Shown: positions 1 through 64,000 of the stretch, piece by piece
How the letters are laid out: every line of letters begins with the position of its first letter
Numbering within the stretch: the stretch's first letter is position 1
Assembly (NCBI RefSeq): GCF_900103085.1
Contig: NZ_FMWR01000001.1
Coordinates: 1 to 64,000 of the forward strand
Direction: 5' to 3'
Origin: Gilliamella mensalis
GTDB lineage: Bacteria > Pseudomonadota > Gammaproteobacteria > Enterobacterales > Orbaceae
Length of the DNA: 64,000 bases
Notes under the pieces: generated by a model
What the model saw: only the letters and a program-made list of their open reading frames with translations
The model's database searches: none
What the model was told of the DNA's origin: nothing
Position numbers and translations under genes: made by a program

Positions 1-2
1 TT

Positions 3-239
3 GATATTTTTGTGCTTGTTACCACAACATTAGTAATCATTACTTGGAATGCTGGTATCAATGGTCTTGGTGCTATCAATGGTATTCTTTTTGTAAATTT
101 AGTACCTGTCATTTCTTTTATTATTTGCATCTATCAAGGCCATACCATTTCATATACCGAAATTATAGGAGCGATAATCACTATTATTGCACTAATTCTT
201 AATAATATTTTCATGAGATCAATTAAAAATAAGAAATAA
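3..239 (+). CDS. EamA/DMT-family transporter, C-terminal part (cut by window start)
   Basis: The reading frame is already open at the first base of the window and stops at 239, so only about the last 78 residues are visible and the true start lies outside. The visible part is almost entirely hydrophobic, with roughly two to three membrane helices. It carries the pattern of the last EamA repeat: a Gly-Ala-Ile-rich helix, a Leu-Val-Pro turn, and a closing helix followed by a short Lys-rich cytoplasmic tail. EamA proteins are inner-membrane drug/metabolite exporters. The substrate cannot be told from this piece. A GTG at 12 is in frame but is internal to the gene. Confidence 0.6.
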   Translation, partial: DIFVLVTTTLVIITWNAGINGLGAINGILFVNLVPVISFIICIYQGHTISYTEIIGAIITIIALILNNIFMRSIKNKK

Positions 240-295
240 AAAACCCACTTAATAAAATTAATAAATTCATTAACTTTAAAACAAGGAACACTTCG

Positions 296-412
296 ATGAA
301 AAATATATTATTTGTTGTTACTTCTATTCATCATATTGCTGAGATAGATCGTAATACAGGGTTAGAGAGATGCAAAAATATGAAACATTTACATCTGACG
401 AGATATGTATAG
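296..412 (+). pseudogene. N-terminal remnant of a DJ-1/PfpI-like protein
   Basis: An ATG at 296 opens a 38-codon frame beginning MKNILFVVTS, followed by a segment ending NTG. This is the usual first beta-strand and loop of DJ-1/PfpI (type 1 glutamine amidotransferase-like) proteins, which normally run to about 220 residues. The frame then diverges and stops at 412, so the catalytic cysteine region is absent. It lies among other gene fragments and is best read as debris of a deleted gene. The family call rests on about 20 residues and is tentative. Confidence 0.4.
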
Positions 413-654
413 CTGATTTAGTACTATACAAGAATTATATGCTTAGAAACACAGATGCCATGAATGAGTTTTCATTTATTGTAGGTCAATTTCAAGATAT
501 TGAAAGACAACTTAAAGAACAATATAAATTGATGTTTACGGTGGCTTTGAGCTTAAAACACCATCTGGTAGATCATATACACCTCATAGAAAAGCATCAA
601 ATTAATAACCCAGTTTATCAAGAGCAACAATTATTTTTTATTTTAAAAAAATAG
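370..654 (+). CDS. Hypothetical protein or remnant, 94 aa
   Basis: The frame encodes 94 mostly charged and helical residues with no signal peptide or membrane segment. I do not recognise the family. It overlaps the DJ-1-like remnant in another frame and sits directly upstream of a broken tautomerase gene, so it may itself be a fragment rather than a working gene. A GAGAGA sequence lies a few bases before the ATG at 370 and could serve as a weak ribosome binding site. No function is proposed. Confidence 0.3.
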   Translation: MQKYETFTSDEICIADLVLYKNYMLRNTDAMNEFSFIVGQFQDIERQLKEQYKLMFTVALSLKHHLVDHIHLIEKHQINNPVYQEQQLFFILKK

Positions 655-669
655 TATAAGGAATTACAT

Positions 670-977
670 ATGCCATTAATCGATATTTATTATACAAATA
701 ACAATTTTGAATCTAAAAGAAAAATCATCGCCGATACTGTATATAGCTCACTCCCGAGCAACTTTGGGATATTAGTTATAGCAATAACTTTATTTTTATC
801 AAAATTACAATGAATAAGGGGCGAACACAGCAAAGTAAATTACAATTGTATTACAAAATAGCGGAACAAATATCTCAGCAACTAGATATATCTATAGATG
901 ATGTCGCTATTTGCTTAATAGAGAATGAGCCTGTAAATTGGTCTTTTGGTGGCGGAAAGATGCAATTTGTAGCATAA
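670..977 (+). pseudogene. Tautomerase-family protein, frameshifted with internal deletion
   Basis: The ATG at 670 starts MPLIDIYYT, with the catalytic Pro-2 of the 4-oxalocrotonate tautomerase fold and a typical beta-strand followed by a helix. That frame loses similarity after about residue 33 and stops at 812. A second frame, readable from about 775 to 977, carries the other half of the family pattern: FIFIKITM, an Arg-Thr-Gln helix, DISIDDVAICLIEN and NWSFGGGK near the end. Joining the two halves gives a protein about 25 residues too short, so the gene has both an internal deletion and a frameshift. The LysR gene downstream may once have regulated it. Confidence 0.6.
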
Positions 978-1101
978 GCTATTGTATTTACATTCTTTGT
1001 AATTCATTATGTTGGTTACAAGGAAGTTTTTCTTGTGATCAATTAATCCAAATTATAAAATATTCCGATAGTAGCTATTTTTCGTAAATCAAGGCAATTC
1101 G

Positions 1102-2022
1102 ATGAAAAAACAGTTTAAAACTATGCATATCGCTAGCCTTGAGTTATTTTTAGTAGCAGCAGAAAATGAGAATTTTTCAGTTACTGCTGAATACTTAAAT
1201 ATTACTCCCGCTGCTGTTAGTCGTTCTATTAAGAGACTTGAAGAAAGAATCGGATTTGATTTGTTTTCACGTAGTACACGCCAAGTCAAACTGACTCAGG
1301 AAGGGCGTATCTATTATAAAAAATGCTCTGAAATACTAGATATGCTAATTAATGCTGGACACTCTATCAAAACTGAAAAAAATACAATAGAGGGTAAATT
1401 AAAAATAAGCGTACCAGAGACCTTTTTTAACTATAAAATATCTCCTTATCTAGCTAATTTTTCCGAAGAATATCCTAATTTAAAACTTGATTTTCATGTA
1501 ACTAATAGAAATATTGACTTCGTTGCTGAAGAATATGATCTCTCAGTTAGGCTAATACAAGAAAATACAAGACTAGAAGCATTTCTAATTAAAAAAAATT
1601 TGTTTGTCGCTACAACTGGATTATATGCTAGCCCAAATTATCTTACAAAAAATGGCATGATTGTTTGTCCAGATGAGCTAATAAATCATAAATGTATCAA
1701 TTTTAGCTCTAGTCAAAATAATAAACGATTTCAATGGGCATTTTTGAATAAAAATATATGTAAAGACAATATTGAAAATAGCCAAATACAAATCTTTGAT
1801 AGTATTCAAGCGACTAAATTTTTAGCCTTAAACGATGGTGGTATAGTTCAACTTTTTAGTTTCTCTGTACAAGAAGAGTTAAAGAGAAAAGAATTAGTTG
1901 AAATTTTGTCTGAGTATAATAAAGGAAATACTTGGGAGTTTTGTTTTCTTTATCCTTCAACATATAAAAATTCAATGAAACTTAAAGTATTTATCGATTA
2001 TTTTACTAAAAAAATTAGTTGA
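1102..2022 (+). CDS. LysR-family transcriptional regulator
   Basis: This 306-residue protein is of normal LysR length. Residues about 10-70 hold the winged helix-turn-helix, with the characteristic run SVTAEYLNITPAAVSRSIKR followed by the FSRSTRQVKLTQEG wing. Residues about 95-300 form the periplasmic-binding-like effector domain. It resembles the LysR group with a C-terminal domain of the CrgA type, often placed beside oxidoreductases or tautomerases. The first ATG (1102) lacks a clear Shine-Dalgarno sequence, and the Met at residue 8 is an alternative start. Its upstream neighbours are broken genes, so its natural target may be lost. Confidence 0.9.
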   Translation: MKKQFKTMHIASLELFLVAAENENFSVTAEYLNITPAAVSRSIKRLEERIGFDLFSRSTRQVKLTQEGRIYYKKCSEILDMLINAGHSIKTEKNTIEGKLKISVPETFFNYKISPYLANFSEEYPNLKLDFHVTNRNIDFVAEEYDLSVRLIQENTRLEAFLIKKNLFVATTGLYASPNYLTKNGMIVCPDELINHKCINFSSSQNNKRFQWAFLNKNICKDNIENSQIQIFDSIQATKFLALNDGGIVQLFSFSVQEELKRKELVEILSEYNKGNTWEFCFLYPSTYKNSMKLKVFIDYFTKKIS

Positions 2023-2246
2023 TAATACAGGCTTTTTATATAATCGCATATATTCTACTATTTGCAAAAAAGGCGAATTAACCTATCAAAATTTTTTCTT
2101 ACCTATTGCGCTTATTGTGATTGTATACATATTTTACTGGATTTAATCGAAGTACCTCAGCGTTTTAAAAAACGGTAATAAAGATAACAGATAAATTGAG
2201 TTTAACAAAATATTTTAAAATAGCGGACGCTGCTTAACTGTATTGA

Positions 2247-2540
2247 TTATTTTTGTAATATCGGATCATTACTAGGTAAACAAGATTTATGTAACACGGT
2301 CAAAACGATCATTTTCTTGTTGTCTTGAATAAAATAAATAATATGACTTTGACTGGGAAAATAGCAAATATCCTTTTCATATTGCATGGCAATACTTGGC
2401 GACTGAACAAGCAAAGAGATAGCTTTATGCAAATTGGAAATATACTCTTTTGCTTTCTCTTGGCTCCAATTTTTTATGGAATACTCATAAATATGTTTTA
2501 GCTGTTTGGCTGCATGTTGAGTAATTTTGATTGGTAGCAC
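2247..2540 (-). CDS. RelE/ParE-superfamily toxin
   Basis: The 97-residue basic protein has the ParE pattern: a helical N-terminal hairpin with AAKQLKHIYEYSIKNW, a central helix (AKEYISNLHKAISLLVQSPS), then beta-strands with HIIYFIQDNKKMIVLTVLH. Toxins of this superfamily poison gyrase (ParE) or cleave ribosome-bound mRNA (RelE); which applies cannot be told here. The start is GTG at 2540, preceded at a good distance by AAAGGAC, which overlaps the stop of the antitoxin gene. The two genes are three bases apart and form the classic antitoxin-then-toxin operon. Confidence 0.85.
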   Translation of the reverse strand: MLPIKITQHAAKQLKHIYEYSIKNWSQEKAKEYISNLHKAISLLVQSPSIAMQYEKDICYFPSQSHIIYFIQDNKKMIVLTVLHKSCLPSNDPILQK

Positions 2541-2542
2541 GA

Positions 2543-2800
2543 TTAGTCCTTTAACAGATTCTTAAAGAAGGTATCGGCATCAATTGCTCTACCCTCTTCA
2601 ATATCTTTTAAGCCTAGCTTGATTTGTGCATCAACATGGTTCTTTTTCATCGTTTCAAATAGCTGATATTCATCCATCGATATCATCACTAACACGGGCT
2701 TACCGTTTTTAGTGACAGTCACAGGTGAAGCTTGTGCACTAAGCACAGCTTCACCAAATCGGCTTTTCACCCCATAGGCGGTTAGAACTTTAGTGGGTAT
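2543..2800 (-). CDS. Phd/YefM-family antitoxin, apparent ATA start
   Basis: The protein matches the Phd/YefM antitoxin fold: an N-terminal DNA-binding part with KSRFGEAVLSAQASPVTVTK, then NGKPVLVMISMDEYQ, then an acidic helical C-terminus that would neutralise the downstream ParE-like toxin. Family members begin about ten residues before the GTG at 2770, and the reading frame does continue upstream in conserved sequence (IPTKVLTAYGV). A perfect AAAGGAG ribosome binding site at 2808-2814 is spaced seven bases from an ATA codon at 2798-2800. There is no in-frame ATG. Either ATA is used as a weak start, or an ATG mutated to ATA and translation now begins poorly at GTG 2770. Confidence 0.75.
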   Translation of the reverse strand: MPTKVLTAYGVKSRFGEAVLSAQASPVTVTKNGKPVLVMISMDEYQLFETMKKNHVDAQIKLGLKDIEEGRAIDADTFFKNLLKD

Positions 2801-2807
2801 TTTATTT

Positions 2808-2814
2808 CTCCTTT
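2808..2814 (-). promoter_or_regulatory. Ribosome binding site that points to an ATA start
   Basis: On the minus strand this reads AAAGGAG, ending seven bases before the ATA codon at 2798-2800. The downstream GTG (2768-2770) has no Shine-Dalgarno sequence of its own at the right distance. This site therefore decides the annotation of the antitoxin start. Confidence 0.6.
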
Positions 2815-2965
2815 CTAGCTAAAATAGCTATTTTGTCTAAATTTTACCTGTTTTAAAAATTATAACAATAGTTACTTTATGGTATTAATTCGAAAATCTT
2901 AAAAAGATAGACTTATCTGAGATATTGTTTTTTACTCTGTATCTGTTATTATTTCACAGCGTTAT

Positions 2966-2993
2966 AAATTTAGTACACTTTTTAGTACACCAA
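2966..2993. repeat. Short direct repeats of integrase-proximal type
   Basis: Two tandem copies of TTAGTACAC, separated by a few T residues, lie about 50 bases before the tRNA-Gly 3' end. Such repeats are often found between an integrase gene and its attachment core, where they may serve as arm-type sites. No integrase gene remains nearby. Confidence 0.35.
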
Positions 2994-3041
2994 ATTATAT
3001 AGCGTAAATAATATGCATTAATAACAGCAGGTTACATATAA

Positions 3042-3066
3042 AGTTCGAGTCTCGTTTCCCGCTCCA
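3042..3066 (+). other. Attachment-site remnant: 3' end of tRNA-Gly(GCC)
   Basis: These 25 bases are, from memory, identical to the T-arm and acceptor 3' end of bacterial tRNA-Gly(GCC), including TTCGAGTCTCG and CCCGCTCCA. The rest of a tRNA is absent on both sides. Tyrosine-recombinase elements that insert in a tRNA gene duplicate exactly this part, leaving the intact tRNA at one end and a 3' copy at the other. This is therefore read as the distal attachment site (attL or attR) of an integrated element. The intact tRNA and any integrase lie outside the window or are lost. Confidence 0.7.
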
Positions 3067-3254
3067 ATATAAAATCGGTCTTAGTCCATTAGAATTTATA
3101 AAACAAGTTATATCAATGTTTAAATGTGATTTTACTTTCCAAGATAGAACAGAGTAATTCAGTGATACTCAAAAAATTAGCCCACAATTCATACTAAACA
3201 ATTTCTAAGTTTTTGGGGATGTAATAATTTAGCAATAAGAAAACGCCGAGTTGT

Positions 3255-3590
3255 TTACACTTCATGATTCAAATAATCCTTTAAAAACGCATAAGGCGTT
3301 TTTCCTGCAATCGCTTTATGCGGTTTAACGGTATTATAATAGTTAATAGATCGCTTAAGTTTTGTTGCCTATCTTTTGAATTGCTAAATATTGGCTGATG
3401 ATGCCACATCGCAATTCAAAGTTCGTATCACTCTTTCCGCTTTGCCAGTCGTTTGTGAGCAGGCTGGTTTGGTAACTTTTTGATTGATATTATAGTTTAT
3501 TACCTGTTTTAACAAATAGGTGTTTACTTATGCCTTGACATTCACGTCCATTATCGGAATAAATACATTAAATAGTATATTATTCTTCAT
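3255..3590 (-). pseudogene. IS481-family transposase C-terminal remnant
   Basis: Read on the minus strand, the end of the fragment gives RSINYYNTVKPHKAIAGKTP and then a short tail before a stop at 3255. Upstream, in broken frames, it gives KPACSQTTGKAERVIRTL and DNGRECQGISKHLF. These are the DDE core and C-terminal blocks of IS481-type transposases. At least one frameshift and several stops interrupt the frame, and the N-terminal half is missing. It abuts the CRISPR leader that begins near 3630. Confidence 0.6.
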
Positions 3591-3629
3591 CAATAAAATT
3601 TATTAACTCATTAAATTTAAAATAATTTC

Positions 3630-3907
3630 ACGTTGAAACGGTATAGACTCCTGAATATTTTTAACAAAAATTGTGCTTTTTTTAATAAAGAAATACCTTG
3701 TTTTATTGCTAACTATGTTATAACTATAAGAAATTTAAAGATTAATTGGTAGAATAAAAAAAGCGCCATATTCTCTATTTTATTTTTAATATTAATTTAA
3801 TAAAAACAATGTTTTATAAAATAATTGTTATGTTAAGAATAATTAAAAAAGTTGGTAGAAATTTAAACTAAAATATTTTAATTATAAAACAAAATGTTAT
3901 AATTGGT
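3630..3907 (+). promoter_or_regulatory. Type I-E CRISPR leader, copy 1
   Basis: This very AT-rich segment lies directly before the first repeat. It is closely similar, base for base with few gaps, to the reverse complement of 60648-60930, which lies directly before the only other copy of the same repeat. Conservation of a non-coding flank next to the repeat is the mark of a CRISPR leader, which carries the transcription promoter and directs new spacers to the first repeat. Confidence 0.75.
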
Positions 3908-3997
3908 CTGTTCCCTATGCACATAGGGATAAACCGCACCTGTGACGATTTCCTTAGCTTTATCAGGACTGTTCCCTATGCACATAGGGATAAACCG
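3908..3997 (+). CRISPR. Minimal type I-E CRISPR array: two repeats, one spacer
   Basis: Two identical 29-base repeats (3908-3936 and 3969-3997) are separated by one 32-base spacer, giving the 61-base period of type I-E. The repeat has the I-E layout: TTCCC, a short palindromic stem around TGCA, GGG, then ATAAACCG. After the second repeat the sequence continues with CAC, as the spacer does, but no third repeat follows. No cas gene is present in the window, so function would depend on cas genes elsewhere in the genome. Confidence 0.85.
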
Positions 3998-4089
3998 CAC
4001 GAATGATGTTGAAGCAACTTCTTTGGAATTAATATTTAGAGTATAAATAATGGAATGGCAACACATTTTCAAACAAAAAATGAAGGGGG

Positions 4090-4700
4090 TAAATGTTTTT
4101 TTAATTCGACGGGAGGCAAGTAGCCTAACGAAGAATGTAATCGTTTCTGATTATACCAATAGGCATAAGTCGAAAAAGCGCGTTATAACTCAGCTGTTGA
4201 GTTGAAACGTTGGCCTTTTACAAACTCGGTTTTAATTGTTTTAAATGTCGCTTCCGCTACTGCATTGTCATAAGGACACCCTTTCTTGCTTAATGAATGC
4301 GTGATATTAAATGTCTTAAAACACGCCTCTAACAACCGATTATCAAACTCTTACCCTCGGTCTGAATGAAATAAATTCAATCTCGATAATGGTTGTTTAA
4401 TTTGACTTAATGCCGACATGACAAGCTCTGCCGTTTTATGTTTACCAACATGATAACCGACAATCTGCCTATCGGATCAATTCACTAAAACACATAAATA
4501 ATTCCAACGTTGGTTAACTCGAATATAGGTTAAATCCGCGACAACAATTTGCTTTTTATCACCCACATCAAATTGCCGTTGTAAGTGATTTTCTGCGGCT
4601 GTTTCATTAACTCCGGTATATTGACCGATAACTGACTAAACTCAGTAATCACCCCATACAAGGTGCGCTTATCAGTCACGGTGGGTAAGTCACTTAATGA
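4090..4700 (-). pseudogene. IS3-family transposase (orfB) remnant with in-frame stops
   Basis: The minus strand encodes the DDE catalytic half of an IS3-family transposase: QIVVADLTYIRVNQRWNYLC, then GYHVGKHKTAELVMSAL, FHSDRG, the block LSKKGCPYDNAVAEATFKTI, and the end block YWYNQKRLHSSLGYLPP. The aspartates and glutamate of the DDE triad are visible. The frame is interrupted by at least three stop codons, for example after LCVLVN, within the HSDRG block and after FNSTAEL. The element is therefore dead. Clear terminal inverted repeats were not found. Confidence 0.7.
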
Positions 4701-4753
4701 GCGGATAGCGGAAGTGAATTTAATCTTTTTTTAAATATTAGAGAAAATACTTC

Positions 4754-5047
4754 CTACAATTTTTCAGAGGGTTTCCATTTAGTAGAAATCAGCTCAAGTA
4801 AGCCTGGAAAATCTTTTTCAATTTCTTTTCTTCTTAAAGTTGCCAGAGAGCAATTCCCCCGATCTACCTGAGATATGAGTCCAGCCTCTCTTAAAATTTT
4901 GAAATGATGTGAACGAGTAGCTTTTGTTAATTGCAACCCAAATGATGTGCAATGCCTCTCAGCTCCAGGGGCATCTTGTATTAAACTTTGAATAATCCAT
5001 AAACGAGCTGGATCACTTAATGCTTTAAATATTTTAATTAAATTCAT
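4754..5047 (-). CDS. ArsR-family winged-helix regulator
   Basis: The 97-residue protein is one compact winged helix domain. It has the ArsR opening MNLIKIFKALSDPARLWIIQ, a recognition helix region around LTKATRSHHFKILREAGLIS, and a wing rich in Arg and Gly. The classic ELCVCDL metal-binding motif is not present; the only cysteines are in RHCTS and GNCSL, so metal sensing is uncertain. It is divergent from the AfsA-like fragment at 5242, with which it shares a promoter region of about 190 bases, and it may have regulated that locus and the exporter beyond. Confidence 0.85.
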   Translation of the reverse strand: MNLIKIFKALSDPARLWIIQSLIQDAPGAERHCTSFGLQLTKATRSHHFKILREAGLISQVDRGNCSLATLRRKEIEKDFPGLLELISTKWKPSEKL

Positions 5048-5241
5048 TTTTTCTCATAAGTTCTTTTTCTTATTTAAATGCTTAAAAAATTGACATTTAG
5101 ATAAAAATGTAATATTAATAGAAGGTTCGATAAATTTCAAACCTTGTGTGTAAGTAAAATACAACCCGCTGAGCATACTACAAGATTATCAATAAAACAT
5201 AAACTATTTAGTTTATTACTTACAATAATAAGGGAATAAAT

Positions 5242-5586
5242 ATGAATCTCGCCTCTGTTGACAAAAAAAACTCTATCCTCTTAGAAAATTGTCAAACAAT
5301 TAAAAAACAACTAGTTCATAGAATAGCTATCAATGAAGTATTTCTCACTGACATGAAGCAATTGTCTAACAATAGCTACGTTATTGCTGCTCAACTACCA
5401 AGAACTCACATGTACTTTAATGATGTAGAAAATGGATATTATGATGCAACTCTATTGTTAGAAGTATTCCGTCAAGTATCAATTTGTATTACTCATCATT
5501 TTTATAACATACCTTACTCAACTAAATTTATTTTTAGCTTGGATACGGGATGCAAAACTGTATGGGACAAGAGTTCGCTAGATTAG
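5242..5586 (+). pseudogene. AfsA-type hotdog protein, N-terminal domain only
   Basis: Residues about 25-98 match the first hotdog domain of AfsA/ScbA proteins, which make gamma-butyrolactone signals in actinomycetes by joining a beta-ketoacyl chain to dihydroxyacetone phosphate. Visible blocks are LVHRIAINEVFLTDM, SYVIAAQLPRTHMYF, the Tyr-Tyr-Asp-Ala-Thr-Leu-Leu-Leu-Glu run, FRQVSICITHHFYNIPYSTK and FIFSLD. AfsA proteins have about 300 residues and two such domains; this frame ends at 114. From about 5538 the underlying DNA encodes a P450 fragment in another frame, so the last 16 residues are junk from a fusion point. A good AAGGGA ribosome binding site precedes the ATG. Confidence 0.65.
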
Positions 5587-5735
5587 AAATTTGTACCGTT
5601 ATTAAAATACTACTCACATTGTAGCCCGATTTGAGCTTAGACCAAAAATTTATTAAAGATATATCATGGGATGAGGGAATTGTTTTAAGACGCCCTAACA
5701 CATTACCTGTCGCGAGTTGTAAAATATTTAACTAG
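5538..5735 (+). pseudogene. Cytochrome P450 C-terminal remnant
   Basis: In the frame that includes 5538-5735 the DNA encodes LGYGMQNCMGQEFARLE, matching the P450 haem-ligand loop (normally FxxGxRxCxG) with the thiolate cysteine and the following L-helix. It continues to ISWDEGIVLRRPNTLPV, the usual end of a P450. A TAG at 5622-5624 interrupts the frame, and about 85 percent of the enzyme is missing. The fragment is fused to the AfsA-like gene, so a deletion removed the end of one gene and most of the next. This suggests a former biosynthetic operon of AfsA, P450 and exporter. Confidence 0.6.
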
Positions 5736-5746
5736 AGAACTTACAA

Positions 5747-7276
5747 ATGAATAAAAAAATTGACAATCCCAAAACAGCCATTGTATTAATATCCATATTG
5801 CTTGCTGTATTTGTAGTACCAACATCTATCTCAGGAACCGCGATTGCACTACCATTTATAGGTGCTGATCTCTCTGCTAATTTAACTGCACTACAATGGG
5901 TTGTTAATAGTTTTAATTTAACCTTTGCTTGTTTTACTTTGTTATGGGGATCATTCGCAGATAATTTTGGTCATAAAAAATCATTTATAGTAGGTGCAAC
6001 TATCTATACGGTTGCTTCCTTATTATCCGCTATGTCCATTACTCCTTTAATGCTTGATATAGCTCGAGGTTTGGCCGGTGTGGGTGGTGCTGCTATATTC
6101 TCATGTGGAAGTGCCATACTAATCAAAACTTTTGATGGAGAGAAGAGAACTAAAGCATTCGCATTTTTTGGAACAACAGCGGGCATAGGTATTACATTTG
6201 GCCCAACAATATCAGGTTTTTTGTTAGACTTATTCAACTGGCGAGCTATTTTTATATTACATACCGCTGTCTTGGCTGTAGTAATACTAATGACACCAAC
6301 TATAACAAAAGATAATCTTACTAGACTTCAACATCCATTTGATAAAATTGGGTCAATAATTTTCACCATAGCTTTGTTTCTATTAATGTTTTCAATTAGT
6401 GAAAGTGCCCAATGGGGATGGTTAAATATAAAAACATTAATATTGTTGGGTGTAAGCTTTCTTTCGGGTGTTATATTTGTAATGTATGAAAAATCGATCA
6501 CTAATCCAGTGTTAAATCTAACGCTATTAAAAAATAAAAAATATGTAGGTTTGATTCTCGTTCCTGTTGTTGCTAGTTTCAGCTTTGTTACTTTACTTAC
6601 CTATTATCCAAGTTATTTAATTGGCGTTATGCAGTTCAGCCCTTCTTATGCTGGCATTATCATGATCACATTAACTGTTCCCGTATTATTCTGCCCTTTA
6701 CTGGCAGGAAAAATTGTTTCATCTGGAGTCTCCGCAATATCTATTATATTTGTTAGCCTTATTTTAATGATTTTTGGCGGAATTTTATTATTTTTAGTTG
6801 GTGGTGTTGATGGACCGCTATACCTAATCGGTTTTGCATTATTTATGATCGGTGCTGGAATGGGACTAACAGCAGGACTTGTTGATGGACTAGCGTTAAG
6901 CTGTGTTGAACCTCATCATACAGGTATGGCAGCTGGCTTATTGAATACATTACGTTTAGGTAGTGAAGCCATAGCAGTTGTATTATATGGTTCATTATTA
7001 ACAGCTAATCTTAATGGTATTTTACCAGATTTATTAATAAAATATAATTCATCAATCGATGTAATAGAAGACTGGATAAATTCAGTAGCTAGTGGAAATC
7101 TCACCGCGCCACTATCTAATGTTGCTACAAATATTCAGCCAATTATGCTTAATGATATCATTACGAGTTATCATAGTGCCTTCAATTTTACATTAGCTAT
7201 ATTAACTATTATTAGTACAATAATCTGCTTGTTTAGCATATTGTTGTTGAAGAGGAAGAATGTTCCCATTAATTAA
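5747..7276 (+). CDS. MFS transporter, DHA2 (EmrB/QacA) type
   Basis: This 509-residue, strongly hydrophobic protein has the length of the 14-helix DHA2 drug:proton antiporters. Motif A is visible at about residues 68-78 (GSFADNFGHKK), and the antiporter motif C at about 146-157 (GIGITFGPTISG). The ATG at 5747 is preceded by GAGAAC. It lies just after the AfsA/P450 remnant and probably formed the export step of that locus. DHA2 exporters often work with an EmrA/HlyD-type adaptor, and a truncated adaptor gene lies at 8734-9026 on the other strand. The substrate is unknown. Confidence 0.85.
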   Translation: MNKKIDNPKTAIVLISILLAVFVVPTSISGTAIALPFIGADLSANLTALQWVVNSFNLTFACFTLLWGSFADNFGHKKSFIVGATIYTVASLLSAMSITPLMLDIARGLAGVGGAAIFSCGSAILIKTFDGEKRTKAFAFFGTTAGIGITFGPTISGFLLDLFNWRAIFILHTAVLAVVILMTPTITKDNLTRLQHPFDKIGSIIFTIALFLLMFSISESAQWGWLNIKTLILLGVSFLSGVIFVMYEKSITNPVLNLTLLKNKKYVGLILVPVVASFSFVTLLTYYPSYLIGVMQFSPSYAGIIMITLTVPVLFCPLLAGKIVSSGVSAISIIFVSLILMIFGGILLFLVGGVDGPLYLIGFALFMIGAGMGLTAGLVDGLALSCVEPHHTGMAAGLLNTLRLGSEAIAVVLYGSLLTANLNGILPDLLIKYNSSIDVIEDWINSVASGNLTAPLSNVATNIQPIMLNDIITSYHSAFNFTLAILTIISTIICLFSILLLKRKNVPIN

Positions 7277-7317
7277 GGAATCTTCTTTAGAATTAGTATC
7301 AATGATGATAATGACAG

Positions 7318-7702
7318 TGTAAATACCCCAAACTTAGTACAAGATTCAAGTAGAAAATAATACTACTTGTTTTAGTGTTTTATATTCAATCGGCGTCATA
7401 TTATTTAATGCTTCATAAGGTCTTTCGGTGTTATAACTGGATAACCATGATATTCAGCCAGTTTATCTAAGTAACGAGTAATTCTCCCTGCCGGTAAGCT
7501 TACTGCAATATCAATGCCTAGCGCCTCACGATTAAAGTCATCGAGGACATTGAATGTCCTAAAGCGACGTTGATTACCACTACTGTCACTCATAAAATCC
7601 ATTGACCAACATTCACCTTGTTTATTGGGTACTAATAACCTTTCCGGGCATCGTGGAGGAATGCGCTGTTTACGCTTTACCCTTACTTTTGAAGTTTGTA
7701 TA
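7318..7702 (-). pseudogene. IS3-family (IS407-like) transposase remnant
   Basis: The minus strand gives RVKRKQRIPPRCPERLLVPN and then SMDFMSDSSGNQRRFRTFN, VLDDFNREALGIDIAVSLPA and ITRYLDKLAEYHGYP. These are the start and middle of the IS407-group DDE domain. The frame then jumps to the C-terminal block LSSYNTERPYEALNNMTP, so the part with the second Asp and the Glu is deleted. The outer end at 7318 carries the terminal sequence TGTAAATACCCC, shared with the element at 10310-10719. Confidence 0.7.
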
Positions 7703-7955
7703 TCAACGAGAAAACAATAGGGTTGACCATTTAACCCAGACCCAGGAATAAAAATTTTGTGCGAAATGTTATCTGGTACAAAACTAATACTAGGAGCTAT
7801 ATAAGTTTCTTTAGTAACTTTGACTAACCTACTGATTTAGTCGCCTATATTTTTATTCCTCGATAAGTAGTATTATCTAGTTTAATATTCATAGTGTTCA
7901 TTAGTAATCCTATAAAATTATAAAAACTATAAATCCTGACACTTAAATATTATAT
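7703..7955. other. Unassigned stretch before the sigma factor gene
   Basis: I see no credible coding sequence or RNA gene here. The IS remnant fades out near its left side, and the region ends at the stop of the ECF sigma gene. Confidence 0.4.
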
Positions 7956-8501
7956 TCAGGAAAAATGGCCACTAAGTTCCAATTTTTTCCGTACAATATT
8001 TCTAGCTCTATGAAGTCTACTTTTCACTGCTTCAATGCTTAGTCCAAGAATATCGGCCACCTCTGGAGCTGTTAATTCATTAATATCTCTTAGAATTAAG
8101 ACAGTTCGATAAGTGCCCGGAAGAGAAATTATTGCTCTACTCAAGTCAATTTTTAAGACTGATTGTTCTGAGCTACTAATATAATTAGCTTCATATAATT
8201 GTTCTACCTCATTTGGAGCCATATGAAAATTTTTTTTATTTGACCTAAAAATTCGATAACATTCTCGTTCGATGATACGAAACAACCATGATGACAATGC
8301 AGAGATTGTACGTAAGACCTCTATTTTTTTATATAAAATCCAAAGAGCAACCTGCACTGCATCTTCAGCATCCTCAGCATTAGAACAAACTTTTCTTGAA
8401 AAACGATTTAGATCTGGTTGACATATTTCAAGTAATTTTAGTAAAGCTACTTGGTCACCAGAACGAGCCAATACGATAAGATTTTCATCAATTTTATTCA
8501 T
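7956..8501 (-). CDS. ECF-type RNA polymerase sigma factor
   Basis: The 181-residue protein has the two-domain layout of group IV (ECF) sigma factors. Region 2 lies at about residues 8-80, with AEDAEDAVQVALWILYKK and a Trp-rich -10 recognition helix (LSSWLFRIIERECYR). A linker leads to region 4 at about 118-175, with SLPGTYRTVLILRDINELTA and the helix-turn-helix EVADILGLSIEAVKSRLHRAR. The start is taken as ATG 8501, which has AAGGAG five bases upstream; a GTG two codons earlier overlaps that site. No anti-sigma factor of a known family is adjacent. A motif in its promoter recurs before two neighbouring genes, pointing to self-regulation. Confidence 0.9.
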   Translation of the reverse strand: MNKIDENLIVLARSGDQVALLKLLEICQPDLNRFSRKVCSNAEDAEDAVQVALWILYKKIEVLRTISALSSWLFRIIERECYRIFRSNKKNFHMAPNEVEQLYEANYISSSEQSVLKIDLSRAIISLPGTYRTVLILRDINELTAPEVADILGLSIEAVKSRLHRARNIVRKKLELSGHFS

Positions 8502-8523
8502 AAACACTCCTTATTTATCTACA

Positions 8524-8557
8524 TAGAAGAGATTTAATTCTATAAAAAGGATTCAAA
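8524..8557 (-). promoter_or_regulatory. Candidate ECF-sigma promoter, copy 1 (before the sigma gene)
   Basis: On the minus strand TTTGAATCC followed by a T run (GAATCC at 8549-8554) is spaced 17 bases from CTCTTC (from 8531). The same pair with the same 17-base spacing recurs at 9534-9539/9516 and 9928-9933/9910, each before a minus-strand gene. The sigma gene starts about 25 bases further on. Assignment to this sigma factor is inferred. Confidence 0.5.
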
Positions 8558-8733
8558 TATTTTATATTTTTTTAAATAGAATATAAAAATCTGTAATATT
8601 TAAGTGTTAAAAATATGATAACTATAAGATATATATCAATAACTAGTAATTATATCTATTATATAATGCCATCAATTTTTTACTATCGAAAGTAGGTAAT
8701 AACATCATAATTCTTTATGAAGAATAACCTCTC
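8558..8733. other. AT-rich intergenic stretch
   Basis: This segment lies between the sigma gene promoter and the adaptor remnant. I see no gene or clear structure in it. Confidence 0.4.
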
Positions 8734-9026
8734 TCATAAAATATGACAACGATTGTAACTATCCCCTAAAATAGCTAATAAATCGCCTTTTCTTACTTTA
8801 TGATTATCAAGTACTAGAACATCAGTTATAATTTCAGGTACTCTAGTGGGCACAATACTTACATTCCCATGAACATAAGCATTATTTGTCTCTTCGAAAA
8901 AATAACCATGCCAAACCATTCGAACTAGTACAATACAACCAATCATAAATCCCACACCCAAAATATATTTCTTCAAATTTTTACGAATATTATTTGAAGA
9001 TAATTTTTTTCATCTTCTTGCGACAT
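8734..9026 (-). pseudogene. EmrA/HlyD-type membrane fusion protein, N-terminal remnant
   Basis: The longest frame (80 residues from 8976) has one membrane anchor, then NNAYVHGNVSIVPTRVPEII and the biotinyl-lipoyl-like strand VLDNHKVRKGDLLAILGDS, typical of EmrA. It stops after about 80 of the usual 350-400 residues. A better start with a hydrophilic lead (ATG at 9026, MSQEDEKN) is out of frame with it by one base, at a run of A residues, so the gene has a frameshift as well as a truncation. It was probably the partner of the DHA2 exporter at 5747. Confidence 0.65.
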
Positions 9027-9170
9027 CTTATCTAACCTCTATCACCATGTTATGGCTTTCATTCTTCTAGATAAACATAGGGTGCATAGTTCTGTTTTAA
9101 GAGCTATTAGAACTAGTAAATTTCGGGTCAAAACTATGCAATCTACGACCACCTCACATATGCATATAAA
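9027..9170. other. Short intergenic stretch
   Basis: It lies between the adaptor remnant and the first DUF2892 gene. No gene or terminator is evident. Confidence 0.35.
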
Positions 9171-9413
9171 CTATTTATCTTTTTTTGCGCATGGTTCACA
9201 AGTTTTACCTGAACTATAAATAGTAAGAATGAGACCTATAACCCAGCAAGCAGGGCATCCTCGCAATACCACAAATCCGCAAATAGCAGAAACCCCCCCT
9301 AACACTACAGTTAACAGAGTACCTTGAATAAACAAATAGATGGCTAGACCTAAAAAAACAAATCCTAGACACCCTCGTAACAAATGAACTACAACAGAAG
9401 AACTTTTAAACAT
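9171..9413 (-). CDS. Small DUF2892-type membrane protein with extra Cys pairs
   Basis: The start is set at ATG 9413, which has GGAGG at 9421-9425; the longer frame to 9479 lacks such a site. The 80-residue product has two membrane helices. It opens with the hydrophilic FKSSSVVVHLLRGCLGF expected of the DUF2892 (YgaP C-terminal-like) family. It carries four cysteines in two pairs, GCPACW in the second helix and TCEPCAKKD at the C-terminus, which could bind metal or form a redox disulfide; that is inference. A candidate ECF promoter lies about 100 bases upstream, and a paralogue follows at 9661. Confidence 0.75.
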   Translation of the reverse strand: MFKSSSVVVHLLRGCLGFVFLGLAIYLFIQGTLLTVVLGGVSAICGFVVLRGCPACWVIGLILTIYSSGKTCEPCAKKDK

Positions 9414-9508
9414 ATTTTCGCCTCCAAAGTTATTATGTTTAGTATGCAATTTAATCGAAGAAAATGGTTTTCCATTCACATTTAAATGTAAGTTGCAAAC
9501 CTGCTTAC

Positions 9509-9542
9509 ATAAAGTGCATATAAAACTAAAAAAGAATTCAAA
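9509..9542 (-). promoter_or_regulatory. Candidate ECF-sigma promoter, copy 2
   Basis: The minus strand reads TTTGAATTC plus a T run (GAATTC at 9534-9539), a 17-base gap, then CACTTTATG from 9516. It matches the motifs before the sigma gene and before the second DUF2892 gene, with one changed base in each half. Confidence 0.45.
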
Positions 9543-9600
9543 AAAAATTCATTTAATTTTAATGAATTTAAGTGCAATAAATCTGAGTACAGTCTTTAGC

Positions 9601-9644
9601 TTCCTTGAAGTAAATAGTTTTTATGAGTACCGAACTTCAAGGAA
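9601..9644. terminator. Perfect 10-base inverted repeat after the second DUF2892 gene
   Basis: TTCCTTGAAG (9601-9610) pairs perfectly with CTTCAAGGAA (9635-9644) across a 24-base loop. It lies just downstream of the minus-strand gene ending at 9661. No long U run follows, so it may be a mRNA-end structure or an operator rather than a classic terminator. Confidence 0.35.
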
Positions 9645-9660
9645 AACTACAATTAATGAT

Positions 9661-9864
9661 TTAATCTATTTTTCTTTTCGCGATAAAACACATAAGGCAA
9701 AAACCCGTAACGCCAGTACAAGCTAAAACACATCCTACTGCTATGGCTATCCACATAACTAAATTAGTTGGTGCAAAAAGAAAACCCAAGCAAGCAATAC
9801 ACGTGCCAATAAAAACTCTACATACACGTTCAAAACTAGGGACATTTTTTTTAAAATTCATCAT
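9661..9864 (-). CDS. Small DUF2892-family inner-membrane protein
   Basis: The 67-residue protein has the DUF2892 pattern: a short basic N-terminus with KKNVPSFERVCRVFIGTCIA, two membrane helices, and a Gly-Cys-rich second helix (GCVLACTGVTGFCLMCFIA), ending in a Lys/Arg tail. Family members are small inner-membrane proteins, often linked to sulfur or thiol metabolism (YgaP), with no firm role when they stand alone. AGAGG precedes the double ATG. A candidate ECF promoter lies about 45 bases upstream. With its paralogue at 9171 it appears to form a regulon with the ECF sigma factor at 7956. Confidence 0.75.
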   Translation of the reverse strand: MMNFKKNVPSFERVCRVFIGTCIACLGFLFAPTNLVMWIAIAVGCVLACTGVTGFCLMCFIAKRKID

Positions 9865-9902
9865 CTACCTCTCTTTTTTATGGTTAAAGATTAATCTCAC
9901 TA

Positions 9903-9936
9903 ATAAAGAGCTAGCCAAATTAAAAAAGGATTCAAA
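9903..9936 (-). promoter_or_regulatory. Candidate ECF-sigma promoter, copy 3
   Basis: The minus strand reads TTTGAATCC plus a T run (GAATCC at 9928-9933), a 17-base gap, then CTCTTTATT from 9910. The spacing is identical to the other two copies. The DUF2892 gene starts about 40 bases downstream. Confidence 0.5.
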
Positions 9937-9939
9937 AAA

Positions 9940-10309
9940 TTTTCATTTAAATTTAGTATCAATGATTTTAGATTTAATAAATTTGAGTGCAGCCCTTAAT
10001 TACGGTTTGCTGATATTTAAAGTGCATAGTGGATTAGACAAAAAGATGAGTATATGTTGTTACAAATAAAACATTAAACAAAATTATTATTAGCTTAGCA
10101 TTAACATACTGATTAACTAGACAGTTCTTAGATGTTTTATAAATTAACGAATAGGTATTTTCTCCAAGAAAGTTATACAAATTAACAATTAATCCCCCTT
10201 ATTTCCCCTAATTGGATATTATTTAATTTAATATATTACATATAATAAAATAAACTGTGTTTGAGTATATACAATATGATATATAACAATAAGAAACGAA
10301 GAACTTTAA
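9940..10309. other. AT-rich gap between the sigma locus and the IS derivative
   Basis: I see no supported gene here. A plus-strand frame across 9743-10069 is antisense to the DUF2892 gene and lacks coding features. Confidence 0.4.
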
Positions 10310-10719
10310 TGTAAATACCCCAAACTTAGTACAAGATTCAAGTAAAAAATAATCCTGCTTGTCTTAGGGTTTTATACTCAACAAAATACGAGTAGATAAT
10401 GGACAGGAATTTACTGGAAGAGTCTTTTCCAACGGGGCAAAATCACACGGTATCACTCTTGATTATATTGAGCCCAGTAGCCCATATCAAAATGATTACA
10501 TTGAACGATTTAACCGGACTTATTGAACTGAAGTGTTAGATTTGTATCTTTTTAACAACCTAGAGCAAGCAAGGTGAATGACCGAAGAATGGCTAACCAG
10601 TTATAACACCGAAAGACCTCATGAAGCACTAAATAATATGACACCGATTGAGTATAAAACACTAAAACAAGCAGCATGATTTTCTACGTCTATTTTGTAC
10701 TAACTATGGGGTATTTACA
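10310..10719 (+). mobile_element. 410-base internally rearranged IS3-family derivative
   Basis: The segment is bounded by TGTAAATACCCCA at the left and its inverted copy TGGGGTATTTACA at the right. The right part (from about 10385, plus strand) encodes IRVDNGQEFTGRVFSNGAK, IEPSSPYQNDYIERFNRTY and then LTSYNTERPHEALNNMTPIE. This is the C-terminal third of an IS407-group transposase, with two TGA stops that look like mutated CGA codons. The first 70 bases are an inverted copy of the same right end, closely matching 7318-7390. Both ends are therefore the 3' end of the IS. It cannot make transposase but could be moved in trans. Confidence 0.65.
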
Positions 10720-10757
10720 AATAAAAGCCCATTGTTTTAATTTCTTCATATAATGTT

Positions 10758-11138
10758 TTATTCAAACTTTGAAGTGTCGGTAGCACAAACCCGAAGACGA
10801 TGACCATCGGGATCATTTCCTACAAATGTGTATCCGAAATCGAGCATTTGGGGTTCAAGTTCAATTTTGACGTTTAGTTTCTTCCATGTCGAATAAATCT
10901 CATCTACATCATTTTTTGTTACATCACTAAATGACAACTCAAAACCACCATAATGATTGGGTGCCTTTGGAGTTATTTCATCAGCCCCTTGTAGCCCCAA
11001 AATAAAATTATCATTCAATAAAAATACAGCGAAACCAGGATAAGTTTCAACAGGTGGGCGTCCTAGTATTTTTGTGTAAAATTCTGTACTAGTATCGACA
11101 TCTTTGACATAAACAATAACGCTATTAGGTTTAAACAT
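10758..11138 (-). CDS. VOC-superfamily (glyoxalase/bleomycin-resistance-like) protein
   Basis: The 126-residue protein has the two beta-alpha-beta-beta-beta modules of the vicinal oxygen chelate fold. It opens with SVIVYVKDVDTSTEFYTKIL and the GRPPVETYPGFAVFLL strand pair, and closes with the second module ending FVGNDPDGHRLRVC. Members include glyoxalases, dioxygenases and antibiotic-binding proteins; the exact reaction is not evident. AAAGGAA lies before the ATG. It is divergent from the WYL regulator at 11266, separated by about 130 bases, and that regulator probably controls it. Confidence 0.85.
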   Translation of the reverse strand: MFKPNSVIVYVKDVDTSTEFYTKILGRPPVETYPGFAVFLLNDNFILGLQGADEITPKAPNHYGGFELSFSDVTKNDVDEIYSTWKKLNVKIELEPQMLDFGYTFVGNDPDGHRLRVCATDTSKFE

Positions 11139-11265
11139 TTTTTGTTTCCTTTTGGTGATAAAATTTAATTTACTTAATTTTGGTTATCTATATTATGATG
11201 TAGCATTGCTGACAACTGTATGTCATATTTAAAATTTAATATAAATTATTTTGTAAACATAAAGC

Positions 11266-12237
11266 ATGAAAATTAATCGTATAATTACTATCATCATGGT
11301 ATTGCTTCAAAGAGAAAAAATAAGCGGTAAAGAATTAGCAGAAAAATTAAATGTATCATTGCGGACTATTTATCGAGATATACAAGTTATTGAGGGAGCT
11401 GGTATACCCATTATTACGTATCAAGGAAGTGCTGGTGGAATAAGTATTTTAAAAAATTATAAAATTAGTAAAGGTTTATTCACTAAAGAAGATGTCATTG
11501 TATTATTAAAAGGCCTGAACTTATTATCCTCACCAATTTTAAATGAAGATGAAAATGTGAGAACGCTAGAAAAGATCAAAAGTCTTTTATCAAAACACGA
11601 TCTCGATCAAGTAAGAAATGATCTAAGCCAACTAACTGTTGATTTATCGCCTTGGCTTTCTAAACAGAATATTAATAATAAAATATCGATCATCAAGGAG
11701 GCAATAAATAAACAATTGCGTTTATCTTGTGAGTATATAAAACTGAAAAATAAACAAGATTCTCGTCTAATTGAATCATATAAACTCGTTTTCAAAGAAA
11801 AAGAGTGGTACTTGCAGGCTTTTTGTTTAAGTAGAAATGATTTTCGGCTATTTAAACTGTCTAAAATGTCTAACATAAAAATAACGAATACCAAATTTAT
11901 AAAACAAACCACGCCTGATGCACTTTCTTCATTCGAAAAAGACATGGAAAAAAGAGTCTTTAAAATAAAATTATTAATAGATAATTCCATTTTAGAACGT
12001 ATTTTAGATTACTGCGATGAACAAGATCTTCATAAATTAAACGATAAACAATATATTGTGGATTTTAACTTTATTGACGATGATTATAGTTATGGTATTT
12101 TGATGAGTTTTGGGCATCAATGTATTTGTTTAGAGCCTGAATATGTTCGTAAAGAAATGATTGAAAGAACGAAAAAGCTAATTAACTCTTATAAAAAAAA
12201 CGACAATTTATTTCTTTCAAATTATTATCTTAAATAA
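11266..12237 (+). CDS. YafY-type helix-turn-helix and WYL-domain regulator
   Basis: Residues about 1-60 form a DeoR/HTH_11 DNA-binding domain (ISGKELAEKLNVSLRTIYRD). This is followed by a linker and a WYL domain whose signature Trp-Tyr-Leu is at residues 181-183. A C-terminal extension runs to residue 323, which is normal for the YafY family. WYL domains bind small ligands or nucleic acids and often regulate the divergent neighbour, here the VOC gene. The start at 11266 lacks a strong Shine-Dalgarno sequence. Confidence 0.9.
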   Translation: MKINRIITIIMVLLQREKISGKELAEKLNVSLRTIYRDIQVIEGAGIPIITYQGSAGGISILKNYKISKGLFTKEDVIVLLKGLNLLSSPILNEDENVRTLEKIKSLLSKHDLDQVRNDLSQLTVDLSPWLSKQNINNKISIIKEAINKQLRLSCEYIKLKNKQDSRLIESYKLVFKEKEWYLQAFCLSRNDFRLFKLSKMSNIKITNTKFIKQTTPDALSSFEKDMEKRVFKIKLLIDNSILERILDYCDEQDLHKLNDKQYIVDFNFIDDDYSYGILMSFGHQCICLEPEYVRKEMIERTKKLINSYKKNDNLFLSNYYLK

Positions 12238-12498
12238 TTTGCTATGTTCTTAGTGCTATCAATAGTACTTAAAGTGTTCATTTATGATTTTACTAATAAA
12301 ATCAGTTGATAACATTGGTGTTTTATACAATCATCCCCCACCATTACAAAAAAAACCAATAAAATCAATGCCTTTTTCTGACCGATTTTTTATAAGAAAT
12401 AAGGCTGTATTTTGTTATAACAATAGGATAGGTTTATTCTGAGGTTGTATTGCAATTAAGGGAAAGTCGCTTACAAGAAATGTGTAATAAGTAATAAA
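12238..12498. other. Intergenic gap with no visible gene
   Basis: This stretch lies between the WYL regulator stop and the terminator of the AEC transporter. I see no coding or RNA feature. Confidence 0.4.
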
Positions 12499-12528
12499 AT
12501 GCCCTCATTTAAAACTAAACGAGGGCAT
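12490..12528 (-). terminator. Rho-independent terminator of the AEC transporter gene
   Basis: ATGCCCTC (12499-12506) pairs perfectly with GAGGGCAT (12521-12528). On the minus strand the hairpin is followed by TTTTATTACTT, and it lies about 20 bases past the stop at 12549. Confidence 0.75.
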
Positions 12529-12548
12529 CAATACCTAGTTTTTATTTA

Positions 12549-13532
12549 TTAAGCAACACCAGGAATGGTGAAATCCATAATAAGTAATAAAGTTGGTAAA
12601 ATAAAGATAGATAGGACCGTTGATGCAAAGAAAATGCTTGATGCTTGTTCTTGCTCAACATTCCAATTATAAGCCAAAATAACTGCTGTTGATGCCGTTG
12701 GCATTGCCAATAGGAATACTAGCTCTTCAGCCTCCATCCCTGTGATACCAAATAAATATACGGCAATAAGTGCAACAATTGGCGTAATAAAACTTTTCAA
12801 TACAATATTGACCATTAATGGTTTAGATAATTTCAATTTAACCCCATGAATACCAACACCGACCGCAATAAGCGAAATAAAGTTACAGGCATTTGACATA
12901 ATATCAAAAGTGTTAAATACAAAATGAGGTAACCATTGAGTTCCATCGGTGACACTAACAATTAGCCCTAAAATCACAGCTAAAAACATCGGTTTCATGA
13001 GCGAGTTTTTTACTGCACTAAAGATCATATCGCCGGTGACTTTACCGCCAGATAATTTAGTATCACAGAGTTCTAATAAGAAGATTGTCATTGGAATCAA
13101 TGATAATGCGACAACAAAATTAGCAATCGCGACCGAAATGGTAGATGCTGCCCCAAGCATCAACGTTAAAAAAGGCACCCCCATTCCGCCCATATTGGGA
13201 AAGCAGCAAAGCATTGCATTCATTGCTGTTGATTTTAACTCTTTATGCAAAATGTATTTATTGGTTAAAAAGCAAATTATCCATAAAAATGACATAGTGC
13301 AGAAAAAGGCAATCATCCAAATACCATTAAATATTTGCGACGGTTTAGCATGAGAAGTATGCACAAAAAGCAATGCAGGAAAGACAAAGTTTGATACCAG
13401 TCCAGATAATAATTTTTTAGAATCCTTCGAAAAAATTCCTTGTTGTACACAGAACCAACCAAGAAAAATTAACAAAAAAACCGGAAGACAAGAACTAACA
13501 ACTTGTCCAACTGCTGACCAGATTAGATTCAT
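12549..13532 (-). CDS. AEC-family (auxin efflux carrier-type) permease
   Basis: The 327-residue, strongly hydrophobic protein has about ten membrane helices in two halves of five, as in the AEC family. It begins at the membrane (LPVFLLIFLGWFCVQQGIFS) and contains the central CFPNMGGMGVPFLTL segment typical of these carriers. It ends with the second-half block LAMPTASTAVILAYNWNVEQ. Bacterial members move organic acids such as malate or malonate, or amino acids; the substrate is not determinable here. The ORF starts at ATG 13532 and is transcribed alone, ending in a clear terminator. Confidence 0.9.
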   Translation of the reverse strand: MNLIWSAVGQVVSSCLPVFLLIFLGWFCVQQGIFSKDSKKLLSGLVSNFVFPALLFVHTSHAKPSQIFNGIWMIAFFCTMSFLWIICFLTNKYILHKELKSTAMNAMLCCFPNMGGMGVPFLTLMLGAASTISVAIANFVVALSLIPMTIFLLELCDTKLSGGKVTGDMIFSAVKNSLMKPMFLAVILGLIVSVTDGTQWLPHFVFNTFDIMSNACNFISLIAVGVGIHGVKLKLSKPLMVNIVLKSFITPIVALIAVYLFGITGMEAEELVFLLAMPTASTAVILAYNWNVEQEQASSIFFASTVLSIFILPTLLLIMDFTIPGVA

Positions 13533-14441
13533 TTTTTTAAAACTCCTAAAATAATATTACTTAAAAGACAAATTCGGTAATGGCCGGTAACTTCAGATTA
13601 GAGATTATATTTATATACCTAGCTAAAATAAGTGATTACAAAATCGCATATATTTTATTACATGCAAAACAGCGTTCTTTTTGTTGTAAATTGTTATTAT
13701 TAAATGCTATTTCACATTTAGTATGCTTAATAAAAGACATTATTAATGTAGGAACCTTTTGTTATATTTCAATGAAAATATAGTAACTTGAAAGCATTAT
13801 ACTGATTCTTATAGACCTTGTGTCAACCAAGATCTTTCGACTGTCTTAAAAAAACAAAAAAACACGAAAATTTGGCTCGATATTTACTAAAAATAGCAAT
13901 TTATTTCTTTAAAAAACAACAAATAAGTAAAAAAAAATAACAAATGTTAAAGTATGGTAAAAATTAATATTGCACTAAAATTCTTTAAATAACAGTTTTC
14001 GTCATATTTTATTTGCTATAAAAACTACTAAAATCAAATTTAATTAATTGATTTAATTTTTTTATATCAAATTACTGCTATAAAGATATTTTGCTGATAT
14101 TTATATAATGAAGATAAAAAGAGAAAACAATATATAAAAATTTGCTTATTAATAGTCAATTAATAATTAACATAATGTAAATCATTTATGCCACATTGTA
14201 AAATGTGTAATCCCATTTAAACTAATTTTAGCTTAAAAAGCTTATTTAGCTTTTTATTTTTATCGATAAACACCATTTTGCCCAAATAGTAATTAAGCGC
14301 TATTATTCAATAGCTAGAATAGAGTTTCTTTTTTCATTATAAATGGGTAAGCGGTGTTGTGCCAATATTTACAAGAACAATTAATAGTTGTTGTTGGCTA
14401 AAAAATCGCATCATACACTGATGTACCAAATTATATAAATG
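13533..14441. other. 900-base AT-rich intergenic region
   Basis: Nothing convincing is coded here. A 67-codon plus-strand frame at 13580 has no ribosome binding site and unusual composition. The region must hold the promoter of the AEC gene at its left edge. The right edge lies past the end of the exporter operon, but no strong terminator hairpin was seen there. Confidence 0.4.
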
Positions 14442-15572
14442 CTATGATCCCATATTCACAATTGAACTACGAAAACGCCTTAAAGCAATTAAAAAGAAAA
14501 CGGTACCAATTGCCAATAACCATGCAAACGAAGTCCAGACCACACTTAAGCCAGCACCTCGATACAATATTGCCTGTCCTAATTCAACAAAATGCGTTGT
14601 TGGGGCAAACATCATAATATTCTGCACAATTTCAGGCATACTTTCGCGCGGAGTACTCCCCCCTGATAGCATTTGTAATGGTAACAAAATTAAAATAAGT
14701 AACATTGCGAATTGCGCAGTAGATTTTGCTACGGTTGCCATAAAGATACCAAGTGACGTTGTCACAAAAAGATGTAGCGCTGCACCAATCAAAAATAAAG
14801 CTACCGAACCTGCAATTGGTACATTTAGCCAACTATGAACAACAAGTAACAACGCTACCCAAGTTGATATTAATACCACAAGTCCCATTGACCATACTTT
14901 GGATATCATAATTTCAAAAGGGGTAACAGGCATGGCAAGAAGATGGTCAATCGTACCATGTTCACGCTCTTTCATTAAAGCAGCACCAGTTAAGATAATA
15001 GATAATGTTGTCACAATATTGATAATTTCCATGACCGAACCAAACCAAGATCGCGTTAAATTAGGGTTAAAAGCAGTATGCACTTGTATATTAACTGGCA
15101 AATTTGTTACCTTACTGTAACGGTTGACATATTCAGTCACTTCACCAGTAATAATTTGTGTTATATAACCATTTCCGACAAACGCTTGCCCCATCCTTGT
15201 TGCATCAATATTGAGTTGAATTTCTGGATTTTGATTATTTAGCACATCACGCTGAAAATTAGGCGGAATATTTAAAGCAAACGTATAATTATCTGTATCC
15301 ATGCCACGATCGACATCATCCATTGAATATAATTTAACAGGAGTATTAAACATTGGCGGATAAAAGGCTGTAATAATTTGTCTTGATAAGGGTGAGTTAT
15401 CTTCGTCAACAACGGCAATCGAGGCATGATGTAACGAGTCAGAAGTTGCCGTTGCAGCAATATAAATATCAAAGGTAAAGCAATAGGCAATTAATAGCAA
15501 CATGATAGGATCACGCAATAACCCCCATAACTCTTTAATCCCTAAGCGATAAATATTAATTAAACTTTGCAT
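14442..15572 (-). CDS. yhhJ: ABC-2 type permease, YhhJ-like
   Basis: The 376-residue protein has the ABC-2 permease layout: one N-terminal membrane helix (about 18-36), a large extracytoplasmic domain (about 40-180) and five helices in the C-terminal half. The family loop TLSIILTGAALMKEREHGTIDHLL and the terminal helices are recognisable. It lies five bases after rbbA and is the last gene of a three-gene exporter operon (HlyD-type adaptor, double ATPase-permease, permease), matching the E. coli yhiI-rbbA-yhhJ order. Such systems are thought to export unknown compounds through TolC. The symbol rests on gene order as well as sequence. Confidence 0.85.
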   Translation of the reverse strand: MQSLINIYRLGIKELWGLLRDPIMLLLIAYCFTFDIYIAATATSDSLHHASIAVVDEDNSPLSRQIITAFYPPMFNTPVKLYSMDDVDRGMDTDNYTFALNIPPNFQRDVLNNQNPEIQLNIDATRMGQAFVGNGYITQIITGEVTEYVNRYSKVTNLPVNIQVHTAFNPNLTRSWFGSVMEIINIVTTLSIILTGAALMKEREHGTIDHLLAMPVTPFEIMISKVWSMGLVVLISTWVALLLVVHSWLNVPIAGSVALFLIGAALHLFVTTSLGIFMATVAKSTAQFAMLLILILLPLQMLSGGSTPRESMPEIVQNIMMFAPTTHFVELGQAILYRGAGLSVVWTSFAWLLAIGTVFFLIALRRFRSSIVNMGS

Positions 15573-15577
15573 AATAT

Positions 15578-18376
15578 CTATCCCTCTTGCTTTTTAAGGA
15601 GAAAAATACTGGCACCCAATACAATAGGGATTGTGATCAATAAAGCAAATATTGAATTATGCAGATCGATAAAACCAAGCGCTTTATTAAACACACCACG
15701 AGCAATAATTAGCATATGCGTTGTTGGATAAACCTCGCCAATATAACGGCCACCGCCTTCTAGAGATGCGACAGGGTTGAGCAATCCTGAAAATTGAATT
15801 GCTGGTAACATTGTCCCTACGCAAGTTAAAAAGATAACGGCAATTTGGCTACGGGTGACAGTCGAAGCCAACAAGCCAAAACCCGTTGAAATAATGCAGT
15901 AAGCAAATGCTGCTAGGCACAAAGTAAACAAGCTTCCTTTTACAGGCACAGCAAAAATGGTGATTGCCATAAATAACAATAATAAAAAGCTAAACATAGA
16001 AATAATGATATAAGGTACTTGTTTGCCTAGCAAAAATTCAGCTTTAGTTACTGGTGTTACATATAAATTAATAATCGAACCCATCTCTTTTTCACGCACG
16101 ACCGATAAAGCTGCCAGCATTGATGGAATCATTAATAATAAAATAGGTATTACCGCCGGTACCATGGAAGGTAAGCTTTTAATATCAGGATTATAACGAT
16201 ATCTTGTTTCTATATTTGCCAAGCTAGTTGAGGATTTTCCTGTTACTTCTTTTACTTTTTCACTTAACCAAGCAAGATGCATGCCTTGCACATAGCCTTT
16301 GATTGTTTCGGCACGTAACGGCATTGCCCCATCAATCCAAATAGCAATATCAACAGGATCGCCTCGTTGTATGTCACGACCAAAATTTGGTGGAATTTCA
16401 ATCGCTAAAGCAATGTCATTACTGCGCAACCGCGCATCCATATCGTTATAATCAGTGATAGGTGCCCTTTCAATAAAATAACGTTTAGAGCCCGACAAAT
16501 TTAGAGTATAATTTTGGCTGATTACACTTTGATCGCGATCAAGCACAGCAAAACGCAGATCTTCAACATCCATCGTAATGCCATATCCCATAACCAACAT
16601 TAAAATTGCTGAGCCTAATAATGCTAATAATGCTCGCAAAGGATCACGAGATAATTCAAGAGTCTCACGCCATAGACAACCTATCATACGGGTAAAATTA
16701 AATCCTTGAAGGTGATGATTTGGTAGTGTTTTTGTTGCTTGATTGAGTATTTCTTTTGGCGGTTCAACAGAGCGTTCTTCTGCATTACTATCATCAGCCC
16801 CTGCATCAACAAGATAACGAATAAAGGCCACCTCTAATGTTTTAGCATTTTTGGAGCTGATAATGTTATCTGGCGTATCACTTGCTAATACTTTACCCGC
16901 ATGCATTAATGAAATTCGATCGCATCTTGCGGCCTCATTCATAAAGTGAGTTGTGATAAATACCGTTACTTTATCTTTTCTAGAAAGTTCGATAATTAAA
17001 CGCCAAAAATCATCGCGAGCAATGGGGTCAACGCCTGATGTTGGTTCATCAAGGATAAGAATTTGCGGATTATGCACAACGGCAACTGACAATGAAAGCC
17101 GTTGCTTTACCCCTAAAGGTAAACTATCGGGCAGATTTTGTGCGTCTTGTTCTAAACCAAAACGTTTCAGTAATTCTTCAACGCGAGCGGAAATTTTACT
17201 TTCTTCAATACCAAACAGACGCGCATGTAGAACTAAATTTTGTTTGACTGTTAACTCACTATATAAAGAAAATGCTTGAGACATATATCCTAAATGACGC
17301 CTAACATTAATATCACTGGCATCAACCGGTTTACCAAATAACCATGCCTCACCTGATGAAATCGGTAATAAACCCGTTAACATTTTCATGGTGGTTGATT
17401 TACCACAGCCATTTGAGCCTAAAAAACCAAATATTTCACCTTGTTTAATTGAAAAATTAACATGATCAACTGCAATAAAATTACCAAACTGTTTAGTTAA
17501 ATCTTTTGCTTCTATGGCTGTTTGCAAATCTTTATTAAGATCTAAAGGTGGAATTTCGACAGTTTGATAACCTTGTCTAGCGCTTTCTGGCATGAGCTGA
17601 ATAAATGCATCATCTAAATTATTTTTTCCTGTTTTAGCTAGTAATGATTTTGGTGTGCCAGTTTCAAGAATTTTACCGCCATACATCGCAACCAACCAAT
17701 CAAAGTTTTGGGCTTCATCCATGTAGGCAGTTGCCACAACCACACTCATTTGTGGTCGTTGTATACGAATTTTATTAATTAACTGCCAAAATTGGGCTCT
17801 TGAGAGCGGATCGACCCCCGTTGTGGGTTCATCAAGAATTAACAAATCAGGATCGTGGATTAACGCCGAACATAAGCTAACTTTTTGTTTCATACCACCG
17901 GACAGTCGCCCTGCTGGTCTAGATAAAAATGGATATAATCCAGTACTACGCGTTAATTCATCAATACGGCAACGACGCTCAGCCGCATCATTACCAAACA
18001 AACGAGCAAAAAATTGCAAATTTTCTTCAACAGATAAAGTAGGATAAAGATTTTTGCCTAATCCTTGCGGCATATAGGCAATACGTGTACAGACGTTTTT
18101 GCGGTGTGATTTGTCTTTCATATCACCATCTAAAACATACACTAAGCCTTCTTGAATAACATGTGCACCAGCAATCAGCGATAATAAACTCGATTTTCCC
18201 ACACCATCAGGCCCAATAAAACCCACCATGCATCGCGGTGGAATGGCTAAACTAATATTATTGAGCGCACAGTTTTTTTTGTAATACAGTGTGACATTAC
18301 TTACTTTTGCCACTGCATCATCAATGGATTTAGCTTGGTTTAATAAAACTAAATTCTTATTGTCTGAATCTGACAT
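15578..18376 (-). CDS. rbbA: Fused double ABC ATPase-permease, RbbA-like
   Basis: This 932-residue fusion contains two ATP-binding cassettes and an ABC-2 permease. The first cassette has Walker [10 protein letters not shown] near residue 55 and signature LSGGMKQK. The second has Walker [10 protein letters not shown] near residue 320, and its signature is altered to LPLGVKQR. Both have LILDEPT(T/S)GVDP Walker B blocks. From about residue 575 the permease has one helix, an outer domain and five further helices. E. coli RbbA (911 residues) was described as a ribosome-bound ATPase, but its operon context indicates an exporter. It lies between the adaptor and the second permease. Confidence 0.9.
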
Positions 18377-18389
18377 CTGCTATCTCCAA

Positions 18390-19463
18390 TTATTCGGTTG
18401 GACATTTTGCAATATCAGATAAGCCAGCTGGCCATGGCGTTTTAGGATCAAGTTTAACCCAAGCCACGCCAGGTAAACCTGTTTTAACTTGAGTAATATA
18501 ACATTTTAATAATTCAGGGCTTAATTGTGCTTTAACTCTAAACATCAATTTTTGACGTTCATCTTTTGTTTCAACGGTTTTTGGCGTAAATTGGGCAACG
18601 CTTGAAACAAACGAAATTTTAGCTGAAATCGCTTTATCTGGTAACGCATCTAAAATAAGTCTGACTTCATCACCAATAGCCACCTTACCCGCGACAGTTT
18701 CAGGTAAAAAGAAAGTTAAATAAACATCATACAAATTAACTAAATTTAGTACTTTACCGCCCGACGGCAAAACTTCACCTAACTGAGCAATGCGATATTG
18801 AATACGACCATCAACAGGCGCTATTAAAGTACTATCATCGATATCAGCTTGAATTTGCCTTATATTAGCGCTGGCAACATTAATAGCAGCTTTAGCACTA
18901 TCAACACCAGCCTGAGCAACAGCAATGGCAGCATCTGCCGCTGTAACTTGAGATTTTGCTGAATCTAACGCTGCTTTAGCACTATTAAATTTAGCGGTAT
19001 CATCATCAAATTGTTGGATGGACAATGCACCTTTCTGATAAAGCGCAGTAGTTCTCTGTAAATGTTTAGATGCAATATCTAAGTCACTTTCACGTTGACT
19101 TACGTCGGCTTGAGCGGCGACTTTATCGCTCATTTTTAATTCAACTTGTGATTGAGCACTAGCCTCATTACTGATTGCTTGCCCATATTGCGCTTGTGCT
19201 TCGTTTAATTGTGCCTGTAAGGTGTCAGTCTGCATAACCACAAGTGGTTGGCCAGCTTTAACAAAATCGCCTTCATCAACATTAATTTTTTCAATTCTAC
19301 CAGCTAATTTAGCTGAAATATTAATTTCGGTTGCTTCAATGCGTCCATTACCACTAGCAAAATTCGAACCATATCCATCTGTCTTCAATTGTTGCCATAA
19401 AATAAAAATAATAGCAATAATAACAACTGCAATAACAATCCATTTCCTGCTTATATTTTTCAT
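18390..19463 (-). CDS. yhiI: HlyD-type membrane fusion protein, YhiI-like
   Basis: The 357-residue protein has one N-terminal anchor (about 8-25) and a split lipoyl domain (KLAGRIEKINVDEGDFVKAG early, STLIAPVDGRIQYRIAQLGE later). Between these lies a long alpha-helical hairpin rich in Ala, Gln and Ser (about residues 75-210), followed by beta-barrel sequence. It would bridge the inner-membrane ABC exporter to a TolC-like outer-membrane channel. It is first in the operon, 13 bases before rbbA. An AGGTG-type site lies before the ATG at 19463. Confidence 0.9.
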   Translation of the reverse strand: MKNISRKWIVIAVVIIAIIFILWQQLKTDGYGSNFASGNGRIEATEINISAKLAGRIEKINVDEGDFVKAGQPLVVMQTDTLQAQLNEAQAQYGQAISNEASAQSQVELKMSDKVAAQADVSQRESDLDIASKHLQRTTALYQKGALSIQQFDDDTAKFNSAKAALDSAKSQVTAADAAIAVAQAGVDSAKAAINVASANIRQIQADIDDSTLIAPVDGRIQYRIAQLGEVLPSGGKVLNLVNLYDVYLTFFLPETVAGKVAIGDEVRLILDALPDKAISAKISFVSSVAQFTPKTVETKDERQKLMFRVKAQLSPELLKCYITQVKTGLPGVAWVKLDPKTPWPAGLSDIAKCPTE

Positions 19464-19578
19464 ATAACACCTTATTTTTTAAAATTCATAAGTAATCTCA
19501 ACGAAATGACAAATCGTGATAGGCTATTAGATAGCATTGATTAAATAGTATCAGATGTTTATGGCAAATAAAATCTGT

Positions 19579-19812
19579 TCACAAAATAAACGCAATAAAA
19601 GCTAAAATAGCAAATTTAGGCAAGGTGGATTTATGTTTAAAGTGTAAGAAATGATTACTTTCTTTATAATAACTAGAAAAAATACTGTAAACAACTCGAG
19701 TAATTCCTACAGCTAAACAAATAAAAAGAATATAATAATTCCAGAGTGTGCCTAGGATGTTACTGCATTGTTTTAAAAATACTAGATCTGAATCATCTCT
19801 ATAAATAGCCAT
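19579..19812 (-). CDS. Small hypothetical membrane protein, 77 aa
   Basis: I do not recognise the family. The ATG at 19812 has AAGGAG seven bases upstream, which supports real translation. The product has one clear membrane helix (about 22-45, NYYILFICLAVGITRVVYSIF), a basic central stretch rich in His and Lys, and a second hydrophobic end (about 66-77) that stops abruptly. It stands alone between the exporter operon and the YkgJ gene. Confidence 0.55.
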   Translation of the reverse strand: MAIYRDDSDLVFLKQCSNILGTLWNYYILFICLAVGITRVVYSIFSSYYKESNHFLHFKHKSTLPKFAILAFIAFIL

Positions 19813-19927
19813 TAATACTCTCCTTATTAATTATTGATAATCACAACACTATAACAATAAGAGTTTCCTTAATACGGAATTAGAAAAAATATTTTCAGAT
19901 CTAATTTTGTTATCACTAATTCATTTG

Positions 19928-20194
19928 TTATTTCGAATTTAATATTTTGCATGCAATAGTATTTATCTCGATAAACTCTGCCCAACTATATTTATCTTTA
20001 TAATTGAGCTGATATTGTTTATCTACACAACAAATATCTGGCCTTGTCTCATAAATGGTGCATAATTTTGTTTGATGGTCATAATAACGACATACCCCAT
20101 TACCACTATCAAGAAATTGCGTTTCTTGCGAGCGATTAACATTGCAACAACAAGCTCCACATTGATAGCAAGGAAATGGGGAGGTATGACTCAT
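19928..20194 (-). CDS. YkgJ-family cysteine-cluster protein
   Basis: The start is set at ATG 20194, which overlaps the stop of the preceding gene as ATGA; a longer frame reaches 20209. The 88-residue product has the YkgJ/UPF0153 cysteine pattern: CYQCGACCC at the start, then CRYY, LCTIYETRPDIC and a late Cys in IACKIL. These cysteines bind zinc or an iron-sulfur cluster, and the molecular role is not firmly known. The four-base overlap indicates translational coupling with the HNH-like membrane protein gene, so it may belong to that locus functionally. Confidence 0.85.
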   Translation of the reverse strand: MSHTSPFPCYQCGACCCNVNRSQETQFLDSGNGVCRYYDHQTKLCTIYETRPDICCVDKQYQLNYKDKYSWAEFIEINTIACKILNSK

Positions 20195-21762
20195 AATGAT
20201 TTTACCCATGAATGCACTGATTCTAAATTGCCAGCTTCAAATGGTAATTTAATTCCTCGGCGAGTGACTTCTTCTTTTAACAGAAAGCTGCGTTCTAGTT
20301 CATTATTGGTCGAGGTAAGATGCAATGTAAACGACGCTAATTGTTGTGTATCCATATTGAACTCTAGCCTTGCCAATTCTTTTAAATAATTATCTAACTC
20401 AATATTTAAAGCTCTAAAAAAATCGAGTGTTCTTTCGTATTTATCCTTAAATTTATCCAAAAATGCCCAAATTTTTTGAGGAAGAGCTCCTTTATCTAGA
20501 TAGTGATTAAATGCTAATGTTAAAATACCAGTCGCTAGTGCGCTACAAAATGCAGATAACTCAGTGCCAAATGGAAAAGCAAATAATTGTGAACATATGC
20601 TATAAATAGCAGTACCACAAACAACGGAAATTCCTGCACTAATAATTTTGCTCACTTCTTTAGCTAATTCACTTAAAGTCAATGCATTAGGGTTGCAAAA
20701 GATTAATTTTATAGCTGTAGTAATATGCCCCCACATTTCCCGAATCATTTTTCCAAGCATTTTTTGCGTAGTGAAAAATATATTGGTAACAGTAGTGGTT
20801 ACACTCGATAGCGCACCACTAACAGCGCCATCTTTGAAAGAATTAAAAAAATCTTTAAATTTTAATTTTATTCGTTCCCATATAGCATTAAATACATCGC
20901 TAATATCATTTAAAAAATTTTTTATAGAAAAGTTATATTTATTATTTACATAAATAGAAGGGAATTGATCTCGTAGTTCAAACCATGCTTCGGCAAGGAT
21001 AAGCCCTAGCATCTGTCTTGTTCCCATTTTAAAACCAGAAAGTGTTGATTGATAAGCGACATCTTTAGCAAACTTACTGCTAGTATAATAGGCTATATTG
21101 ACAGTTCTCTCGTATTTAGCCCGTGCTTTTTTGTCTATTTCAAGCATCTTATTGAAGTTTGCTTTTTCTTTATTTTCTAACTTTTCTAATGACTTTTTTT
21201 CTTGATCTGTTAACAATTTTTTCTGTTTTAATATAGCTATTTCTTGACGGGTTTGAGTAAGTTCATTTTGAAGTTTACTGACAAAGTCAGACATTGAACT
21301 TGCTTTTTTAGATTTATTTAATGTTTCATTGGTGAAATATAAATTACTACTGTCATTAGCAAGGTCAGTTCCTGATAATTCTGCTAATATTCGGCCTTGA
21401 TCGTGATGTATTTCATTTGCAGCAATAACATGATCTAAATTTTTTTTATCATGTTGAGCAAATATTTCCCCTGTGTAAGCATCTTTTAAAGTATTTGCTT
21501 GATGAGCGATTTTTCCTTGTCGATTTGTCTCAATATAATTGGCATAAGAATGATATTCATGTGAATCATATTTTGGTTGTTGCTCTTTTCTTATTCTTTC
21601 ACTATCAGTTGCGTAAATGTTTTGTCGTGCATTATGAACAGTATCAACATCTCCACCTACATTATCCTTAAATAATAAAAAATCTAACCCAAATGAAGTC
21701 ACCAAAGATTTGACAACAGTATTATGTAACTCTTCGCTCCAATTAATTTCCTGTTTCATCAT
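20191..21762 (-). CDS. Large protein with HNH-like N-terminal motif and membrane segment
   Basis: I do not recognise this 523-residue protein as a named family. Residues about 95-152 look like an HNH/His-Me-finger nuclease core: YTGEIF, LDHVIAANEI (Asp110-His111), then SSNLYFTNETLNKSK with Asn140 and Asn149. This is inference from pattern only. Residues 155-215 are a Lys/Glu-rich coiled coil. Two hydrophobic segments follow (about 371-390 and 398-418), then a helical C-terminus. There is no signal peptide. It lies 60 bases after the gene for a coiled-coil membrane protein and overlaps the YkgJ gene, with ACGAGGAA upstream of the double ATG. Confidence 0.7.
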   Translation of the reverse strand: MMKQEINWSEELHNTVVKSLVTSFGLDFLLFKDNVGGDVDTVHNARQNIYATDSERIRKEQQPKYDSHEYHSYANYIETNRQGKIAHQANTLKDAYTGEIFAQHDKKNLDHVIAANEIHHDQGRILAELSGTDLANDSSNLYFTNETLNKSKKASSMSDFVSKLQNELTQTRQEIAILKQKKLLTDQEKKSLEKLENKEKANFNKMLEIDKKARAKYERTVNIAYYTSSKFAKDVAYQSTLSGFKMGTRQMLGLILAEAWFELRDQFPSIYVNNKYNFSIKNFLNDISDVFNAIWERIKLKFKDFFNSFKDGAVSGALSSVTTTVTNIFFTTQKMLGKMIREMWGHITTAIKLIFCNPNALTLSELAKEVSKIISAGISVVCGTAIYSICSQLFAFPFGTELSAFCSALATGILTLAFNHYLDKGALPQKIWAFLDKFKDKYERTLDFFRALNIELDNYLKELARLEFNMDTQQLASFTLHLTSTNNELERSFLLKEEVTRRGIKLPFEAGNLESVHSWVKSL

Positions 21763-21824
21763 TATTTTTATTCCTCGTTAATATAATCAATAAAACAAAA
21801 GCCAGGTATTCTTGGCTTTTATCA

Positions 21825-22895
21825 TTACATTTCCTGAGTAAAATCTTTATATTCTTTTTCTTTGTTAATTAATACATTATCTAATTCTTCTTGATTAAGA
21901 ACATTAAATCCATCACTATCTTTTTCGACTTCAATAATACCATTTTCAGATACTTTTTTAATTTTAAAAAGTGGAGTTGTAATAATATCGGTCATAATAG
22001 CAGCCAATAAATAACCGTTATTAATAATTCTTAGACTCTTTTCCGTCATATCACTAATTGCTTGCCAGCCGCCTAGCACTACTATCTTTTCATGTATCTC
22101 TTTTAATGCAGAAAAGTATTCATTAAAGGTCCGATTAATTTTTTCTAACGACATATAAATTTTATCTACATAATTATTTGTATTAGATAAATATTTATCA
22201 ATTAAATTCATTTTTGTTATTGCTTTATCAACTTCAAGTCTTGATTTTTCTGCATTTTTTAATAATTTTTCAGCGTGATTTGCATACGCAAAACCAGCAA
22301 TAGCAATCATTGGTGCAATTGCAGCAGCACCTAAAACCATCGCACCACCTGCCATTCCCCAACCACCCGCCGCAAGTGATCCTCCACCGATAGCAGCCAT
22401 AGTGGCATTATATGCAGCTACGCCTGATAAAGCGGCAATAGGTGTTCCTGTTGAAGCAGCTGCAAAAGCCATCACTCCGCTATATACAGCAAAACTTGCA
22501 GCTGCTCCCGCTGCACCAGACGCTGCAACCGTACCTAAAAACTCCACTGTAGAAAAAGAATATTCTTCAATTTTATCTATCTTAACTTTAGGAATAGATA
22601 ACTTAAGATCTTTATTGTCTTTTCGTTTTAATTGTTTTAATAATTCGTCAGAAATTTTTTTAAATTCACCAAATGATTTACCAATATTAAGTTCTAATGT
22701 ACCTAATCGCTCTAATTTCTGTTCTGAAACTTTGTTTAATACATCCAGTTCATCTTTTCGCTTGTTATATCGGCTTTTGGTTCTTTCTAAGATTTCATCA
22801 GCTTCTGATTTTAGTTGATAACCATCGTATGCTTTTTTGCCACCAACTGCTGCAGCGACTGCAGCTGCACCTGCAATAATAAAAGGTAATGCCAT
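21825..22895 (-). CDS. Ala/Gly-rich coiled-coil membrane protein of unknown function
   Basis: The 356-residue protein is not one I recognise. It begins with a hydrophobic Ala-rich segment (residues 4-18) followed by a GGKKAYDGY turn. A coiled coil covers about residues 28-92, and a very Ala/Gly-rich hydrophobic block with glycine-zipper spacing covers about 117-205. A second helical coiled region lies at about 206-270, and the tail is acidic. This looks like a membrane-remodelling or pore-type partner rather than an enzyme. ACGAGGAAATAACA gives a strong ribosome binding site before the ATG at 22895. It lies in one direction with the HNH-like protein and a WYL remnant. Confidence 0.7.
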   Translation of the reverse strand: MALPFIIAGAAAVAAAVGGKKAYDGYQLKSEADEILERTKSRYNKRKDELDVLNKVSEQKLERLGTLELNIGKSFGEFKKISDELLKQLKRKDNKDLKLSIPKVKIDKIEEYSFSTVEFLGTVAASGAAGAAASFAVYSGVMAFAAASTGTPIAALSGVAAYNATMAAIGGGSLAAGGWGMAGGAMVLGAAAIAPMIAIAGFAYANHAEKLLKNAEKSRLEVDKAITKMNLIDKYLSNTNNYVDKIYMSLEKINRTFNEYFSALKEIHEKIVVLGGWQAISDMTEKSLRIINNGYLLAAIMTDIITTPLFKIKKVSENGIIEVEKDSDGFNVLNQEELDNVLINKEKEYKDFTQEM

Positions 22896-22956
22896 TGTTA
22901 TTTCCTCGTTAAATTTATGTTAATTAAAAATATATTATGTTTGTGTTACAACAAAC

Positions 22957-23478
22957 TTAAGATGTGATCATTTTTGCTTGCTCTCCAAACCCCCTAACCC
23001 ATGCGTTTAACTCACGTTCACTAGATGTGGTGATAGTAAGAATAATTTCGCCATTTTCGATTTCTTCAATTTTCTGTTCATCGCACCAAATTCTTTCTTT
23101 GACATAACCAGCCGCTGATTTGGTAAATTGAATTGAAAAAGTACGAGGTTCATGTTCCGGTAAACCAAACGTAGTTTTATTTTGAATGTGATCTGGTACT
23201 GATATAGCAACTTTTTGGTTAATAAAATCTAATTTTTTTATTCGGTGGATTGCCAAACAAGTACTGTGTTTTAATTCTGTCGCAACGTTATTTGAAATTG
23301 CGCCATAAACATATAAGGCATGATTCATTGCAATTACTTTTTGCGGAATAAAATAGTGGTTTTTTCCTTGTTGATTACCACTAGCAATATAATGAATGTG
23401 GCAAAAAGTCTTATTTTCGATACACCTTAATAAGTTCTCAATAATGCTAACTTTATCTGAATAAAAATCCGATAGCTT
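22957..23478 (-). pseudogene. WYL-domain regulator lacking its DNA-binding domain
   Basis: An open frame runs from a stop at 23479-23481 down to 22957. Its translation begins inside a WYL domain (SIIENLLRCIENKTFCHIHY) and ends with the WYL C-terminal block, which includes RTFSIQFTKSAAGYVKERIW and ELNAWVRGFGEQAKMI. The helix-turn-helix that precedes WYL in such regulators is missing, and no ATG, GTG or TTG lies at the domain start. The only ATG (23328) leaves 123 residues. It is most likely a 5'-truncated gene. WYL regulators commonly control phage-defence operons, which bears on the two genes downstream. Confidence 0.65.
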
Positions 23479-23526
23479 TTATACCAACGCATTACATTTT
23501 AATTATACGTTAAATTATCAAATTGC

Positions 23527-23558
23527 TTTTCCAATCTATGGAACATAGAATTGGAAAA
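23527..23558. promoter_or_regulatory. Large inverted repeat upstream of the WYL gene
   Basis: TTTTCCAATCTATG (23527-23540) is mirrored by CATAG-A-ATTGGAAAA (23544-23558) around GAA, with one bulged base. It sits about 45 bases upstream of the open WYL frame. It could be the operator of that regulator or an RNA hairpin. Confidence 0.45.
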
Positions 23559-23639
23559 TAATTATTAATGAATAGGGAAAATATGTCATATCGATCTTTT
23601 CTATCAATTAATCGTTTATTTAGATAAATTTAAGCATAT

Positions 23640-23980
23640 TGTAACTATCTCCTAAAATAGTACAGCCAAAAAGTAGACATTCTAGTTAAAAAGCTTTGCC
23701 GTAAATATGACATGGATAATTCAACTTTTTATAAATGGCGGAGAAATATGGCTGTATGGAAAGCCCAGATATCAAACGTTTAAAATAATTTGAAGTAAAA
23801 AATAGCAAGTTTAAAAAAATGGTTGCCAAGTTAAGTTTGAAATCACAGCTTCTGGAAGAAATTATAAAAAAGCGCTAATGCTCATGCAAGCAAGTAAAAT
23901 GTGGGTGGTTACACATGCTATTACAATTGCTATGAGCTGTGCTATGGTAGGATTAAGTCACAGTACTTACTATTATTAAG
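23640..23980 (+). pseudogene. IS3-family orfA remnant
   Basis: The plus strand encodes KKLCRKYDMDNSTFYKWRRN and then, after a frame change and a stop, KKMVAKLSLKSQLLEEIIKK. These are the helix-turn-helix and leucine-zipper parts of an IS3/IS407-group OrfA. A short broken piece of OrfB start follows. Stops and shifts show it is dead. Confidence 0.55.
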
Positions 23981-24178
23981 CTAAGTTACCAGATGATTCA
24001 ATAATTAAGTTGCTTTTATTGATGCTATTTGTATGCTTTCTGATTTATTTATATTTAATTTTTTTTTAACGACTCTATTTTATAGAGTGAGACCTACTCA
24101 AATAGCTGCTAATATCGGTATTTATAAAATAAAAAAACAGCCTGTTCTTTAGCTATTTTTTTATTTTAAACTTGTTAG
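23981..24178. other. Intergenic stretch downstream of guaA
   Basis: No gene is visible. On the minus strand just past the guaA stop the sequence is T-rich around a short AACAG/CTGTT palindrome, which may help termination, but the hairpin is weak. Confidence 0.35.
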
Positions 24179-25762
24179 TTATTCCCACTCTATAGTCGCA
24201 GGTGGTTTTCCGCTTATATCATATACGACACGAGAAATACCATTGACTTCGTTGATGATTCGATTAGATACGCGCCCTAAGAAGTCATAAGGTAAATGAG
24301 CCCAGTGAGCGGTCATAAAATCGACAGTTTCAACCGCTCGCAGTGAAACGACCCAGTCGTATTTGCGACCGTCACCCATTACACCAACCGAGCGTACAGG
24401 TAAAAATACGGTAAAGGCTTGGCTGACTTTGTGGTATAGGTCTGCTTTATATAGCTCTTCAATAAAGATGGCATCGGCTTTGCGTAATAAGTCACAATAT
24501 TCTTTTTTAACTTCACCAAGTACTCGTACGCCTAAGCCTGGACCTGGGAATGGATGACGATAAAGCATATCGTAAGGTAAGCCAAGTTCTAAGCCCACTT
24601 TGCGAACTTCGTCTTTAAATAGTTCTCGCAAAGGTTCGACTAAGCCCATTTTCATATCTTCGGGTAAGCCACCAACATTATGGTGTGATTTAATTACATG
24701 AGCTTTGCCGGTATCAGCAGCTGCCGATTCAATAACATCGGGATAGATAGTGCCTTGAGCTAGCCATTTTACATCTTTTAATTTTGCTGCTTCTTCATCA
24801 AATACAGCAACAAATTCACGTCCAATAATTTTACGTTTTGCTTCAGGATCGGCTTCACCTTTTAGTGCAGCTAAAAAGCGCTCTTCGGCATTTACTGCAA
24901 TAATATTTAAGCCAAATTTATTACCAAACATATCCATAACTTGTTGTGCTTCGTTCAAGCGTAACAGACCATGATCAACAAATACGCAAGTTAACTGATC
25001 GCCAATGGCTTGATGCAATAGCAGTGCTGTAACTGAAGAGTCCACCCCACCTGATAAACCGAGTAATACTTTGTCATTACCAACTTGTTCTTTAATGCGC
25101 GCAATAGCATCAGTAATGATTGAAGATGGTGTCCAAAGTTTTTCGCAGTGACAGATATCAATCACAAAACGTTGCAACAACTCGAAACCTTTAACAGTGT
25201 GAGTTACTTCTGGGTGGAATTGAACACCATAAAATTGTTTTTCGTCATTAGCCATAATAGCAAATGGGCAAGTTTCAGTGCGACCAATCAGGGTAAAACA
25301 GTCAGGCAAGGCTGTTACTTTGTCACCGTGGCTCATCCAGACATCAAGTTGATCAATGCCTTGTTCACTTGTACTATCCAATATACCATCAGTTAATTTT
25401 GACGATCCCACAAGATCCACTTTAGCATAACCAAATTCACGTTGGTTAGAGCCAGTAACTTGACCACCCTTACCAACTTGAATTGCCATAGTTTGCATAC
25501 CATAACAAATACCCAAAACAGGTACGCCGGCATTAAAGACATACTCGGGAGCTCGAGGGCTATTAGCTTCTGTGGTACTTTCAGGACCACCTGATAAAAT
25601 AATACCTTTAGGATTAAATTGTTTAATTTTTTCTTCTGATACATCCCACGGCCAAAGTTCACAGTACACACCAATTTCACGAATTCTACGAGCAATTAAT
25701 TGAGTAACTTGTGAACCAAAATCGAGGATTAATATGCGCTGTTGGTGGATGTCTTTTTTCAT
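24179..25762 (-). CDS. guaA: GMP synthase (glutamine-hydrolysing)
   Basis: This enzyme converts XMP to GMP with ATP and glutamine. The 527-residue length is standard. The glutamine amidotransferase domain (about 1-205) has the nucleophile loop VLGICYGMQ and the closing HPEVTHT. The ATP pyrophosphatase domain follows with the PP-loop GLSGGVDSS, and the dimerisation domain closes with the usual PPATIEWE end. The start is set at ATG 25762 ([18 protein letters not shown]) with TAGGAA upstream; the frame extends 18 codons further without support. guaB, its usual partner, is not beside it here. Confidence 0.97.
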
Positions 25763-25958
25763 CAATTTTATTCCTAAACTATCAACTAATACAAAATTAG
25801 GCTGATATTGTACCATTTACCAAATAAATTGAGAGCATTAATTAAAAACAATTATAAATATTTTATATTATTAATAATGTTCAAATCATCTTATTACAAA
25901 ATTCAATAACAGGGTCATCAAATTCACCTTGTAATAAGTCAACAAATCAAAAATTGAA

Positions 25959-26005
25959 TTGTCTTTACTTAATTAGTAAGTATACTTACAATAAGTTAAC
26001 TTATT
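25959..26005 (+). promoter_or_regulatory. Promoter with two palindromic operators before the SRPBCC-MarR operon
   Basis: TTGTCT (25959-25964), a 16-base spacer and TATACT (25981-25986) form a good sigma-70 promoter. The perfect palindrome GTAAGTATACTTAC (25976-25989) covers the -10 box. A second perfect palindrome, AATAAGTTAACTTATT (25990-26005), follows at once over the expected transcription start. Binding there by the MarR protein encoded downstream would repress the operon; that is inferred. Confidence 0.65.
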
Positions 26006-26018
26006 AAAAGGAGGCGCT

Positions 26019-26450
26019 ATGAATACCATTTCAATTTCTTTTATATTACCAACCAAAGCTAAACCAACTCAAATTTGGCAATACTATACTGATCTTAATT
26101 TAAGAAAATTATGGGAAACTGATCTTGAAGACTTTCGTATATTTGGTGACTTAAAAACAGGGTCTAAAGGTATTTTCAAATTACAAAATATACCGGAAAT
26201 GGAAGTGACTTTATCAAAGATTATTGATGAGCAAGAATTTACAGAACAATTTGATATGCCTGAAATAGGTTTACTGTTTTTCTCACATCAAATTATTGAA
26301 ATATCGCATAATCAATATGCTTTAAAATCAGAAATTTCTCTAAAACCGGATTCAAAAATGGATACTAAAGTATCCTATGATTTTATAAAACAGATTTCAG
26401 ATGATATTATTGATAAAACTTACAAATTAAATGGCTTAGTTGAAGGGTAA
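26019..26450 (+). CDS. SRPBCC-family (START/polyketide-cyclase-like) protein
   Basis: The 143-residue protein starts with a beta-strand (ISISFILPTKAKPTQIWQYY) and a short helix. It continues with curved-sheet strands (GSKGIFKLQNIPEMEVTLSK, EQFDMPEIGLLFFSHQI) and closes with a long C-terminal helix. This is the order of the SRPBCC hydrophobic-pocket fold, which binds lipids or small aromatic ligands. A strong AAAGGAGG site precedes the ATG. It lies three bases before a marR gene in one operon and may handle or sequester the ligand that the regulator senses. Confidence 0.75.
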   Translation: MNTISISFILPTKAKPTQIWQYYTDLNLRKLWETDLEDFRIFGDLKTGSKGIFKLQNIPEMEVTLSKIIDEQEFTEQFDMPEIGLLFFSHQIIEISHNQYALKSEISLKPDSKMDTKVSYDFIKQISDDIIDKTYKLNGLVEG

Positions 26451-26453
26451 ATT

Positions 26454-26921
26454 ATGACAAAGGACAATAAGTTTTTAACTCAATTCCAAACTGATTCTGA
26501 ATCTATTGGTTTTGTTTTTATGAAAACTTATTCGTCCTGGCATACGAATATCAAAAATTGCTTGAAAAAACAGTCTATCACTCATCCTCAATTTATAGTG
26601 CTTGCAACGCTTGCTTATCTATCACAGCAACCAGACGAAATAACACAAGTTATTTTATCAAATAAAACAAATATCGATGTGATGACAATTTCCCAAATAT
26701 TAGAGAATTTAGAAAAAAAGGATTATATAAAGCGCTCTTGCTCAATTAAAGATAGTCGAGCAAAATCCATTCAATTAACCCAAAAAGGATTGAATAAAGC
26801 AAATGAAACTGTACCTTTGGTTGAACAAATAGATAAAGATTTTTTTTCAACATTACAAGGTGATAAAGAACAATTTATGAAAATGTTATTAACTCTATTA
26901 AAAACCAACATGGAGGGATAA
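26454..26921 (+). CDS. MarR-family transcriptional regulator
   Basis: The 155-residue protein has the MarR winged helix: HPQFIVLATLAYLSQQPDEI, the recognition part NIDVMTISQILENLEKKDYI, and the wing KRSCSIKDSRAKSIQLTQKG, with dimerisation helices at both ends. It is co-transcribed with the SRPBCC gene. The two perfect palindromes over the operon promoter are the likely autoregulatory operators. The inducer is unknown. Confidence 0.88.
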   Translation: MTKDNKFLTQFQTDSESIGFVFMKTYSSWHTNIKNCLKKQSITHPQFIVLATLAYLSQQPDEITQVILSNKTNIDVMTISQILENLEKKDYIKRSCSIKDSRAKSIQLTQKGLNKANETVPLVEQIDKDFFSTLQGDKEQFMKMLLTLLKTNMEG

Positions 26922-27090
26922 AATCATTTATTAATTTTTATTATTTATTGTTTTTATCAACTTTGAATGCTTGGACTTGACTTAAAATAAGTTTTTGAAG
27001 AACTCCTCACAAATTTCTAGCACAAAATACGTTAAAACTCAATCGCTATAACTCAAGCTTTTAAAACTCATCATTTGGCTAAATTTAATT

Positions 27091-27119
27091 AAAAAAGGTG
27101 ATATTGCATCACCTTTTAT
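27091..27119 (-). terminator. Rho-independent terminator of pta
   Basis: AAAAGGTGAT (27093-27102) pairs with ATCACCTTTT (27108-27117). On the minus strand the hairpin ends in a T run, about 30 bases past the pta stop. Confidence 0.75.
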
Positions 27120-27144
27120 CTATAGTTAAAACGTTTTGCTAAAC

Positions 27145-29295
27145 TTATTTTGCAGCGTTTTGTTCTTGTGCTGATTGAATTGCGGTTAATGCAATAGTGT
27201 AGACAATATCATCAACTAATGCACCACGAGACAAATCATTCACAGGTTTACGCATACCTTGTAGCATTGGACCAATCGAAACAAGATCAGCTGAACGTTG
27301 TACAGCTTTATAAGTAGTATTACCCGTATTAAGATCAGGGAAGATAAATACTGTTGCTTTACCTGCTACTTGTGAATTTGGTGCTTTCGATTTTGCTACA
27401 TCAGGCATTACCGCAGCATCATATTGCAATGGACCGTCGATCATAAGATCTGGACGTTTTTCTTGAGCAATGCGAGTTGCTTCTTTCACTTTTTCAACAT
27501 CAGCACCTTGACCTGAACTACCTGTTGAATAAGAAATCATTGCAACGCGTGGTTCAATACCAAAGGCGATTGCTGTATCAGCTGATTGAATCGCAATTTC
27601 TGCCAATTCTTGCGCATTTGGATCTGGATTAATTGCACAGTCACCATAAATATACACTTGATCAGGCATTAACATAAAAAATACTGATGAAACAAGTGAA
27701 CTACCCGGTGCAGTTTTAATTAATTGTAATGGTGGACGGATAGTATTAGCAGTTGTATGCACAGCACCTGAAACTAAACCATCAACTTCATTTGCTTCAA
27801 GCATCATTGTACCAAGTACTACGTTATCAGCTAATTGCTCACGAGCAATCACTTCTGTCATACCTTTATTTTTACGTAATTCAACTAAACGAGGTACATA
27901 TTTTTCACGAATTAATTCAGGATCAACAATTTCAACACCTTGACCTAAACTCACGCCTTGAGAAGCGGCAACTTTACGCACTTCGTCCGGATTACCAATC
28001 AATACGCATTTAGCGATATTTCGCTCAGCACAAATTGCAGCTGCTTTAACTGTTCTTGGTTCATCACCTTCTGGTAATACCACTACTTTTTTCGCATTAC
28101 GTGCAAGTTCAGTTAATTGGTAACGGAATGCAGGCGGCGACAAGCGACGTGCAGAATTCACCACTTCATTTAACGATTTAACCCATTTAGCATCGATATG
28201 GTCAGCCACATAATTTTGGGTGTTTTCCATACGTTCTTTATCATCAACAGGGATTTCTAAATTGAATTGTTGTAAATTGATCGACGTTTGGAAAGTGTTA
28301 GTTTTAACTGTAAATACAGGTAACCCTGTATCAAAAGCAGGTTGGCATAATTTTGCGATTTTTTCGTCGATTTCGTAACCACCCGTTAAAAGCACACCAC
28401 CAATAGCCACACCATTCATAGCTGCTAAACTAATTGTTACTAATACATCAGCACGATCAGCAGAGGTCACTAAAAGTGCATTTGGTTGTAGATGACTGAT
28501 AATGTTAGGCACACTACGTGAGCAGAAAGAGATATGTTTAATGCGGCGATTTTTGATATCACCTTCATTAATAATTTTTGCGTCAAAATGTTTTGCAATA
28601 TCAATAGAACGACAAGCACTTAAATCCATATTCCAAGGAATACATCCAAGTACTGGCAATGGGCTATGTGCATTTAAATCATCGATAGTGATTTTTTTAT
28701 CATCAAATTTAGGGGTGTGATAAATTTCAGCAACATCAGGACGAGCAAGGCTTTGTTCTTCAACTGGCGCATTGACTTTATTAACAATCACACCAACGAT
28801 TTTTTCGTTTTTAATGCCACCAAAATTAGAACGAGCAATCTCAATACGATCTCTAAGTTGTTCAGGCGTATCTTTACCCATGTTGACCACAAAAATAATT
28901 TCGGCACCAAGGGTTTTAGCGATATTATTATTAAGCTCATTGGCAAAAGGATAATCTGATGTTGGTACAATGCCTTCAACCAAAACAACATCAGCACCTT
29001 TCGTGTTTTCAGCATAAAGGGCTACGATTTCTTCCATTAACACATCTTGTTGATTTAAACCTAATAGGTTTTCAACATGGCTCATTTTAAGCGGTTTTAG
29101 TGTTGGAATTGAAGTGTTATGACTAACTAAAGTTGTCGTATTGTCTGGCGCATCACCACCCGCTCTAGGTTGTGCAACTGGTTTGAACACGTTTAAGTTA
29201 ATACCTTGACGCTCCATTGCTCGAATAACACCAAGACTCACACCAGTTAACCCGACATTGGTACCTGTTGGAATGAGCATAATAGTACGAGACAT
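27145..29295 (-). CDS. pta: Phosphate acetyltransferase
   Basis: Pta interconverts acetyl-CoA and acetyl phosphate, feeding acetate overflow with AckA. The 716-residue protein is the long enterobacterial type. It has an N-terminal P-loop-like domain starting [20 protein letters not shown], a central DRTGG domain (about 220-340), and a C-terminal catalytic PTA domain with [15 protein letters not shown] and [20 protein letters not shown]. It follows ackA on the same strand, with a hairpin in the gap. ATG 29295 has an AAGAGG ribosome binding site. Confidence 0.97.
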
Positions 29296-29324
29296 AATTG
29301 TTACCTCTTAATTCTTTATTGTAT

Positions 29325-29351
29325 AAAAACAAACCGCCATTTAGGCGGTTT
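29325..29351 (-). terminator. Hairpin between ackA and pta
   Basis: AAACCGCC (29331-29338) pairs with GGCGGTTT (29344-29351). On the minus strand it is followed by GTTTTTATAC. It could act as a partial terminator that lowers pta relative to ackA. Confidence 0.65.
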
Positions 29352-29361
29352 TAAATATTTA

Positions 29362-30567
29362 TTACGCAGTCAGGCGCGCAGCATCTTGAGCAATGACTAG
29401 TTCTTCATTGGTTGGAATTACCATCGCAATAGCTGAACCGTCTTTAGTGATTGTGCCACCTTTACCAAAACGAGCAGCTAAGTTACGCTCTTGGTCAAGT
29501 TCGAAACCAAGAATAGTTAATTTTTGTAGTGCCATACGACGAACTTCTTCAGCATTTTCACCAATACCGCCAGTAAATACGATAGCGTCTAAACGGCCGT
29601 CTAAAAGCATTGCATAACCACCAATATATTTTACTAAACGATGAACAAACACATCTAAAGCATTTTTAGCGTTTTCGTCTTGCTCGTAATTATCAGTAAC
29701 ATAACGACAGTCGCTACTTACTCCTGTTAAACCTAATAAACCTGATTTTTTGTTTAAAAGATTATTAATATCAGCAACAGACATTTTTAAATTGTCATGT
29801 AAGAAGAACATAATCGCTGGATCGATATCACCACTACGGGTACCCATCACTAAACCTTCAAGTGGCGTTAATCCCATTGAAGTTTCAACACATTCACCAT
29901 TTTTAATTGCAGTAATTGAAGCACCATTACCTAAATGACAAGTGATGACGTTAGTTTCTTCAACTGGTTTATTTAATAATTTTGCAGCTTCGCGACTAAC
30001 ATAATAATGGCTAGTACCATGAGCACCATAACGACGAATACCGTGTTTAGTATACAGTTCGTTAGGAAGCGCATATAAATAAGCTTCTTTTGGCATTGTG
30101 GTATGAAAAGCAGTATCAAATACAGCCACATTTTTATTTTTTAAGTGAGGGAATGCAGCAAAAGCTTCACTAATACCAATTAAGTGCGCAGGATTGTGTA
30201 ATGGTGCAAAAGCTGCCGCATCTTCAATACCTTTTAATACTGAATCGTCAATTACAACGGACTTTGTATATTTTTCACCACCGTGAACAATTCGATGGCC
30301 AATAGATTTAATACTATCTAATAATTCTGGTTTTTGTGGGAAGATGCTATTAACAATAAAACGAATTGCTTCACTATGTGCAGCGCCAGCGCCTAAAGAA
30401 GCCTCGTTCTTAACACCATCAAGCTTCCACTTAATACGTGCATCAGGAAGATGAAAACATTCAGCTAACCCAGATAAAAACTCATCACCAGTTTCAGGGT
30501 TTATAATGGCAAATTTTAATGATGAACTTCCGCAATTAAGAACAAGAGCGTTATTACTTGATGACAT
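29362..30567 (-). CDS. ackA: Acetate kinase
   Basis: AckA makes ATP and acetate from acetyl phosphate. The 401-residue protein carries the family signatures [16 protein letters not shown] at the N-terminus, [12 protein letters not shown] in the phosphate-binding region, and [13 protein letters not shown] in the nucleotide site. The start is set at ATG 30567 ([10 protein letters not shown]) with AGGAAT upstream, in line with the family; the frame runs 14 codons further without support. It forms the usual ackA-pta pair, and yfbV is divergent upstream as in enterobacteria. Confidence 0.97.
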
Positions 30568-30761
30568 AGTAATTCCTATAAATTGAATAAAAAGACATAT
30601 ACCAATCAAAATTGGTACATTAACACATGATTTAAAATCAATGCGACTACGCTAAGGTGACTTCTGATATCTTGCTTTTTGAGATAAAATAAAAAGAGTC
30701 CCTAATCTGAATAATACTATTTTAAGACAATCAGAAGTGAATGTCGAGGCATCGCAAAAAC

Positions 30762-31223
30762 ATGAATTTAATAAATACATTTAAAGCTGGGCAAAGATAT
30801 ATGAAGCTTTGCCCAATAGATAAACAGCTAGCACATTCATTTCCGGAATTAAAAATCATTAACCACATAAAAACCGCCACTAAATACTTACCTCCTATTG
30901 TTATAGGTTTAGTAGTTTGGCAATATTACATGCCAGCATCAATTGCGGTAACAGTAATAACTATACTATTTACCTTAAGCATGCCCCTGCAAGGAATATT
31001 TTGGTTAGGTAAACGCGCCCTATCGCCCTTACCACTTAACTTAATTGACTGGTATAACCAATTAAAATCAAAGTTAATTGCTAAAAAAATCATCGCCGAA
31101 AATAGTGAAGAAGATAACAATTTAACCTTTGAAGCATTTATGAAAATGATCAACCTGGCTAAATTACATTTAGGGAATTATTTTGGTCAAGACGATGATA
31201 TTTCACCTTATGACAAAGACTAA
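30762..31223 (+). CDS. yfbV: UPF0208 (DUF412) inner-membrane protein YfbV
   Basis: The 153-residue protein begins NLINTFKAGQRYMKLCPIDK, a signature of the UPF0208 family, and has two membrane helices (about 45-65 and 68-88). A WLGKRALSPLPLNLIDWYNQ block and an acidic C-terminus follow. E. coli YfbV affects Ter macrodomain positioning, but its mechanism is unclear. The Met at codon 8 of the longer frame (30762) is taken as the start because family members begin there. It is divergent from ackA, the usual enterobacterial arrangement. Confidence 0.92.
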   Translation: MNLINTFKAGQRYMKLCPIDKQLAHSFPELKIINHIKTATKYLPPIVIGLVVWQYYMPASIAVTVITILFTLSMPLQGIFWLGKRALSPLPLNLIDWYNQLKSKLIAKKIIAENSEEDNNLTFEAFMKMINLAKLHLGNYFGQDDDISPYDKD

Positions 31224-31228
31224 CAACA

Positions 31229-31738
31229 ATGGCAAATTTACTCGCTACACTACAAAAGCAAATAGACCAATTAGAACAACAAGTTCATTTGGCAAACGAA
31301 CAGAAATTTAAAGAGCCTTATTTTGACGAACAACTTTTTCATACCAATAAAATTGTAACGGATAAAACGTTTTACCTTGAAAAAATCAAACAAACGTATC
31401 ACGCATTAGTTGCTAATATTGAATTAGAAAAAATTGAGCAAATTACTTTTTTATCAGAAACATTAATCAACCAAATGGCAGCGCTAACGCGCGAACTGGC
31501 GACCCACAACTTGCGTCAAAAAGAGCCCAAAGCCATTATTGAAGAAACCCTAGCCCAAAAACACATGCGCCATTTAGATTATTTACGCCGATTGCAAGAG
31601 ATGAAATACGAGCTAGAACTATCGCAAGACGTCATCAACCAAAGCAAAATAGCCGCACTTGATAACCGAATTTACCGCTGTGAACAGGCGATTAAAAAAA
31701 TTGAATTTGAGATGGAAAGTGACATTAATGATTTTTAA
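31229..31738 (+). CDS. priC: Primosomal replication protein N'' (PriC)
   Basis: The 169-residue, wholly helical protein matches PriC in length and layout. It starts with a Gln-rich helix (LLATLQKQIDQLEQQ), then has FDEQLFHTNKIV, a Leu-rich middle, and the conserved block HMRHLDYLRRLQEMKYEL before the Arg/Lys-rich C-terminal helix. PriC helps reload DnaB helicase at stalled forks. It lies five bases after yfbV in the same direction, so the two are likely co-transcribed. Confidence 0.85.
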   Translation: MANLLATLQKQIDQLEQQVHLANEQKFKEPYFDEQLFHTNKIVTDKTFYLEKIKQTYHALVANIELEKIEQITFLSETLINQMAALTRELATHNLRQKEPKAIIEETLAQKHMRHLDYLRRLQEMKYELELSQDVINQSKIAALDNRIYRCEQAIKKIEFEMESDINDF

Positions 31739-32052
31739 TAAACAATTTTTTTATGCTCGATAGCTAATCATGCTACTTTAGCTATGACGAAAATTAAGTA
31801 ATTGTGCATTAACTCAGTTTAAAACAAATATCGAAAAGTGATTGCATGTGTTTATTAAAATTTTATGTAAAAATAGTCATAGAAAATATTATATGTTTAA
31901 TAAAACTAACTCCTTCTCAATATCATTGTTATATCCAAAATGAATATTGTTATAATTATTAATTAGTATCATCTTTTCAAGTTATCTTTATAATAATATT
32001 ATTAAAAATAACTTAAGCTATCTGTTTACAAGTCATTTATAAGGATTCATTC
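31739..32052. other. Intergenic region with the cysK promoter
   Basis: This AT-rich gap of 314 bases contains no gene. It must carry the cysK promoter, but I cannot pick out a CysB site with confidence. AAGGATT lies just before the cysK ATG. Confidence 0.4.
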
Positions 32053-33018
32053 ATGAGTAACATATTTGATGACAACTCACAAACGATTGGTCATACGCCT
32101 CTTGTTCGTTTAAAACACTTTGGTCATGGTAATATTTTAGCCAAAGTTGAGTCTCGCAACCCAAGTTTTAGCGTCAAATGCCGCATTGCTTCGAATATGA
32201 TTTGGGATGCAGAAAAGCGTGGTTTATTAACTTCAGATGTTGAATTAATTGAACCTACCAGTGGTAATACAGGCATTGCACTTGCAGCTGTTGCCGCTGC
32301 TCGTGGCTATAAACTAACATTAACCATGCCAGAAAGCATGAGTATTGAACGCCGTAAACTATTAAAAGCCTTAGGTGCCAATTTAATTTTAACTCCAGCA
32401 ACCAAAGGGATGAAAGGCGCAATTGAGAAAGCAGAAGAGATGGTGGCAAGTGATCCTAAAAAAAACCTCATGCTACAACAATTTAGTAATCCTGCTAACC
32501 CAGAAATCCATGAAAAAACAACGGGACCAGAAATATGGCAAGATACTGATGGTCAAATCGATATTTTTATTGCAGGAGTAGGAACCGGTGGCACATTCAC
32601 AGGCGTAACGCGTTATATCAAAAAAATCCAAGGTAAAAATATTACCGCTGTGGCTGTTGAACCAACCAACTCCCCCGTAATTAGCCAAGCATTGGCTGAC
32701 AAACCTATTCAGCCAGGACCGCACAAAATACAAGGTATTGGGGCTGGTTTTATTCCTGAAAATCTTGATTTGAGTTTGATTGATCTGGTCGAACAAGTGA
32801 CAAATGAAGAAGCTATCGAAACAGCGCGCAAATTAATGGAAAAAGAAGGCATATTAGCAGGAATCTCATCTGGTGCTGCTGTTTTTGCCGCCGATCGCTT
32901 AGCAAAATTACCAGAAAACGCCAACAAAACAATTGTCGTCATTTTGCCATCTTCTGGTGAACGCTATCTTAGCACAGATCTCTTTAGTGGTATTTTTACA
33001 GAAAAAGAGCTCGGTTAA
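32053..33018 (+). CDS. cysK: Cysteine synthase A (O-acetylserine sulfhydrylase)
   Basis: CysK makes cysteine from O-acetylserine and sulfide using pyridoxal phosphate. The 321-residue protein tracks E. coli CysK closely. It has [10 protein letters not shown] with the PLP lysine, [11 protein letters not shown] for substrate binding, the phosphate-binding loop [11 protein letters not shown], and the end [14 protein letters not shown]. The exact NPSFSVKCR form marks CysK rather than CysM. It is transcribed alone. Confidence 0.96.
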
Positions 33019-33139
33019 GTTAAAATTAGCACTAAAACACTATTAGGACTACAAGCATTAATACTAAAAATAGTAATAAAAATATAGTTTATCAGAAGAC
33101 CACGTTTTCTTGTCAACGTGCGCTGACATGCAAATTTGA

Positions 33140-34144
33140 TTAATTGTCTTGCATAATCCCAAAATGACGGTACGCATGTGGCGTTGCAATTCTCCCACGT
33201 GGTGTTCTTTGGATATAGCCTTGCTGAATTAAAAATGGCTCAAGTACATCTTCAATTGTTTCGCGCTCTTCACCAATTGCGGCGGCAATATTATCCAATC
33301 CAACTGGACCACCCATGAATTTTTCGATAATGGTTAATAGTAATTTGCGATCCATATAATCAAAACCTTCGTTATCAACATCAAGCATATCCAGTGCTTG
33401 GCTTGCGATTTTTTTGTCGATAATGCCCTTTGATTTTACATCGGCATAATCACGCACCCGGCGCAAAAGACGATTTGCAATTCGCGGTGTACCACGGGAA
33501 CGTTTAGCGATTAAATGTGCACCTTCCCCGGACAGAACCATGCCCAAAAATTTGGCACTACGGCTAACAATATATTCCAAATCTTCAACCCGATAAAACT
33601 CAAGACGTTGTACAATACCAAAACGATCTCGTAGTGGTGAAGTTAATGAGCCTGCTCGAGTTGTCGCGCCAATTAACGTAAAAGGAGGCAGATCGATTTT
33701 GATTGAACGCGCTGCTGGTCCTTCGCCAATCATAATATCTAATTGGTAATCTTCCATCGCGGGGTATAAAATTTCTTCAACCACAGGTGAGAGCCGGTGA
33801 ATTTCATCAATAAACAGCACATCATTAGGCTCTAAATTAGTTAACATGGCAGCTAAATCACCGGCTTTTTCTAATACAGGACCTGATGTAGTGCGTAAAT
33901 TAACACCCATTTCGTTCGCCACAATATTGGCTAATGTGGTTTTACCAAGTCCAGGCGGACCAAATATCAGCACATGGTCGAGCGCATCATGTCGCTGTTT
34001 AGCTGCTTGAATAAAGATTTTCATCTGTTCGCGAACTTGCGGTTGACCGATGTATTCGTCCAAAGATTTAGGACGAATTGCACGATCTAATGATTCTTCT
34101 TCTTTTTGTACTTGTGGAGCAATTAAACGATCCGCTTCAATCAT
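33140..34144 (-). CDS. ruvB: Holliday junction branch migration ATPase RuvB
   Basis: RuvB is the hexameric AAA+ motor that drives branch migration with RuvA. The 334-residue protein has Walker [10 protein letters not shown], Walker B LFIDEIHR, the sensor region [20 protein letters not shown], and the C-terminal winged helix ending [17 protein letters not shown]. It lies 13 bases after ruvA in the same operon. ruvC is not adjacent in this window. Confidence 0.97.
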
Positions 34145-34157
34145 GATAAATTCCTAT

Positions 34158-34766
34158 TTACAATGCTGATTTTAAAGCTTCGCGAATCAGCATTTCGCAA
34201 TCCATATCAGGTTTAATTACTTTATTAATAATACGACTAGCTTCTTGTGGTTTATACCCTAATGAAACTAAAGCCGAAACCGCCTCACTTTCAATTTGAT
34301 TAGCTGATTTTTGAATACTACCTGTATCAACAACCGAGCTAGCACTTGAGGATTGTTCGCCAAAACTTTTAATACGATCTTTCATTTCAACAATTAGCCG
34401 TTGGGCAGTTTTATTGCCCACTCCCGGCAGTTTAACTAGGGTTTTAATTTCACTTTGTTCAACAGCACTAATAAATTGCGATGCTGACATGCCTGATAAA
34501 ATGGCTAACGCCAATTTAGGCCCCACCCCATTAACTTTAATGAGTTCACGAAACAATTCACGCTCTTGTTCTTGATTAAAGCCATACAGCACTTGGGCAT
34601 CTTCGCGCACAGCAAAATGTGTTAACACAATAACTTCTTGCCCGTTTTCAGGTAATTCATAAAAACAGGTCATCGGCATAAAAACATCGTAACCGACGCC
34701 AGCGACTTCAATCAACACTTTAGGGGGTTGCTTTTCAATAATAGTGCCACGTAAACGACCAATCAC
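34158..34766 (-). CDS. ruvA: Holliday junction DNA-binding protein RuvA
   Basis: The 202-residue protein has the three RuvA domains: an OB fold from [20 protein letters not shown], helix-hairpin-helix motifs with [13 protein letters not shown] and [19 protein letters not shown], and the C-terminal domain that contacts RuvB ([16 protein letters not shown]). It binds four-way junctions and loads RuvB, encoded immediately downstream. ATG 34766 lies before an AAGGATAT-type site. Confidence 0.97.
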
Positions 34767-34869
34767 AATATATCCTTAATAATAAAGCGTAATAAACAAG
34801 CAAATAAGAAGGTGTAGTTTACCGGATAACAAAAAAATAATAAAGAAAAACTGTATAAATAGACAGGGA

Positions 34870-34912
34870 TAATGAAATAACATTGCCGACTTGATTTACA
34901 AAGTCAGCAATG
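34870..34912 (-). terminator. Terminator of the dnaX-ybaB operon
   Basis: CATTGCCGACTT (34881-34892) pairs with AAGTCAGCAATG (34901-34912) with a single mismatch and an eight-base loop. It lies about 35 bases past the ybaB stop on the minus strand and is followed by TTATTTC. Confidence 0.6.
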
Positions 34913-34947
34913 TAAAAAGGATTGAATAACTGAATTAACTCGTTAAA

Positions 34948-35286
34948 TTAAAAAGGCATTTTAAAACCTGGCGGTAATTGCATGCCACCGGTTACTTGTG
35001 CCATTCTCTCTTTTTGTGCTTCATCTAAGCGACGAGCTGCATCATTATAAGCAGCCGCAATAAGATCTTCTAACATCTCTTTGTCATCTTCGGTCATTAG
35101 TGACGGATCGATTTCAACACGCTTACAGTTATGTGTACCATTAACCGTTACCTTAACTAAACCTGCACCTGATTCGCCTGTGACTTCTAATTTAGCGATC
35201 TCTTCTTGTGCTTGTTGCATTTTTGCTTGCATTTGTTGGGCTTGTTTCATTAAATTACCCAAACCACCTTTTCCACCTGAAAACAT
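34948..35286 (-). CDS. ybaB: Nucleoid-associated protein YbaB/EbfC
   Basis: The 112-residue protein opens with [20 protein letters not shown] and continues with the strand block [20 protein letters not shown] before a C-terminal helix and PPGFKMPF. All are hallmarks of the YbaB DNA-binding family. It follows dnaX by about 30 bases with ACGAGGAA before the ATG, the same pair order as in E. coli. recR, the usual third gene, does not follow; ruvA does. Confidence 0.95.
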
Positions 35287-35317
35287 AATAATTCCTCGTT
35301 AAAAAAATATCTCTATA

Positions 35318-37483
35318 TTATACAGGACGAACACTTGATTCATCAATCTTAGCGTCAAAATATCGGCAAATTGTTGCCACTTTTGGATCTTCAACAATCG
35401 TTTTTTTAGCTTGTGCTAGTTTTTGTTGATACAACTCTTCACGCATTTCAATTGGCGTTTTATAGTCTTGATTATCATCAACAATGATCTTTATATCAAG
35501 CTCTTGTTTACGATGTTCGCAAATTGCTCTTTGTACTTTTGCCACATTATTTGCTGAATTAAGCAAATGTTTAACTGTCGAACGCATATGCAGCAAAATA
35601 GATTTCTTATCCATTTGTTCAAAGGCGGAATTAACCACTATTTGTTTAATCAATGGCGACAAATCTAATTGCTCAATTTCAGCACACCAGGCATCTTTTT
35701 GTGCCATTTCTGTGATCAGCTTTTGGGTCATTTCCGGCGTTTTATCACCATTGAGTGAATCACGAAAGGCCTTGGTATCAACCACTGGATCTTCCTTCAT
35801 GGCAATTAAACCACTGGCTTGCCATTGATAATTTTCGGCGGTGATTTCTTCTTTGTTATCATCGCTCGCGCTATCATGACTATTAGTATTAATATTGGTA
35901 TTGATATCGCCTACTAGATTGGCATTCTGTTTAGTTGTCACCAACGATTTATTAATCACTGAATTTTTTGGCTGAATTGTATCAACCGACTCAGACTTTT
36001 TTGGATTTTGTTCCCCTTTTATTAACTGCATACGCATTTCTAAAATGCTCTTAGTTATCGATGAAGCATCATCGGGAATAGCTAATTCAGCAGTAGAATT
36101 GACAGTGGCGGTTTGCTCAATTTTTGACGCAACTATAGGTGGCAGATCGCTCTCGGCTTGGTGCTTATTTTTCACCGGTGATGCTAAAGACGAACTTGTA
36201 GTGCGTAGGGACTCAAATTGTTGCGTTTGAACTTGATTTTCAACCTGATGATTAACTTCAACTTGGTTTGGAGCTTTGGTATATACAGTTACTTGTGATT
36301 GTGCTTTAGTTTTGGTTTTATTTTGTACTTGTGACTGTGAATTGCCTTGAACAGCAGTCATGCGAGCTACTGTTGATGGTGGTGTAACTGGCTCAACTTC
36401 CTTTGGCATAAAAGCCAAAGCGCGTAAAAAGCTCATTTCGACGCCAATTTTTTTATCGGGCGAAAAAGCAAGTTCTTTACGCCCCATTAACAAAATTTGA
36501 TAAAACAACTGCACATCGTTAGGTGCCATGTATTGCGCCAAAAAACGAATTCTATCTTCGTTATCGGTATAATCACCTAGTGCGGTTGGTACCACTTGCA
36601 ATAACGCAATTTGGTGCAACAAGGTCATGGTTTGTGCTAACAAATTATCCCAATCAGCGCCTTGTACGGCGGCGGCTTCAATTTGTTGCATTAGGGCATT
36701 ACCCTCACCATTATGCAATGCTTCAACAATAGCAAACGGAATCGACTTATCAAGCGTGCCAAGCATAACCGCCACCGATTCGACATCGACCTTACCATTA
36801 CCAAGAGCAATGGCTTGATCGGTTAAACTTAGCGCGTCACGCATACTGCCATTGGCAGCTTTAGCTAATAACGCAATAGCTTTAGCATCGCTGTTGATTT
36901 GTTCTAATTGCAAAATATGTTCAAGTTGTTGCCCAATTAATGCGGTATCAAGCACATTTAAATGCAAATGCAAACAGCGTGATAATATCGTTATAGGTAA
37001 TTTTTGCGGATCGGTAGTTGCTAATAAAAACTTAACATGCTCAGGTGGCTCTTCTAAGGTTTTAAGCAGTGCATTAAAACTACTGCGCGATAGCATATGT
37101 ACTTCGTCAATCAAATAGACCTTAAAACGCCCTTTAGTGGGTAAATATTGAATGTTATCAAGAATTTCACGTGTGTCTTCAACCTTGGTACGCGATGCTG
37201 CATCAATTTCGAGCAAATCGACAAATCGACCTTGCTCAATATCACGGCAATTATCACAAACCCCACATGGCGTTGCGGTAATACCTATTTCGCAATTGAG
37301 TCCTTTTGCTAACAAGCGCGCAATCGACGTTTTACCCACACCACGAGTACCAGAAAACAGATAAGCATGATGAACCCTGCCTAGTGAAAGCGCATTAGAC
37401 AAAATTTTAAGAACATGCTGCTGCCCCACAACTTCAGAAAATGATTTAGGTCGCCATTTGCGTGCCAGAACTTGATAACTCAT
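35318..37483 (-). CDS. dnaX: DNA polymerase III tau and gamma subunits
   Basis: Tau is the clamp-loader subunit that joins the core polymerases to helicase. The start is set at ATG 37483 (MSYQVLARKWRPKSF), giving 721 residues. The AAA+ module has Walker A SGTRGVGKTSIAR, a zinc module with Cys residues (NCEIGITATPCGVCDNC) and LIDEVHMLSRSSFNALLK. A long variable Gln/Ser-rich linker (about 370-560) leads to the C-terminal polymerase-binding domain. At 35996-36002 a slippery A AAA AAG sits in the zero frame, with TGA two codons on in the -1 frame, so a gamma product of about 497 residues is expected. Confidence 0.97.
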   Translation of the reverse strand: MSYQVLARKWRPKSFSEVVGQQHVLKILSNALSLGRVHHAYLFSGTRGVGKTSIARLLAKGLNCEIGITATPCGVCDNCRDIEQGRFVDLLEIDAASRTKVEDTREILDNIQYLPTKGRFKVYLIDEVHMLSRSSFNALLKTLEEPPEHVKFLLATTDPQKLPITILSRCLHLHLNVLDTALIGQQLEHILQLEQINSDAKAIALLAKAANGSMRDALSLTDQAIALGNGKVDVESVAVMLGTLDKSIPFAIVEALHNGEGNALMQQIEAAAVQGADWDNLLAQTMTLLHQIALLQVVPTALGDYTDNEDRIRFLAQYMAPNDVQLFYQILLMGRKELAFSPDKKIGVEMSFLRALAFMPKEVEPVTPPSTVARMTAVQGNSQSQVQNKTKTKAQSQVTVYTKAPNQVEVNHQVENQVQTQQFESLRTTSSSLASPVKNKHQAESDLPPIVASKIEQTATVNSTAELAIPDDASSITKSILEMRMQLIKGEQNPKKSESVDTIQPKNSVINKSLVTTKQNANLVGDINTNINTNSHDSASDDNKEEITAENYQWQASGLIAMKEDPVVDTKAFRDSLNGDKTPEMTQKLITEMAQKDAWCAEIEQLDLSPLIKQIVVNSAFEQMDKKSILLHMRSTVKHLLNSANNVAKVQRAICEHRKQELDIKIIVDDNQDYKTPIEMREELYQQKLAQAKKTIVEDPKVATICRYFDAKIDESSVRPV
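35974..36015 (-). promoter_or_regulatory. Programmed -1 ribosomal frameshift cassette in dnaX
   Basis: Three elements known from E. coli dnaX are visible in order on the minus strand. A Shine-Dalgarno-like AGGGGA lies about 10 bases upstream, the slippery heptamer A AAA AAG at 36002-35996 is in the correct zero frame (CCA AAA AAG), and a small stem CTGAGT/ATTCAG follows at once. After slippage the ribosome reads GTC and then TGA (35993-35991). Confidence 0.75.
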
Positions 37484-37492
37484 AATAACCAT

Positions 37493-37905
37493 AACTCACT
37501 GCCATAATTTAGTGCTAATCATATCATAAACTGGCTAAATAGTCTTTATACGGTCAATAATCGATGCAATCGTAAACAACGGAATTTAGCTTGCCACAAG
37601 CCAAAATTTTCTATTGGCAAATAAGAGCAATAAAGCGAACACAAACAGCCAGAGGTAAATAGCAAAGGGAAATACACCAAAATACAGAGCCAAAAGAGAA
37701 TAAATTAGAGTACAACATTGTAATTTAATTCAGACAGACACAACCTTGTCAAGCCCAGTGGTCAGCACATGCTAGCACCAATAAACATTAATAACAGCCT
37801 TCGATAGGTATAACTGATTAGTGATTCCCTATAAAAAATTCAGATAGGCAATTGATTTAATGTAACCCTTAAAAACAGCAAAGCAATAAACAAAATATCC
37901 CTAAT
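37493..37905. other. 413-base intergenic gap between holC and dnaX
   Basis: I see no gene, RNA or strong hairpin. The region should hold the dnaX promoter near its left end. valS, which follows holC in E. coli, is not here. Confidence 0.4.
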
Positions 37906-38361
37906 TTATTCGCAAGTGATTGGAATAGTTTTAAGATTAAATCCAGACTCTTTATATAACTTATATCTTGCCCTTGCAAGTGACTTTAACTGTTCATCAA
38001 CGGGTACAAAATCAATAATATTACGATAGACACCAGCGAATTCGGGAAATTGCTCTTGTAAATTAATCAGCAACTGGCGAGTACCACTGCTACGTTTTTG
38101 TGGCCAACAAATTTCAACGGGAGCCCCCCCTTTCATGCCTTCACCGGCTAAATTGTGTGGCACAAAATTGTCGGTTTCGAGTTGCCAAAGGTATTCATCT
38201 ATTCGCTCGGCTTGAGCCTGATTTTGGCAAGCAACTAGCACGCGCTGTTTGGCGTGCCAAGCTTCAACTATCTTTTGGCATGCTAACTTTTCATAAAATA
38301 GCATGCCCGATTCGTTGGCTTCCATTTGGTTTTCAAGTAAATAGAAGATCACTTTTTTCAT
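37906..38361 (-). CDS. holC: DNA polymerase III chi subunit
   Basis: HolC links the clamp loader to single-strand binding protein. The 151-residue protein has the chi pattern: a first strand KKVIFYLLE, the helix YEKLACQKIVEAWHAKQRVL, then QAQAERIDEYLWQLETDNFVPHN and the PVEICWPQKR strand. It lies 16 bases after pepA in the same direction, the usual pepA-holC order. Confidence 0.93.
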   Translation of the reverse strand: MKKVIFYLLENQMEANESGMLFYEKLACQKIVEAWHAKQRVLVACQNQAQAERIDEYLWQLETDNFVPHNLAGEGMKGGAPVEICWPQKRSSGTRQLLINLQEQFPEFAGVYRNIIDFVPVDEQLKSLARARYKLYKESGFNLKTIPITCE

Positions 38362-38377
38362 AAATTTTTGGCTCGAT

Positions 38378-39859
38378 TTATTGATCTTGTAAATATTGAA
38401 TCAACATGGCAACCGGGCGACCTGTTGCACCTTTTGGCCCACCAGACGTCCATGCTGTGCCGGCAATATCTAAATGTGCCCATTGGTACTTTTCAGTAAA
38501 TCGTGATAGGAAGCAAGCAGCAGTAATCGTGCCACCATCACGCCCACCGGCATTAACAATGTCAGCGCATGTAGATTTGATCTGTTCTTGGAATTCATTG
38601 TCGATTGGCAAAGCCCAAGCTTTGTCGCCAGCTTTTTGCGATGCGCTAACCAATTGTGCAACTAATTTGTCGTTGTTGCCCATAACACCTGTATAGTGGT
38701 GACCAAGTGCAACAATACAAGCGCCTGTTAAGGTGGCAATGTCAATGACGGTTTTTGGATTGTAACGTTCAACATAAGTTAATGCATCACACAATACTAA
38801 GCGTCCTTCGGCATCGGTGTTAATCACTTCAACTGTTGTGCCTGACATGGTGGTGAGTATGTCACCGGGGCGATAGCTGTTGCCATCAGGCATGTTTTCA
38901 CAACCGGCCATGATACCAACCACGTTAATAGGTAATTTAAGTTCAGCGACAGCTTGCATAACACCATAAACAGTTGCTGCACCACACATGTCGTATTTCA
39001 TTTCGTCCATACCGGCAGATGGTTTAATAGATATGCCCCCTGAATCAAACGTTAGCCCTTTGCCGACTAAAACATATGGCTGAGCTTTTTTATCTTTAGC
39101 GCCTTGATATTCCATCACGGTCATAATTGATTCGTTTTGCGATCCGCGTCCGACGGCTAAATAAGCGTTCATGTTTAATTTTGCCAGTTCGTTTTCGCCA
39201 AGGCAGGTCACTTTTAATGATGAGTGTAATTTGCCAAGCTGTTTACCTTGTTCGGCTAAGTATTTTGCATTACAAACATTTGATGGCATATTGGCAATCG
39301 TTTTTGTTGTTGCAATAGCATTTGCAATAATTTGACCTTGTAACAAATTATCAGTTAATCCTGATAATGCTTTTTTGTCGTGAGTTAATAATGTGATTTT
39401 AGTTAGACTTGGTGCAGGAATTTTCGTGGTTTTAAATTCATCAAATCGATAAGTTATGTCGCTCACAATTTTCGGTAGTTGTTTAGCAAATTCAAGGCTA
39501 TTTGCTTCATTAAATACACATAAATCCCATACGATATTTTTAATTTTTTTAGCAAGCAGTTCTTTAATTACCGCTTGAATGACTTTTCTGGCTTGAGTTA
39601 AGTTAAACGCTTTGGCTTTGCCACATCCAACAAATAAGATCTTTTGTTTTAAGCTGTTACTGTTTGGATATAATAAGGTGGTTTGGCCTAGTTCACCACT
39701 TATGTCGCCTGATTTGATAAGCTCACTAACTAAGCCATTAGTTAATTTATCGATATCTTTAACAAGATCAGACTGGTTTTTTCCTGAATCAATTGAAATA
39801 ACTAAACACTCTGTTTTTTGTTTGGTTATAATAGCGCTGTTTTTTATTTGAAATTCCAT
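38378..39859 (-). CDS. pepA: Leucyl aminopeptidase A
   Basis: PepA is a hexameric manganese/zinc M17 aminopeptidase, which in E. coli also binds DNA in plasmid resolution and pyrimidine control. The 493-residue protein has the catalytic block VLVGKGLTFDSGGISIKPS, with the active-site lysine and metal Asp. It also has MCGAATVYG and the M17 signature NTDAEGRLVL, followed by AHLDIAGTAW. The N-terminal domain (about 1-165) is more divergent, as is usual. It is divergent from lptF, the standard enterobacterial arrangement. Confidence 0.96.
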   Translation of the reverse strand: MEFQIKNSAIITKQKTECLVISIDSGKNQSDLVKDIDKLTNGLVSELIKSGDISGELGQTTLLYPNSNSLKQKILFVGCGKAKAFNLTQARKVIQAVIKELLAKKIKNIVWDLCVFNEANSLEFAKQLPKIVSDITYRFDEFKTTKIPAPSLTKITLLTHDKKALSGLTDNLLQGQIIANAIATTKTIANMPSNVCNAKYLAEQGKQLGKLHSSLKVTCLGENELAKLNMNAYLAVGRGSQNESIMTVMEYQGAKDKKAQPYVLVGKGLTFDSGGISIKPSAGMDEMKYDMCGAATVYGVMQAVAELKLPINVVGIMAGCENMPDGNSYRPGDILTTMSGTTVEVINTDAEGRLVLCDALTYVERYNPKTVIDIATLTGACIVALGHHYTGVMGNNDKLVAQLVSASQKAGDKAWALPIDNEFQEQIKSTCADIVNAGGRDGGTITAACFLSRFTEKYQWAHLDIAGTAWTSGGPKGATGRPVAMLIQYLQDQ

Positions 39860-39996
39860 AATGCTTCTCGTTTGTGAATGGGTAGAGATTGTTAATATTC
39901 TATCGGTTCATTGTTGGATAGCAACAAAAAGATAACTAAAAGCAAACAAATCAGATTATAATAGCCAGATTTTGTGCCAACATGTATAGGTAAAAT

Positions 39997-41100
39997 GTGA
40001 TAATTCGTCGATATTTAGTTAAAGAGACATTGAAAACCCAAGGGGCAATTTTGTTTATTTTGTTACTGATTTTCTTTTCTCAAAAATTAATTAGAATTTT
40101 GTCGAGCGCCATTGATGGTTCGATTCCCCGTGATTTGATTATGCCGTTATTAGTCTTGGGTGTATCGAATATGGCTGATCTGATTTTGCCATTGAGCCTT
40201 TTTCTTGGTGTGTTAGTTACCTTTGGGCGCCTTTATTCTGACAGCGAAATGGTAGCAATGTATGCTTGCGGGATTAAGAAGAATTTGACTTATCAAGTAG
40301 TGCTTTTTCTTTGTATTTTAACCTGCATATTAACGGCACTCAATTCGCTTTGGTTTGGTCCTTGGTCTAGCATTAAGCAAGATCAGCTACTTGCCAATGC
40401 TAAAATAAATCCTAGTTTAGCAGGGTTGTTAGCTGGGCAATTTCAACAAACACCTGATGGTAATTCGGTAATTTATATTGGTAATGTACATAATAATAAT
40501 TTAGAAAATGTGTTTATTGCTCAAATCAATCCTAAAACCAATCAGCGCCCTTCAATTATTATTGCCAACAAGGGCAAGACTGGACATGATGATGAAGGTA
40601 ATCAAATTATTACCCTTGAAAAGGCCAATCGTTATGAAGGCACAGCGCAATTAAAAGATTTTCGGATTTCAAACTTTCATAATTATTTAGGTATTATTAA
40701 ACCCAAAGTGTTATCGACCAATGAAGATAAAGATAAAAGTGATGTTCAGCAATTAGGATTATTCGAGCTAGCAAACTCCAATATACCTAAAGCCAATGCA
40801 GAATTTTATTGGCGAGTAACGCTGATTATTTCAGTGCCATTAATGGCATTTTTAGTAATTCCACTGAGTGTATCTAACCCACGCCAAGGGCGACTTGCAC
40901 AAGTTTTACCGGCTTTACTGCTGTATTTGGTTTACTTTTTGTCGGCCAGTTCGATTAAAGCCAATGCAGGAAAAAGCCGTTTAGATCCCGAATTATGGTT
41001 TTATATTTTGAATTTAGGATATTTTGTGTTGGCGCTTATCTTAAATTGTTGGGATAACCTATTTATGCGTAAACTTCGCTTAAAATATGCGGCATCGTAA
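39997..41100 (+). CDS. lptF: LPS export permease LptF
   Basis: LptF with LptG and LptB extracts lipopolysaccharide from the inner membrane. The 367-residue protein has three N-terminal helices, a periplasmic beta-jellyroll domain (about 130-265) and three C-terminal helices. It starts IIRRYLVKETLKTQGAILF and includes VPLMAFLVIPLSVSNPRQGR, as in the family. The start codon is GTG at 39997, with AGG a few bases before. It is divergent from pepA and directly upstream of lptG. Confidence 0.95.
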   Translation: MIIRRYLVKETLKTQGAILFILLLIFFSQKLIRILSSAIDGSIPRDLIMPLLVLGVSNMADLILPLSLFLGVLVTFGRLYSDSEMVAMYACGIKKNLTYQVVLFLCILTCILTALNSLWFGPWSSIKQDQLLANAKINPSLAGLLAGQFQQTPDGNSVIYIGNVHNNNLENVFIAQINPKTNQRPSIIIANKGKTGHDDEGNQIITLEKANRYEGTAQLKDFRISNFHNYLGIIKPKVLSTNEDKDKSDVQQLGLFELANSNIPKANAEFYWRVTLIISVPLMAFLVIPLSVSNPRQGRLAQVLPALLLYLVYFLSASSIKANAGKSRLDPELWFYILNLGYFVLALILNCWDNLFMRKLRLKYAAS

Positions 41101-41110
41101 GGAGAAAAGC

Positions 41111-42175
41111 GTGTTTTCGATTTTAGATCGTTATATCGGTAAAACTATTTTAAGCACCATTGGTGTTAGTCTTTTTTTACTTATTAGTTTGTCGGGTATT
41201 ATCCGTTTTATTGATCAACTGCGAAAAATTAAAGTTGATTATGATGCATTTTCTGTGGGTATTTATACCCTGTTGATGGTACCGAAAGATTTAGAAGTGT
41301 TTTTTCCTATGGCGGCGTTGTTAGGAGCTTTAATAGGTTTAGGCTTGCTCGCATCACGCAGTGAGCTAATTGTAATGGAAACTTCGGGCTTTAGCCGTTT
41401 TAAAATTGCTTTTGCGGTTATGAAAACAGCCTTACCACTGGTATTAATTACCATGGCAATTGGTGAATGGGTTGCCCCTGTTAGTGAACAAACTGCACGC
41501 AATATGCGTTCTGAAAAGATTTATGGTAATTCATTAATGGCCGAACAAGGCAGTCTTTGGGCAAAAGATGGTAATGATTATGTGTTTATTGAGCATGTGA
41601 ATAACGATAATTCGATTTCAAATGTTTATATCTATTCAGTCGATCAAAATAAGTTACAGTCTATTACCCACGCCGCCTATGGTGTTTATGAAAATGATAG
41701 TTGGACGTTGTCGCAAGTCGAAAAAAATGATCTAACAGTACCCAATCAAGTCGTCGGCATCAATATGGTCTCCCTCCCTTGGAAAACGAATATTACTCCC
41801 GATAAATTAAGTATTGTAGCGTTTGATCCTGATTCATTGTCAGCCGCTGGGCTTTATCAATATTCACAATACCTTAAAAGCTCAGGGCAAGATACCAAGT
41901 ATTACGATTTACTATTTTGGAAAAAGATTATCAAGCCAGTTTCGGTGGCAGTGATGATGTTGTTGGCTTTGTCATTTATTTTTGGTCCGTTACGTAGCGT
42001 GTCGATGGGGATTCGCGTGGTGATTGGCATTAGCTTTGGTTTCTTGTTTTATATTGCCGATAATTTGTTTGCTCAAGTCAGTATTGTTATGGGTATTTAT
42101 CCTATTATTGGGTCACTTATAACCAGTTTTGTGTTTTTATTAATTAGTTATATCTTATTTAAACGAAAGAACTAA
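41111..42175 (+). CDS. lptG: LPS export permease LptG
   Basis: LptG forms a heterodimer with LptF. The 354-residue protein opens with FSILDRYIGKTILSTIGVSL and has the same three-helix, beta-jellyroll, three-helix layout as LptF. It ends with a helix-rich part containing FIFGPLRSVSMGIRVVIG. The start is set at GTG 41111 because AAGGAG (40 percent of it inside the lptF stop) lies six bases before; the longer frame to 41087 has no such site. A perfect terminator follows the gene. Confidence 0.95.
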   Translation: MFSILDRYIGKTILSTIGVSLFLLISLSGIIRFIDQLRKIKVDYDAFSVGIYTLLMVPKDLEVFFPMAALLGALIGLGLLASRSELIVMETSGFSRFKIAFAVMKTALPLVLITMAIGEWVAPVSEQTARNMRSEKIYGNSLMAEQGSLWAKDGNDYVFIEHVNNDNSISNVYIYSVDQNKLQSITHAAYGVYENDSWTLSQVEKNDLTVPNQVVGINMVSLPWKTNITPDKLSIVAFDPDSLSAAGLYQYSQYLKSSGQDTKYYDLLFWKKIIKPVSVAVMMLLALSFIFGPLRSVSMGIRVVIGISFGFLFYIADNLFAQVSIVMGIYPIIGSLITSFVFLLISYILFKRKN

Positions 42176-42201
42176 AACAAAGCGAGTTAGCAAATTATTG
42201 A

Positions 42202-42236
42202 TCCTATCATCTGATTTAGAGATGATAGGATTTTTA
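42202..42236 (+). terminator. Rho-independent terminator of lptFG
   Basis: TCCTATCATCT (42202-42212) pairs perfectly over 11 bases with AGATGATAGGA (42220-42230), followed by TTTTTAG. Confidence 0.9.
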
Positions 42237-42263
42237 GTTTGTAACGTTTCATATTTTCATTTA

Positions 42264-42704
42264 CTATCGTTCAAAGAGTTTTAAATACTGCCCATAGCCT
42301 GCATCTTCTAGCTCATCTTTCGGTATAAACCGCAAAGAAGCCGAATTGATGCAATAACGCAATCCGCCTAAGGCTTTTGGTCCATCATTAAAGACATGAC
42401 CAAGATGAGAATCGGCATCTGCAGATCGCACTTCGGTGCGTCGCATACCAAAACTGGTATCCTTTTTTTCAACGATGCTGCTCTTTTCTATGGGTTTGGC
42501 AAAACTAGGCCAACCACATCCTGAATCAAATTTATCTAACGAAGTAAATAGCGGTTCACCAGATACGATATCAACATATAGCCCTTCTTGATGATTGGTG
42601 TTAAATTCGTTTTCAAACGGAGGTTCTGTCCCATTTTTTTGAGTTACATGATATTGCATAGGTGTTAATATGGACAGCGCTTTTTCTTTCATTGTTTTAT
42701 TCAT
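42264..42704 (-). CDS. msrB: Methionine-R-sulfoxide reductase B, zinc-less type
   Basis: MsrB reduces the R form of methionine sulfoxide. The 146-residue protein has the substrate-binding [12 protein letters not shown] and the catalytic Cys in [13 protein letters not shown]. The two CxxC zinc-binding pairs of E. coli MsrB are absent: the matching places read [11 protein letters not shown] and [13 protein letters not shown]. This fits the zinc-free form seen in MsrAB fusions. It lies in one direction with a cytochrome b561 and msrA, so the three form a repair cluster. Confidence 0.94.
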
Positions 42705-42747
42705 AAGTCACCTTCGTCATTTAATGTTGTTTGTCTTAATTTATGAA

Positions 42748-43275
42748 TTAATTACGGCTTAACATCGATTGCAACACTTTATCTCTAATCCAAAAATAAT
42801 GATATAAGGCACCAGCTATATGTAAAATAAGTAAAATAACTAATAAATATGAGCTAACTTTGTGGGTGATATGAAAAAAACTATAATATATATTAGGCAT
42901 ATCAATAGCAGGAATAGTGATGACACCAAGAAAATTCAGTGGCCTACTACTCATTAAGTAGCCAGAAAGTGGCATAATAATTAAGAAAATGTAGATAAGT
43001 CCCTGCGTGGATTTTGATAAGATGCGCTGTAGTTTTTGGTTTTTAGGCAAGACTTCGGGAACACCATTACTTTTAATGACAACAAAGCGACACAATGTTA
43101 TTACAAAGATCAACACGCCAAAAGATTTGTGTAATATATAAATGGTAGACATTCCTCCCAAATATTGTGACAACGTCACTTTTAATATCATCAATAAAAA
43201 TGCTGATACAATCAGTAGTAATGTTGACCAATGGATCCATTTTTGTTTACTACTGTATTGTGGATAGTTTTGCAT
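42748..43275 (-). CDS. Cytochrome b561-family inner-membrane protein
   Basis: The 175-residue protein has four membrane helices with the b561 (YodB/CybB) haem ligands. A His lies in the first helix region (QKWIHWSTLLLIVSAF), others in YILHKSFGVLIF and in HITHKVSSYLLVILLILHIA, which ends with HYFWIRDKVL. It would carry electrons across the inner membrane. It lies between msrA and msrB, all on one strand, which suggests a role in supplying electrons to, or sharing control with, methionine sulfoxide repair; this is inferred. Confidence 0.9.
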   Translation of the reverse strand: MQNYPQYSSKQKWIHWSTLLLIVSAFLLMILKVTLSQYLGGMSTIYILHKSFGVLIFVITLCRFVVIKSNGVPEVLPKNQKLQRILSKSTQGLIYIFLIIMPLSGYLMSSRPLNFLGVITIPAIDMPNIYYSFFHITHKVSSYLLVILLILHIAGALYHYFWIRDKVLQSMLSRN

Positions 43276-43290
43276 GATTAAATCATCCTT

Positions 43291-43824
43291 TTATTTATTT
43301 TTTTGCCAATGCTGAGCTAAAAACTGTGATCGCCCTGATAATTGGTAATATTGGTTATAATGCTGTGACTGTTTAGTATAATAACTTTGGTGATAGTCTT
43401 CTGCAGGGTAAAATGCAACCGCAGGCTCTATAGTAACACCAATTGGTTTATCAAACTTACCACTGTCTTGTAATGCCTGTTTAGACGTTAATGCTTGTTG
43501 CTGTTGATCTTCATTATGATAAAAAATAACAGGACGATAAGAATCCCCCCGATCAGCAAATTGCCCCTGTGAATCAGTTGGATCAATTTGTTGCCAAAAG
43601 ATTTCAAGCAATTTTGTATAGCTAATGAGTTTTGGATCAAACGTAATTTGCACCGCTTCAGTATGCCCTGTTGTACCTGAACAGACTTGTTGATAGGTTG
43701 GGTTTATTGCATTTCCACCAGTATACCCCGCTATGACATGAATAACCCCTTCATATTGATCAAATGGTTTTACCATACACCAAAAACAACCACCTGCAAA
43801 TGTTGCTTGTTCATATTGCTGCAT
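43291..43824 (-). CDS. msrA: Peptide methionine-S-sulfoxide reductase A
   Basis: MsrA reduces the S form of methionine sulfoxide. The 177-residue protein has the catalytic motif FAGGCFWC near the N-terminus, then [12 protein letters not shown], the substrate block [31 protein letters not shown], and an end with [15 protein letters not shown]. There is no signal peptide, so it acts in the cytoplasm. The start is set at ATG 43824 (MQQYEQATF); AGGTTATA lies before it. It leads the msrA-cytochrome b561-msrB cluster. Confidence 0.95.
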
Positions 43825-43949
43825 TATAACCTCCAATTTAATAATGCTAACTATTGAAATAATCTATCTTTAGTTAACATATTACTTGAAAAAGTCTAAA
43901 AAAACACCATATCATTATACAACTATTTCAGTTCTAGAAGGATTCGCTT

Positions 43950-44222
43950 ATGGCGAGTGGATGGGCATCTGACGATGCTGTTAATCAACAAATCGAAGGC
44001 ACGATTGCCGATGCTATCGAAAACGCAAGACGACAACTTAATCACGGTACCACTAGCGCTGATTTTTGTATTGAGTGTGGTGAACCTATTGCCAGAGCTA
44101 GAAAAGCAGCATTACCCGGAGTGCAGTATTGTTTATCTTGCCAACAAGAAATCGATAAACAATTAGCTAAAGTATCAAGCCTATATAACCGCCGTGGTAG
44201 TAAAGATAGCCAACTGCGTTAG
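43950..44222 (+). CDS. ybiI: DksA/TraR-type zinc-finger protein, YbiI-like
   Basis: The 90-residue protein matches E. coli YbiI almost end to end. It starts MASGWASDDAVNQQIEGTI, has a four-cysteine zinc finger (CIECGEPIARARKAALPGVQ then CLSCQ), and ends NRRGSKDSQLR. These small DksA relatives lack the long coiled coil that enters RNA polymerase, and their role is not well defined. It is transcribed alone and ends at a hairpin shared with the convergent gene. Confidence 0.93.
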   Translation: MASGWASDDAVNQQIEGTIADAIENARRQLNHGTTSADFCIECGEPIARARKAALPGVQYCLSCQQEIDKQLAKVSSLYNRRGSKDSQLR

Positions 44223-44255
44223 TTAGACGTTAATGATAGCTTAACCAAGCTGAAA

Positions 44256-44278
44256 GGTGGATTGAGATCCACCCTAAA
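44256..44278. terminator. Bidirectional terminator between the convergent genes
   Basis: GGTGGAT (44256-44262) pairs perfectly with ATCCACC (44267-44273) around a TGAG loop. It lies between the ybiI-like stop at 44222 and the end of the DUF421 gene at 44285. Confidence 0.65.
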
Positions 44279-44284
44279 AAATAA

Positions 44285-44935
44285 CTATTTTTTACCTTCA
44301 CGCACTGAATCATAAGGGTAAATAATCAACTTATTATCAAACCATTCAGCACAAAAAACATCTTCTATTTTTTCATAGCCTTGCTTTGAAATTTCATGTT
44401 TAACCCACTCTTCATCTTTTTGAAGCTGTTCAAGATTATCATGGCTAATGCCACCATTTTCAATGATAAGTACAGCGATGTCTTTATCGCCTTTTTTGAT
44501 AATGGTTAAAGAGCCATTGAGTTCATACCAAACTTCTTTTAATTCATCAAATGAAGCTATACCTTGTATATTCACTAAAGTTTCAAAATCTCTTACCGGT
44601 AAGTTGGCTTTAATAAAATTATCCGTTATTAAATTTCCATTTTTAACTAATTGAATTGGTTCGCCATCTATGGCATCGCGTAGGCGTGAGTTTTTAGATT
44701 TGATAAAACGAATTAAAACAAGTAGACCTGCCCAAATAGCCACTAACCCAGCAGCTTCCCAAGGCGATACTGTCGGGCTAAGTAATGCCCCCCCAACTAG
44801 CGCACCAATGACCATACTACCCACCTGATCGAGCTGCGACATTGGCGCAATTTGGCTTTTTCCTGACAACTTCACATAAACAAGTAAAATAATTAAAGCT
44901 AACAAAAATTTTGGTGCCATTTCTAATAAATACAT
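44285..44935 (-). CDS. DUF421 (YetF-type) membrane protein
   Basis: The 216-residue protein has three membrane helices in its first 80 residues (including LLALIILLVYVKLSGKSQIA and the conserved SQLDQVGSMVIGALVGGALL). A cytoplasmic domain follows, starting RLRDAIDGEPIQLVKNGNLI and containing DELKEVWYELN, as in the DUF421/YetF family. The C-terminal 60 residues resemble the DUF3290-like extension. The function is unknown; Bacillus relatives affect spore germination. It is transcribed alone. Confidence 0.85.
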   Translation of the reverse strand: MYLLEMAPKFLLALIILLVYVKLSGKSQIAPMSQLDQVGSMVIGALVGGALLSPTVSPWEAAGLVAIWAGLLVLIRFIKSKNSRLRDAIDGEPIQLVKNGNLITDNFIKANLPVRDFETLVNIQGIASFDELKEVWYELNGSLTIIKKGDKDIAVLIIENGGISHDNLEQLQKDEEWVKHEISKQGYEKIEDVFCAEWFDNKLIIYPYDSVREGKK

Positions 44936-45539
44936 TTCCTTTCTCCAAGCTTAACATTATATGTTGAACTACAATTCCAAATGCAGAATTAAATAGAAAC
45001 TTCTGTATCGAAACGGGTAATAATTTATGTAAAAATCGGTGTAACTTTTGTTTAATAGACAATTAACTCATGTTTATTTTTTGTATATCAATCCAAAATA
45101 AGACATGATAATTAAGATAAATGCCATTACATTGTACTCTAAAAATTGAACAATTTATAAGATTATTACTTTGATTGTGATAATTAATTTCTATTATGTA
45201 ATGTGATTTTAGCATGATTGGATATTAAGCGATTGTAATGGATAATATATGATTACTTAAAAAGTTGCTCAGCATTATGTGGGTCACTATTTGCATAATT
45301 ATCCAAAACAACAATAGTTTATGTTTTGTCTTCCCTCTAGAATACTAACCGTTAAATTAGCAGGACCATTAATGATAGACTTTGTTTGCATCAAATTGTG
45401 ATCTAGCTCGATAAAATTAACTATTTATTTAAATTAAAATAATATGTTAGTTATTCTTATTTATAAACTTTTACTGTTAAAAAACCTAAACCAATAGAGT
45501 TATCACTTGCTGTTTCCAATAAGATTATTAACTAATGTA
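44936..45539. other. AT-rich gap without a gene
   Basis: The left edge carries the promoter of the DUF421 gene. I see no coding sequence across the rest. Confidence 0.4.
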
Positions 45540-45660
45540 ATGTTAGTGTGCAATACAAAAATATGAGCAGAAAAACATAAGAAAGTGTATATGACACTTT
45601 CACCAGTACGTTGTTGTTAAATATTAAGATAACCAAAAGCGGTTATCTGGCTTTTTAGTA
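45540..45660 (+). ncRNA. Candidate small RNA with two hairpins
   Basis: Two perfect stem-loops stand in an otherwise empty intergenic region: GAAAGTGT/ACACTTTC (45581-45601) and AGATAACC/GGTTATCT (45627-45648). The second is followed by GGCTTTTTAG and so looks like an intrinsic terminator on the plus strand, yet no plus-strand gene lies upstream. A TTGCTG near 45507 and an AT-rich box about 17 bases on could be its promoter. No known RNA family is recognised; the 5' end is a guess. Confidence 0.35.
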
Positions 45661-45820
45661 TGTTATAAAGCAGTTGAGCAATTAGCATATAACGCTCAGT
45701 TTTCTTTATGATATCATTGCTATAACTTTTGCCTATAACCTAGCTTTAATTGTTTTTTTATGTACATCTATTACCTTAACTTTGCAAACTACTGTAAATA
45801 ATATAGGTATCTTCTACAGA

Positions 45821-46237
45821 TCACAGTAGATTAATTAATTTTTGATTATCACGAACAAGATCATCGATTGTGTATTGATCTAGCTCTTTTAAAAAAGCTT
45901 CTTTCGCATCAAGAAGGTATTTTTTCAAACGGCAAGCTGGACTAATATAACAAGATGATACACTACAATTAAATAACTCAAGTGGCTCTACTTGCCTTAT
46001 AACTTTACCAATATTGATATGTTTACTGTGTATTTTTAATTTAATTCCCCCTCTTTTTCCTTGTTTTGTTTCGACATAACCTAATTTGCCTAACTTATAG
46101 ACAACCTTAACTAGATGGTTTTTGGAAATTTTATAATATTGACTAACTGCAGTAATACTTGTCAATTCATCTTCAGCTAAGGTAGATAAATAGATAAGCA
46201 CACGAATACTATAATCAGTAAAACTTGATAATTGCAC
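45821..46237 (-). CDS. nsrR: Nitric-oxide-sensing repressor NsrR
   Basis: NsrR is an Rrf2-family iron-sulfur protein that releases DNA when NO attacks its cluster. The 138-residue protein matches E. coli NsrR: it starts MQLSSFTDYSIRVLIYLSTL and has a winged helix with KISKNHLVKVVYKLGKLGYV. The three cluster cysteines are in NCSVSSC and PACRLK, and it ends with LDQYTIDDLVRDNQ. It lies downstream of hcp, a classic NsrR target, and a good NsrR-type palindrome lies before hcp. Confidence 0.92.
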   Translation of the reverse strand: MQLSSFTDYSIRVLIYLSTLAEDELTSITAVSQYYKISKNHLVKVVYKLGKLGYVETKQGKRGGIKLKIHSKHINIGKVIRQVEPLELFNCSVSSCYISPACRLKKYLLDAKEAFLKELDQYTIDDLVRDNQKLINLL

Positions 46238-46256
46238 TTAATCTCCTGCTTATTGA

Positions 46257-46306
46257 AAGATCATTTTAAATGAAGCATTATATTTGATTCATTTTAAATA
46301 TTAGTT
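46257..46306. promoter_or_regulatory. Two NsrR-like half-conserved sites before nsrR
   Basis: The segments at 46257-46279 (AAGATCATTTTAAATGAAG...) and 46284-46306 (TTGATTCATTTTAAATATTA...) share the ATTT-N-AAAT core of the NsrR palindrome. The outer parts match less well. They may allow autoregulation of nsrR. Confidence 0.4.
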
Positions 46307-46406
46307 ATCTTTTTTAAGCTTTTTGTATAAAACATGAAAAAGAAAAATTTGTTATACATGATTATTACCCCCATTAATTTGAGGATAATAATAGATTTTC
46401 TTGTAG

Positions 46407-48077
46407 TTAAGCTAAACTGGCGGTTAATATTTGATTAAGATCGTTATTCGCATCGGTTGTAATGTGTAAATCAAATTTTTCTTGCAAAAGACTCAGCAGA
46501 TTTTCAGTTAAAAATTCTGGTATAGACGGACCGACATAAATTCCTTTTATGCCAAGCGATAATAATGTAAGTAAAATAACAATGGCTTTTTGTTCAAACC
46601 AAGACAACACCAATGTTAACGGTAACTCATTCATTCCCAGCCCAAAAGCTTCAGCTAAGGCAATTGCAAGTTCAATTGCAGAATATGCATCATTGCATTG
46701 CCCGATATCCAATAAACGAGGAATACCATTAATATCACCAAAATCATGCATATTAAAACGATACTTACCACATCCTAACGTTAAAATAACACTATCTTTT
46801 GGCACTTGCTTTGCCATTTCTGTATAGTAATGACGTTCACTTTTATTACCGTCACATCCTCCTATTAAAAAGAAGTGTTTAATATGACCTGCATTAACCT
46901 GTTCAACAACAGTTGGAGCAACATTCATTAACGTATTTCGAGCAAAACCAATAGTAATATAGTGTTCAAGTTCTGTATAACTAAATCCTGGTTGCTCTAA
47001 AGCACAATTAATAACAGCCGCAAAATCATTCGTTTTAATATGTGTTACACCCGGCCAACCAACCATACTTCGAGTAAAAATACGATCGTTGTAGCCATTG
47101 GTAAAAGGGTTAATTATACAATTAGATGTCATTACAATTGCACCCGGAAAGTTAGCAAATTCTATTTGTTGATTTTGCCACGCACTACCGTAATTACCAA
47201 CCAAGTGTGGATATTTATGCAACTCAGGATAAGCGTGAGCAGGTAACATTTCACCATGAGTATAGACATTAATACCTTTGCCTTGAGTTTGTTCTAAGAT
47301 CAAATGCAGATCATGAAGATCATGCCCTGAAACTAAGATACATTTTCCTGCAATTGGCTTTGTATTGACCTTTGTAGGCGTAGGATGACCAAATAAATTC
47401 GTTTCACCCATATCAAGCATCGCCATAACTTTATAATTTAAATGCCCTATTTGCATGGATAATTTAACTAATTGATTAATATCAGTTGGATTATTTCCTA
47501 ATAAGCTCATAAACTGATGATACTCAGAATATATCTCATCGTTAAATTGACCTAATACTGCTGCATGTTCTATATAAGCTGCTGCACCTTTTAAGCCATA
47601 TAACGCTAATAAACGTAGTCCAATAATATCTTCCCCGACTTGCTCTTGCTCACGGTTCAGCAAGACAGAAGACGCAACTTCTAAAAGTGCCTTTTTCGTA
47701 TTGGGATAGTTAAGCTTTGCGACAAACGTTAAAGGAGGTATAACTTCATTAACTTTATTCGCAGCTTCTTTCGCTTTTTGTTGCAATTGTTGGCTAATTT
47801 TTTGTGCTTGATCAAGATAAGCTAGCATTCTATCTGCATCAAAATTGACATTAGTTAATGTTGAAAAAAAAGTTTGACATGACCATCTATCTATTTCACG
47901 GTTTACAATTTGATATTTTCTGCAAACAGAAGCCCAAAATGAAATTTTTTGTAAACTTGCAACTAAAACATCTTGCAGATCAGAAACTTCAGCTGTTTTA
48001 CCACACATCCCTTTTACATAACTACAGCCTTTTTTATTTGATTTTGTTATTGTTTGCTCACATTGAATACAAAACAT
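46407..48077 (-). CDS. hcp: Hybrid cluster protein Hcp (NO reductase / protein S-nitrosylase)
   Basis: Hcp carries a 4Fe cluster and the unusual hybrid Fe-S-O cluster. It reduces NO at low levels and initiates protein S-nitrosylation under anaerobic conditions. The 556-residue protein starts [20 protein letters not shown] with VKGMCGK, giving the four N-terminal cluster cysteines. Hybrid-cluster ligands are seen in [43 protein letters not shown] and [11 protein letters not shown]. hcr, its usual reductase partner, is not in the window. A strong NsrR-type site lies just upstream, and nsrR follows. Confidence 0.96.
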
Positions 48078-48106
48078 AATACCTCCTAATTTTATCTTCT
48101 TAATTA

Positions 48107-48129
48107 AAGATATATATAAAATACATGTT
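48107..48129. promoter_or_regulatory. NsrR binding site upstream of hcp
   Basis: The 23-base segment begins AAGATATATAT, has a central A, and ends AAATACATGTT. It matches the 11-1-11 NsrR palindrome (AAGATGYATTT-N-AAATRCATCTT) at about 19 of 22 positions and lies 30 bases before the hcp ATG. Confidence 0.65.
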
Positions 48130-48220
48130 TAAGAAGAAAAACAAAATGAAAACGTTAAATTTTGTTTAGTGTTAGAGAGAAATTAAAAGACAGTAATCGG
48201 TAAAATTTATATTAATTAAT

Positions 48221-48428
48221 CGATTAAGCTTGCCGTACGGCGGTGAATCTATGTTTAATGAATTGTCTAGGTTAGGGGAGTTTCTAAACCGCCTATACGG
48301 CGGTGAACCGGGGGATTATGTCGGTGCGTGTCATATAATTTTTCTAAACCGCCTATACGGCGGTGAACCTGCCAGCGAATAAATCTGCAAATATGTTTGT
48401 TTTCTAAACCGCCTATACGGCGGTGAAC
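48221..48428 (-). CRISPR. Type I-F CRISPR array: four repeats, three spacers
   Basis: Three identical 28-base repeats lie at 48281-48308, 48341-48368 and 48401-48428. On the minus strand they begin GTTCACCGCC and end GGTTTAGAAA, the type I-F form. A degenerate fourth copy (48221-48248) keeps the GTTCACCGCC half and marks the old, leader-distal end. Spacers are all 32 bases, giving a strict 60-base period. Transcription would run on the minus strand from the AT-rich region at the right. No cas1, cas2-3 or csy gene is in the window. Confidence 0.9.
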
Positions 48429-48761
48429 AGAAGCCAATATACTATCAAGCTTGTTTGACAAAAGGCAAATAGGATTTTTGTTTTAAAAAACCCTTTTTTA
48501 CAAGGCTATTTTAATTTGTTGTTTTTATTTATTTTTATTTATTGATAAAAAAAAGGGTTAGCTAAATTTTTGATTTTTTGATAATGAGTAAATTTTATTG
48601 TAAAAAAAACACCCAAGTAGATTATTGATTTTATTGAATTTTTTATTTAACCGTAAACCATTGCTACGCCGTATTTTCCTGATGATAAAAATATCCCTTA
48701 TTGCCTACAATCAATAATAAAACTACAATAATTTTTCTTTAAACCACTTACAGCAAAAAAC
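48429..48761 (-). promoter_or_regulatory. Probable leader region of the type I-F array
   Basis: This AT-rich gap lies at the conserved-repeat end of the array and contains no gene. The stretch next to the first repeat should hold the leader promoter; the far end also holds the promoter of the GNAT gene. The assignment is from position and composition only. Confidence 0.45.
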
Positions 48762-49256
48762 ATGATCACTTACCACGATGCTACATTAGAAGATTTACCC
48801 TTTATTGTCGATGTTTATAATTCAACAATTGCTGGTCGCCAAGTGACTGCTGATACGGAGCCTGTTTCTGTTGAAAGTCGATTAGAATGGTTTTACCAAC
48901 ATAACCCTCAAAATCGTCCCCTTTGGTTAATAAAATATCAAGATCAGCCTTGTGGTTGGATTAGCTTGTCTTCTTTTTATGGTCGCCCTGCTTTTTATAA
49001 AACGGTTGAGATTAGCTTATATCTTCATCAAGATTTTCGAGGCAAAAAAATTGGTCAATTTGTGGTGGATAAAATTGAACAATTTGCTAAACAAGTAGGA
49101 ATTGAGGCAATTTTTAGCTATGTGTTTCGACATAATTTACCTAGTGTTAATTTATTTAAAAAAATGCAATATCAACAATGGGGACTTCTTCCAAAAATTG
49201 CTGAATTGGATAATATTCAGCGTGATTTAATGATATGGGGTAAACGGTTAGATTAA
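48762..49256 (+). CDS. GNAT N-acetyltransferase, phosphinothricin-acetyltransferase-like
   Basis: The 164-residue protein fits the Pat/MnaT subgroup of GNAT enzymes. It starts MITYHDATLEDLPFIVDVYN, has the SSFYGRPAFYKTVEISLYLH strand region, and carries the acetyl-CoA pyrophosphate loop DFRGKKIGQFVVDK (matching R/Q-x-x-G-x-G/A with an altered last Gly). It ends with the GLLPKIAELD block. Relatives acetylate methionine sulfoximine or similar small amines. It is first of two plus-strand genes and lies 44 bases before the rhomboid gene. Confidence 0.85.
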   Translation: MITYHDATLEDLPFIVDVYNSTIAGRQVTADTEPVSVESRLEWFYQHNPQNRPLWLIKYQDQPCGWISLSSFYGRPAFYKTVEISLYLHQDFRGKKIGQFVVDKIEQFAKQVGIEAIFSYVFRHNLPSVNLFKKMQYQQWGLLPKIAELDNIQRDLMIWGKRLD

Positions 49257-49300
49257 CTCATCTACTATCAATAAAATTCAACTATTCAAAAGGATTTTTA

Positions 49301-50032
49301 ATGAGTACCTTAAATGATATTAAGTATTACGCTAGTCAATCTAAAATCACCTCGACTTTAGTGGTGATAAATATCCTTTGCTTTTTTGTCTTCCGGTTAC
49401 TTGATAGTCGTGGTTTTTCGACACTTTATGAAAATCACTTTCTGATTGATTGGGGTGCTGATGTTGCAGTATTGACCTTTTCTGGTCAATATTGGCGCAT
49501 ATTTACCAATTTATTTATGCATGTCGGTTTTACCCATTTAGCTATGAATATGCTGGCATTATGGAGTATTGGACCGATTTTAGAACAGCGCATACCTCGC
49601 ATGGCTTTTGTTGGCATTTATCTTTTTTCAGGTCTAGTGGGAAGCTTATCAAGTGATATTGCCACCATTAATCAAAATGTGATCAGTTGTGGTGCTTCGG
49701 GTGCTATTTTAGGTATTATTACCGCCTTACTAGCTTATTGCTTGGTATTTAGATCCAATATACAAGAAATGCCGATAAAAGCGATGCTGGTCAGTTTAGT
49801 TTTAACTGCTGGATTGGGATTATTGCCTTCGATAAATAATATGGCACATGTTGGTGGAGCTTGCACTGGTTTTGTGCTTGGTGGGCTAATTTCTCTGAGC
49901 CTTAAAACTTTCAAATATCCAAGCAAGTTAACCTTGCTTAGTATTAGCTTACTATTCATTATTACTGCATTGGGATTATATACGGGATATATGCATTACG
50001 CCCTACCCAATGGTTATTACTTTTACAATTGA
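49301..50032 (+). CDS. Rhomboid-family intramembrane serine protease
   Basis: The 243-residue protein has about six to seven membrane helices and the rhomboid core. This includes the WRIFTNLFMHVGFTHLAMNM loop with the HxxxN pair, the nucleophile in CGASGAILG, and the partner histidine in NMAHVGGACTGF. It cleaves membrane-anchored substrates within the bilayer; its substrate is unknown. AAAGGATTTTT lies before the ATG. It lacks the cytoplasmic N-terminal domain of GlpG. Confidence 0.92.
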   Translation: MSTLNDIKYYASQSKITSTLVVINILCFFVFRLLDSRGFSTLYENHFLIDWGADVAVLTFSGQYWRIFTNLFMHVGFTHLAMNMLALWSIGPILEQRIPRMAFVGIYLFSGLVGSLSSDIATINQNVISCGASGAILGIITALLAYCLVFRSNIQEMPIKAMLVSLVLTAGLGLLPSINNMAHVGGACTGFVLGGLISLSLKTFKYPSKLTLLSISLLFIITALGLYTGYMHYALPNGYYFYN

Positions 50033-50040
50033 CAATAAAA

Positions 50041-50078
50041 AGCGCTGATAATAAACAATCAAACAGCGCCTTTTTTTA
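50041..50078. terminator. Terminator between the rhomboid gene and lolE
   Basis: GCGCTG (50042-50047) pairs with CAGCGC (50064-50069) across a long loop, followed by a run of seven T residues on the plus strand. It serves the rhomboid gene and may also serve the convergent lol operon. Confidence 0.7.
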
Positions 50079-50090
50079 TGCAACTCAATC

Positions 50091-51329
50091 CTAGAAACTA
50101 TTTAAGATTCGAGCGGGTTCGATTTTACAAGCACGTTTAGCTGGATAATAGCTTGCAATTAAACTAAGTAACATAGAGGTGATAAACACCACCACCACAT
50201 CAAACAGATGTATTTCGGAGGGTAAAAAATCGATAAAATAGATATTACTATTTAAGATCTTATACCCCATTATTGACTCAATAAAGCCCATGATATTAGA
50301 AAGCTGCCATGACAGTAACACGCCTAAAAAAACGCCAATTAAACTACCAATTAATCCAGAAATCACCCCATACCAAATAAAAATATTTTTTATGAGTTGA
50401 TTGGTTGCACCTAAGGTTTTTAATATAGCAATATCACGCCGTTTGTCTTTTACGGCAATAACTAAAGTTGACACAATATTAAAACAAGCAACGCCAATAA
50501 CCACAATCATGGCCAGATACATAATTTGTCTGATCATTTGAATATCGCGATACATAAAGCCAAATGAGTTTTCCCAGCTATTAAATGATAGGTTTTCTTC
50601 TAGATTTAATGCGGCTTGTCCAATAATCTGATTAGCTTGGTAAACATTATTCACATTAATCATGATACCTGTGACACTGTCACCCATGTTAAGTAACTTT
50701 TGTGCATCTGTTAAGGGCAGTAAAGCGATATTATTACTTAAGCTACCGCTTAATTCTAAAATACCCACCACTTGCAAACGAACCCTTTTCGGCGGTTTAA
50801 GTTGGTTAGGACCACTCGAAGCAGGAATTAATAAAGAAACCCATCCTCCTTCACTCACTGACAAGCTTTTAGCTAGCCCTGCACCAATAATGACCTGTTG
50901 GCTATCGGGTTTAAAATCTTGCCATTTATTATTCAGCACATAATTAGGGAGTGCGCTGATTTTATTTTCTTCTTCAATATCAATACTTTGAACTTCAACT
51001 ATGCCAAGTTTACTGCCATTTTCAATAAGCCCAGTAAAACTTACGAAGGGTACCGCCGATACAATATTATTATCGTTTTTAAGCTCTTGTTGCACATGGC
51101 GCCAATTATCTAAATTGCCATATTCTCGATACAGTTGTCCATGTGGTACGACCGATAAAACTCGATTATGTAGCTCCCGCTCAAAGCCATTCATAGCACT
51201 TAAGCCAATAATTAATGCAGCAATACCAATAGCAATACTGAGTGTTGAAATAATCGAAATTAACGACACCATACCACTTTTGCGACGTCCTTTTCGAAAT
51301 TTGAGAGCAGTAATTAAAGATAAATTCAT
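50091..51329 (-). CDS. lolE: Lipoprotein-releasing complex permease LolE
   Basis: LolE with LolC and LolD extracts outer-membrane lipoproteins from the inner membrane and hands them to LolA. The 412-residue protein has one N-terminal helix, a large periplasmic domain and three C-terminal helices. It opens LSLITALKFRKGRRKSGMVS with SLISIISTLSIAIGIAALII and closes with YPAKRACKIEPARILN. It is the last gene of the lolCDE operon, one base after lolD. Confidence 0.95.
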   Translation of the reverse strand: MNLSLITALKFRKGRRKSGMVSLISIISTLSIAIGIAALIIGLSAMNGFERELHNRVLSVVPHGQLYREYGNLDNWRHVQQELKNDNNIVSAVPFVSFTGLIENGSKLGIVEVQSIDIEEENKISALPNYVLNNKWQDFKPDSQQVIIGAGLAKSLSVSEGGWVSLLIPASSGPNQLKPPKRVRLQVVGILELSGSLSNNIALLPLTDAQKLLNMGDSVTGIMINVNNVYQANQIIGQAALNLEENLSFNSWENSFGFMYRDIQMIRQIMYLAMIVVIGVACFNIVSTLVIAVKDKRRDIAILKTLGATNQLIKNIFIWYGVISGLIGSLIGVFLGVLLSWQLSNIMGFIESIMGYKILNSNIYFIDFLPSEIHLFDVVVVFITSMLLSLIASYYPAKRACKIEPARILNSF

Positions 51330-51330
51330 A

Positions 51331-52047
51331 TTAATTATCCGTTAATTGATTATCTGATAATGCGCTATCAGAAAGTTGCCCGTCTCTCATTACCCATTGT
51401 TTATCAAGTTTATTGGCTAATTCAAGATCATGGGTAACAACCAAAAACGCAGTACCGTGTTCACGGTTTAATTTAATCAACAGTTCAAAAATAGAATCTG
51501 CAGTTGACTTATCAAGGTTACCCGTTGGCTCATCAGCCATTACTAAAGCAGGGTTATTAATTAATGCCCGCCCAATTGCCACACGTTGACGTTCTCCCCC
51601 TGAAAGTTCAGAAGGACGATGATGAGCTCGTTTAACTAAGTTAACTGACTCTAGCATTGCCATAGCTCGTTTTTTAGCTTCATTTGGCAAAACGCCACCA
51701 ATTAACAGTGGCATGGCCACATTTTCAAGTGCCGTAAAATCAGGCAATAGATGATGAAATTGATAAACAAAACCGATTTCTTGATTGCGTAAACGAGCCT
51801 TTTCTTGTTCAGATAGTTGATTTAACTGCTGTGATTTAAAAATAATTTCACCTGATGTTGGCTTATCTAAACCGCCAAGCAGATGAAGTAAGGTACTTTT
51901 ACCTGATCCTGAACTCCCAATAATGGCGAGTAATGATTTTGGATAAATATCAAACGAGACATTTTTTAACACCTTAGTCACCATTTTGCCTTCTTTATAA
52001 GTTTTATAAAGATTTTTAGCTGAAAGTAGTTTTTCTGTGTTATTCAT
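51331..52047 (-). CDS. lolD: Lipoprotein-releasing complex ATPase LolD
   Basis: The 238-residue ATPase powers LolCE. It has Walker [12 protein letters not shown], the Q-loop in [20 protein letters not shown] (a LolD hallmark), signature [15 protein letters not shown] and Walker [14 protein letters not shown]. The ATG at 52047 overlaps the end of lolC by eight bases, which indicates translational coupling. The C-terminal tail repeats Ser-Asp-Asn residues without known role. Confidence 0.96.
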
Positions 52048-53251
52048 AACGTAGTGCCTCGGCAGGTTGGATATTGGCGGCGCGATATGCAGGATAAAGA
52101 GTTGAAATTAACGATAACATAAGCAATCCGATAATAATGAAACTAATTTGCGTTGGTTCAACCAATGACGGTAACAAAATACCGGCTAAAGATAAACCTA
52201 ACACTTGCATGATTTCGTTTAAGTTAATGGCAAGTAGCAATCCTATAGCACTACCTAAGAACGTACCGATTATCCCTGAGCTTGCGCCTTGAATAATAAA
52301 AATTAACATAATTTTAAATCGCGATAGCCCTTGGGTTTTTAAAATAGCCACTTCACCCTGCTTTTCCATCACCAGCAAGCTTAACGAGGTAATAATATTA
52401 AAAGCAGCTACAATTACAATTAGGCTAATGAGTAATCCCATGACGTTTTTTTCCATTTTAATGGCTTGAAACAATTCACCACGTTTGGTTCGCCAATCGT
52501 TAAACACTAATCCTGTAGGTAATGGGGTACTGGTTACTGATGCAATATCAAGCGGTTTATCTAAAAATAAACGCCAACTGCTAAGCATATTAGCAGGATA
52601 ACGTAATAGATTTCTCGCATCAGATTGATTGACATATATAAGCGCTTGATTGATATCATGGTTAACAGTAAACAGCCCTACAATATTAAATAAACGCTGT
52701 GACGGAATACGTCCAACAGGGGTGATTTGACTGGCATCGGTTACCATTAAGCGAATTTTGTCGCCAACAGTTACGCCTAATTGGTTGGCTAATGTTTGCC
52801 CTATAATGACATTATACTGCCCTGCTTGTAGATCAAAAATCGATCCGCTATAGATATAATCATTGATAGGGTCATTATCTTCAGGTGTAATTCCCATCAA
52901 CGTACTTAATGTAATACTGTGTTCACTTTGCAATACCACATCGCTAGTGACTAAAGGCGTGATACGATTAACGCCTTTAATCTTTTCAAATGATGAACTA
53001 GGGTTAGCACTTGGATCAAGTCTACCTTTAATAGAAGTAATTTGTGCCTGGGGAAAGAATCTTAAAATACTGTTTTGCATTTGGTCTTCTAATCCATTCA
53101 TCACAGATAACACAACAATTAGACCAATAGAACCCAGCATAATGCCAATCATCGACAACCATGACACAAAGCGACCAAAGCCATCCGTTTTTTGCCCATA
53201 CACATAGCGCAAACCAATAAAAAAGACTAATGGACGAAATATTTTTGACAT
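52040..53251 (-). CDS. lolC: Lipoprotein-releasing complex permease LolC
   Basis: LolC supplies the docking site for the chaperone LolA. The 403-residue protein starts with [20 protein letters not shown], then [20 protein letters not shown]. It keeps the periplasmic Hook-region order ([15 protein letters not shown]) and closes [19 protein letters not shown], as in E. coli LolC. It is first in the lolCDE operon and divergent from mfd, the standard arrangement. Confidence 0.95.
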
Positions 53252-53400
53252 AAACGTATATATTACCTGAAACTTTTTGACAAAGTTTTGCTAGTTAAAT
53301 GCAAGGTGCTTATCATACAGGATTAAACAGTTATAGAAAACAACCACGTACTTACGTTATAATCTGGCGATAATATTTTAACAATATCAACGAATCCATC

Positions 53401-56400
53401 ATGCCTAAAACAGTTAATATTTCAAATATAATTCCCCAAAAACCAGGTGAAGTAAAGCATATTGGGCAGCTTGTTGGCTCATCCTTATCACAATTTTGTG
53501 CCCAAGCAATAGACGCACATGAGGGTTTAGTTGTCATTGTAACTGACGATATGCAACAATCCTCACGTATTGATGAGGAACTTAAACAATTTTCGCCATT
53601 CCCATCTATTATCTTTCCTGATTGGGAAACCTTGCCCTATGATAGTTTTTCGCCCCATCAAGATATTATATCAGAACGTCTGTCTTGCCTTTATCGTCTT
53701 GGACATTTAACCAAAGGGGCATTAATTTTGCCCATTAATACCTTAATGCAAAAAGTCTGCCCACAAAGCTATCTGGGTGGACACGTGTTTATGATGAAAA
53801 AAGGCTTACAAATTAGCCGTGAACATTTACGACTTCAACTGGAAAATGCTGGCTATCGCTCAGTGAGCCAAGTTATGGAACATGGTGAATATGCCACTCG
53901 TGGCGCTTTGTTTGACATCTATCCTATGGGCAGTGATAAGCCATATCGTATCGATTTTTTTGATGATGAGATCGACAGCATCCGCACTTTTGATGTCGAA
54001 ACACAGCGCACCTTTGATGAAATTGTCGAAATACAATTGCTACCAGCGCACGAGTTTCCTTTTGATAAAACGGCTATCGAACTGTTTCGTAGTCAATGGC
54101 GAGAACAATTTGAAGTAAGATTAGATGCAGAGAGCATCTATCAACAAGTTAGCAAAAATATTTTGCCAACTGGCATTGAATATTGGCAAGCCCTCTTTTT
54201 TAACGAACCATTAACACCACTATTTTCTTATTTTTTAGCAAATACCTTAATTATCAATACCGCTAGTATTGAGCAATATGCTAACAAATATTGGCAAGAT
54301 ATTACCCAACGTTATGAAAGCCGCAAAGTCGATCCTATGCGTCCACTGCTTGCACCCAGTATTATTTGGTCTAAAGCGGACGAAATTTTTGCCAAGTTTA
54401 AAAACTATCCAAGAATGGTTGTATCGAATGAGGCAACAACTGAATCAAGTAAAAACATTAATTTACCTTATATACAATTACCCAACATTGCTATTGAGAT
54501 CCAACAAAAAGATCCTTATTTGCAATTTCAAAAATTTGTTGATAATTTTTCGGGAAAAATTATTTTTTCAGTTGAATCAGAAGGACGAAAAGAGGCTTTA
54601 CAAGAAATCCTTGGCAGAATTCGTATTCATCCAACCACCATCAATCAGTTTGATGAACTCTACAATGCTGATAGCCGATTTTATCTAATCGTTGGTGCTA
54701 GCGAGCAAGGTTTTATTAATCAGCAAGATAATTTTGCATTTATAACCGAAAATGAGTTACTAGGTCGACGCGTTATTCGTCGCAAAAAAGAAAGTAAACA
54801 AGCTATCAATACTGATTCACTTATTCGCAGTTTAGCTGAACTCACTCCAGGTAAACCTGTTGTTCATTTAGAACATGGTGTCGGTCGCTATGCAGGGCTC
54901 ACCACATTAGAAACAGGTGGCATTACGGCAGAATATCTTATTTTGTTATATGCTAATGAGACCAAACTTTATGTGCCGGTTTCGTCATTAAACTTAATAA
55001 GTCGTTACTCGGGTGGCGATGAAGAAAACGCCCCACTGAATAAATTAGGCACTGATGCTTGGAGTAAGGCTCGGCAAAAAGCGGCCGAAAAAGTGCGCGA
55101 TGTCGCAGCTGAATTACTCGATATCTATGCCGAACGTGAAAGCAAACCCGGATTTCAATTTCAACAAGACCATGAGCAATATGAACTATTTTGCCAAGGA
55201 TTCCCTTATCAAGAAACTGACGATCAACAAAATGCCATTGGCGCTGTAATTGGCGACATGTGCTCGCCTTATGCCATGGACCGATTAGTCTGCGGTGATG
55301 TGGGTTTTGGTAAAACCGAAGTTGCCATTCGTGCTGCCTTTTTAGCTGTTATTAATCATAAACAAACAGCCGTTTTAGTGCCAACAACTCTACTTGCTGA
55401 ACAACACTACGAAAGCTTTTGTGATCGTTTCGCCAATTGGCCTATTCGTATAGAGAGCCTGTCTCGCTTCAAAACAGCTAAACAACAAAAAGCCATTATA
55501 GAAGCTCTTGGCGAAGGCAAAATTGATATTGTAATTGGTACGCATAAATTGCTACAAGAAGATATCAAATGGAAAGATTTAGGTTTACTAATTGTTGATG
55601 AAGAACACCGCTTTGGCGTTCGTCAAAAAGAACGCATTAAAGCAATGCGAGCAAATATCGATATTTTAACGCTAACAGCAACCCCAATTCCACGAACGCT
55701 AAACATGGCAATGAGTGGTATGCGAGATCTTTCAATTATCGCAACGCCACCTGCTCGGCGACTGGCAGTAAAAACCTTTGTTCGAGAATATGATGAGCTT
55801 GTGATTAGAGAAGCCATTTTGCGTGAAATTTTACGTGGTGGTCAGATTTATTATCTACACAATGATATCTCTGATATCGAAAAAGTCAGCGAAAAACTGG
55901 CAGAATTGGTGCCCGAAGCACGCATTACCATTGGTCATGGACAAATGCATGAACGCGACTTAGAGCGAGTGATGAATGACTTTCATCATCAACGCTTTAA
56001 CATACTTGTTTGTACCACCATTGTTGAAACTGGTATCGACATTCCTAACGCTAATACCATTATTATTGATCGTGCCGATAAATTTGGTTTAGCTCAGTTA
56101 CATCAACTCAGGGGGCGAGTTGGGCGTTCTTACCATCAAGCCTATGCTTATTTATTAACGCCACATCCTAAATTACTCACAAAAGATGCTAAAAAGCGCT
56201 TAGATGCGATCGCATCACTAGAAGATTTAGGTGCAGGTTTTGCCTTAGCTACGCACGATCTTGAAATTCGGGGTGCTGGCGAGCTATTAGGTAGTGATCA
56301 AAGTGGGCAAATTGAAACTATTGGCTTTAACCTTTATATTGAACTGCTTGATGAGGCCGTTACATCACTTAAAGAAGGCAAAGAACCAACCCTTGAATCA

Positions 56401-56859
56401 TTACTCAATAATCAGCAAACTGAAATTGAGTTACGTTTACCAACACTTATTCCTGATGATTTTATTCCCGATGTCAATACACGCTTGTCACTATATAAAC
56501 GCATCGCCAGTATCACCGATCTCGCAGAACTCACCGACATTCAAGTTGAAATGCGGGATCGCTTTGGTCAATTGCCCGATGCGGTGCTATTTTTATTAGA
56601 AACGACCAAAATCCGTTATCAGGCAAGCCAATTAGGCATTACTAAAATCGAGTTTGGCGAAAAAGGCGGTTATATAGAATTCGGCAGTAATAATAAGGTA
56701 TCTGTCGATTATTTGATTGAAATAATTCAAAAAGAGCCAAAAAATTATCGATTAGAAAGCTCAAATCGATTAAAATTACAAAAATCGGAATTACAACGAA
56801 TTGATCGTATTGAATATATTAAAAATTTGTTGTCTGATTTTGAAAATAATCAAGAATGA
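53401..56859 (+). CDS. mfd: Transcription-repair coupling factor Mfd
   Basis: Mfd displaces RNA polymerase stalled at DNA damage and recruits UvrA. The 1152-residue length is normal. An N-terminal UvrB-like region (with FPDWETLPYDSFSPHQDIIS) leads to the RNA polymerase interaction domain (PVVHLEHGVGRYAGL). The RecG-like motor follows, with Walker A GDVGFGKTE, the DEEH box VDEEHRFGV and the TRG region GRVGRSYHQAYAYLL. The C-terminal domain closes the protein. It is divergent from lolC. Confidence 0.97.
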   Translation: MPKTVNISNIIPQKPGEVKHIGQLVGSSLSQFCAQAIDAHEGLVVIVTDDMQQSSRIDEELKQFSPFPSIIFPDWETLPYDSFSPHQDIISERLSCLYRLGHLTKGALILPINTLMQKVCPQSYLGGHVFMMKKGLQISREHLRLQLENAGYRSVSQVMEHGEYATRGALFDIYPMGSDKPYRIDFFDDEIDSIRTFDVETQRTFDEIVEIQLLPAHEFPFDKTAIELFRSQWREQFEVRLDAESIYQQVSKNILPTGIEYWQALFFNEPLTPLFSYFLANTLIINTASIEQYANKYWQDITQRYESRKVDPMRPLLAPSIIWSKADEIFAKFKNYPRMVVSNEATTESSKNINLPYIQLPNIAIEIQQKDPYLQFQKFVDNFSGKIIFSVESEGRKEALQEILGRIRIHPTTINQFDELYNADSRFYLIVGASEQGFINQQDNFAFITENELLGRRVIRRKKESKQAINTDSLIRSLAELTPGKPVVHLEHGVGRYAGLTTLETGGITAEYLILLYANETKLYVPVSSLNLISRYSGGDEENAPLNKLGTDAWSKARQKAAEKVRDVAAELLDIYAERESKPGFQFQQDHEQYELFCQGFPYQETDDQQNAIGAVIGDMCSPYAMDRLVCGDVGFGKTEVAIRAAFLAVINHKQTAVLVPTTLLAEQHYESFCDRFANWPIRIESLSRFKTAKQQKAIIEALGEGKIDIVIGTHKLLQEDIKWKDLGLLIVDEEHRFGVRQKERIKAMRANIDILTLTATPIPRTLNMAMSGMRDLSIIATPPARRLAVKTFVREYDELVIREAILREILRGGQIYYLHNDISDIEKVSEKLAELVPEARITIGHGQMHERDLERVMNDFHHQRFNILVCTTIVETGIDIPNANTIIIDRADKFGLAQLHQLRGRVGRSYHQAYAYLLTPHPKLLTKDAKKRLDAIASLEDLGAGFALATHDLEIRGAGELLGSDQSGQIETIGFNLYIELLDEAVTSLKEGKEPTLESLLNNQQTEIELRLPTLIPDDFIPDVNTRLSLYKRIASITDLAELTDIQVEMRDRFGQLPDAVLFLLETTKIRYQASQLGITKIEFGEKGGYIEFGSNNKVSVDYLIEIIQKEPKNYRLESSNRLKLQKSELQRIDRIEYIKNLLSDFENNQE

Positions 56860-56895
56860 TAATTTAAATTATAACTAATAACTAAGAGAACTATA

Positions 56896-58164
56896 ATGAA
56901 AAAAACGACACTTGCCATAGGGGTAGCTGCTGTATTGGGAATTGCTTATGTAGGTACATCATGGTACACAGGCAACATAATTGAAAATCATATCGACAAC
57001 CAATTAGCACAAATCGCAAATAAAGTTAACCAGAGTCAAGACGATTTTAAATTTTCTATTACCAAAAGTAATTATGAAAAGCATATCTTTTCAACTAAGT
57101 TACATTTAACTGTAACAGCGTCACTTCAAGATTCAACAGATGAAGATGCTCAACCAAAAACTCTATTTGATGATGATGTCACCATTCATCATGGTCCTTT
57201 CCCTATTGCTGCACTTGCCAAAGGAACCTTTGCTCCACAAATGGCTTGGTTAGAATACGAAATGACGGAACAAGCCAATTCAACACTTTGGAAACTTGCG
57301 GGTAATCAACCATTTATTACCGGACATGCAGGTGTAAGTTATGGCGAACATATCACCGTCAAACTAGCAAGCAAAGCGATTAAAGCCACTCAAGAGGAGA
57401 TCCCAACCATTGATGGTTCACTTGAACTTGGAAAGGGTAATTATACCATTAGTAGTGATACAAATGGCTCTGACATTATTACTAATATGGAAATTGATAA
57501 ACTTGCATTCACCTATCCTTCATCATTAAGCTCAAATCCTGTTTCGCTGGTTATTAATAAATTCGTTATCAACCAAACAAATATCTTAAATGAAGCTACC
57601 GACACAGCCGAAGGTTCGTTTTATAGTCGTGTTGATTCGATTATTTATGGTCAACAAAATCTAGGTAATGGATCGCTAGATATTGATTTTAAAGGTTTTG
57701 ATAAGAAACTATTTAGTAATTCGTCGGACACAGACAACCCTGACAAAAAACACAATATCCAATTTTCGTTAAATAAATTTAATTGGCATACTTCTGCCGG
57801 CGATATTAATGCGAACCTAAATTTCGATCTATCTGATGTTGATATCACAACTATTGATGAAGCAGATTATGACAAAATTAATACACTTAAATTAAAGCTG
57901 GAAGCACCGTTTGACGTGTTAGCTCATTTGTCAGCACAACTCGAAAACCCTAACGCTAACGAGGTAACGCCAGAACAAGTTGCTAAAGCAAATCAAAATC
58001 TACAATTCATGTCGGCATTAATTATGAGTAACTCTCAATTTTTAACTTCAAGCAATGGGGAAACTAAAGGTATCTATTCTGATGTTTACCTAACCAAAGA
58101 TAGCGAAGAGGTTAATGTAAATGGTAAAACAGTAACAAAAGAAGAATTCTTCGAGAACTTATAA
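56896..58164 (+). CDS. YdgA-family (DUF945) protein
   Basis: The 422-residue protein has an N-terminal signal anchor (KKTTLAIGVAAVLGIAYVG), then the DUF945 region with YTGNIIENHIDNQLAQI and HHGPFPIAALAKGTFAP. Long stretches of alternating beta-strand sequence follow, as in E. coli YdgA/YihF proteins. It is probably an inner-membrane-anchored periplasmic protein related to AsmA/TamB-like fibres; its role is unknown. It lies 36 bases after mfd in the same direction with AAGAGAAC before the ATG. Confidence 0.85.
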   Translation: MKKTTLAIGVAAVLGIAYVGTSWYTGNIIENHIDNQLAQIANKVNQSQDDFKFSITKSNYEKHIFSTKLHLTVTASLQDSTDEDAQPKTLFDDDVTIHHGPFPIAALAKGTFAPQMAWLEYEMTEQANSTLWKLAGNQPFITGHAGVSYGEHITVKLASKAIKATQEEIPTIDGSLELGKGNYTISSDTNGSDIITNMEIDKLAFTYPSSLSSNPVSLVINKFVINQTNILNEATDTAEGSFYSRVDSIIYGQQNLGNGSLDIDFKGFDKKLFSNSSDTDNPDKKHNIQFSLNKFNWHTSAGDINANLNFDLSDVDITTIDEADYDKINTLKLKLEAPFDVLAHLSAQLENPNANEVTPEQVAKANQNLQFMSALIMSNSQFLTSSNGETKGIYSDVYLTKDSEEVNVNGKTVTKEEFFENL

Positions 58165-58250
58165 CTTACCAGTCTATTGATTCAATAAACCGATTCCGCT
58201 AGTAATACTGGCGGGATCTTACTTTTCTAACTAATCCCAAAAAGCAAACT

Positions 58251-59651
58251 ATGCATACAAATTCATCATCTACAACTGAGAACCAATTCAAGCGAACCAT
58301 GAAAACCCGCCATTTAATTATGCTATCGCTTGGTGGTGTTATTGGTACTGGTTTATTTTTTAATACGGGATATATTATTGCCACCGCAGGCGCAATTGGT
58401 GCTATCATTGCTTATTTAATTGGTGCATTGGTCGTTTATTTAGTGATGCTATGCCTTGGTGAACTGGCGGTTGCTATGCCCGAAACAGGCGCATTTCATA
58501 CCTATGCCTCACGATTTATTAGTCCTGGGACCGGTTATACTGTAGCTTGGCTATATTGGTTAACTTGGACTGTGGCACTTGGTTCAAGTCTAACTGCAGC
58601 AGGCTTATGTATGCAGTATTGGTTCCCGACCGTTTCAGTCTGGATTTGGTGTTTAATCTTCTGTATTGTGATCTTTGCGTTAAACATCGTGACTGCTCAA
58701 TTTTTTGCCGAAAGTGAATTTTGGTTTTCAATCATTAAAGTGATCACCATCATCATCTTTATTATTGCAGGTACCACAGCTATCTTCGGCTTTGTTCCTA
58801 TGCACAACGGCATGCCAGCACCTTTTTTACACAATATTACCGATAATGGTTGGTTTCCTAATGGCATCACGCCTATTATTATGACCATGGTTTCAGTCAA
58901 TTTTGCCTTTTCAGGTACCGAGCTAATTGGCATTGCGGCAGGCGAAACCCATCATCCTGAAAAATCGATCCCAATGGCGATAAAAACGACTATTTTAAGA
59001 TTGATTATCTTTTTTGTTGGAACAATTTTTGTGCTAGCAGCGCTACTACCTATGGATCAAGCAGGTGTCATTACCAGCCCATTTGTAGTGGTATTTGAAA
59101 ATATTGGTATCCCGTATACAGCTGATATATTTAATTTTGTCATTTTAACGGCTATTTTATCAGCGGCTAATTCAGGGCTTTATGCCTCTGGGCGCATGTT
59201 GTGGTCACTATCTAATCAAGGCACATTACCAAAGTGTTTTGCTAAATTAACCAATAAAGGCATCCCAAGCAACGCAATTGTAGTTAGTATGTTCGGCGGA
59301 TTATTAGCATTATCTTCAAGTGTAATAGCACCCGATACCGTGTTTGTAACATTAACCGCTATTTCTGGCTTTGCCGTAGTAGCCGTTTGGTTAAGTATTT
59401 GTGCTGCTCATTACTTTTTCAGAAAAAGTTTAACTCATGAGGAGCAAAGCAATCTAAAATATAAAGCACCATTATACCCATTAGTACCCATTTTAGGCTT
59501 TATTTTATGCTTAATTGCTTGTATTGGACTGGCATTCGATCCAGAACAGCGTATTGCACTTTATTGTGGTATTCCTTTTGTGATTGTCTGCTTTATTGCT
59601 CACCACTTTACTCAAACCTATCAAAAGCGAGTAGTAAAAAATGATAAGTAA
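58251..59651 (+). CDS. mmuP: Amino-acid permease, S-methylmethionine type
   Basis: The 466-residue protein is a 12-helix APC-family (AAT) permease. It begins with [20 protein letters not shown] and [19 protein letters not shown], and has the [20 protein letters not shown] loop typical of this group. The start of mmuM overlaps its last codons, and mmuM uses the S-methylmethionine such a permease would import. The substrate is therefore inferred as S-methylmethionine from context rather than from sequence alone. Confidence 0.88.
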
Positions 59652-60588
59652 TAATATAGTTAGCGCACTTTTAAAGCAAAAAAAGTACATCATTATTGAT
59701 GGAGCCCTAGCCAGCGAGCTACAACGGCGTGGATGCGATCTTAACGATAGTTTATGGTCAGCAAAAGTGCTAATCGAAAAGCCCGAGCTAATTCGCCAAG
59801 TCCATTATGACTATTTTAAAGCTGGCGCCGATTGTGCGATCACTGCTAGCTATCAAGCCACTCCATTAGGATTTGAAAAAAAAGCAATTACGTTTGATAA
59901 ATCCATTAAGCTAATTAAAGCCAGCGTTGAACTTGCACAGCAAGCTAAACAGCAATATTTGAATGAAACAAAGCAAAATAAAACATTACTAATTGCCGGT
60001 TCAGTAGGACCTTATGGGGCATACCTTGCTAATGGTTCAGAATATACGGGGGACTATCAACTTACCGAAACTGAATTTATTACTTTTCATCATCATCGCA
60101 TTGAAGCCTTGATTGAAGCTAACGTTGATATCCTTGCTTGTGAAACCCTACCTTCATTTAACGAAATCAAAGCGTTAATTAAATTAATACAGCAGTTTCC
60201 AACAACTAAGGCTTGGTTTTCCTTAACGTTAAAAGATGCCCAACATCTTAGCGATGGCACACCATTATCACAAGTTATCGATTATTTAAATAACCAAGAA
60301 CAAATTGTGAGTATTGGTATCAACTGCATTGCGTTAGAAAATGTCACGCCAGCGTTAGAAGTACTCAATCAACTTACCAGCAAACCGTTAATTGTTTATC
60401 CAAATTCAGGTGAACAATACGATCCAACCACCAAACAATGGTACAAAAACCATCAACATAATTGCACTTTCAGTAATCAATTACCGACTTGGATTAAATT
60501 AGGTGCTAGATTAATTGGTGGCTGCTGTCAAACAACACCGAATGATATTGAAGAAATTGTGGGGGTTGTTAACCAATTAACTATATAA
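59641..60588 (+). CDS. mmuM: Homocysteine S-methyltransferase
   Basis: MmuM makes methionine from homocysteine and S-methylmethionine. The 315-residue protein starts with the conserved [20 protein letters not shown], then has [20 protein letters not shown], and carries the zinc-binding cysteines in GINCIA and near the end in IGGCCQTTP. The ATG overlaps the mmuP stop by 11 bases, so the two are co-translated. It ends 30 bases from a solitary CRISPR repeat. Confidence 0.95.
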
Positions 60589-60618
60589 AAATATTTGAAA
60601 TAAAATGTTTAATATAAG

Positions 60619-60647
60619 TGGTTTATCCCTATGTGCATAGGGAACAG
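60619..60647 (-). CRISPR. Solitary type I-E repeat beside a leader (no spacers)
   Basis: On the minus strand this 29-base unit matches the repeat at 3908-3936 at 28 of 29 positions; only the last base, on the leader-distal side, differs. No second repeat follows, so there is no spacer. The leader copy lies directly to the right. It is either an array that lost all its spacers or a site that never acquired any. Confidence 0.75.
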
Positions 60648-60930
60648 ACCAATTATAACATATTGTTTTATAATTAAAATATTCTAGTTAAAATTTCCAC
60701 CAACTTTTCCAATTATTTTTAACATAATAACAATTTTATAAAATATTGTTTTTATTAAAGTAATATAAAAAATAATATAGAGAATATTGCGCTTTTTTCA
60801 TTCTACCAATTAATCTTTAAATTTCTTATAGTTATAACATAATTAGCAATAAAAAAGTGCTTTTCTTTATTTAAAAGAGACTATATTTTTGTAAAAAATA
60901 TTCAGGAAACTCTACCGTTTTAGTGTAAAA
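60648..60930 (-). promoter_or_regulatory. Type I-E CRISPR leader, copy 2
   Basis: Read on the minus strand, this stretch is closely similar along about 280 bases to the segment before the array at 3908, including the last part ATTATAACAT...TTTTGT next to the repeat. Similarity ends near 60930, just as it ends near 3630 in copy 1. Two independent leader copies support the assignment of both. Confidence 0.7.
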
Positions 60931-61235
60931 ATGTATTACATGCTCAACGACCATCATCAATAAGTTATCTTTTTACTCTATTATTTTGCTTAGGATTTAT
61001 ACTGAGTAATGTAATTTTCTATTTAATTTAACCATTTCAGGAAGATCTAATTGATAACATATGGCTTTGCCTAAATTGCTTTTTAAATACAGTAGTTAAA
61101 CAACCAGCATATACCTGTTTAGCTTACTGAAAGTATTTCATATCAATCCAAAAGATTAACTAAAAACTCATAAAATTTCTTCCACAATAGTTTATACTCT
61201 GCTTACGTAAGCTTTTGTACTTAAAAAATGATCAT
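60931..61235. other. Gap beyond the second CRISPR leader
   Basis: AT-rich sequence with no gene, hairpin or repeat that I can support. Confidence 0.4.
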
Positions 61236-61808
61236 ATGAATAACGATGTGCAAATAACATCAATAAAAATTCACTATGTAGATTTTGGGAAATTAGGTGA
61301 AACATTGTGGTTGGCCTTAAATTAGCCTTAGCTAAATGTGATTGTCTTTACCAATTCCAACAAGACGTTATCCTTTTATGCTATACTCAATCTAACCTTA
61401 ACATCGACAAATCAATCGTTAAGTGATTACCACTCGGCACTAATAAGCACATTGTATGGGATGATTGTGGATTTTAATCAGTCATAGGTCAATAAAGCTG
61501 GATTTTCGCTGATCAGTGCATTGTTATGGCCTGCTTAGCAACATTGGTTTTATGACATTCCAAGAATAAAAGACATGCATTTGCATTAGAATTGATATGA
61601 CCTATCCAACCTATAAAACCTCATAATGACGTACAAAAATGTTCTACAAAATTCCTTTGGCCCAAAACAAATGTATAGCGAGGAGCAACTGCTGATGATC
61701 TGGCAAAAAATTACTAATAGCATTAATACGCGGGAAAGCGCTTTTGAAAGTAAATATTACCGTGCTTTTATTGTTGGTTTGTTGGAGCTAATCATTTTAA
61801 TGAGTTAG
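61236..61808 (+). pseudogene. Degraded coding region of unknown origin
   Basis: An ATG at 61236 opens MNNDVQITSIKIHYVDFGKL and stops after about 28 codons. A longer broken frame follows (SNKTLSFYAILNLTLTSTNQ and ALISTLYGMIVDFNQS) with several stops. A 60-codon frame at 61626-61808 (start MTYKNVLQNSFGPKQMYSEE) ends in a hydrophobic tail. Coding-like composition broken by scattered stops suggests one or more decayed genes. I do not recognise the family, and the last 60-codon piece could be a small real gene. Confidence 0.3.
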
Positions 61809-62261
61809 CAGATCGTTAACCAATATATTGGTATAATCACAATAAAAAAACAGATAACAAGACGATTTTATTGAATTGAAATTAATTATTCAATTAAAAA
61901 CCTATTGTTTAGACCAAGCAATATTATCAACTTTCTATTACAGAAAAAAATGATGTTATCGAACAAAATCACCGCTAGCTATGTCAAATTATGATACCCA
62001 CACAAAGTTTTTTTATAGCTAAGTGATATAAATTGACTAATGTAGCCACCGTTGATGAAAATCCAAATAGTTGTATGGAATAAAAAATACCACATGGGCT
62101 AGATTTATAATCTATACCTTGGGTAATGGTAGAATTGTTCTTTTGATCTGCTAATCTATGATGGCTATTAAATAATAATAGCCATTAAAAAGCCGTAGCA
62201 AAAAATTTACAATGGATAATTAGCGCTAATTAGCTTACATCTGAAATAAATTCGATTAATA
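61809..62261. other. Gap between the decayed region and ribE
   Basis: A 450-base AT-rich stretch in which I see no gene or RNA family and no strong terminator. Confidence 0.4.
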
Positions 62262-62873
62262 TTATTGTTCTCTTGCCGCTAGCACACGTTCAACTGTATC
62301 AACAATTGCTTGAGTTTGGGAATCTATTTCGATATTGACTTTGTCCCCTACTTTTTTTGCGTCCAATGTGGTAATGGCTAGCGTTTCGGGAATTAAGTGA
62401 ATTGCAAAACTATCTTCTTTTACTTGTCCAACCGTTAGACTGGCGCCGTCAATTCCTATAAAACCTTTATATAATATATATTTCATAAATTTTTTTGGTA
62501 ATTGTAATGTCATTTCACAATTCGTGGTGGTTTTTTGTAGATCAACAATTGTTGCCGTGCAAGATATATGCCCTGACATCACATGACCTCCAATTTCCTC
62601 ACCATATTTTGCGCTGCGTTCAATATTCACAAAATCATTGACTCTTTTATCACCCAATGTAGTTAATGTAAGCGTTTCTTCCATAATATCAAAAGTTACT
62701 ACATCATCATCAAAACCCGTCACAGTCAAACAGCACCCATCGTTGGCGATGGATGCACCAATTTCAATGTTCTTAGTTAATTGATATGGTAATTTGACCT
62801 TATATGTCCTTAATTTATCTTTATCTACAATATCAATAATTTGACCAACACCTTGAACAATACCTGTAAACAT
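62262..62873 (-). CDS. ribE: Riboflavin synthase alpha chain
   Basis: The enzyme dismutates two 6,7-dimethyl-8-ribityllumazines to riboflavin. The 203-residue protein has the two lumazine-binding repeats. The first starts MFTGIVQGVGQIIDIVDK and includes SIANDGCCLTVTGFDDD. The second includes GEEIGGHVMSGHIS and GFIGIDGASLTVGQVKED. It is transcribed alone (called ribC in E. coli). No FMN riboswitch was seen upstream. Confidence 0.95.
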   Translation of the reverse strand: MFTGIVQGVGQIIDIVDKDKLRTYKVKLPYQLTKNIEIGASIANDGCCLTVTGFDDDVVTFDIMEETLTLTTLGDKRVNDFVNIERSAKYGEEIGGHVMSGHISCTATIVDLQKTTTNCEMTLQLPKKFMKYILYKGFIGIDGASLTVGQVKEDSFAIHLIPETLAITTLDAKKVGDKVNIEIDSQTQAIVDTVERVLAAREQ

Positions 62874-63089
62874 ACATATACCTCTATTTTTTTACTTAAT
62901 GACGAACATTCTATCGCAACTTTGTCAGTAGTTCCTATTCGTATTTTCTATTGGTATGATCACATTATAAATTTTTCAATTTTAACCATTTTGAAATAAA
63001 GTGTTATTGCGCTTATTGCTAAAACGTCGATACTAAGATCTTTTAAAAGTTATTTTTATTTTTCTGCTTATAATTAAGGATATTCTATC
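62874..63089. other. Divergent promoter region of ribE and crcB
   Basis: A 216-base AT-rich region between divergent genes. I looked for FMN and fluoride riboswitch patterns and found neither. Confidence 0.45.
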
Positions 63090-63467
63090 ATGCTAAAACT
63101 GATTTTAGCCATTTCAGTCGGTTCAGTGGCTGGTGGTTTGTTACGGTGGTTTTTATCACTTAAACTAAATGTTATTGCTTTTGCCATTCCATTAGGTACA
63201 TTACTGTCTAATTTGGTCGCAGGATACATTATTGGCTTTGCTATTGCTTTTTTTCATCACTCTAACCTTTCAGCCGAATGGCGTTTACTTGTGATTACTG
63301 GTTTTTGTGGTGGGTTATCAACTTTTTCCACCTTTTCGGCAGAAATTGTTAGCTTTTTACAAGAAGGTCGCATACCTTGGGGATTAGCAACGATATTTAT
63401 ACATGTTATTGGCTCAATTTTAATGACTTTTTTAGGGATTTTGTCATATCAATGGTTGCGTTCTTGA
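63090..63467 (+). CDS. crcB: Fluoride exporter CrcB/Fluc
   Basis: CrcB forms a dual-topology dimeric fluoride channel. The 125-residue protein has four membrane helices and the family signatures [32 protein letters not shown] (with the channel-lining Asn), and [20 protein letters not shown]. It is transcribed alone after an AAGGATATT ribosome binding site. Confidence 0.95.
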
Positions 63468-63528
63468 TATTACCCTATTTATAAATAATATAAAAAATAA
63501 TCAAAATAGAGTTTACAACGCCCAAATA

Positions 63529-63559
63529 CTGTATTAGCATACAGTGTATATTAATACAG
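63529..63559 (+). promoter_or_regulatory. Tandem LexA (SOS) boxes before sulA
   Basis: CTGTATTAGCATACAG (63529-63544) is a perfect CTGT-N8-ACAG SOS box. A second, GTGTATATTAATACAG (63544-63559), overlaps it by one base and has one mismatch. The sulA ATG follows 14 bases later. Confidence 0.8.
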
Positions 63560-63572
63560 TATTTAAACTATT

Positions 63573-63971
63573 ATGCTTATTGAACATTCAACACAACAAC
63601 TTATGGCTGTTAATTTTGAGTCACCTTTTCAACAGATATTGCAACAACAACGCCCTTTATTAAAATCACTGAATAAAGCTAAAAAATGGCAATTATGGCT
63701 CTCTGACCGACCAATGCTAAAACGTTCATGGGTTAATAGCGCAGGTTTAGATAAACACAAAGTAATTCATCTAGCAAATTTAAATAGCACTAACCTAATA
63801 TCAACGATTGAAAAAGCCTTACAAAACAAAACTTGTAGTTATGTGGTTGCTTGCATCAATGAGCTTAATGAACAAGACAAAGCACGCTTACAACAAGCGG
63901 TATCATTAAGTGATACCTGTCTGCTTTTAGTGCACGATAAGCGAAGTGAACAACCTATTCGATACCACTAA
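63573..63971 (+). CDS. sulA: SOS cell-division inhibitor SulA
   Basis: SulA binds FtsZ and halts division during the SOS response. The 132-residue protein matches the SulA family in the central block KAKKWQLWLSDRPMLKRSWV, then NSAGLDKHKVIHLANL and STIEKALQNKTCSYVVACIN. It ends QPIRYH; the E. coli protein is about 169 residues and also ends in a Tyr-His. Tandem LexA boxes directly upstream support the call. There is no clear Shine-Dalgarno sequence, and Met-11 is an alternative start. Confidence 0.85.
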   Translation: MLIEHSTQQLMAVNFESPFQQILQQQRPLLKSLNKAKKWQLWLSDRPMLKRSWVNSAGLDKHKVIHLANLNSTNLISTIEKALQNKTCSYVVACINELNEQDKARLQQAVSLSDTCLLLVHDKRSEQPIRYH

Positions 63972-64000
63972 ATATAAAAATATTGCTAGCAAGATAAAAC

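Follow-up and report, generated by a model that had tools for sequence, protein, structure and literature searches.

Does an ECF sigma factor of Gilliamella mensalis, a member of a genus of bee-gut symbionts, direct its own expression together with that of its small neighbors, and if so, what restrains it and to what might it respond? In the 64,000-nucleotide stretch of DNA analyzed here (hereafter the window), a sequence-only reading had picked out a bipartite motif with an identical gap upstream of three minus-strand genes, namely the ECF sigma gene and "two DUF2892 genes", and had proposed an autoregulated ECF promoter. Comparisons across the genome, the genus and more distant lineages make it very probable that the sites are versions of one promoter, through which the ECF sigma would drive itself, dufA and probably dufB, likely in a thiol or peroxide response.

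The ECF cluster and its genes

The features of the cluster are collected in Table 1. ECF (group IV) sigma factors have sigma2 and sigma4 domains only and comprise under about 200 residues; the window's sigma conforms in its two domains, its length of about 181 residues and, at the sequence level, its shared autoregulated promoter. This length counts from ATG 8501, which follows AAGGAG (the listed open reading frame starts at GTG 8507), and leaves about 14 residues beyond the sigma4 match. SigW is its best sequence match in the PDB, and the nearest named homolog, from Gilliamella bombicola R-53248, is 99% identical.

Table 1. Coordinates of the ECF cluster in the window, all on the minus strand
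Feature	Position	Strand	Description
ECF sigma factor	7956-8501	minus	Sigma70_r2 and Sigma70_r4_2 (Pfam, over cut-off)
Sigma-gene promoter	8526-8557	minus	-35 TTTGAATCC (8549-8557), N17, -10 CTCTTC (8526-8531)
EmrA-type efflux adaptor remnant	8734-8976	minus	80 aa; TIGR00998 positions 11-79 of 334, under cut-off
dufB	9171-9413	minus	small, mostly hydrophobic; invariant RGCPxC (family alignment)
dufB putative promoter	9511-9542	minus	TTTGAATTC-N17-CACTTT; weakest among the three sites
dufB promoter region	9509-9598	minus	homologous to 9903-9998; local alignment score 68, reached by 0 of 500 resamplings
dufA	9661-9864	minus	DUF2892 / PF11127 YgaP-like_TM, E=1.5e-12, 47.9 bits against a cut-off of 25.3
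dufA promoter	9905-9936	minus	-35 TTTGAATCC (9928-9936), N17, -10 CTCTTT (9905-9910)
dufA promoter region, other copy	9903-9998	minus	homologous to 9509-9598

Of the two genes that had been called DUF2892, dufA deserves the name by its Pfam match, whereas dufB has neither a Pfam nor an NCBIfam assignment. The profile of the dufB family aligns with that of dufA at an hhalign probability of 86.5%, and dufB looks like a distant relative of the dufA family. The cysteine motif of dufA is GFCLMC here and GFCPxC among its relatives in the family alignment. The start of dufB is placed at ATG 9413, after GGAGG (the listed frame opens at GTG 9479), and the gene recurs adjacent to sigma in Undibacterium, Delftia and other Gilliamella.

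The EmrA-type remnant between dufB and sigma lies within the cluster and is no part of the switch. At the same place, the Gilliamella genome G007 (L146, 6862-8271) has a longer broken adaptor and, by eye, an EmrB-like fragment, for which no convincing Pfam match was obtained; the cluster may thus formerly have included an efflux pump. Inverted copies of 131 nt, 89% identical, flank the whole (window 7318-7448 and 10589-10719) and look like an insertion-sequence end; window 10310-10381 was noted along with them, and the open reading frame at 7405-7602 is an integrase-like remnant (rve, E=0.001, under cut-off). Judged by its sequence, the flanked cluster resembles a decayed composite transposon. 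A distant DNA search of the cluster against plasmids gave no match.

Three sites, two independent occurrences

Upstream of sigma (ATG 8501), dufB (ATG 9413) and dufA (ATG 9864), the minus strand carries three sites of the common pattern TTTGAATYC-N17-CWCTTY, all with the 17-base gap that had been claimed. The whole 2.28-Mb genome, in which a widespread motif would have spoken against the proposal, contains exactly three exact matches when the gap may vary from 16 to 18, all within the 1.4-kb cluster, and not one exact match to the reversed control under the same gaps. Likewise, a window scan that includes the T-run and tolerates up to three mismatches finds the three sites only, against a mean of 0.20 in shuffled sequences, none of 100 of which reaches three. 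Across the genome, up to three mismatches bring in four additional matches, compared with five for the control. The cross-species consensus TGAAYCCTTTTN13CTCTW is matched exactly at two places in the genome, the sigma and dufA sites, while the dufB site, with two mismatches, equals the background (seven other places, five control matches). Those seven further sites were considered as members of a wider regulon and, beside the five control matches, were set aside; the regulon in this genome looks purely local.

The intergenic regions had also been described as otherwise unlike, which is true of the sigma region, where sequence upstream of the motif shows no homology (723 and 116 of 1000 resamplings reach the alignment scores), and untrue of the other two. 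The regions upstream of dufA and dufB can be aligned over about 90 bases (Table 1), of which about 60 lie upstream of the motifs and are homologous beyond them (score reached in 0 of 1000 resamplings); all these resamplings, and those of the dufA spacing test below, are first-order Markov. This homology requires a correction on INDEPENDENCE, since it leaves two independent motif occurrences in the window, not three. The dufA promoter region was thus probably copied locally to dufB. Elsewhere in the genus, G007 has dufA and dufB close together with the motif before dufA and sigma, and the motif scan finds none before dufB; in Gilliamella Pas-s25, the spacing of the dufB site is shorter by two bases and the sigma site reads TTCTTC instead of CTCTTC.

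Promoter footprint in other lineages

The footprint TGAAYCC-N17-CTCT is kept before DUF2892–sigma operons of sigma relatives in beta- and alphaproteobacteria. The order is promoter–dufA–sigma–dufB in the loci of Undibacterium (L011, L013, L016), L009 and Delftia; in Variovorax and Reyranella, no dufB is present in the locus stretches examined, of which that of L007 ends just behind sigma. On a Nostoc plasmid, the order is sigma, TGAATCC-N17-CTCTTT and a DUF2892 gene, with no motif found before the sigma gene itself. The locus L021, from a metagenome-assembled genome labelled Chloroflexi, is similar to the Reyranella loci and may have been misbinned.

Spacing was assessed in the regions upstream of 29 dufA homologs outside Gilliamella, from related loci whose counts are not independent and are uncorrected for phylogeny, with a pattern chosen after 17 of the regions had been viewed, which makes the test partly dependent: GAAYC[CG]-N17-CTC[TC] occurs in 19 and the N18 form in seven, all Variovorax (0.04 expected for either), three regions have neither, and each other spacing from 8 to 27 occurs in none or one (0.02 to 0.07 expected per spacing). 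The set excludes repeated genomes or sequences (L163, L165, L167, L168, L178), L024 (start of dufA not located), L179-L182 and L193 (where dufA was not found) and L196. A matrix of the core positions, built from 20 non-Gilliamella promoters (21 minus the near-duplicate L011), scores the window's dufA, sigma and dufB sites at 24.2, 23.5 and 12.5 bits, ranks 1 to 3 over about 128,000 window positions, with the next position at 10.4. As its training promoters were picked by motif or by eye, this ranking speaks for agreement between lineages, not independent discovery; what the footprint tests show independently is the position of the sites, in front of dufA. With the spacer included (21 promoters), the matrix ranks the window sites 1, 5 and below 12, perhaps because the composition of spacers varies with that of the genome.

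Co-occurrence of motif and sigma within Gilliamella

Among 35 Gilliamella genomes (the window's own and 34 others), 11 carry the sigma (E 2e-42 or better) and the other 24 only a distant ECF paralog. The relaxed motif TTTGAAYCYTTTTN13CWCT, outside which the window's own dufB site falls, is found in 9 of the 11 and none of the 24 (Fisher P = 8e-7, uncorrected for phylogeny); over 60 genomes it occurs 13 times, all in these nine, and its reversed control nowhere. The two exceptions, G002 and G021, have TGAACCT-N17-CTCT and TGAATCC-N17-CTCT, respectively, before sigma. PF11127 is likewise restricted within the genus to sigma-carrying genomes (G000, G007, G017, G020, G023); the six clade-2 genomes give no match to it, and their operons run sigma–dufB–CMD. 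In G006 (L153, 7862-8391), the sigma homolog is broken by stop codons, and promoter and dufB are kept.

Regulon members elsewhere

At one mismatch, the beta-type pattern TGAAYCCTTTN14CTCTHGG gives nine sites in seven of the 21 genomes behind the loci, with no control matches: seven lie at dufA–sigma and one before an AhpD-like CMD gene (L161), and the L162 site precedes a thioredoxin-like gene, then a CcdA/DsbD-like gene. The other 14 genomes, Gilliamella and Variovorax included, yield nothing, as their promoters depart from the beta-type form. The same search of 118 Undibacterium relatives, several of whose sites are common to both searches, gives 15 sites in nine genomes against four control matches. 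Thirteen of these sites lie at dufA–sigma, dufA, dufB, AhpD/CMD or thioredoxin–CcdA genes, six at dufA–sigma, two before CMD and one before thioredoxin–CcdA; for the two remaining (G456, G460), chance would suffice. G470 alone has four sites on one 3.7-kb contig, before dufB, dufA, thioredoxin–CcdA-like genes and a second dufA that the contig end truncates, the genes being named by resemblance and not by Pfam; it gives no sigma match at 1e-25, perhaps owing to the contig end, where sigma could follow.

Sigma matches occur in 20 of the 118 genomes. Six of the seven with at least 77% identity have the motif; the 13 with a sigma only 40-49% identical show no beta-type motif except the G460 site, and six of their dufA upstream regions have the looser GAAYC[CG]-N17-CTC[TC]. 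The stretches examined around four distant sigma loci, L179-L182, reach about 1.5 kb or less to either side and show neither dufA nor dufB. In some loci, CMD or thioredoxin and CcdA genes belong to the operon or precede it: the order is dufA–sigma–CMD in Reyranella L023, and thioredoxin and CcdA genes precede dufA–sigma in L176. The CMD proteins score with the model of the AhpD core domain; a search without positive control found no AhpD gene in eight Gilliamella genomes (five of clade 1 with sigma, three without sigma). The beta-type motif has no match in 369 same-class genomes, a scan that is a background measure only, because this pattern does not cover the sites of the window itself, and that indicates that chance sites of it are rare.

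Three viral contigs (L207, L208, L209) carry an exact match to the beta-type promoter TGAAYCCTTTTN13CTCTTGG. A sigma 46% identical to that of Undibacterium resides on plasmids of Klebsiella, Salmonella, E. coli, Citrobacter and Providencia (L193, 6724-9504; L194), adjoining a CMD protein, a dehalogenase and a TetR gene in a cluster with SulP, DoxX and DUF692 genes; the E. coli plasmid copy has Cys39 and Cys81 and lacks Cys27. One such plasmid stretch was scanned and contains no TGAAYCC pattern, the looser pattern appearing once, inside a gene, and so the enterobacterial plasmids are not counted as promoter carriers.

Alternative explanations

Could the three matches be a coincidence of T-rich intergenic DNA? 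Without the T-run, at two mismatches, the window yields five matches where 2.13 are expected, a number that 9 of 100 shuffles reach; with a window signal this weak, much of the motif's specificity must reside in the T-run, and the dufB site by itself sits at background under the cross-species consensus. Against coincidence stand the genome-wide confinement of exact matches to the three sites, the presence of the footprint in G+C-rich genomes and the ranks 1-3 given by a matrix built without Gilliamella, which make it next to negligible as an account of all three; on these grounds, chance in AT-rich DNA can be strongly rejected for two of them (sigma, dufA). A conserved site this long could in principle also be an operator, bound by a regulator distinct from sigma, but the motif is asymmetric, its boxes keep 17 (or 18) bases across a poorly conserved spacer, and the relaxed motif is confined within Gilliamella to sigma-carrying genomes. 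No other recurring neighbor regulator was seen among the open reading frames listed (by eye, unsystematically), and we regard an operator as very improbable and favor a promoter read by the ECF sigma.

How the sigma is restrained is a separate matter. A cognate anti-sigma gene nearby is typical of ECF sigma factors and not universal, and no anti-sigma domain was recognized among the neighbors scanned. It is conceivable that DufA, DufB or both are the cognate membrane anti-sigma, exerting negative feedback and sensing through CxxC in the membrane: both are small and mostly hydrophobic, most relatives have the CxxC, dufA overlaps the sigma start by four bases in several loci (e.g., L008, L023), and no other candidate has been recognized. 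However, about 66-87 mostly hydrophobic residues offer little space to a classical anti-sigma domain, neither family alignment shows a ZAS-type HxxxCxxC on reading, and PF11127 is also present in 10 of 14 control genomes and nine non-Gilliamella genomes. Moreover, neither protein is universal, with clade-2 Gilliamella devoid of PF11127, the Variovorax and Reyranella stretches devoid of dufB and the four distant sigma loci devoid of both genes. Such a role for DufA or DufB is thus rather doubtful. An alternative still less likely, in our estimate, is that sigma is its own redox sensor, in which Cys39 and Cys81, through a reversible disulfide or a bound ligand, would gate core or promoter binding. 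Numbered from ATG 8501, both cysteines lie in sigma2 and occur in 47 of 47 family members (down to 43% identity to the nearer of two queries) versus 2 of 69 other ECFs, and in 28 of 28 members at 90% redundancy; Cys27 is found in 38 of the 47. Cysteines this invariant would permit a sensor inside sigma.

Relation to known ECF systems

The regulatory domain fused to ECF41 factors is C-terminal. According to the accessible part of the ECF41 paper, those factors likewise have no obvious anti-sigma gene, a local target gene and CMD/AhpD-like neighbors with CxxC, which are tied to oxidative stress there; unlike the present family, they have TGTCAC-type promoters with CGTC or similar in place of TGAAYCC-N17-CTCT, and the fused domain where the window's sigma has about 14 residues after the sigma4 match (PMC3426412). 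ECF41 membership was considered and rejected on both counts, the -35 element being TGAAYCC and the fused C-terminal domain absent.

Caulobacter sigmaF/NrsF, as far as the available text describes it, is similar in its shared promoter before its own operon, in the conserved cysteines of the system and in a regulon of limited size, made up of small membrane proteins and unknown ones; it differs in its promoter GTAACC-N16-CGAA, in the placement of the cysteines in NrsF, a DUF1109 negative regulator of six predicted helices, and in its targets, which are DUF2282/DUF692/DUF2063/DoxX and YedY, not DUF2892 (PMC3511200). In Haemophilus influenzae RpoE2/HrsE, the ECF controls the neighboring redox genes msrAB and its gene is co-transcribed with a 67-aa partner; dissimilar are HrsE, a cytoplasmic anti-sigma with conserved ZAS residues, and the very limited control of RpoE2 over its own promoter, and DUF2892 is unmentioned in the portion consulted (PMC7907618). 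Common to these two systems, in the same excerpts, are redox or metal roles and small partners (PMC3511200; PMC7907618). Assignment to the ECF systems with ZAS anti-sigmas (RsrA, HrsE) was likewise dismissed, as the DufA and DufB alignments, by reading, have CxxC without HxxxC. ECF factors have been reviewed (PMC8103513). No title or abstract describing this sigma family or module came up in a literature search outside which most subscription papers lay.

Proposed mechanism and significance

ECF factors generally bind the -35 element through sigma4 and open the -10 element through sigma2. In the mechanism we propose, sigma4 would read TGAAYCC(TTT) and sigma2 CTCT, at a spacing of 17 bases; the sigma gene would amplify itself by positive feedback, and dufA would be induced, as would probably dufB from its duplicated, weaker copy. 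The -35 GAAYC fits AAC or AAT, and the -10 is CTCT, not CGT; a typical ECF promoter has an AAC-type -35 and a CGT-type -10, as outlined in the accessible text of PMC3426412. The sites and their uniqueness, footprint, spacing, co-occurrence with sigma and gene linkage are read directly from the DNA. For the sigma and dufA sites, the cross-species footprint, the matched spacing and the co-occurrence with the sigma gene strongly support autoregulation by the ECF sigma at the sequence level, as had been proposed; the dufB site is probably a target too, to judge from where it lies in the cluster and from the homology between its region and the dufA promoter region. We infer the transcription of these sites by sigma, the inducing signal and what DufA and DufB do. 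Most likely the module responds to peroxides or to the oxidation of thiols, perhaps outside the cytoplasm, a view drawn from the AhpD-like and thioredoxin–CcdA genes in the promoter and operon sets of other species.

Related modules of sigma, promoter and dufA recur in further proteobacteria, and one is carried by a Nostoc plasmid. They give an ECF family for which the literature search yielded no description both a promoter that can be tested and a conserved regulon of few genes, and they place DUF2892-type proteins in a possible context, thiol and peroxide stress. The stringent promoter, together with the lack of a recognized anti-sigma, makes this sigma a candidate orthogonal switch. If sigma were indeed its own sensor, the cell would need no anti-sigma, and as a thiol switch complete in itself the module could pass from one phylum to another.
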